Virus record (IMG/VR): IMGVR_UViG_3300033552_000042
Span: 1-30,967 of that record
From: a virus
DNA length: 30,967 nt
Reading direction: 5' to 3' (one strand)
Positions 1 to 30,967 of the stretch are shown here, in pieces. Numbering within the stretch: the first letter of the stretch is position 1; the number at the start of each line of letters is the position of its first letter. The notes beneath the pieces were generated by a model. The model was not told where the DNA came from, did not search any database, and saw only the letters and a program-made list of their open reading frames with translations. The translations under genes were made by a program, and so were the position numbers.

Positions 1-509
1 CTATATGGGTTAACAATCGATTTCTTTAATACACTGAATGTTGTTGAATCCAACACCTCATCATAAGATTTAGAATAATAAGTATTATAATCCAATAATG
101 GGTTATTATAATCAAAATTATTTATTTTTAAACCAGCTGGCCAGTTTATAATTATCTTTTCTAAAGATACTCTTAAAAATTCTTTTAATGAACCAAAATA
201 ACTATAATTTTTTAATTTTTTTTTATCTAAATTTAAATTAAATTTGAATTTATTTACTTCAATACCCTCAACACTTAAATTTAAATCATTTAGGTTAGAA
301 TATTTAGAATATTTTTTTAAATTAAAAAATTTACTAATTTTTGAATCAATATTGGTAGTTATATTAAAATTACCTGAAGTAAAGGTAGCAGCATTTGATG
401 TTGATATCGTTTGATTACCAACTAAATTACTAGAAAAATTTCTATACTCGATACCGTTATCATACGAAACTCGTTGTGAATACCCTGGAATTTTTATTTT
501 ACCACTCAT
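1..509 (-). CDS. Partial gene, unknown phage structural-operon protein (N-terminal 169 codons)
   Basis: The reading frame starts with an ATG at 509 and stays open to the left edge, so only the N-terminus is visible. It begins MSGKIKIPGYSQRVSYDNG and is rich in Asn, Lys, Ser and Tyr, with no signal peptide or membrane segment. It starts 1 nt after the stop codon of the 301-aa gene, so it is the seventh gene after gp6 in the same operon. Position suggests a baseplate, tail or fibre component, but I recognise no domain. The reading frame itself is secure; the function is unknown. Confidence 0.8.
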   Translation of the reverse strand, partial: MSGKIKIPGYSQRVSYDNGIEYRNFSSNLVGNQTISTSNAATFTSGNFNITTNIDSKISKFFNLKKYSKYSNLNDLNLSVEGIEVNKFKFNLNLDKKKLKNYSYFGSLKEFLRVSLEKIIINWPAGLKINNFDYNNPLLDYNTYYSKSYDEVLDSTTFSVLKKSIVNPY

Positions 510-510
510 T

Positions 511-1416
511 TTATATATTAGTTATTATGTTAAATCCTTTTGAAAAATCAACGTTATTTTGTATATCTTTAACCTCGAATAATGGTTTACCAGTGTATTG
601 GTCTTTAATTTCATATAGACTAAATTGTTTGTAAATTTCTTTATCGAAATTATATATTGTGTAAATACCATCTTCCAAAGATTTAGTTTGAGGGCCAAAC
701 ATCCCAATTGCCAAATCTTCAATATCATACTCAACCATTTCAATTTCTAACATCACTGGGTTAAAAAAAGTGTTGGTTAAAATTACATCTTGATTCGCGT
801 CACCAATGAATGGGATTATATTAGGTGTAGCTGAATTAGCTGAATTAGGTGTTACTGTCGCAAATACAAATGTAGCGCTATCATTAAAACGATAACGAAT
901 CGCTTTTTGATTACTATTATTTAAGTTTTGATTGATCGGTTCAGCTTTATTATTTGACGTAATAATTCTAAACAAATTCTTTATCTTTCTATCAATACCA
1001 GTATTACTAAGATATTCTATTCTATAACCAATTAACCCGTTATTTTGGAACTTATTTAAGAATTTATTATCAATTAAACTAAGATCAAAAACTAATCCTC
1101 TAATATTTGGTTGTGCTGACAAAACACCAACATCTATTAATTTAGTTCTAATTTCAATTGGTTTGATCATAATAGTATAAATACCTTTATTACCAAAACT
1201 AGTTGTTGGTAATTTTAAAGTATATAACCCACCAAAGATCTCTAAATTATTGATATTGTTAGGGTTATTGTTCTTAAACAATACTTCATCAGTCACTAAT
1301 TTAGAAATAACTTCATTACCTCTACTATTCCTACTTGGTGAATAATGTAAAAATACTTCTACATCAGATAGATCAACATCCGCACCTCTTTTAATACCAT
1401 AAACCCCGTTTGACAT
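511..1416 (-). CDS. Unknown protein, probable baseplate/tail component (301 aa)
   Basis: I do not recognise this protein. It is soluble-looking, with no signal peptide, membrane helix or cysteine motif. It starts MSNGVYGIKRGADVDLSDVE and has alternating hydrophobic/polar segments typical of beta-rich virion proteins, plus an Asn/Thr/Pro-rich low-complexity stretch near residues 190-205. It lies in the operon that begins with gp6, 31 nt downstream of the 233-aa gene, and its stop is immediately followed by the next gene. The leader before the ATG is A/T-rich with no Shine-Dalgarno sequence, like its neighbours. A structural role is inferred only from context. Confidence 0.8.
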   Translation of the reverse strand: MSNGVYGIKRGADVDLSDVEVFLHYSPSRNSRGNEVISKLVTDEVLFKNNNPNNINNLEIFGGLYTLKLPTTSFGNKGIYTIMIKPIEIRTKLIDVGVLSAQPNIRGLVFDLSLIDNKFLNKFQNNGLIGYRIEYLSNTGIDRKIKNLFRIITSNNKAEPINQNLNNSNQKAIRYRFNDSATFVFATVTPNSANSATPNIIPFIGDANQDVILTNTFFNPVMLEIEMVEYDIEDLAIGMFGPQTKSLEDGIYTIYNFDKEIYKQFSLYEIKDQYTGKPLFEVKDIQNNVDFSKGFNIITNI

Positions 1417-1447
1417 TCTATAAATTTTTTATTATTATCTTTTTATT

Positions 1448-2149
1448 TTAACCTCTAATTATGTTGAAATATCCGTTCCCATAATTTTCTAAATGGTCTA
1501 AACTATTCACTTCAGACATTTTTAACATGCGTTCCATTACAGTAGTATTCCCCCTATCAATAAATATATCATTTTTAGTTTCTAAAACATCTGTAACCCC
1601 AATTAAGTATTCTTCTTTATAAATTGCTTCTAACGAAGAGTTAAAATTGTTATTACCTTCTTGTTTAAATTCAAATGAAGTTCTGTTATTCGTGTCACGA
1701 TATAAAATCCCATTATTTTGGTAAATGGTACCAATATTTGGATCATTTTTAGCGTCAAATACATACTCAATCAAACCGTCACTAATATTCGTTATTCTAC
1801 TAACACCATCAATTTCATCACCTAAATGGTTAACATAGTTGTTTTTTTCAACGTCAAAATTTATTTGGTACTTATTAATTAAATCATACGTAGCTAATTC
1901 TTCGACCCTACTTTCCGTTAAACCACTAACATGAATGCTATTATTTGAAAACCAGGCTGAAATATCAGTATTATCTGGTCTACCAAACATATCATTCGAG
2001 TTTAATTTATCAAAATTAAGCACATCGTGATAAAATGGGGTATTAGTGAAAATACCCAGATTGTCTATCGTTTGTTCAATACTAATATTAAAAAATAAAT
2101 CACCTTCAGGTAAATTATTTAAATTAACTGTTCTTTTAATTAGTTCCAT
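1448..2149 (-). CDS. Unknown protein, probable baseplate/tail component (233 aa)
   Basis: An unrecognised 233-aa protein. Its ATG directly abuts the TAA of the upstream 282-aa gene (TAAATG), which implies translational coupling. The N-terminus is MELIKRTVNLNNLPEG. The sequence is rich in Asn, Asp and aromatic residues, without cysteines, transmembrane helices or repeats. The middle part (about residues 65-160) alternates short hydrophobic strands with Asn/Gly turns, as beta-structured virion proteins do. Membership of the gp6-led operon makes a virion role plausible, but no family assignment can be supported. Confidence 0.8.
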   Translation of the reverse strand: MELIKRTVNLNNLPEGDLFFNISIEQTIDNLGIFTNTPFYHDVLNFDKLNSNDMFGRPDNTDISAWFSNNSIHVSGLTESRVEELATYDLINKYQINFDVEKNNYVNHLGDEIDGVSRITNISDGLIEYVFDAKNDPNIGTIYQNNGILYRDTNNRTSFEFKQEGNNNFNSSLEAIYKEEYLIGVTDVLETKNDIFIDRGNTTVMERMLKMSEVNSLDHLENYGNGYFNIIRG

Positions 2150-2998
2150 TTATAATTCAATAATTTCATATAACTTAATAGTTAGATTGTTATTTGAGTC
2201 AACAATTATATTATCTGAATAAGATTCATCAATTTCATAATAATACCCAGTATTATCACGGTATAAAATATATTTTACATGTAACTTATTTACTAGGTTA
2301 GTTATTGATTGAGGAGAATTAGCAGTCATTAAATTATAACTAACACCGTTTTTAGCGTTATTGAAAACACCTCGCATAAATAATTCTTTTGGTAAACCAT
2401 TTTTTACCTCATCTTTATAATGATATAAATTAAACCCCTCTGAATATTCATCAACAAATATATTCGGATTTTTAATTGTAAACTTGACTGGAATATTAGC
2501 AACAGGTTTTGGTGTTCCAGCCAAATACCCACCGTTCTGATTTAAATATTCTGGTAACATTTTTAAAAAAATTGTGTAAAAATTAACTAACCTTTGTGAG
2601 GTTAATTTATCAGTATCATAAAAATTTAATCTTAAAAAACTTTTTTTAAACGCATTCTTACTATATAAAACATCTTTTTGATTAAAACCAATACTCTCTA
2701 AAGTACTAGAAGAATTAATAACCCCATTTGAAAGTAGATTTAAATTAATATTAATTTTATTAATATCATTACCATCTTTTTTAGGTGTTAACCTAGTCTT
2801 TTCATAATCTAAAATTGGATTAATACTTTTACTCTTCTCTACTTCAATAAAATCTTTTTTAATGGTGTCGTATTGATCTAGGGTAGAGAAATCTTCAAAT
2901 ATCGGTAAATTTATAAAACCACCATTTTTAATAGAATTTATATTTATTTTATAATTTTTAACATTCATAATCAGTATCTTTTTTAATTCCAATATCAT
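2150..2998 (-). CDS. Unknown protein, probable baseplate/tail component (272-282 aa)
   Basis: An unrecognised protein in the structural operon. The longest frame starts at 2998 and would overlap the upstream gene by 41 nt. An internal ATG at 2968 (starting MNVKNYKININSIKNGG) reduces the overlap to 11 nt and removes an odd hydrophobic leader, so I think the true start is 2968, giving 272 aa. A segment around residues 115-140 (KSFLRLNFYDTDK) is well structured, and the C-terminus is Asn-rich with beta-like alternation. No membrane segment or enzymatic motif is visible. Function is inferred only as tail/baseplate-associated. Confidence 0.78.
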   Translation of the reverse strand: MILELKKILIMNVKNYKININSIKNGGFINLPIFEDFSTLDQYDTIKKDFIEVEKSKSINPILDYEKTRLTPKKDGNDINKININLNLLSNGVINSSSTLESIGFNQKDVLYSKNAFKKSFLRLNFYDTDKLTSQRLVNFYTIFLKMLPEYLNQNGGYLAGTPKPVANIPVKFTIKNPNIFVDEYSEGFNLYHYKDEVKNGLPKELFMRGVFNNAKNGVSYNLMTANSPQSITNLVNKLHVKYILYRDNTGYYYEIDESYSDNIIVDSNNNLTIKLYEIIEL

Positions 2999-4634
2999 TA
3001 ATCACAACCCCACCACTATCTCTTGGGAACGTATTATAAAATAACCCGTAATTACCAAAAGGATCTTGTCTCTTTAAATTAAAATTAATGTTTTTATTAA
3101 TATAATGACAACCATTCAAAAAAGGATAGTTAGGTGAGTTTGAAGAAGCGTTAATCCCGATACTATAAATATCTCGCCATAAAAATCTACCATCACCTAA
3201 GTTTTCAGCATACTCTGGAATATCTCCAGTTGTTTGATCCCCTTGCTCGATATAATCCGATAATTCTCTAATTCTAATTTTATGATGTGGATTGTAAAAA
3301 TAACCTTCATATCTGTTACCCATATTAACACTAGCTTCATTTGCTGGGCTAATAATGATACCACCTAAATCTCGATTAATCGTATTAAATCTATGATTTA
3401 CATTAGATAATGTACGTTCAATTAAAGTATATTTATTATATTCAACTAAATCACCTAAAAAAGTTGTATCCGCTGAATCAAGCCCTACCTCAAGTGGCGT
3501 TGGGCTAGAAGTACTATTATTTATTTTTCTAATATCAGGTATTGAATTAGGGGAAGCAACATCATCTATGTAATTTAAATTCAACCCACTTTTAACCGTT
3601 GAAAAAGTACCGTTTGAATCCGTTTTTAATATACTTAAATAAATTTCAGTTAATGGACGATTTAAATTATCTGTCAATTCACTTATATCAATCTCTTCAT
3701 TTATTATGAATTGTAAAATGTTATCGTTGAAAATATTATTCGCAAACCCCATTTGGAAAACTTCATAATCATCATCTTCCATTATTTGCGAATATTTTGT
3801 TTTTATCTTTTTAAAAACTCGATAATAATATTCGGATGGTGACCCATTTACTAATCGACTAACTTTAGTAGTTGAAGTAATATCAACCGATGGATTAATA
3901 TCAATTAAAAAATAATTTTCTTTATTATCACCATTTTCTAACCCAGTTTTAAAGACAATGTAATCACCATTGAGTGAAGGGTTACTTAAATTAAATAATC
4001 TAATTTTATCACCTCTATTTAACCCATGATTAACTGGAGTAGTAAATCTAACCATACTACGATTATTAAATGTAACTACTTCTTTTTTAATCACTAATAA
4101 CCCAATACCAACTAGATTTGTTACTAATTTTTGAAACGGATATGTTATGGATATACACCAATTTTTAATGCCGTTCGTCTTTAAAAAACTAAAACTCTCT
4201 TTTTTAGGGTGCATTTCAATTAATTTACAATTAACTTTAGATGAGATAGTTGGATCGTAATAACCACACCACCCATTAATGTTAACCAAATGCTCTATAA
4301 TACTTTCTTTAAACGATAAATCATCATCATTCGTTAATAACCCATCTGATGGATATGATCTATCTCTAAACTCAATTTTATTGAAAACGCTTAAACTACC
4401 CTCACCAGTCGTATTACACAAAATATTACTCATTATTGGGTTAATAGTACCTGTTAATCTAAATAATGAACTTTCATTTCGCTCTTTATTAAATTGTTCC
4501 GAAACATTTAACACACCTTCAATTTCGTTAATTGGAATTTCTTTATTATCTTGATTAATTTCTAAATTAATGAAAGATTCTTTATTAATTGATTCTAACG
4601 ATTTAAATTTATTTAATTTTATCTTTTTACCCAT
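2958..4634 (-). CDS. Unknown large structural-operon protein (558 aa)
   Basis: A 558-aa protein with no family I recognise. Its start overlaps the end of the 1156-aa gene by 8 nt. The N-terminus is Lys-rich (MGKKIKLNKFKSLESINKES). Near residues 195-235 is a short beta-rich element (VRFTTPVNHGLNRGDKIRLF) of the kind seen in phage beta-barrel or tail-fibre modules. Asp/Asn/Gly content is high throughout and there is no membrane helix. By position it is a baseplate or fibre-network protein. It could be a receptor-contacting component paired with the upstream SprB-repeat protein, but that is inference. Confidence 0.8.
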   Translation of the reverse strand: MGKKIKLNKFKSLESINKESFINLEINQDNKEIPINEIEGVLNVSEQFNKERNESSLFRLTGTINPIMSNILCNTTGEGSLSVFNKIEFRDRSYPSDGLLTNDDDLSFKESIIEHLVNINGWCGYYDPTISSKVNCKLIEMHPKKESFSFLKTNGIKNWCISITYPFQKLVTNLVGIGLLVIKKEVVTFNNRSMVRFTTPVNHGLNRGDKIRLFNLSNPSLNGDYIVFKTGLENGDNKENYFLIDINPSVDITSTTKVSRLVNGSPSEYYYRVFKKIKTKYSQIMEDDDYEVFQMGFANNIFNDNILQFIINEEIDISELTDNLNRPLTEIYLSILKTDSNGTFSTVKSGLNLNYIDDVASPNSIPDIRKINNSTSSPTPLEVGLDSADTTFLGDLVEYNKYTLIERTLSNVNHRFNTINRDLGGIIISPANEASVNMGNRYEGYFYNPHHKIRIRELSDYIEQGDQTTGDIPEYAENLGDGRFLWRDIYSIGINASSNSPNYPFLNGCHYINKNINFNLKRQDPFGNYGLFYNTFPRDSGGVVINDIGIKKDTDYEC

Positions 4635-7600
4635 TATATGTTATTATTGAACTAAAACAACCATCAGGTGTTTTAAATTTTAATTTATCACCAATTATTA
4701 ATGCACCATACTCAAATGAAATTGATTCACCTAATCCAGCTGTATTCATTTTAAAAGCTGTTCCAGCTACGCTATTATTTTTATAGAAAGTATATATCTC
4801 ATCAGCAGTATTTGGTTGACTAACTAAGAATACATTCACCCCACCACTTAATGTGGTTCTGGCCATTATTGGTTCATCTGGCTGCGTTAATGTAATTACA
4901 TCATTAAACACTTGACCAATAGAGTCAGTAACTGTAACATAATAAGTACCACTACTTAAATTATTTAGATTCATATCGGTTTTAGAAAAACCAGTAGATG
5001 TAGTTAGAAAAGAATAAGGGAAATTACCTGATGTCACATCAATATTAATAAACCCATTACTATTACCAAAACAAGTTGGGTTGGTTCTATTCGTTAAACT
5101 AACTAATAATTCTTTTGGTTTATTAATTACTATTGGGTCTGAAGTTGAATAACTCATTGAAGGTAATCCACTATCGATTACACTTATTTGATAAGATCCA
5201 TCATTTAAGCCATTAAACATATGATTTAAGACATTATTAACCGTTGTTGATCCATTAGGTCCAGTTAATGTTATATCGTAAGGAGAGGTTCCTCCAATTA
5301 TATTATCAATATAAATTATTCCATCACCACCATTAATACTTTGTTCATCTATTTTACTTGTATCAACTATAATTGGTTGTGGACCTAAAACATTAAATAT
5401 TTTTCTAACCACATTCTTATTAAAATCACTAACGGTTAATATGTATTGACCTACACTTAAATTAATTAAATTATTAGCGATAATCCCAGTATTCCATTCA
5501 TAAGTAAATGGCGCTGTTCCTCCATCAATAATTATATTATTAATAGCACCATTTGATCCACCTATATTACTTACATTAGTTACCGAACCGCTAATAGTAA
5601 ACGTGTCAACACCAGAACCAAAATTCTTAGCGAAATACTTACTATTCATCTTATCTAAAGCAGTTGAACCTGGTGTACTACCAAAATAAAAGTAAAATGA
5701 ATTACCTAATGATTGGTGTACCGCTTTACTTGCGAATTCTCTATATCTGACATAATCAAGACCTAAGTTTGGGTTTAAGTTTGAATAACTTGACAGATTA
5801 CCAAAACCACTACTTAACCCAGTATTTGTGAACCCTGTTAACGTTGGATCGTTTAAGTATAATAATACATCTCTAATATATTGGTTTTCTATCTCAGAGT
5901 TATTGATATATTCATCCCTAAGAGCGTTGTTTGTTCCATATTCTTCTAAACCAACACCAATTTCACATAAGCGCTTAATATTTTGCCCTTGTTTAGAATT
6001 AATTGTTAATTTAGTACATGTTAAATTAAATAATAACCCATTCGGTGATCCATCATTAGCGAATTCAGTAACACCAAATTCTTCATCAATTTTTGGTGGG
6101 AGTTGGTATGAGGAAGGGGTTAGATATTTATTAATATTTGGAATACCTTGCCAATCACAATCAAATACTGATCCCAAATTATATAAATCCGTTGCAAATA
6201 ATAAATAACCTTTATTATGGTAAGCACCATAGAAAAGTTCACCATTATATTCTTTAATTATCCCAGAACCAATATTTACATTAGTGAAATCTTTAATATT
6301 ATTACTACCATTTATAATAGTGTCAACAATGTACATTTTATTACTAGCATCTAAATCACAAAATTTACCTTTCTCATTTTTTTTCTTTTTATATTTGATT
6401 AAGAATGAAAAAAGAGACCCATTAACCCAATCATTATAGAAGTCAAACTCATATACGTTAAGAGATTCGGCTAACTGAGTTTTAAAGCATTCATGAGTTA
6501 CATCACTAGAACTCCCATTACTATCAGATGGTACCGCTTTACCACCACAGCCAGGCGTATATATTTGTGACCCGCAGTTAATTTTAACACATTTTATACC
6601 TTTAAATGGGTACCAATCAATTACACCGCCAATACCAATTCCATTTAACCAACTTAAAAACTCATTTACAATTTTAATAACGAGTATTATGATACCGATT
6701 ATTATACATAGAATTGAGAATATGGGATTGAAGTCACCATCTAATTTATTAAATGGAAATGGGTTTTTAAGACCAACACAATTATCAACATCTTTAATTC
6801 CTACCATATGTCGGTTATCACTACAATTACCACCACAAGCACCTTGAACCCTAGTGATATGATTTTTAATAGTATATATTTTATTCCAATATAAATCCCT
6901 AAAATGCTTATCTGAAGTACTACTATCAAAACTATAATCCTCTTCAGAAATATCTTTTGGATTATGCGGAATTAAATAACTTGCTCTACTTCTTAATCTA
7001 CCAGAATCCCCACTATCGTCCATACTAATTTTAAACCTAACCTTAGCTCTAGTTGGTATTCCTTTAGTTGTATCATCAGTTGGTGTTAATTCCCCATATT
7101 CATTCGTAATCACGTAATCTAAATTCATTGGGATTCTATAAGCCCAGGCACCGTTTTCATCAATCACTCGGCCACCTTCAACATCAAATCGCTCTATTCG
7201 ACCATCGGGTGTTTCCCTAATCATAGCTATTGACCCCTCGGTAGTTATTGTTTCACATAATCGCCCTAAATCTTTTCTAGGCGCACAATTTTTATTAAGA
7301 CTATTTTTTTCATTATCACCAAAAATACTACCCATGAATATTGCGCTTGGGATAATTTCGTGACCCAAATCAATATCAACTCTAGTAATTCCAATCTCAT
7401 TGATCTCAGTATCACCCCAAAAAGGCATAACTGTAACACCTAATTGTTTTGATTTAATTTGTGATAAAGTATCTAAATTTTTACTCTCTTTAAATTTTGT
7501 TGTTGATTCAAATAAGTTTTTATTACTACCTTGTTCGATAAAATCATAAGGTCTTTGCGAATAAATACCAATATCTGATAAATCAGCGTCCATCGTTAAC

Positions 7601-8097
7601 ATATGTGTTCCGACTGGTATTCCAAAAAACATAAAATCACCTGAATCATTCGTAGTTGTGGTATATTTATAATACTTATCATACACTTCAAATAATTGGT
7701 CATTATCTAGAATCGCGTTTTTAGTCGGGAATGATCCCACCGAAGAATACCTATCACTAGTTAAATTATTCGCTAATAAATTATAACGCAAACCGTCAAC
7801 ATTTAAATCTTGTAGGTTTTTGTATGGGTGTAGTGTAGCTATATATTCATTATCAACATCATCACCATTAATTTTAATAAAGATAGATAATTTACAATTA
7901 GGCACACCTAATCCGCTATTAACAATACATCTTCCAGCAATTACTCCGTAATCACTAGAGAATCTGGTATAGACTTCTTCTTGACTTAATTTTAAGGATA
8001 ATACCTCTAAAAAATCAAAATCTTGCGTTAAGGCGGCTTTAATATATGTATCCCCACCATTTACTGAGGCTTTTATTCTAATTGTTTTATTCTCCAA
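4627..8097 (-). CDS. Large virion-type protein with carboxypeptidase-regulatory-like domain, membrane-like segment and three SprB-type repeats (1156 aa)
   Basis: Three regions can be read. Residues about 50-172 look like a carboxypeptidase-regulatory/CNA-B-like beta sandwich (GRCIVNSGLGVPNCKLSIFI at the start, DSGDFMFFGIPVGTHMLTMD at the end). Residues about 458-485 form a strongly hydrophobic helix (FSILCIIIGIIILVIKIVNE) flanked by a cysteine-rich stretch that includes CGGNC and PGCGG. Residues about 835-1072 contain three successive SprB-type repeats: GSNG...GGTAPFTYEW, GGDG...GGTSPYDITL and GNSNG...GNFPYSF, each ending with an L/G-x-Y-x-V/L-T/S-V-x-D core. SprB repeats are known from flavobacterial gliding adhesins. 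The gene lies in the gp6 operon, so it is likely a fibre or baseplate-associated surface protein. About 18 cysteines is unusual for a virion protein. The precise role is not known. Confidence 0.8.
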   Translation of the reverse strand: MENKTIRIKASVNGGDTYIKAALTQDFDFLEVLSLKLSQEEVYTRFSSDYGVIAGRCIVNSGLGVPNCKLSIFIKINGDDVDNEYIATLHPYKNLQDLNVDGLRYNLLANNLTSDRYSSVGSFPTKNAILDNDQLFEVYDKYYKYTTTTNDSGDFMFFGIPVGTHMLTMDADLSDIGIYSQRPYDFIEQGSNKNLFESTTKFKESKNLDTLSQIKSKQLGVTVMPFWGDTEINEIGITRVDIDLGHEIIPSAIFMGSIFGDNEKNSLNKNCAPRKDLGRLCETITTEGSIAMIRETPDGRIERFDVEGGRVIDENGAWAYRIPMNLDYVITNEYGELTPTDDTTKGIPTRAKVRFKISMDDSGDSGRLRSRASYLIPHNPKDISEEDYSFDSSTSDKHFRDLYWNKIYTIKNHITRVQGACGGNCSDNRHMVGIKDVDNCVGLKNPFPFNKLDGDFNPIFSILCIIIGIIILVIKIVNEFLSWLNGIGIGGVIDWYPFKGIKCVKINCGSQIYTPGCGGKAVPSDSNGSSSDVTHECFKTQLAESLNVYEFDFYNDWVNGSLFSFLIKYKKKKNEKGKFCDLDASNKMYIVDTIINGSNNIKDFTNVNIGSGIIKEYNGELFYGAYHNKGYLLFATDLYNLGSVFDCDWQGIPNINKYLTPSSYQLPPKIDEEFGVTEFANDGSPNGLLFNLTCTKLTINSKQGQNIKRLCEIGVGLEEYGTNNALRDEYINNSEIENQYIRDVLLYLNDPTLTGFTNTGLSSGFGNLSSYSNLNPNLGLDYVRYREFASKAVHQSLGNSFYFYFGSTPGSTALDKMNSKYFAKNFGSGVDTFTISGSVTNVSNIGGSNGAINNIIIDGGTAPFTYEWNTGIIANNLINLSVGQYILTVSDFNKNVVRKIFNVLGPQPIIVDTSKIDEQSINGGDGIIYIDNIIGGTSPYDITLTGPNGSTTVNNVLNHMFNGLNDGSYQISVIDSGLPSMSYSTSDPIVINKPKELLVSLTNRTNPTCFGNSNGFINIDVTSGNFPYSFLTTSTGFSKTDMNLNNLSSGTYYVTVTDSIGQVFNDVITLTQPDEPIMARTTLSGGVNVFLVSQPNTADEIYTFYKNNSVAGTAFKMNTAGLGESISFEYGALIIGDKLKFKTPDGCFSSIITYNG

Positions 8098-8112
8098 TTT
8101 ATTTATATTAAA

Positions 8113-8433
8113 TTATTCTTTATTTATTTTTTCTAACCCGATTATATCATAATCTTCAACATTCTCAGCATCTTCAGTATCTTCAACATCAGCGTTTTTA
8201 TTACTTATTTTATTTTTAACTTCTATTATTGAATTAAGAATATTAGTTAAATCATTTCTTTTATTTAATACTATTGATTGGAATAACATTATTAAAATGA
8301 TTGAGATTATCACTGGTGAGGCTATTAATGTTAATACCAAAACCACTATAAATTGAAATAACCTAGTAATTAAATTACTAGGTTTATCATTATTTTCTTT
8401 TTTAAAATTATTTTTTACTTTACAACAACTCAT
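8113..8433 (-). CDS. Small membrane protein of unknown function (106 aa)
   Basis: The N-terminus is short and basic and contains two adjacent cysteines (MSCCKVKNNFKKENNDK). A long hydrophobic stretch at about residues 25-56 follows, with a proline at 40, wide enough for one long helix or a tight two-helix hairpin. After a basic KR pair (58-59), the C-terminal third is acidic (VEDTEDAENVEDYD). It sits between gp6 (14 nt away) and the 1156-aa SprB-repeat gene (15 nt away), so it is co-transcribed with virion genes. It might be a holin-like protein, or a membrane partner of the hydrophobic segment in the next protein. Neither can be shown from sequence. Confidence 0.8.
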   Translation of the reverse strand: MSCCKVKNNFKKENNDKPSNLITRLFQFIVVLVLTLIASPVIISIILIMLFQSIVLNKRNDLTNILNSIIEVKNKISNKNADVEDTEDAENVEDYDIIGLEKINKE

Positions 8434-8447
8434 ATTTATTTTTTTAA

Positions 8448-10256
8448 TTATTTTACTCTTACGCGAATATCACTTACTGGATTCTTTACCTCAAAAATTG
8501 AATTACCATCCGAAAATAAAGTATATTCACCCATTAAATCAATTTCTCTAGTTTCTTCATTAGTGTATGGTTGAGAGATTTCGTTTAATGAATACTTACC
8601 ACCCACTTTATTAAAAACCTTTAAATCAACAATATTTAGAACACCATTAACGTTATTTATTATTTCAATTAATTGAGATAGGAAAATATTTTCACCCATA
8701 TCAAATTTATTCACATCTAGGTAACTAATCACTCGATTTATAACTTCAGATATAATTTGCGACTTTGTAAATTTTTTATCAACCATTAAATCAATATCAA
8801 ACCCTAAATTAATTATTTTACCATTTTTAATTTGAACATAATCATTGATCATTCTGTAATCACTTAGGTATTCTGAAATATTATCTTTTAAAATATTTGT
8901 TGATGAATTTGTTAATTTACCTTCTGGATTAATCCCTAAAATAGCTACAACTATTTTATTTTGTTCCTCATAAACATTATATTTAAACGGTACTCCAAAT
9001 TCACCAGGCATCATTGCAACTCGACTTACATAATCTTTTATAGTTACAGCTCTATTCTGAGCTGAAAAATTATATTTTACAATGTTTCTAATTTCATTTA
9101 CAGATGGTTCATCCCTACCACCTAAACATGGTACTGGATTTGAAACTGTTAATGAATCCCTAACAAGGATGTTTTTCTTATTTACCGTTCCATTTACAAA
9201 AATATCAGATAGAATGTTATTAGTTAATGTCCCTGGCCCAATATTACTAGAAGAACCACCACCAACACGATATTTAATGAATAAGGTTGTATTTGGTTTA
9301 TGCGTAATACCTAATGATAAATTATTAATAAAATCACCTAATCTATTAGTAAAACCACTATTTAAATTAAATACGTTACTAATATCTTGATTACCACCAC
9401 CAAAAATTATTTTTAAGAATCCTCGGTCAGTATATTCAGTAATGAATTTTTTATCAACTCGGACCCATTTACCAGGCTTAATACTTGGATTATCACTAAT
9501 CACATTATTATTTTCAATAAATATTTTATCATCAGCTAAAGCTTCCATTTCATACCATTGATTTTCTTTATTAAAAAAATCGTTATTAGTTGGTGAAGTA
9601 GAGTAGTCTAACCCTTCTAGGGTTATTATTGATTCTACTGACAGTACATCTGAATCAGGTAATGTTACCTCTAGGAATGGTTTAACGTCTTGAGTAGAAA
9701 TAGTTTTTTTAAAAATTTTTGAAACACCATTGATTACAATTTCTCGTTTAGTTAATTTATAACTAACAATGGCGCCATTACCATTTATATTTGGAATAAT
9801 TATTCTATTTGGAACACCACCACTAGTAAATGGTGAGGAAAAATCAATATCATCAACAGTTTCAAATATTTTACCAGAACCACCAACTTGGGCTCCTCTT
9901 CTAATTATTGGTGCATATTCAATATCAAACGAATCACCATTAACTGGTACAGTCACTGAAAAATCACAAACCGTAATAGAGGGTCTTTTGCCAGGTATTT
10001 TCAACCCAAAAGTCCTAGCTAATGACAAAACAGAAGATCGTTCTTTAGCGAAGTCTATTTGTGTTTCTTGGAACATTCTATCGGTATGTAATGATAGTAA
10101 ATCAGTTACAGCAGCATTTAAATCAATAAAAACTGAAGCAACACTACTATCATTAAAAGAACTTAATAGGTTTGGATAGTATTGTTTAACGAAATTGATT
10201 AGCTCCGTTCTCGTATCATTAAAATTTCTACTAAAATAATTTATTTTTTTTGACAT
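8448..10256 (-). CDS. 6: Baseplate wedge subunit, T4 gp6 / J-like family (602 aa)
   Basis: This is a T4 gp6-type baseplate wedge protein; gp6 forms the dimeric ring that links wedges around the tail hub. The N-terminus has the family's signature helical segment (residues about 38-90: FIDLNAAVTDLLSLHTDRMF, then ERSSVLSLARTFGLKIPG), which corresponds to the 'one structural unit, then SVVSLAKQLGY' region of gp6 proteins. Near residue 400 is the second landmark, AQNRAVTIKDYVSRV. Length (602) is close to T4 gp6 (660). It is the first gene after a promoter-like TATTTATA box and the gp25 terminator, and leads an operon extending past the left edge. No oddities seen. Confidence 0.9.
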   Translation of the reverse strand: MSKKINYFSRNFNDTRTELINFVKQYYPNLLSSFNDSSVASVFIDLNAAVTDLLSLHTDRMFQETQIDFAKERSSVLSLARTFGLKIPGKRPSITVCDFSVTVPVNGDSFDIEYAPIIRRGAQVGGSGKIFETVDDIDFSSPFTSGGVPNRIIIPNINGNGAIVSYKLTKREIVINGVSKIFKKTISTQDVKPFLEVTLPDSDVLSVESIITLEGLDYSTSPTNNDFFNKENQWYEMEALADDKIFIENNNVISDNPSIKPGKWVRVDKKFITEYTDRGFLKIIFGGGNQDISNVFNLNSGFTNRLGDFINNLSLGITHKPNTTLFIKYRVGGGSSSNIGPGTLTNNILSDIFVNGTVNKKNILVRDSLTVSNPVPCLGGRDEPSVNEIRNIVKYNFSAQNRAVTIKDYVSRVAMMPGEFGVPFKYNVYEEQNKIVVAILGINPEGKLTNSSTNILKDNISEYLSDYRMINDYVQIKNGKIINLGFDIDLMVDKKFTKSQIISEVINRVISYLDVNKFDMGENIFLSQLIEIINNVNGVLNIVDLKVFNKVGGKYSLNEISQPYTNEETREIDLMGEYTLFSDGNSIFEVKNPVSDIRVRVK

Positions 10257-10269
10257 ATTAATCTTTTTA

Positions 10270-10277
10270 TATAAATA
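10270..10277 (-). promoter_or_regulatory. Candidate late promoter upstream of gp6
   Basis: On the minus strand the sequence reads TATTTATA followed by TAAAAAG, ending 13 nt before the gp6 ATG and just after the gp25 terminator. The same octamer with a following A-tract lies upstream of three other structural units. A late-promoter role is inferred from that distribution. Confidence 0.55.
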
Positions 10278-10308
10278 TAATATATTAAAAAATTAAAAAA
10301 TTTAAATG

Positions 10309-10333
10309 AAAAAAGCAACCTAGATGGTTGCTT
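10309..10333 (-). terminator. Intrinsic terminator after gp25
   Basis: An 8-bp perfect stem (AAGCAACC / GGTTGCTT, 5-nt loop) lies directly after the gp25 stop codon. On the minus strand the second arm runs into a T-tract (TTTTTTCA). It is placed to end gp25 transcription before the gp6 promoter-like box. Confidence 0.85.
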
Positions 10334-10334
10334 A

Positions 10335-10715
10335 TTAGAATTTTATTATTAAATTATCTTTCGTTTCAAAAACATCGTCAGTAATTGTATAATTTATATT
10401 TACAACAGCAGTATGTTCTTCTAATGGAGTTTCGATTACAACTAAACTAGTAACCTTTAATTTTGGAATATATTTGGAAATCGCCGTATTTATTTCAATT
10501 TTAATCTCATTCAAACTAACCCCATCTAATTGATTAAAAATAAATTTTTTTAAATTGGTCCCAAAATCTGGTAAATATAATCTTTGACCTTTCGTAGTTA
10601 ATAATAGTAATAATAATTCTGATTTAATCGCGTTATTTGAATCGCTATTTAAATTAAGGTATTTCCCATTTACATCATCTTTAAAGGGGAATTCTATATT
10701 AATGTAATCACTCAT
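10335..10715 (-). CDS. 25: Baseplate wedge subunit, T4 gp25 / GPW family (126 aa)
   Basis: A gp25-like wedge component; gp25 in T4 sits at the sheath-baseplate junction and nucleates sheath assembly. The hallmark is at residues 40-60, TTKGQRLYLPDFGTNLKKF, corresponding to the 'T.xGER....P.FG..L' motif of the GPW/gp25 family. It is followed by the amphipathic segment and the final beta strands (VVNINYTITDD). The length matches T4 gp25 (132 aa). It is monocistronic, with a promoter-like TATTTATA box 8 nt before the ATG and a strong hairpin terminator at its stop. It lies between nrdA and gp6. Confidence 0.9.
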   Translation of the reverse strand: MSDYINIEFPFKDDVNGKYLNLNSDSNNAIKSELLLLLLTTKGQRLYLPDFGTNLKKFIFNQLDGVSLNEIKIEINTAISKYIPKLKVTSLVVIETPLEEHTAVVNINYTITDDVFETKDNLIIKF

Positions 10716-10723
10716 GTTTTTAT

Positions 10724-10731
10724 TATAAATA
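10724..10731 (-). promoter_or_regulatory. Candidate late promoter upstream of gp25
   Basis: The minus strand reads AAACTATTTATAATAAAAA, ending only a few nucleotides before the gp25 ATG. It is almost identical to the element upstream of the 56-aa gene (shared AAACTATTTATAATAAAA). With only 8 nt between the box and the ATG, any transcript would have a very short leader. Confidence 0.55.
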
Positions 10732-10740
10732 GTTTAAAAT

Positions 10741-10775
10741 AAAAATGGGTGATAAATATTTATCACCCATTTTTT
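10741..10775 (-). terminator. Intrinsic terminator after nrdA (perfect palindrome)
   Basis: A perfect 26-nt palindrome (10745-10770; arms ATGGGTGATAAAT / ATTTATCACCCAT) is flanked by an A-tract and a T-tract on both sides. It lies 6 nt beyond the nrdA stop codon. It can act on the minus strand to end the exonuclease-to-nrdA operon, and its symmetry means it could also stop plus-strand transcription. Confidence 0.87.
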
Positions 10776-10781
10776 TATTTG

Positions 10782-13097
10782 TTATGCTGAGCAACCTAAA
10801 CAGTCGAATGGACTATCTTCTGGTTTATTATCTTCAACGGATACTTTTTGTAATCCTAGACTTTTATCAGCAGAAATTTTAGGCTTGGTCTTTGTGTAAT
10901 AAACACCAGTTTTCAACCCTTGTTGCCAACCGTAAATTAACGCATTAACTAATTTAGATAAAGTTGGGTTATCCCAATATAAATTAAATGATTGTGATTG
11001 ATCGATGAATCGTTGTCTATCAGCACTTAAATTAATCATCGTTTTTTGAGGTAATTCCCAAATTGTCTTATATAAGAATTTAAAATCATTAATCCAATTA
11101 GTGTCATCAGTATATCGACCTAAATTAACCTCATTTAACGATTTAACATTTTTTATTTCTAAAATTATATCATCACATAAAATACCTTTTTCCTCTAAAT
11201 CTCTAACCATATGTTTATTTAACATTGGGAATGAACCTGAAATAGTTTTTCTAATTAAAGCTAAATCTTGTATTGGTTCGAACATTTCATTAACGTTAGC
11301 TAATGCTGCTGTTGACGCTGTTGGCATTGGAGCTACAAACATACTATTCGCTACACCAAATTCTAATACATCACTTCTTAACGCTTCCCAGTCTAATGTA
11401 GTTGGTATTTCTTCATCATATTTTTCAAAAACAAAAATTCCTTTACCAACATTAGTACCATCAATTAATTTAAGCGCTTCTTTAAAAATTGTATTTTCTT
11501 TTCTAAATTTAATTGAACCTTCAATAGCACCATAATAAATATTTTCGAATATTTGTCTGTTAGTTATTTTAGCTTCTTCACTTTCGAATGGAATTTTTAA
11601 AATATAAAATAGATCAGCTAATCCACAAACACCAATAGCTGTTGCTCTTTGGAATACACCACCATTAAATGAATTTTGATTAACCCACTCATTTTTATCA
11701 ATTACCCTATTCAAAGTGTAATTTAACCCAGCGGCCGCTTTTCTGATTCCCTCATAATCAACTCTACCGTTTTTAACAAAAGAAGCTAAAACTATTGATC
11801 CTAAACAACATTGAGCTGAAACAGTTGAACTAGTTTGTTGAACAATTTCGATACACAACTGAGCTGTTTTTATAATTCCGTAATTTTCTTGGTTATTAAC
11901 TTTATTTACATTATCAATATTTAAAACATAAGGAACCCCAGTTTCAGATTGTAAAGAACATATTTTTTCAACAACTTCTCTACAAGTATATTGGTGTCTA
12001 TCTAAAGATAATTCATTTTCACATTCAAGGTATTTAGCTTCAAATTCGTCACCCCAAAAATCATATAAATTAAATCCCATTGTTTTTAGAACTTGATCTG
12101 GACAAAATACTGACCATTTTTCATCTTTCATTAAACGTTTGTAGAATAAATCATTAATCGCAACCGCAATCATTAAATCTCTTGCAGTCGTTTCTTCAGA
12201 TCCTTCTTTTTTAACTAAATCCAAGAAATCGAATAAATCTCGGTGCCAAATATTTAAATACAAAGCCCCTTTACCTCTTCTATCTTCATTTTGTTTGAAA
12301 AATCTAAGATCTTCGTTAACCATTTTAGCAAACCTAATAATACCACCAGCTTTACCTTTATTATTGTATTCAGTATGCTTAGATCTTAAGTTAGAGGCCC
12401 ATAATCCAATACCAGCACCACTTTTAGACATTTGAGCAATAGATTTTAATGTATCGTGAATACCATCTAAACTATCATCCATTAATTCATTTACTGAGCA
12501 ACTAATCATAGTGTTGTTTAAAGTTCCACCGTTAGAGAAAACTGGTGTTGCAACACCGTATCTTCTACCAGTAAAATTTTCATATCTAGCGATGAATTCA
12601 TCTTTACTCTCAGATAGAAATAAAGCCACTCTAAACATCATTTCACATGGTAACTCAACCAATTGCCTTTTATTCTTTTTAACACCGTAAACAGTCATAA
12701 AACTACCAATACCGATGTAATCAAAAGTAAAATCATACGCATAATTAGGTTCAACATCCCATTTAGCTTGTTTTTCAAAAACATTATCTGATATTAACCC
12801 AGTTAATCGTTTTTTCCAAATTTCTATCCCAGTCCCTAATTCTTTTTGTAATCTTGAAGCGGTAATTCTCGCGGCAAATAACGAATAATCTGGATGATTT
12901 GTGCAATAGGATGCAGCTAATCTAGCTGCTTCTTCATCAATTTGTTTTGTTGAAATCCCGTCATATAATAATGTTTGTACTTCAATTGATATATTAGTAT
13001 AATCAACTTTTAATCCTTTAGCGGTACTTTTTAATCTACTTAAAATTTTGTTGGGGTTGAAAGCCACCAACTCTTCATTTCTTTTCTTAATTTTCAT
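10782..13097 (-). CDS. nrdA: Class I ribonucleoside-diphosphate reductase, large (alpha) subunit (771 aa)
   Basis: The catalytic subunit reduces ribonucleoside diphosphates to deoxyribonucleotides with NrdB. The N-terminus (1-90) is an ATP-cone (KIKKRNEELVAFNPNKIL). Visible landmarks are C200 in NTMISCSVNEL (first redox cysteine), C415 in QLCIEI (thiyl-radical cysteine) with E417, a second redox cysteine in SAQCCLG, the PMPTASTAALANVNEMFEP loop, the radical-transfer Tyr pair in TGVYYTKT, and a C-terminal CLGC dithiol. Residue 413 is Gln where the E. coli and human enzymes have Asn (the N-L-C motif). It lies 17 nt downstream of nrdB and is the last gene of its operon, ended by a strong terminator. 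It supplies dNTPs for phage replication in the host cytoplasm. Confidence 0.97.
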   Translation of the reverse strand: MKIKKRNEELVAFNPNKILSRLKSTAKGLKVDYTNISIEVQTLLYDGISTKQIDEEAARLAASYCTNHPDYSLFAARITASRLQKELGTGIEIWKKRLTGLISDNVFEKQAKWDVEPNYAYDFTFDYIGIGSFMTVYGVKKNKRQLVELPCEMMFRVALFLSESKDEFIARYENFTGRRYGVATPVFSNGGTLNNTMISCSVNELMDDSLDGIHDTLKSIAQMSKSGAGIGLWASNLRSKHTEYNNKGKAGGIIRFAKMVNEDLRFFKQNEDRRGKGALYLNIWHRDLFDFLDLVKKEGSEETTARDLMIAVAINDLFYKRLMKDEKWSVFCPDQVLKTMGFNLYDFWGDEFEAKYLECENELSLDRHQYTCREVVEKICSLQSETGVPYVLNIDNVNKVNNQENYGIIKTAQLCIEIVQQTSSTVSAQCCLGSIVLASFVKNGRVDYEGIRKAAAGLNYTLNRVIDKNEWVNQNSFNGGVFQRATAIGVCGLADLFYILKIPFESEEAKITNRQIFENIYYGAIEGSIKFRKENTIFKEALKLIDGTNVGKGIFVFEKYDEEIPTTLDWEALRSDVLEFGVANSMFVAPMPTASTAALANVNEMFEPIQDLALIRKTISGSFPMLNKHMVRDLEEKGILCDDIILEIKNVKSLNEVNLGRYTDDTNWINDFKFLYKTIWELPQKTMINLSADRQRFIDQSQSFNLYWDNPTLSKLVNALIYGWQQGLKTGVYYTKTKPKISADKSLGLQKVSVEDNKPEDSPFDCLGCSA

Positions 13098-13114
13098 ATT
13101 TAAACCTATTGTTT

Positions 13115-14053
13115 TTAAAAATCCATATCAGTATTAATAGTTAAACTATTATCCGATAATTTTGTGTATTCACTAACCCTTTTTTCGAAAAAATTATCTC
13201 TACTCGCTAACCCGATATTTTCCATATATTTTAATGGTTGCTTAACATAGAATTCTTTTTGTTGGTTGTATCTAGTTAATACATTATCTGTAACATATTG
13301 AACGTATTGAATCATTTTATCTCTATTGAAACCTACAACACCTTCACCAAAACAATCATAAATAAATTGCTCTTCTACTTTATAAGCTTCTAAAATAATA
13401 TCCCGCAATCTTTCTGGAGCAATTTTATTTTTTACGTGATTATTATAATAATGAACCGCGAATTCACCATGTGAGGCTTCATCTCTACTGATTTCTTCAT
13501 TCGCAACATATAATCCTTCTAATGATTTATTTAAATCTTTAAATCCAAAAATACCCGCAAACGTTGATGAAAATAAAATTAATTCCACAGCTGAGAAAGC
13601 AATTAGTTTTTCTTCTAAAGTACCGTTATCAATCCATTTAACTGCCCATGACATTTTTTTAGCTACTGTAGGTACTGTGAAAATTGCATTGAAAGCATCT
13701 TCTTTTTCCCTATCATTTTTAATGTAGTTTTCAATAATTGTCGCGTATGTTTCGTTATGAACATTTTCATTCATTAATTGATAACTGTAGAAGAATTTAG
13801 CTTCTTCTGGCATATCTTTTTCTTGAAGAAAATTTAAAGCTAAATTATCAGCAACAACCGCATCTGAATTAGCAAAGAAAAATATTAACATTTTTAAATA
13901 TCTCTTTTGACTTTCTTCTAACCCTTCAAAATTATCATTTGAAAAGTCACAAACTTGTGCTTTCCAGAATTGTGATTCACAATTTTTAAACCGTTCCCAT
14001 AGATCTGGATGTTCTAATGGGAAAATACTATACTTTTTTTTACGCATTTCCAT
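13115..14053 (-). CDS. nrdB: Class I ribonucleoside-diphosphate reductase, small (beta, R2) subunit (312 aa)
   Basis: The radical-generating partner of NrdA. All di-iron ligands are present: D64, E96 and H99 (ENVH), E157 (AVE), E192 and H195 (RDEASH). The radical tyrosine corresponds to Y103 in HNETY. The whole chain resembles the eukaryotic-type R2 lineage: FFFANSD, the VKWIDNGTLEEK region, EEISRDEASHGEFA, and the C-terminal FFEKRVSEYTKL...TDMDF tail that docks to the large subunit. The start overlaps the helicase end by 14 nt and the stop is 17 nt before nrdA, so expression of the three is coupled. The protein looks complete and active. Confidence 0.97.
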   Translation of the reverse strand: MEMRKKKYSIFPLEHPDLWERFKNCESQFWKAQVCDFSNDNFEGLEESQKRYLKMLIFFFANSDAVVADNLALNFLQEKDMPEEAKFFYSYQLMNENVHNETYATIIENYIKNDREKEDAFNAIFTVPTVAKKMSWAVKWIDNGTLEEKLIAFSAVELILFSSTFAGIFGFKDLNKSLEGLYVANEEISRDEASHGEFAVHYYNNHVKNKIAPERLRDIILEAYKVEEQFIYDCFGEGVVGFNRDKMIQYVQYVTDNVLTRYNQQKEFYVKQPLKYMENIGLASRDNFFEKRVSEYTKLSDNSLTINTDMDF

Positions 14054-15446
14054 TTTCTTTGTTTTTATCTCTTTCTTTTTTCATGTCAGCCATGATTGCT
14101 CTAACTCTTTCTTGGCCACTAGAATCTTTATCATTTTTAGTTTGTAAAAATGTTTTCGACCCATCATTATCACCTATTTCAATATTAACTCTAGCGTTAT
14201 CAAATAAAACATCTTTAAAGATTACCCCATCTTTACCAAATCTTGATTTTAATACAGCCAGTGTTGCTTGGTTTGTTTCTTTTTGGTCTATAGTTCTCGC
14301 AATTGATAATATAAAATGACCAATTTGAGCTTTTTTAATTGACCCACCCATTTGATCAGTATCAACGACCTCTGATTTAATAGCTGATCTATTACCTTGA
14401 ATCATCGCATAACCCGCGATATTATATTCAAATAACAAATTTTCAAATTCTCGCATAATCATTGCTTCCCCAGCATTAACATCATCATTATGTCTAGAAG
14501 GTTGAACACAATCAATATAATCGATAATTATTAAATCTGGATGCACACCACTAGAAATTTGTTTTTTAACAAAATTCCTAATTTTACCCATTGTAGTATC
14601 TACACTTGAGAATTTTTTTAACATTAGAGAACCACCTCTTTCTAGTTTGTCATTAACTAAAGTTATAAGTTCATCTTTATGATTCTGTAATTCATTAAGT
14701 TCAATACCACTCCAACAAGCAATATGTTTTCTTTTGATAATTTTTGGTGTATCCTCAAAAAATATTTGAATAACGTTTAACCCTAAATTAAAAGCAGTGT
14801 TAGCGATTTTAGTAGCGCAAGTTGTCTTTCCAACACCTAAAGCAGCTAAAACAATACCTAACTCACCTCTAGATAAGCCACCATTCATGACTTCATCTAA
14901 TTTAGTAATACCTGTTGGAATTGGGTCCCTAAAATCATCAGCTAATACATCATTAATATTATCGAAATTGTCTTCACCATCATCTGCTGGTACACCTACT
15001 TCTAATGCTGATTTTAATAAAGCTTCGCATTTATCATATTCTTCCAAATCCCCGCGCTCTATTATTTTTTGAATCTCGAATACAGCTTTTTTAGTTTCTT
15101 GTTGTTTACAAAATTTAATCGCAGTACTTTGAATTTTTATTACATCATTTAAAGTACTTGCTTTTATAGTGTCTAAAGTTTCTTTAATGAAATTTTGTTG
15201 GATTTCATTAGATATCCTAGCCATTAATCTAAAAGTTAAACTTCCATAATCAACAATAACCTCATCTTGCTCGAAAGCATTGATTATTTCTGACATAATT
15301 ATTTTTAAATGTTCATTATCAAAATAATTTGGTTTTAACAAATTAAGAACTATATTAGCAAATTTTTTATCATTTAGGACTTGGGCCACCAACCTAAGTT
15401 GGTAGTCCGCGCCTAAGTAACCTAAAGTGTTTTTATCACTATTCAT
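14040..15446 (-). CDS. 41: Replicative DNA helicase, DnaB/T4 gp41-like (468 aa)
   Basis: A hexameric 5'-3' fork helicase of the DnaB/gp41 family. An N-terminal helical domain (about 10-130) precedes a linker and the RecA-like core from about residue 175 (PTGITKLDEVMNGGLSRGEL, as in the 'G...LD...GG' entry of DnaB proteins). The Walker A motif is AALGVGKTT (201-209), with Ala at the first position as in T4 gp41. Walker B is LIIIDYIDCV (about 317-326), and the motif 4/arginine-finger region is seen as KSRFGKDG. The tail is Lys/Asp-rich. The gene overlaps the 188-aa gene by 8 nt and nrdB by 14 nt. No primase is visible in this window. Confidence 0.93.
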   Translation of the reverse strand: MNSDKNTLGYLGADYQLRLVAQVLNDKKFANIVLNLLKPNYFDNEHLKIIMSEIINAFEQDEVIVDYGSLTFRLMARISNEIQQNFIKETLDTIKASTLNDVIKIQSTAIKFCKQQETKKAVFEIQKIIERGDLEEYDKCEALLKSALEVGVPADDGEDNFDNINDVLADDFRDPIPTGITKLDEVMNGGLSRGELGIVLAALGVGKTTCATKIANTAFNLGLNVIQIFFEDTPKIIKRKHIACWSGIELNELQNHKDELITLVNDKLERGGSLMLKKFSSVDTTMGKIRNFVKKQISSGVHPDLIIIDYIDCVQPSRHNDDVNAGEAMIMREFENLLFEYNIAGYAMIQGNRSAIKSEVVDTDQMGGSIKKAQIGHFILSIARTIDQKETNQATLAVLKSRFGKDGVIFKDVLFDNARVNIEIGDNDGSKTFLQTKNDKDSSGQERVRAIMADMKKERDKNKENGNA

Positions 15447-15981
15447 TAATATAAACCCTTTCTTTATCAGCCATTGATAATCGGTTGTTTCTTTTTAAGA
15501 CTTGTTTACCATATTTAGTAGTATATTCATTTTTACCTAAATAATGTCTTATCTCTTCCATAATATTAGGAAGTACTTCTTTTACATCAACTTTAACTCT
15601 AATTTTAGGTTGGAAATATTCCCCACTAAAATTAGCTGATCCAATTAGTTCACCATATTCTCTAAGTTCGAATGAGAAATTATCAACTCTACTATTTGAG
15701 TCTTTAATTTTTGATTCTTCCACTGTTTGCACTGTGTATTGGTTAAAGTGCTCCCATAGATATTCTATAGATCCTTTTTTTAATAGGTTAGGGATTAATC
15801 CCAATTTACCAGATGGACAATTCATTCCCATCAATTCATCCATTAATTCTTTCATTTCTAGCGATTCTCTAGATTTTTCATTGTAGTTCTTAATATTAAA
15901 CTCTCTATGTACGATAAAGAATTCGTTTATTTTTAATACAAAATCAAATCGATACGCAATTTCATTTCTACTGTTGTTCAT
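15439..15981 (-). CDS. Unknown protein between exonuclease and helicase (180 aa; 188 aa if started at 16005)
   Basis: I do not recognise this protein. The longest frame starts at 16005, inside the exonuclease gene. The ATG at 15981 (MNNSRNEIAYRFDFVLKINE) cuts the overlap from 38 to 14 nt and follows an A-rich leader, so I chose it. The protein is charged and soluble, with an alpha-helical Glu/Met-rich part (ESLEMKELMDELMGM) and a later segment rich in beta strands (FSFELREYGELIGSANF). It ends with TAG, unlike most genes here. Its position between two replication proteins suggests a replication accessory factor such as a helicase loader, but no sequence signature supports that. Confidence 0.75.
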   Translation of the reverse strand: MNNSRNEIAYRFDFVLKINEFFIVHREFNIKNYNEKSRESLEMKELMDELMGMNCPSGKLGLIPNLLKKGSIEYLWEHFNQYTVQTVEESKIKDSNSRVDNFSFELREYGELIGSANFSGEYFQPKIRVKVDVKEVLPNIMEEIRHYLGKNEYTTKYGKQVLKRNNRLSMADKERVYINE

Positions 15982-17026
15982 ATTTATTTTTTTTCTCTCT
16001 TTCAATTAATTTTTTAAACGGTAATAAGTAGTCATCAGAAAAATTTGAAATTTTCTTATCGATACCATCTCGTTTCATTAGATTATATACATTTTTAATC
16101 CCACGATCATCAACTGATAATCTATTATTCCTTAGTTCAACTAAATTATTAATAGCTGTTTCAGTCATAAGCGGTACACTTAAATTTACTAATCTATTAT
16201 TTATTTCGTAGATATCTTTACCTTGACATCCTACTGTAACTCTATTTAGAATATTTTCTAACGCACCTAACTTTTTTAATTTATTTTTAATGCGCTCATC
16301 TTGAAGAAACGATGCTTTTTCTAAAATTTCAGGTAATTCAACTTTTTTATCAGCTAATTCTGGAAACAAATTTAATAACGTTTTTTCTTTTACACCTTTT
16401 ATCCCTTTAATAGTATCACTTGAGTCTCCAGCAATAATTTTAATTAACATAGAGTTTTCTTGTTTATGAGAAAAATACTCTTGATAATTATTAAGGTTAA
16501 TGTAATTTTTTTTATGTAAAAGATAAATTCTAATATTTTCTTCTAGTAATTGACATAAATCACCATCATTAGAACATATAGTTATATTTTCATTATCCTC
16601 TTTAGTTTTACAATAAAAAGCTATGAAATCATCACCTTCAACAACTTCATCTTCTAATTGTTTAATACTTAACTCTTCTAAGTATTCTTGGACCATGTAA
16701 CGCTCGATTAATTGATTTTCATCAACTGGTGCCGTTCCGTTTATAAAATCCTTATTTCGATCCCCTTTATAATCTTTATAAATTTCAAATCTTAATTTAC
16801 CGCTAAATTTTCCATCCCAAAAGACGAATACTTTATGATAAAATTCTTCGTTTAACAATTTTCTAAGCATAGTTATAAATTGATAAACCCCACCAATGTG
16901 TTGACCGTTTGCATTAAACTCATCTTTGGCACCGTGATACCCAGTTTTAAATAACGCGTTCCCATCAATTAGTAGGGTATTTATGCTATTCTCAATCATC
17001 CCTTTTTTAGGTGGTAATGTCTTCAT
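15968..17026 (-). CDS. 5'-3' exonuclease of the FEN/T4 RNase H superfamily (352 aa)
   Basis: A structure-specific 5' nuclease, expected to remove RNA primers and 5' flaps during phage replication. Metal-binding acidic residues typical of the family are visible: D21 (LLIDGNALF), D71 (FVFWDGK), E130/D132/D133 (EGDDFIA), D154/D156 (SNDGDLCQLL) and D201/D204 at the entrance of the H3TH DNA-binding motif (AGDSSDTIKGIKGVKEKTLL). Length is slightly above T4 RNase H (305 aa). The first ATG is only 10 nt from a promoter-like TATTTTTG box. The second Met (codon 10, at 16999) would still precede the first catalytic Asp and leave a normal leader, so the start is uncertain. It leads the operon to nrdA. 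Confidence 0.92.
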   Translation of the reverse strand: MKTLPPKKGMIENSINTLLIDGNALFKTGYHGAKDEFNANGQHIGGVYQFITMLRKLLNEEFYHKVFVFWDGKFSGKLRFEIYKDYKGDRNKDFINGTAPVDENQLIERYMVQEYLEELSIKQLEDEVVEGDDFIAFYCKTKEDNENITICSNDGDLCQLLEENIRIYLLHKKNYINLNNYQEYFSHKQENSMLIKIIAGDSSDTIKGIKGVKEKTLLNLFPELADKKVELPEILEKASFLQDERIKNKLKKLGALENILNRVTVGCQGKDIYEINNRLVNLSVPLMTETAINNLVELRNNRLSVDDRGIKNVYNLMKRDGIDKKISNFSDDYLLPFKKLIEREKKNKYEQQ

Positions 17027-17036
17027 TAATTTATAA

Positions 17037-17068
17037 CAAAAATATTATTTTAATTCACTAAATAAAAG
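17037..17068 (-). promoter_or_regulatory. Candidate early/middle promoter upstream of the exonuclease operon
   Basis: The minus strand has CTTTTATTT, 15 nt, then TATTTTTG, matching the Bacteroidota -7 consensus TAnnTTTG. The same two boxes at identical spacing lie upstream of gp32 and the 194-aa gene. The flanks also match the gp32 copy (CAAAAC before, GTTA after). Confidence 0.7.
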
Positions 17069-17083
17069 GTTTTGACTAGTTAT

Positions 17084-18190
17084 TTATTCACTAACTGGAG
17101 AATCTTCATCATTCTCAACTAAATAATTTATAACCTGGTTGTAATCAACATTTAAAGCATCGTGAATAAATTGTCTATGCTCTTTTTTATAAGTATCTAA
17201 TTCTTCAGGGTTAACATATCCGTGTGGTGTTGAAGCAATTTTACCCATTCTCTCAATACCGTTAACGTGGTTTTTCTCGCATTTAATTTTAACTTCCGTT
17301 CCGTACTGAAATTCTTGCCCTAAAGCGATCGCTTTCAATTTTGAAGTTCCGTGAGTTAAGATCCCACCTAAGTGAATAATAATTCTGGAGTTGAAGAACA
17401 TCATTTCACCACATTTATGCTTAATAACACTTCCATTCATATTATCTAACCATATTTTCTGTACACATACAAATGTATTTGTATATTCTTGGTAATCACG
17501 TCTACTCGCTGGAATTCGGCTAGTTGTTAGTGGTTGAAATACATTCATCGCACCAGCATTCCATTGATTATTTGTCGTTTTAGATGTTGCTGATTGATAC
17601 CCATTTAAAGTTCCGATTGAATCCCAGAAAAATGCGATATTATACGGAAAATCACCTTCAGCTTGCGCGTCAAGTACTTGAGTCATAAATCTATGTACAT
17701 CCTCAATTACTGGCTCATACCTTTGTGCTTTAGTTGTGTTGGTACTTTGTTTATAATCATAAGTTTTATACATCTCATATAGATCTTCAGATTTTACTAT
17801 TGTAAAATTACCTTCATAATCAATTATCTCACCAGTTTCTTCATCAACAACTTCTGTGTATTGCATCCCAATATTTCTAGCATGTTCCCAGTTGAAGTTA
17901 CCTTCAGTTTCAATAATAACTGGCCAGTCACCAATTTTTTGTGCGCCAGCGATACCTTCGTAGAAAGCGGTTGATTTACCAGTGTTGGAAAATCCTCTAA
18001 CCATACTAACATAACCTCTTGGAAACCCTGGAATTTTTAATGCATCATGAAAAGCTTTTGATAATGGAATCCAAGTTAAATCTTTCTCTTTAGCTGTTTG
18101 TGTCAACCCTAATTTAGTTTTAAAAGCGTTCTTATCAAACTCTTTCTTTTCAATTGTTTTTCCCTTTGCTGGGACTTTTTTTAAACTCAT
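17084..18190 (-). CDS. uvsX: RecA-like recombinase, T4 UvsX type (368 aa)
   Basis: A strand-exchange recombinase for recombination-dependent replication and repair. The ATPase core is clear: Walker A GFSNTGKST (66-74), the catalytic glutamate region VIIETEGNFNWEHARNIG (E94/E96), and Walker B NIAFFWDSIGTL (D190). The segment after it (TTNNQWNAGAMN...PLTTSRI) corresponds to the disordered DNA-binding loop. Length is near T4 UvsX (391 aa). The gene lies between the gp32 terminator (18233-18269) and the exonuclease promoter-like element. I see no convincing promoter in the 42 nt before its ATG, so it may depend on read-through. Neighbouring gp32 is its expected functional partner. Confidence 0.93.
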   Translation of the reverse strand: MSLKKVPAKGKTIEKKEFDKNAFKTKLGLTQTAKEKDLTWIPLSKAFHDALKIPGFPRGYVSMVRGFSNTGKSTAFYEGIAGAQKIGDWPVIIETEGNFNWEHARNIGMQYTEVVDEETGEIIDYEGNFTIVKSEDLYEMYKTYDYKQSTNTTKAQRYEPVIEDVHRFMTQVLDAQAEGDFPYNIAFFWDSIGTLNGYQSATSKTTNNQWNAGAMNVFQPLTTSRIPASRRDYQEYTNTFVCVQKIWLDNMNGSVIKHKCGEMMFFNSRIIIHLGGILTHGTSKLKAIALGQEFQYGTEVKIKCEKNHVNGIERMGKIASTPHGYVNPEELDTYKKEHRQFIHDALNVDYNQVINYLVENDEDSPVSE

Positions 18191-18232
18191 TTATTTTGTG
18201 TTATATATCTTTATTTTAAAATAAGAGGAAAA

Positions 18233-18269
18233 AAAAAGTTAAGAGGGTTTTTAATCAACTTAACTTTTT
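18233..18269 (-). terminator. Intrinsic terminator after gp32
   Basis: An 11-bp stem (AAAAAGTTAAG / CTTAACTTTTT on the minus strand) with a 15-nt loop is followed by a long T-tract. It lies 21 nt past the gp32 stop codon and upstream of uvsX. Confidence 0.85.
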
Positions 18270-18290
18270 ATAATCTATTTTTTTTTATTT

Positions 18291-19175
18291 TTAGAATGGA
18301 AGGTCATCACCATCGTCTTCTGGCGTTGAATTGGTTTGTGTAGGGTTACCTAATTCAACTTGTTTACTCATTACTAATTCACTAGTATCTTTTGATTCAG
18401 AAGTGTCGTTACTAGTGTCTAAAGATGATTTAGCAACATAAATGCTTTTATCTTTATCCCAATAAGGAACTTCTCCGTTAATGATTAGTTCTAAATATTC
18501 ATAAGGTTTTACTTTATAAACATCTCTCCATGTTCTACCATCTTCTACCCAACTTTTAGCTAAAGTTTCATCAGTATGAATTGGTGATACATCTTCACCC
18601 ATTACTGAGTTTACCGCTGGACGACCTTTTTGGTCTCTTTGGATATCTAAAGATAAATCTCTACCAGTTGTAGCATGACTAACGTCAGATTGTTTTTTTA
18701 ACATAATGGCCATGATTTTATCATAAACCCCTTGATTAGTATAATCTCTATTGAATCTGAAGAATTTAGTTCCTTCATCTTCTTTTTCTCTATCAATTAC
18801 TTTGATAACGAACATTTCTTTTTGATTATATTTTTTCGCCAATTCTTTATCACTTTCATTTCCAGTAGCTTTAAAAGAAGCTTGTAGCGATTCTCTTAAT
18901 TCACAGAAAGGACATGGTAGACCATCTGTTGCTTTCGGACATAAAAATTTTGGCCATTTTTTGTCAATCTCAATTGAGTGACCTTTAACTTCTTTAAAAA
19001 CTGTCGAACCATCAACTGAAGGGATAATTCTAAATTGTTTAAATTTTTGTTTAATGTTGTCTGGAATCCAAGTTGTAAAATAATTTTTTAAATTCTCTTC
19101 ACTTGAAAGAGTTTTTTTAGCACCAGTGTTTTGATTTTTCTTGTACTGTTCAAGCATCGCTTCGTAAGTCGTCAT
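18291..19175 (-). CDS. 32: Single-stranded DNA-binding protein, T4 gp32 type (294 aa)
   Basis: This protein coats single-stranded DNA at the fork and coordinates UvsX and helicase loading. The gp32 zinc site is intact, with H66, C79, C88 and C91 (GH...WPKFLCPKATDGLPCPFC), nearly the spacing of T4 gp32 (H64, C77, C87, C90). The N-terminal 20 residues are basic and Gln/Lys-rich, in keeping with a cooperativity arm. The C-terminal ~50 residues are acidic and Ser/Thr-rich, ending EDDGDDLPF. That ending is like the bacterial SSB tip DDDIPF rather than the T4 gp32 tail. The gene is flanked by its own promoter-like element and terminator, so it is probably monocistronic, with a ~75-nt leader. Length is close to T4 gp32 (301 aa). 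Confidence 0.94.
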   Translation of the reverse strand: MTTYEAMLEQYKKNQNTGAKKTLSSEENLKNYFTTWIPDNIKQKFKQFRIIPSVDGSTVFKEVKGHSIEIDKKWPKFLCPKATDGLPCPFCELRESLQASFKATGNESDKELAKKYNQKEMFVIKVIDREKEDEGTKFFRFNRDYTNQGVYDKIMAIMLKKQSDVSHATTGRDLSLDIQRDQKGRPAVNSVMGEDVSPIHTDETLAKSWVEDGRTWRDVYKVKPYEYLELIINGEVPYWDKDKSIYVAKSSLDTSNDTSESKDTSELVMSKQVELGNPTQTNSTPEDDGDDLPF

Positions 19176-19251
19176 GTTTTGTTTTTTTTGTTTTTTTATT
19201 ATTATTTATTTATGTATAAGAACCGTTCGGTTAGTTATCTTTTCTATGTAA
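19176..19251 (-). promoter_or_regulatory. gp32 mRNA leader with small palindrome and A-rich unstructured tract
   Basis: The leader between the promoter-like box and the gp32 ATG contains a perfect 12-nt palindrome, AACCGAACGGTT (19221-19232). It is followed by about 45 nt of almost pure A with scattered T and C up to the start codon. In T4, gp32 represses its own translation by binding an A/U-rich unstructured leader next to a folded element. This arrangement resembles that, but the 4-bp hairpin is weak, so an RNA-level operator is only an inference. Confidence 0.4.
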
Positions 19252-19283
19252 CAAAAATATTATTTATATTAACCAAATAAAAG
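19252..19283 (-). promoter_or_regulatory. Candidate early/middle promoter upstream of gp32
   Basis: On the minus strand CTTTTATTT, 15 nt and TATTTTTG are present at exactly the spacing of the exonuclease copy, with shared flanks (ACAAAAC before, GTTA after). The downstream box fits the Bacteroidota TAnnTTTG -7 consensus. Confidence 0.7.
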
Positions 19284-19311
19284 TTTTGTCTATTCTTTTT
19301 TCACTTTTTTA

Positions 19312-20037
19312 TTAAATTTCTTCTTCTTCGAAATCAAAAGAATCTTTAATTTCATTTGGGTTATATTCCCCATCAACCATATCTTGAGTTAATGTGTATT
19401 CATTATCAGATGCTTTGTCCATTACATCATATTGACCTTTTTTATCTTCCCAAAAATCAGTTAATTTTAAATTGTATGGGTATGAACTAAGCGATCTCAT
19501 TTCTAATTTTTCAACTTCTGTTGGGTTTCTTCTTTCAATTTCTTTTTCTAAATTTTCAATTTTAGCCGATATTGAATCCATCTTACCTAATCCAGCAGTT
19601 AATTCTGAAAATTTATTAATTAACATAGCTAATTGTTGGTTTGCTTTATCAGCACTATTCTTAGCTTCTTCAGTCCCTTGAACTAAATCACTTACGTCTA
19701 ATTCAACTTCATCTTCAGCTGGTGCTGGTTCTGGAAGTGGTTCGGCTGCTGGCTCTTCGGCTGAAGCATCCGCATCTGGCTCATCAAAATTAAATTCACC
19801 TTCATCTTCAGCTGGTTCTTCAGCATTTGGAATCTGTGAATCATCACTTGGGCCGTTAGTTTGTGAATCATCATCATTACCTAGTGGTAATTCGTTTTGT
19901 TGTTCTAGATCGTCATCTTCATCAATAATTAAAGTATCATCACTATCCATATCACCGTAGTTTTCTGGCATGTAAAAGTTATACTCGTTTAATTGTTTAA
20001 AACGTAATCTTTCCTCATTTAAAAAATCTTTTTTCAT
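19312..20037 (-). CDS. Highly acidic protein with coiled-coil, candidate prohead core/scaffold-like protein (241 aa)
   Basis: I cannot assign a family. Residues about 30-115 are extremely acidic and of low complexity (DEDDDLEQQ, NAEEPAEDEGEF, SAEEPAAEPLPEPAPAEDE). Residues about 118-175 form a probable coiled coil (TEEAKNSADKANQQLAMLIN ... ISAKIENLEKEIERR). A well-ordered segment follows (SLSSYPYNLKLTDFWEDKKG), and the C-terminus is acidic (DFEEEEI). Acidic, helical, disordered proteins are typical of T4-like prohead cores, and the unit carries a candidate late promoter, so a scaffold or core role is possible. It is not proven. The gene starts 1 nt after the 56-aa gene ends. Confidence 0.8.
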   Translation of the reverse strand: MKKDFLNEERLRFKQLNEYNFYMPENYGDMDSDDTLIIDEDDDLEQQNELPLGNDDDSQTNGPSDDSQIPNAEEPAEDEGEFNFDEPDADASAEEPAAEPLPEPAPAEDEVELDVSDLVQGTEEAKNSADKANQQLAMLINKFSELTAGLGKMDSISAKIENLEKEIERRNPTEVEKLEMRSLSSYPYNLKLTDFWEDKKGQYDVMDKASDNEYTLTQDMVDGEYNPNEIKDSFDFEEEEI

Positions 20038-20038
20038 A

Positions 20039-20209
20039 TTACGTTAATAGTTGTCTACCATCTTCAATGATAACTTTTTTATTTATTTTTTTAACTTCGA
20101 TTAAACTCTTATCTGTTTTAATTAAACAATCAGACCCAGTACAATCTTCTTTCGGTTCAGAAGTACCTAAGAATTTTTCAAGGTTTTTATTCATTTGTGA
20201 ATTTTCCAT
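20039..20209 (-). CDS. Small protein of unknown function (56 aa)
   Basis: A short gene with an ATG at 20209 and TAA at 20039-20041, located 1 nt before the acidic 241-aa gene. It starts MENSQMNKNLEKFLGTSEPK, has two cysteines in CTGSDC, then a basic helix-like segment and the ending KVIIEDGRQLLT. Support for translation is its promoter-like TATTTATA element 16 nt upstream, tight spacing to the next gene and a normal amino-acid composition. It is likely co-expressed with the acidic protein. The function is unknown, and the two cysteines do not form a recognisable zinc site. Confidence 0.7.
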   Translation of the reverse strand: MENSQMNKNLEKFLGTSEPKEDCTGSDCLIKTDKSLIEVKKINKKVIIEDGRQLLT

Positions 20210-20225
20210 CTTAATAATGTTTTAT

Positions 20226-20233
20226 TATAAATA
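20226..20233 (-). promoter_or_regulatory. Candidate late promoter upstream of the 56-aa / acidic-protein unit
   Basis: The minus strand reads AAACTATTTATAATAAAA, with the TATTTATA core 16 nt before the ATG. It shares 18 contiguous bases with the element before gp25. Confidence 0.55.
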
Positions 20234-20259
20234 GTTTGAAAAGAGAAAAAGTTCTTATT

Positions 20260-20844
20260 TTATAGTAAAAAAGGGGTAAATTTTTTATCTTCAACAATAT
20301 CATTAAATAATTTTATTTCACTATTAATGTTATTATAATCAGAGTAAACCGTACTTTTATTAATTAGATTATTTTTCAATTTTACACCATCAAACCCGAT
20401 AAACTCAAAAAAATTTAAATCGATCCCGAAAATTAAATCATCAACATTTAAATAAAACATTTTATTTTTATCTTCAAATAATTTAATAGTTTTACTGGTT
20501 GATATCTTCAAATATATTTTTTTTAATATATTCTTATTATTTGTTATAGGGTCGATGAAAATATATTTCAGCTGCTTGATATATTCGTAGTGACACTTAA
20601 CCATAAAATTAAACATATCATTACTCATGATTTTAGTGTTTTCATTTTTATTAAATGTCCAATAAATTAGATTATTAATTTTTCTATCAAGTACTTTTAT
20701 TTTTGGATATAGTTCTTTAGTTTTAGAATATCCGATAAATAATGTTGGTAGGTTTTTATCTTCTACTGAGTCAATCGTAGGGTAATACTTAAAATTATCA
20801 TTAAATTCTAAATTCCCATTGTAAATTATATTACCTAGAACCAT
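20260..20844 (-). CDS. Unknown protein with its own promoter-like element (194 aa)
   Basis: Unrecognised. The protein is soluble, Lys/Asn/Ile/Phe-rich, with a compact N-terminal part (LPTLFIGYSKTKELYPKIKV, then NNLIYWTFNKNENT) and a C-terminal half with several aromatic residues (FGIDLNFFEFIGFDGVKL). It has no signal peptide or membrane helix, and its two cysteine-free halves show no metal site. It follows the lytic transglycosylase by 44 nt. That gap holds a CTTTT/TATTTTTG element like those of gp32 and the exonuclease, which suggests expression with the replication genes rather than with the tail genes beside it. The ATG lies only 7 nt from the promoter-like box. Confidence 0.78.
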   Translation of the reverse strand: MVLGNIIYNGNLEFNDNFKYYPTIDSVEDKNLPTLFIGYSKTKELYPKIKVLDRKINNLIYWTFNKNENTKIMSNDMFNFMVKCHYEYIKQLKYIFIDPITNNKNILKKIYLKISTSKTIKLFEDKNKMFYLNVDDLIFGIDLNFFEFIGFDGVKLKNNLINKSTVYSDYNNINSEIKLFNDIVEDKKFTPFLL

Positions 20845-20851
20845 TTTATTT

Positions 20852-20883
20852 CAAAAATACTATTTTTTATACTAAATTAAAAG
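20852..20883 (-). promoter_or_regulatory. Candidate early/middle promoter upstream of the 194-aa gene
   Basis: The minus strand has CTTTTAATTTAGT and then TATTTTTG. The distance from CTTTT to TATTTTTG is the same as in the gp32 and exonuclease copies (32-nt element), and ATTTAGT is shared with the exonuclease copy. Confidence 0.6.
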
Positions 20884-20888
20884 ATTTA

Positions 20889-21428
20889 TTACTGATTATT
20901 ATATAATTTTAAAGCTGTGGAATAAATTTCAAAATATTTCTCTGGTGTTCCTTTGGCCCCGTTTCCATTCTCACCATCATAATACGATTTACCTCTATAA
21001 CGAGTTTTACCACCAACAGTAATGGTTTTGGTTAATGGAATAGAGGCCCATTCTGGTGCTAATGCTTGTAATACATTATAAAAATAGTCTCTACCATCAA
21101 TATCATTAATAGATAATCCACCTAACCTTTCCTTTATTTTTCTAATTGCTGCATTATCTTGATTGGTTTTACTTAAAGGGACGTTAACTCCATTATTAAT
21201 CCCAACCCAGGTTTTAGCTATAAATTGATAGCGGCCAGCTGCTGAAGAGACCACAGAGCCTGATGAGACCCAATTATTTAATCCGTGAGCAATAGTGGAA
21301 TTTTCATTCCAGCCAACAATTACTCTATACCCAAAAACAACATCATAACCATTTTGTGATCTACCTAAAGTTCCTTCGCTATACGCTAACAAATCTAAGA
21401 TAGCTAATTCTTTATTACTTAAACTCAT
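20889..21428 (-). CDS. Lytic transglycosylase, lambda R / GH104-like (179 aa)
   Basis: A peptidoglycan-cleaving enzyme related to phage lambda endolysin R, which cuts the MurNAc-GlcNAc bond and forms a 1,6-anhydro product. Conserved landmarks are LDLLAYSEGTLG with catalytic Glu18, GYDVVFGYRVIV, SAAGRYQFIAKTW, NQDNAAIRKIKERLGG and EWASIPL, in the same order as in lambda R (158 aa). There is no signal peptide. The start overlaps the end of the hub gene by 4 nt (ATGA), so it is co-translated with the tail hub protein. It could act as a virion-associated cell-wall enzyme, or as the endolysin. The extra C-terminal part (GENGNGAKGTPEKYFEIYS) is slightly longer than in lambda R. Confidence 0.88.
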   Translation of the reverse strand: MSLSNKELAILDLLAYSEGTLGRSQNGYDVVFGYRVIVGWNENSTIAHGLNNWVSSGSVVSSAAGRYQFIAKTWVGINNGVNVPLSKTNQDNAAIRKIKERLGGLSINDIDGRDYFYNVLQALAPEWASIPLTKTITVGGKTRYRGKSYYDGENGNGAKGTPEKYFEIYSTALKLYNNQ

Positions 21429-24400
21429 GTTTTATTCATTTTACCTAAATATTGTAAACTATTCGGGTAACTCATCCCAATACCTTTATTTAGGATTAAT
21501 CCACCACTAGTTCCAACGCTAGTATCAATATTATTTTCTGCAATATCTTTTTCAACCCTTTCTGGTGGGTAAAATTCAATATGCATATGATTTGAATGAC
21601 CATCCATAGGTTTTACTAATCCTCTTGGATCATCAGACCCATAATAATTATTAAATTCATTAATTAATGTATCATCATTATACCAGAAAACCTTTATAGT
21701 TTTGGTTTTACCGTAACCAACCGATTTAGCTAAATCTAAAGCTAATTTAATGAAAGCTTTATTACCTTCAACCGAGTAATTATCAGAACCACTATTACTA
21801 ATTGTCCCAGTAAAATTTACTAATTCACCCTTTTTATTTTTTACTTTATTACAGATTGGTCTAAAATCAAAAGATAGTCCTTTTTTATGCGACTTATGAC
21901 CTTTGTTATCTGAACCATTCTTAGTAGATAAATCATTATAATAAATAGTATCATTATATTCCGTATTACGAGCGTATTGATACCATTTAGAACCTAATAA
22001 AATTAAGAAATCAACAACCTCTTTAATTCCGTATCTATAAACCGCCCTTCCATTAGAAAATCCTTCGTTTTTACCATTATATCCCTGGACTTCTAATCCA
22101 GAACACACTGGTGGTAATTGCGCTGTTATAAATTCAGAATATTCGCTACTTGGGAAAGTTCCACTATTAGTTAAACCACTTAATGACCCATTATTAATGC
22201 TATCTGTTAAATCACTAAAAAAGGCGTTAAATAATGTTGAATCATCAACCATTTTAGTTTTAACCTCTTTTATTCTAACTCCTTTTAGCGTTGTTATCAT
22301 TGAATTATTCGAAATTCTATGAGCTACTTTAATTATTAAATATAACCCATGGAACATTGGTACATTATCCAATTGGAAGTACATAAATGGTTGAACCATT
22401 ACATTACCCATCATTTCAATATCAACACTGTATGATCTATTTTGATAAACATCAAATAAATTTTGACCAATCCCCTGACCTTTAGTTAATCCATCAGTAA
22501 TTACTAAAGATTCATTAGTATTAGTGAATTCAGATTGATTTAAATTAATACTTTTAAATATACTTTGGTGTTGGTCCCCGAATTTTATTAAAAATACTGG
22601 TATTTTTTTATTATCACCAGAATAACTAGCAAAATCACCACCAACAATCCCTTTGTCAGCTATTCTTGTAACCCCGTTAATATCTTTAACCGTACCTATA
22701 CTAGCTTCATCTCCACCATTTTTATTACCTAAATCTAGTTTATTAGAATACTCACCAACATACATACACACAAATTTAGGCTTCGTTTCTTCAACCATTT
22801 CATTCCATGGTAGTGGTGTAAATACCGCTTCAACATCTGATAACTTAGAGTAGTTTATATAATTTGGTAGTGGCATAAAATTAAAATTATTATCCCCTAA
22901 AACTCTAGAAATATGAGCATATATTGGTTGGTTGTAACTTTCTGTTAATACTTTTGTTATTACTGGTAAATTAATTTTAAATTCATCAGAAATATCATCA
23001 TAAGTTCTACTAATAAAATTGAACGATTGGTATAAAGATTTATCGTTTTCATCACCCTCTAATCTTTTTAAGTAGTTGTAGTTTGATCCGCAAACCCACT
23101 TATCATAAATAGATTTAATATCCTTATAAACTTTTAATCTAATATCCTCACCATTTAATGTTTGAAATACTTCTTGACTAACTTCCGTATTAACAGTTTT
23201 TACTTCTGTTTTAAATTTATCAGCTAATCGATTAAACTCACTAACAAATGCGTCTTTATAAACTTTAAAATGACCTTTATTAACTAATATTTTAGTATCA
23301 GCTGAATAGTTATTATCTACTCTTGGTTGCCAAACTTTACAAGTATTGTTAACCATTAATATAGAAGAAGAGATAAACTTAGTCAACAACTTAGAACCGT
23401 AACCATCTGGTGATAATTCTAAATCAAAATCATATACACTATTATTCTGGAATGTATTTAACCCAAAATTAAGATAATTTTTGAAAAAATTGTTGTTAAG
23501 AATATCTTTACTCTCAGATAAGAATAAATTATTTGGATCAGATTTTATACTTTGATAAAATTCAGTAATTTTACTCCCACTATTATTTTTAAATAAATCT
23601 AATTCACTACTAATTACTGAAAAACCTCCATTAACCCAAGTTTCAAACTGTTCAATGAACTCTCTTTTAACTTGATTAGGTAAATTTAATATAATTGGGT
23701 TAACATCTGGGTAATCAGTAATAATTTCAGATTCTATATTAAAAACCCCTCTATTATAATTTTTTTTATCACTAAATAATAACTGTTTTCTATTTGGCGG
23801 CGTTTCTCCAAAGTAATTATATACAAGTTGAACGCGATGTAAATCTTCGCTAGAATCTGTATAATTTTTATTAAATAAAATTAATTTTTCACCATCAACG
23901 TCAAAAGCTCTTTTTAGAATAGCCCCAATATATAGTACCCACGGATAAGACATCTGAACTAACCCTGATTTAGTATTTAACATGTTAATAAATTTACCAT
24001 CAAATATATCACAATTCTCACTTACTCCATCAAATGGAATTGACGCTAAAAATAAATAAGCTTTACCGTAATTATTTTGATTACGATAAAATGTACTACC
24101 AAATAGAGAAACTTGATTACGGTTACCATTATTAAATTTTAAATCACCAACGTAAAATTTTTCACTAAAATTAGTAAGTATGTGAAAAGTATTATTTAGC
24201 ATATTTCTCCGATAAGATATATTATCTTTTGAATCAATATCAGTATAATTTATTATAGGGTATTCATCACCAGTTAAGGTTTGGTATTTAAGAATTCTAT
24301 ATTTATAATTTTTAATATCAAAAGGACAATTACCAATAATTTTCTCTTTAAATATAGTATATTTTAATTTAGAATCTAAAAAATAACAATTAGCTGGTAT

Positions 24401-26836
24401 TATACCGCTTGTACCATTATTCTTAGTATTTTTAAATACATAAATACCTAAATTAGTGTCACTAATTTTACTTTCTTTAATATTATCAATATCAAAAGTG
24501 TCCTTACTTGAAGGTAATGTTATCCCGTCATAAGACGCGACTGAGTAATCAACCGTTGAGTCGATAAATTTAACGTAATTTGAATTACTCTCTAATTGTG
24601 ACCCTGAATTATTAGACACATAATTATTTAAAAATAATTCATTATTGTTATTTGGTAAATTAAAAAATAACTTATATAAATCCTTTTTATTATTTACTCT
24701 AGCTAATGAGACATGATAATCATGAAACCCATATTCTAAATGATTACCAACCTCTTTACTAAAAAATGGTGGGTGTGATGTAGTTGGTTTTAGTAAATTA
24801 ATATCAATTTTTTCACCTAACGTTTTTGCTTCAACTGTTAAGTATTTCATAACAGTTTCAGGTATGTTGTTAAAAGCGTTATTTGCTTCTAATTGACCCA
24901 TCAAAACAATATCGTCATTATTAGAGGTATTAGTTGTTAAGAATAATGCCGCTCTAAACGCCATTAAAATTGTTAAATCTAAATCATTACCGTCGTTTAA
25001 TAATATTTTATATGGATTCTCGGTATTTTTAATATAAAACGGTGTATCCATAACTGATACTGGGTACCATGAAATACCACCATTACCTATTGTTTCATCA
25101 GCTAATTCAGCTCCAATAGCTCTATCGTTTTTAGCTTCTGTTAATATTCCTTGGATTAATTCATTGATAAATAACACTTCAGGTAAATTAGGAGCTATCG
25201 ATCCAATCCATTTTTCTTCTAACACACCAGTTTTATCATTTTTAATCTTATAATCTGGAAATGCTAAAATAAAATCAGCATCAACTTCATTATTGGATTT
25301 GTTTTGAATTGCTAATTGTAATTCATTTTTTCTATTTTCAGCGTTATCAGGACTTTCGGCTTTTATTGCAACCATTTTAATCGATTCCATTAATAAATCA
25401 ACATGGTTACATAACACTTGAAAATAATTCCCAATAGTTGGTCCTAAATTTCTACCATCAGATGTTTTTATTTGCCCTAAATTAATTGCTAATGTTTTAG
25501 CTGTATTTTGTTTAGCATCATCAATTGCTTGTCTTATTGTTGTTATAAGTCGATCAATATCTTTAAATAATAAAGTTAGATCAATTACGGTAAATTCTTT
25601 TGCGCCATTTAATTTACTAGTATCAGCTACTGTACCATCAGTTACTTTACCATCAGTCACATTTAAAAGAGAATTAACAGTTTTGAATAATGTATCATCA
25701 TCATTTTTTAAATCACTTACTGAAAATGATTTACCATCTTTTAATGTAACATTAATCATGTTTGTGTTGTAAATTAATTTACCTTTAGCTGGGGTTATAT
25801 TATATTCTATAGCACCTTTATTTTTTTCATTCGTTGAAGCTATTAATTTATCAACGCTATCAGAAAGAATTTTAATTTCTTCTGGTGTTATAAAACCAAC
25901 CTTAATCGCTACACCACTTTCGTTTTTTATTGAAACATCGTTAGTTTTTAATGTAGATAAATACTCGTTTAAAGTATTTTTAGTTTCTTCAAGATCAATT
26001 AATTTGCTTTCCCCTTGAGCGATTGCTGGAACACTACCTTCATCGTCAGATTTTAATTTATCAATCTCAACTTTTGTTTTTTGGGCTGTTTCGTTTAAAT
26101 CTTTAAAGGTGAAAAACTGAGTATCCATCGCTTTTTCAGCGATCAAACTCTTTCCGTTAGATGTATATGGCGCGCCTTTTAAATATCCAATTAATAAATC
26201 ACTTAAAAAAGCATAAGTGTACCCAATAAATTCACATTGAATCTCAAATGAACCACTTTGTGAATTAAACTTACCATTAAATTTTGTTAAATGTAAATCA
26301 TATTTAATCCCTTTACCGTAAAATCCTTTAACGTGTAGAGTAAAGATTGGATAAGGCATATCGAAAAATACGCTATACGGTGAATTATTACCATATTGTA
26401 GTAAGCGCCCTTTTACGTCAATAAAATTTATTACTATTACTGGTGCGAACGCAGCATTGAAATCGATATTAATATCAACAATCCCTAAAGTCTCTAAATT
26501 AGGGGCTACATTATTATTTAATAAATCACCAAAAGATGTTCCGATTTCAGTGTAATGTGTTGATAAACTCTCTTGATTATTCGAGAACTTATGACCTTCC
26601 ATGAAATCAATCAAAGTACCAATTTTACCTTTCTCAATAGTATTTGTACTATCAGCGATAACTATTGAACTTCTAGATTTTCTTTGAGTAGTTAGTTGTA
26701 CATTAATAGATAATTTCTCCGAAGTGTGAACACTATCCGAGGCATCATTATGAATTGTAGAACTACTTTTTACGTTTGGATCAATTAATAAAATATTATT
26801 AACTACATCAACTCCTTTACCATTACTATTCGCCAT
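21425..26836 (-). CDS. Tail hub-like protein with C-terminal M74 (MepA-like) murein endopeptidase (1803 aa)
   Basis: A very large baseplate hub-type protein. A coiled-coil-like segment lies near 245-300. Residues about 1410-1525 (PVFLIKFGDQHQSIFKSINL ... PMFHGLYLIIKVAHRISNN ... TTLKGVRI) resemble the final domain of gp27/late-control-D hub proteins. Residues about 1595-1765 are a LAS-type peptidase: GHKSHKKGLSFDF supplies H1650 and D1657 and GHSNHMHIEF supplies H1752, matching the MepA zinc set (H113, D120, H211 with GHRSHQTGLDADI). Such enzymes cut peptide cross-links in murein. In T4 the hub carries a lysozyme (gp5); here an endopeptidase takes that place. The gene overlaps the gp53-like gene (11 nt) and the transglycosylase gene (4 nt). 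The first 1400 residues are otherwise unrecognised. Confidence 0.85.
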   Translation of the reverse strand: MANSNGKGVDVVNNILLIDPNVKSSSTIHNDASDSVHTSEKLSINVQLTTQRKSRSSIVIADSTNTIEKGKIGTLIDFMEGHKFSNNQESLSTHYTEIGTSFGDLLNNNVAPNLETLGIVDINIDFNAAFAPVIVINFIDVKGRLLQYGNNSPYSVFFDMPYPIFTLHVKGFYGKGIKYDLHLTKFNGKFNSQSGSFEIQCEFIGYTYAFLSDLLIGYLKGAPYTSNGKSLIAEKAMDTQFFTFKDLNETAQKTKVEIDKLKSDDEGSVPAIAQGESKLIDLEETKNTLNEYLSTLKTNDVSIKNESGVAIKVGFITPEEIKILSDSVDKLIASTNEKNKGAIEYNITPAKGKLIYNTNMINVTLKDGKSFSVSDLKNDDDTLFKTVNSLLNVTDGKVTDGTVADTSKLNGAKEFTVIDLTLLFKDIDRLITTIRQAIDDAKQNTAKTLAINLGQIKTSDGRNLGPTIGNYFQVLCNHVDLLMESIKMVAIKAESPDNAENRKNELQLAIQNKSNNEVDADFILAFPDYKIKNDKTGVLEEKWIGSIAPNLPEVLFINELIQGILTEAKNDRAIGAELADETIGNGGISWYPVSVMDTPFYIKNTENPYKILLNDGNDLDLTILMAFRAALFLTTNTSNNDDIVLMGQLEANNAFNNIPETVMKYLTVEAKTLGEKIDINLLKPTTSHPPFFSKEVGNHLEYGFHDYHVSLARVNNKKDLYKLFFNLPNNNNELFLNNYVSNNSGSQLESNSNYVKFIDSTVDYSVASYDGITLPSSKDTFDIDNIKESKISDTNLGIYVFKNTKNNGTSGIIPANCYFLDSKLKYTIFKEKIIGNCPFDIKNYKYRILKYQTLTGDEYPIINYTDIDSKDNISYRRNMLNNTFHILTNFSEKFYVGDLKFNNGNRNQVSLFGSTFYRNQNNYGKAYLFLASIPFDGVSENCDIFDGKFINMLNTKSGLVQMSYPWVLYIGAILKRAFDVDGEKLILFNKNYTDSSEDLHRVQLVYNYFGETPPNRKQLLFSDKKNYNRGVFNIESEIITDYPDVNPIILNLPNQVKREFIEQFETWVNGGFSVISSELDLFKNNSGSKITEFYQSIKSDPNNLFLSESKDILNNNFFKNYLNFGLNTFQNNSVYDFDLELSPDGYGSKLLTKFISSSILMVNNTCKVWQPRVDNNYSADTKILVNKGHFKVYKDAFVSEFNRLADKFKTEVKTVNTEVSQEVFQTLNGEDIRLKVYKDIKSIYDKWVCGSNYNYLKRLEGDENDKSLYQSFNFISRTYDDISDEFKINLPVITKVLTESYNQPIYAHISRVLGDNNFNFMPLPNYINYSKLSDVEAVFTPLPWNEMVEETKPKFVCMYVGEYSNKLDLGNKNGGDEASIGTVKDINGVTRIADKGIVGGDFASYSGDNKKIPVFLIKFGDQHQSIFKSINLNQSEFTNTNESLVITDGLTKGQGIGQNLFDVYQNRSYSVDIEMMGNVMVQPFMYFQLDNVPMFHGLYLIIKVAHRISNNSMITTLKGVRIKEVKTKMVDDSTLFNAFFSDLTDSINNGSLSGLTNSGTFPSSEYSEFITAQLPPVCSGLEVQGYNGKNEGFSNGRAVYRYGIKEVVDFLILLGSKWYQYARNTEYNDTIYYNDLSTKNGSDNKGHKSHKKGLSFDFRPICNKVKNKKGELVNFTGTISNSGSDNYSVEGNKAFIKLALDLAKSVGYGKTKTIKVFWYNDDTLINEFNNYYGSDDPRGLVKPMDGHSNHMHIEFYPPERVEKDIAENNIDTSVGTSGGLILNKGIGMSYPNSLQYLGKMNKT

Positions 26837-27146
26837 ATAATCTAATATAGTTATTTACTTCCGAATTGTAAAGCTCAATTGCATTATTAAATGGAAATGG
26901 TATTCTAATTATTTCACCATTTGGTATATCAAACTCCATCCCCCCAAATTGTTGGTTAGCTAATAAAATTAACCAACCATGATATGGGTTACCGTAATAT
27001 TCTTGACTAAGAATATCAAATCTAGTTTTACCAGTCACATAGATAACTTTTTTATCTGTGGCTGAATTCGGAATAACAATACCTGGTATTGGCGATGTTC
27101 CGTCATTCGTTCTGAATTTATTATACCTATCGACGTATACTGACAT
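26826..27146 (-). CDS. 53: Baseplate wedge protein, T4 gp53 / LysM-like (106 aa)
   Basis: A small wedge protein built around a LysM-like fold (residues about 34-85: VIYVTGKTRFDILSQEYYGN, HGWLILLANQQFGG, IPNGEIIRIP). This is the pattern of T4 gp53 and its relatives, in which 'R.D.LS..YYG.P..WWLI..AN' is followed by an IP strand. It is shorter than T4 gp53 (196 aa), keeping essentially only the LysM-like domain. It lies between the 1225-aa protein (18 nt) and the hub gene (11-nt overlap). Despite the fold it probably serves in baseplate assembly rather than peptidoglycan binding. The stop is TAG. Confidence 0.85.
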   Translation of the reverse strand: MSVYVDRYNKFRTNDGTSPIPGIVIPNSATDKKVIYVTGKTRFDILSQEYYGNPYHGWLILLANQQFGGMEFDIPNGEIIRIPFPFNNAIELYNSEVNNYIRLYGE

Positions 27147-27164
27147 ATTTTTTTATATAATTAT

Positions 27165-30100
27165 TTAACCTAAATCAATTTTTATTGTTTTTATTTTCTC
27201 ACCACCGTAGATTAATGATAAATCATATGATCCTTTATCAAGAATAATATCTGGAATGATATAACTTTGTAAAAGGCCAGAAACTATTCCAGCTTTTCCT
27301 ACTATTTCTTGCCGTATTTGAACATTACCTATTGAATTTGATGACGTTAAAGAAATTTTAAACCCTTTTTGAGCGATTTTTAACATTACTTCATCAGATA
27401 AAATGATTTCATTATCTCTAACCATATTAATTGAATCAAATTTAACCGCAATTTCAAAAACACTAGTGTCAGTTTCTTTAGAACTGATTAAACTTATACC
27501 AGTGAATTTTGATACGTCAGTTGATTTTGGTTTCTCAATCTTTTCTTCACTACTAATAAAGTCTTGAATACTATCACCTTCTTTTAAATTACTTGTTTTT
27601 CCAGGTGAATCATTTGCTGATAACTCAATAAAATCATCAACTTTATTATCACCTTTAACATATTTTCCTTTACCCCCATCAACAATAATTTTATCAGCTC
27701 TAGGGTCGTAAATTTCAGTATTAGCAAAGAAATTAAATGATATTGCGTTCTGTAAACGATTAATCGGTCCATGCATTGATTGACCACCCATGAATTTAAA
27801 GCTTAATGAAACATTAGCTATCATCGGTTGAATCCCAACACCTTCTGGATTTAAATCCCATTGATTATCATAATCAATATTTAAACTATCAATCATAATT
27901 TTAGTGTGATAAAAATCACCTAACCTTAAAATACAAACTGGTGCAATACCAAAAGACATATTATTTGGCCGCCCACTAGTATTTAAAGTTGAACCCTGTC
28001 TAGTACATTGGTGAAGAAAAGTCAAACGACTGTTGAACCCCTCTGGAGTAATAGAGTGAAACGTTGGATGAAAATATTTAATTTTTTCTTTTAACGTTTC
28101 GTAAACTATATTATCTTCTTGTTGCAATTTTTCAAAATACATTGCTTCATTAAAAAATCTAGCTTTTATTTTATCACCTAGTGCTTTTTTTTGAGCGGAA
28201 TCAACTTTCTTTAAATATTCTTTTTTATTATTTTCATCTATCTTTGGATCATACTGAAAGCTAATATTTACATAACGTTTAGTTTTCTTTTCAAGAGAAT
28301 CAACTGGCGAACCATCTTGAACACCAATTTGACCTTTTCCCTCAACTGTTAAAAATCTAGCCTCACCATTTTGTGTATCAGGCCCAATTATATTTGTTAA
28401 AAACCATTTTTTTATTGCGGTAACTCGATCAACAGATAATTTTTTATTATTTTCCGCTTTCCCATCAATACTAGCGTATCCATTCATAATTACTTTACAT
28501 GAAGGACATACTTCATTAAAATCATTTTTCATTTTAGCTATAAATTCTGGGTTATTCCAATATTTATTTAAACCGTAATTCTTTCTATCATCGTAAGGTT
28601 TACCAGTTTTAGCAGTGTAACCCTCACTAGGAATAGTTTGTCTTGTTGTTGTATATGGTGCCTCTTCGTTACCTAATATTTCGTAATCATTAAATATACT
28701 AGCCACATCATTCGGGAAATAAAATTTAAAAGGTGTTGGTGGTACTTGTAACTCAGCCTTTACTTGCGGAATTTTCATTGAAACTTCTGACTTGATTTTA
28801 TCAACCTCATCTTGCGATAAATTAGGATCTGGAATTTCACCACAACCAGCAACAATTGAATTATACAAATCATCAAAATAAAGATCATAATCTTTATTTT
28901 CTTTCAAATCATTTAAATAGTTTGGGTGATCCATTAAAACTTTAAAACTTAAATTACCTGTTCTTTCAGTGTTATTATAAGTATAAACTGGTTCACCTCT
29001 ACCAATAAAATTAGTCGATTCTATATTTACAGAAACTCCTTCACTAAAAGTTAAATCGTACGGCGGGAACCACATTATTCTACCTTTAGTACCAGTTAAT
29101 AAATCCCCATTACCAATTTCGTTTTTCGGTAGTTTATCAAGATCATTTCCCCAAGCTAAATTTTCCAAAGAAAACATATATTTCTTAACATCACTATTAT
29201 CTGACTTGTATGGAGCTATTTTAACGAACCCATTTGAGTCTAAGACACTTTCACTAGTGTTTTGTGTTCTAAAGCCTCCTTTAGCGCTTAAACCACTTCC
29301 TTCGTCCTTTCCAGATCCATGTCCTTGTAATCTATTTACTTTTGTATAGCCATGATGACCAACCCAACTCCTACAGAATATATTATTTGGGTTAGATTCA
29401 TTATTGGTTAGAACATCAATATATTTTACGCCACTACCTTTGGATATGTATTGATTACCATTTTGTTCTACTGAAGAATCTAATTCATTTTCGTAATCAA
29501 GTAAAAACCCTTTATTAGTTACTATTGATTTAATTTTACCTTCATTAAATAATTGTTTTGTTTTAGACATTAAACTATCTTGAATAACTACAACATCATC
29601 AAAAATTGGAAAAGGAGATATCTTCTCTAAATCACCCCCTATTAAAGTATTAACCCCTTTATTACCATCTCCATACCAATTTAAAACATCTTCACCATAT
29701 TTTGGTAATGATTTTTCGTCATTATAATAATCACCAATTCTAGTTGGATATTCATTTTTTTCTAATTTAAAAAATTCATTTCTATCTGAATCATCATAAC
29801 CAGGCGAGTATCTAATACCACCACCAGTAAATTTAGGGTCCATCGTTGCTTTCATGTTTGAAAACAATTGATTCATTTGACCTTTACCAGTATTTTTTAT
29901 TTGAGACATTGCTCTAGAAAAATTATCTACCTCAACTCCGTTGCCAAATAATTCATAATTAAAAATCGTTGATTCAGCTTCAAAAATACTTACTGGTCTT
30001 TCAACACCTAGAATATTCAAAGCAACATCTAAAATTTTACCTTTAGTTTCTTTAGCAACAGTAATACTATAATCTGGAATAAATAAATCCCCTCCACTTA

Positions 30101-30842
30101 AAAGTGATATTGGGTTTAGATTTAATTTTCCTAAACTTTCTCTAATACCATTAGCTTTTATTTTATTTTTTAATGATTTTAGTAATTCTCTATTACCTAT
30201 TTTACCTAATTGAGTATCATTAGTTACCCCAATACCACTAAGCACTCTACTAGCTAAAGAACTTCTAATGTCTAACGTAGTAGCTCCAGTTAGTAAACCA
30301 CTAACAGTATCAATTAATTGATTATTTTCGATTCCGTTAATTTCACCTTGATTATCTAAATAACCACCTTCAATTTGATTTTCAAAGAAAATAGTATTAT
30401 TACTTAAACCTACTTGATAAGTTTGATTTGAATCTGGAACATATTTATTTTTAAATAAAGCTGATTTACCTTTTTTAGCTGATTTAGAAAATGGAGAATT
30501 TATTAAAGTTGATCCAATATTATTTAAATATTCTCGTTGAGTAACCCCTAACGGTAAATTTCCAATTGATAAGATATTATCTGATGTAATATTAGTTGGT
30601 AATTGTTCAACTGAAGAAGCATAAGGATTATTTAAAATGTTTGTATTTCGATATAATTCACCTTCACTAATTATATCCACCGAAGGTAAAACAACAATAG
30701 TATTACTACTTATTTCAGCTGGGTAACCAATTCCAACAGCTAACCCTTCTAAATTATTATTCGTAATTGTATCACTAAAAGTTAAATTTTTTGATAATAA
30801 AAAATCTCTAATATTTGGTGAAATTGAATTGATATCATTCAT
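27165..30842 (-). CDS. Large baseplate/tail protein containing an OmpA-like peptidoglycan-binding domain (1225 aa)
   Basis: The first gene of the right-hand tail operon. The N-terminal ~550 residues are unrecognised and rich in Asn, Ser and Gly. Residues about 595-660 (GRIMWFPPYDLTFSEGVSVN, then RGEPVYTYNNTERTGNLSFK) and about 965-1045 (APVCILRLGDFYHTKIMIDS ... VSLSFKFMGG) look like the paired halves of a phage tail/baseplate domain. Between them, residues about 755-865 form an OmpA/MotB-C-like domain: CKVIMNGYASIDGKAENNKK, LSVDRVTAIKKWF, RFLTVEGKGQIG, KKTKRYVNISF. That domain binds diaminopimelate peptidoglycan in other proteins. A C-terminal beta-rich domain follows. Preceded by a TATTTATA box 13 nt before the ATG. 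A baseplate role comes from context with gp53-like and hub genes. Confidence 0.82.
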   Translation of the reverse strand: MNDINSISPNIRDFLLSKNLTFSDTITNNNLEGLAVGIGYPAEISSNTIVVLPSVDIISEGELYRNTNILNNPYASSVEQLPTNITSDNILSIGNLPLGVTQREYLNNIGSTLINSPFSKSAKKGKSALFKNKYVPDSNQTYQVGLSNNTIFFENQIEGGYLDNQGEINGIENNQLIDTVSGLLTGATTLDIRSSLASRVLSGIGVTNDTQLGKIGNRELLKSLKNKIKANGIRESLGKLNLNPISLLSGGDLFIPDYSITVAKETKGKILDVALNILGVERPVSIFEAESTIFNYELFGNGVEVDNFSRAMSQIKNTGKGQMNQLFSNMKATMDPKFTGGGIRYSPGYDDSDRNEFFKLEKNEYPTRIGDYYNDEKSLPKYGEDVLNWYGDGNKGVNTLIGGDLEKISPFPIFDDVVVIQDSLMSKTKQLFNEGKIKSIVTNKGFLLDYENELDSSVEQNGNQYISKGSGVKYIDVLTNNESNPNNIFCRSWVGHHGYTKVNRLQGHGSGKDEGSGLSAKGGFRTQNTSESVLDSNGFVKIAPYKSDNSDVKKYMFSLENLAWGNDLDKLPKNEIGNGDLLTGTKGRIMWFPPYDLTFSEGVSVNIESTNFIGRGEPVYTYNNTERTGNLSFKVLMDHPNYLNDLKENKDYDLYFDDLYNSIVAGCGEIPDPNLSQDEVDKIKSEVSMKIPQVKAELQVPPTPFKFYFPNDVASIFNDYEILGNEEAPYTTTRQTIPSEGYTAKTGKPYDDRKNYGLNKYWNNPEFIAKMKNDFNEVCPSCKVIMNGYASIDGKAENNKKLSVDRVTAIKKWFLTNIIGPDTQNGEARFLTVEGKGQIGVQDGSPVDSLEKKTKRYVNISFQYDPKIDENNKKEYLKKVDSAQKKALGDKIKARFFNEAMYFEKLQQEDNIVYETLKEKIKYFHPTFHSITPEGFNSRLTFLHQCTRQGSTLNTSGRPNNMSFGIAPVCILRLGDFYHTKIMIDSLNIDYDNQWDLNPEGVGIQPMIANVSLSFKFMGGQSMHGPINRLQNAISFNFFANTEIYDPRADKIIVDGGKGKYVKGDNKVDDFIELSANDSPGKTSNLKEGDSIQDFISSEEKIEKPKSTDVSKFTGISLISSKETDTSVFEIAVKFDSINMVRDNEIILSDEVMLKIAQKGFKISLTSSNSIGNVQIRQEIVGKAGIVSGLLQSYIIPDIILDKGSYDLSLIYGGEKIKTIKIDLG

Positions 30843-30851
30843 TGTTGTTTT

Positions 30852-30863
30852 TATTTATAAATA
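30852..30863 (-). promoter_or_regulatory. Candidate late promoter upstream of the 1225-aa gene
   Basis: The minus strand reads ATATTTATAAATAAAAAC. It contains TATTTATA, shared with three other structural units, and also TATAAATA, the T4 late promoter octamer, because the two overlap as a partial palindrome. The core lies 13 nt from the ATG. Confidence 0.55.
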
Positions 30864-30919
30864 TAATAAAATAAAGAATCTAAAAATTAATCAATTATAA
30901 TTTTAAATTAAAAACAAAA

Positions 30920-30961
30920 AAAATATCTATAATTAATATATTATTATTAATTATAGATATT
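30920..30961 (-). terminator. Intrinsic terminator for a gene beyond the right edge
   Basis: A perfect 16-bp stem (arms 30922-30937 and 30946-30961, AATATCTATAATTAAT type) with an 8-nt loop runs on the minus strand into a T-tract. It would end transcription arriving from outside the window. The 125 nt from 30843 to the edge hold only this hairpin and the promoter-like box. Confidence 0.8.
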
Positions 30962-30967
30962 ATTATA

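Follow-up and report, generated by a model that had tools for sequence, protein, structure and literature searches.

The window analysed here, a 30,967-base IMG/VR virus record taken at its full length, carries its main genes all on the minus strand, including T4-like replication genes (a DnaB-type helicase, UvsX and gp32), a class I ribonucleotide reductase and a block of baseplate genes. The genes for this reductase, nrdA and nrdB, are situated immediately upstream of the block (window 10782-14053), and the large subunit most resembles its counterparts in Tenacibaculum and Cellulophaga phages, suggesting a Bacteroidota host. The protein studied here is encoded within the block by a 1156-aa ORF beginning with a TTG start codon, and its surroundings agree with the initial annotation, which had described a protein with SprB-type repeats adjoining baseplate genes:

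10335-10715, minus strand: gp25-like baseplate wedge protein (PF04965, E 3.8e-11)
8448-10256, minus strand: gp6-like baseplate wedge protein, Baseplate_J region (phrog_219, E 2.1e-17)
8113-8433, minus strand: 106-aa ORF between the gp6-like gene and the 1156-aa gene, with a relative present in 70 loci
4627-8097, minus strand: 1156-aa baseplate-operon protein made of a conserved core and an SprB/Ig-like tail, with relatives of the core encoded in at least 590 IMG/VR stretches by core-profile scan
2958-4634, minus strand: 558-aa protein directly downstream of the 1156-aa gene with an overlap of a few bases, a conserved neighbour in 118 loci
511-2998, minus strand: three more conserved downstream genes of the baseplate block (282, 233 and 301 aa)

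The 1156-aa protein itself divides into a large core and a C-terminal tail, the parts of which are as follows:

5620-8097, minus strand: conserved core, residues 1-826 (39-row alignment, rows 31-59% identical to the window protein)
7348-7962, minus strand: N-terminal domain of the core, residues about 46-250, a carboxypeptidase-regulatory/CnaB-like beta-sandwich with inserts
6487-6741, minus strand: core insert, residues 453-537, a hydrophobic helix followed by a cysteine-containing stretch
5371-5607, minus strand: Ig-like domain D1, residues 831-909, containing the SprB match at 5485-5589
5089-5373, minus strand: Ig-like domain D2, residues 909-1003, diverged and without a Pfam match of its own
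4873-5103, minus strand: Ig-like domain D3, residues 999-1075, containing the best SprB match at 5005-5091
4630-4872, minus strand: variable C-terminal part, residues 1076-1156, poorly predicted and without a D1-D3 repeat

Regarding the tail, three tandem but mutually diverged SprB-type repeats had been proposed at residues about 835-1072, and they were recovered at residues 831-1075 (window 4873-5607). The SprB family profile PF13573 matched the whole protein with an E-value of 8.5e-7 and 28.9 bits, above the curated cut-off of 28, and a six-frame search located it at two places, in D3 (E 3.5e-9) and in D1 (E 3.1e-7), with no further SprB match elsewhere in the window and none in 14 control genomes. 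The third, diverged repeat was found by comparing family profiles, obtained by splitting a 31-row tail alignment into its domains, which revealed all three to be homologous (D1/D2 E 4.6e-17, D1/D3 E 2.3e-16, D2/D3 E 3e-13) at 22-33% identity, while the C-terminal 80 residues, used as a negative control, matched none of them. AlphaFold2 modelling of the same 31-row alignment yielded three Ig-like beta-sandwiches with nearly all pLDDT values above 90, so the 37-residue Pfam repeat is part of a larger Ig-like domain of approximately 75-95 residues. Whether generic phage Ig-like domains describe the tail better had also been raised. They do match, since the tail gives sequence-profile hits to T5 pb10, Hoc-like families and other phage Ig proteins and resembles generic Ig proteins such as RB49 Hoc and T5 pb4 in fold, but PF13573 is by far the commonest Pfam match in the tails, and the two descriptions are not mutually exclusive.

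The core was modelled with a pLDDT of 82.9 and a pTM of 0.82, and its likeness to known folds is limited to the N-terminal domain, the rest being barely covered by the fold search. This domain, which is matched by PF13620 in 17 of 34 members, gave a middling fold match to a carboxypeptidase N catalytic-domain entry (2nsm, Z 7.8, rmsd 1.8, 78 residues). No PDB match was obtained by sequence search with either the window protein or the core profile, and the PDB profile matches returned with the full alignment are phage Ig-like proteins, e.g., the Sf14 tail protein 9c2d. A strongly hydrophobic helix at residues 458-486 (window 6640-6726), kept in 87 of 90 members, includes a very hydrophobic stretch of 19 residues, with a mean hydropathy of 3.2. 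The insert carrying it (453-537) is absent from L131, L153 and the poorly aligned L062, the same three loci also being devoid of the tail. Nine cysteine positions (271, 464, 503, 508, 517, 537, 580, 694 and 825) each show at least 90% conservation across the core alignment; a number of them cluster right after the hydrophobic helix, and disulphides or metal binding are possible.

Relatives of the protein are widespread among uncultured phages. One scan delivered 65 loci with full-length or partial relatives, the full-length ones occurring in contigs of up to 362 kb, and the gene order gp25, gp6, 106-aa ORF, 1156-aa-type gene, 558, 282, 233 and 301 is kept in approximately 100 loci. Within each phage genome, the SprB matches fall almost exclusively into this ORF of the baseplate block; L032 (109423-109500), L099 (11943-12005) and L061 (16697-16750; all record positions) additionally contain another ORF, about 840-920 aa long, that SprB matches weakly. 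Searching a phage collection with the window protein returned one record, LR756502, matched in the tail region only, and no cultured relative. This record (LR756502.1, L070), a 642-kb uncultured metagenomic phage, encodes a 1675-aa ORF with 14 SprB matches (record positions approximately 515422-518520), and a core search in four phage records including LR756502, run without a positive control, gave no match. The proteins occupying the same slot in the cultured Flavobacterium phage immuto and in Microcystis phage Mel-JY01 were considered as relatives and discarded, as neither showed convincing similarity to the family. A changed genetic code was likewise rejected for L060 (6001-9600), where several frames are interrupted, with all three stop codons involved, most likely as a result of indel errors in the assembly. 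Six matches in MAG or SAG contigs were rejected as proof of the host because their labels are inconsistent: the bins of L148-L153 are labelled Clostridiales, Bacteroidales, Mycoplasmatota, Prochlorococcus, Paludibacteraceae and Wolfebacteria, a conflict indicating that some bins are probably contaminated. Overall, the family probably belongs to large, uncultured, T4-like phages infecting Bacteroidota.

Comparing the relatives, it is the tail that varies. PF13573 was detected in 32 of the 34 closest full-length members and in 61 of 65 closer tails (best E 7.1e-28), compared to none of the 16 tails of other members, which are up to 1424 aa long and belong mostly to a distant group. The tail is absent from five loci (L021, L078, L131, L153 and L062), the protein ending at the core, and in the four with a close neighbour (L021, L078, L131 and L153) the next gene directly adjoins the core. 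The contigs of L021, L078, L131 and L062, which are possibly incomplete, contain no such domain elsewhere. In the core tree, L021, L078 and L131 are nested among SprB-bearing groups, and the tree needs at least four changes in tail presence, and eight changes among SprB tail, other tail and no tail, counts that are approximate because they derive from a quick tree with long branches (L062, L153, L151 and L136). In some relatives the tail is replaced by unrelated or much longer sequence. The distant group (L140, L144, L146, L147, L148, L150, L145, L152 and L054) has tails of 700-1400 aa with almost no family match, possibly representing another adhesion module, and its MAG contigs are partly from rumen. 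Pairwise identity is consistently lower in the tail than in the core (28% versus 48% and 32% versus 53%), a faster divergence that may simply mirror relaxed constraint. The tail is dispensable and most likely a swappable module.

The history of the three domains can be read from their nearest neighbours. The closest domain was the same-position domain of another phage in 31 out of 31 cases for D1, 31 out of 31 for D2 and 28 out of 31 for D3, from which it follows that the three-domain array is older than the divergence of these phages. Among six cellular loci compared, SprB domains reached 47% local identity to D1 and 46% to D3 of the window, making a common origin with Bacteroidota surface proteins likely. 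The earlier proposal that the phage had captured a host surface module is therefore supported as far as a likely shared origin is concerned, but the positional inheritance of the domains speaks against a recent capture.

The reading of SprB repeats as a signature of gliding adhesins, which accompanied this proposal, was not upheld. PF13573 occurs in 64 of 247 Bacteroidota genomes, often with more than 20 matches per genome spread over many different ORFs, the repeat belongs to an Ig-like sandwich of ordinary type, and SprB repeats have been reported in other T9SS substrates beside toxin genes (PMC7073777). GldJ was matched at E 1e-30 or better in 50 of the 64 SprB-containing genomes, and gldJ is present in 47 of the 49 with strong SprB; this co-occurrence is explained equally well by lineage, as both follow lineage and T9SS. 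No NCBIfam match to a T9SS sorting domain (TIGR04183, TIGR04131) was found in the window protein, and L032 gave one insignificant match of 12.7 bits against a cut-off of 23. SprB repeats thus mark surface proteins of T9SS lineages and are no proof of gliding. In the PMC literature we found no paper combining PF13573 with a virus.

Taken together, we consider it somewhat better than an even bet (probability about 0.55) that the 1156-aa protein belongs to the baseplate of the virion and that its tail adheres weakly to the host envelope. Its place in the baseplate rests on gene position and conservation: the core (residues 1-826), encoded in the slot of T4 gp7, would build part of the baseplate, and the tail would form an exposed chain of three SprB-type Ig-like domains with a variable end. 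This chain might attach, weakly and reversibly, to envelope glycans or proteins of the host or to the surrounding matrix, and in this way would keep the baseplate near the surface until the main receptor-binding proteins engage. The loss, replacement and fast divergence of the tail fit such an accessory surface-contact module. The same observations bear on a purely structural role, which we regard as possible though rather unlikely, in which the Ig-like domains would be non-binding spacers or braces of the baseplate periphery, comparable to decoration domains. Ig domains of this kind decorate the capsids and tails of many phages, and the profile matches to T5 pb10 and Hoc-like families together with the fold match to RB49 Hoc point in this direction, but a needed brace should be kept, whereas the tail is lost in several relatives, replaced in others and diverges faster than the core; dispensable accessory domains would still be compatible with these data. 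The strongly hydrophobic helix is unusual for a soluble virion part and, like the missing sequence similarity between the core and T4 gp7, counts against a virion baseplate role. Together with the helix's conservation and the conserved cysteines following it, this hydrophobicity would suit a non-virion membrane protein of the infected cell, acting for example in superinfection block, its Ig chain being periplasmic or exposed at the surface. We hold this to be improbable given the invariable position within the baseplate block and, by reading, no obvious N-terminal signal sequence; moreover, T4 gp7, a known baseplate subunit, likewise has a predicted membrane segment (NCBI note), located near its C-terminus and weaker, with a hydropathy peak of 2.07.

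A connection to gliding would take the form of a tail binding to SprB-type surface filaments or moving gliding adhesins of the host, the phage being held or carried by the gliding conveyor. That gliding mutants, namely gldD and gldG mutants of Flavobacterium johnsoniae, have been reported as phage-resistant (PMC5682007) means that a link between phages and gliding is not absurd, and in F. columnare the phage receptors have been considered components of the gliding machinery (PMC7345892). The homology of the tail domains to cellular SprB domains, the almost constant presence of gldJ in SprB-rich Bacteroidota genomes and two rumen-MAG contigs titled as Bacteroidales or Paludibacteraceae, whose tails are without SprB, can be added on this side. 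Nevertheless, membership of a common family does not imply contact, the array of domains is ancient and shows no tuning to a single host adhesin, and the gldJ association is confounded by phylogeny and T9SS, making such binding very improbable in our view. Its boldest version, in which large Bacteroidota phages would dock baseplate SprB-type Ig chains on SprB-type filaments of their hosts, the phage would be retained by the moving adhesins of gliding bacteria or transported by them over the cell, and tail loss or replacement would follow hosts devoid of such filaments, is the least probable of the ideas considered here.

Returning to the baseplate adhesion module, the tail most likely represents a long-established, exchangeable adhesive module for contact with the host cell and not a recently acquired part of the gliding machinery, and gliding should not be concluded from the SprB annotation of a phage alone. 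The analysis brings to light an extensive protein family, linked to the baseplate of large uncultured phages and apparently not described before, whose members join a conserved core to an exchangeable adhesion chain with kinship to the surface adhesins of bacteria. Should surface contact be governed by the tail, the Ig-like adhesion module would sit at the baseplate rather than at the capsid, and tail type could help to predict the host lineage for hundreds of phages whose hosts are uncultured.

Among known systems, the fold of the core is shared by UniProt A0A8S5LA66, an uncharacterised metagenomic protein of Myoviridae sp. ctPuP5 (BFVD E 2.8e-82, TM 0.80, 32% identity). With T4 gp7 the protein has in common the gene slot after gp6 (T4 order gp6-gp7-gp8, with a small ORF in between here), a size of approximately 1000 aa and a hydrophobic segment, yet hhalign of the 39-row core profile against the single gp7 sequence gave a probability of 0.1 (E 0.53), and gp7 and other phage baseplate structures are absent among the listed Foldseek/VIA-align matches of the core, although a large model may hide single domains. 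The best fold match of the tail was the chain of the Aureispira grappling hook (VIA Z 9.7, rmsd 10.9, 265 residues), a surface protein that grabs prey flagella (reviewed in PMC11205867). This protein, GhpA (PDB 9flp, 9flu and others), shares the Ig-like chain and also a profile match (E 4.3e-6), but it is a cellular protein of 5898 residues, and the likeness, chain-like and at high rmsd, does not imply a common function. The SprB family is linked by a curated-score match, the motif, homologous Ig-like domains and tandem copies; the SprB gliding adhesin, however, is a very large secreted surface protein of gliding bacteria, whereas the phage protein, on a virus contig among baseplate genes, is limited to 1156 aa with only three diverged domains, lacks a T9SS sorting domain and has inherited its array within phages. 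Finally, phage Ig proteins such as T4/RB49 Hoc, T5 pb10/pb4 and the BACON/PKD proteins of gut phages likewise carry variable, often dispensable Ig-like modules on structural proteins, and a study of gut-phage adhesins that makes no mention of SprB describes binding to mucin or to epithelial surfaces by Ig-like modules of phage particles (PMC13370021). Ig-like adhesion modules on phage structural proteins are thus already known, and what is new here is a module of SprB type placed on a conserved protein of the baseplate block.
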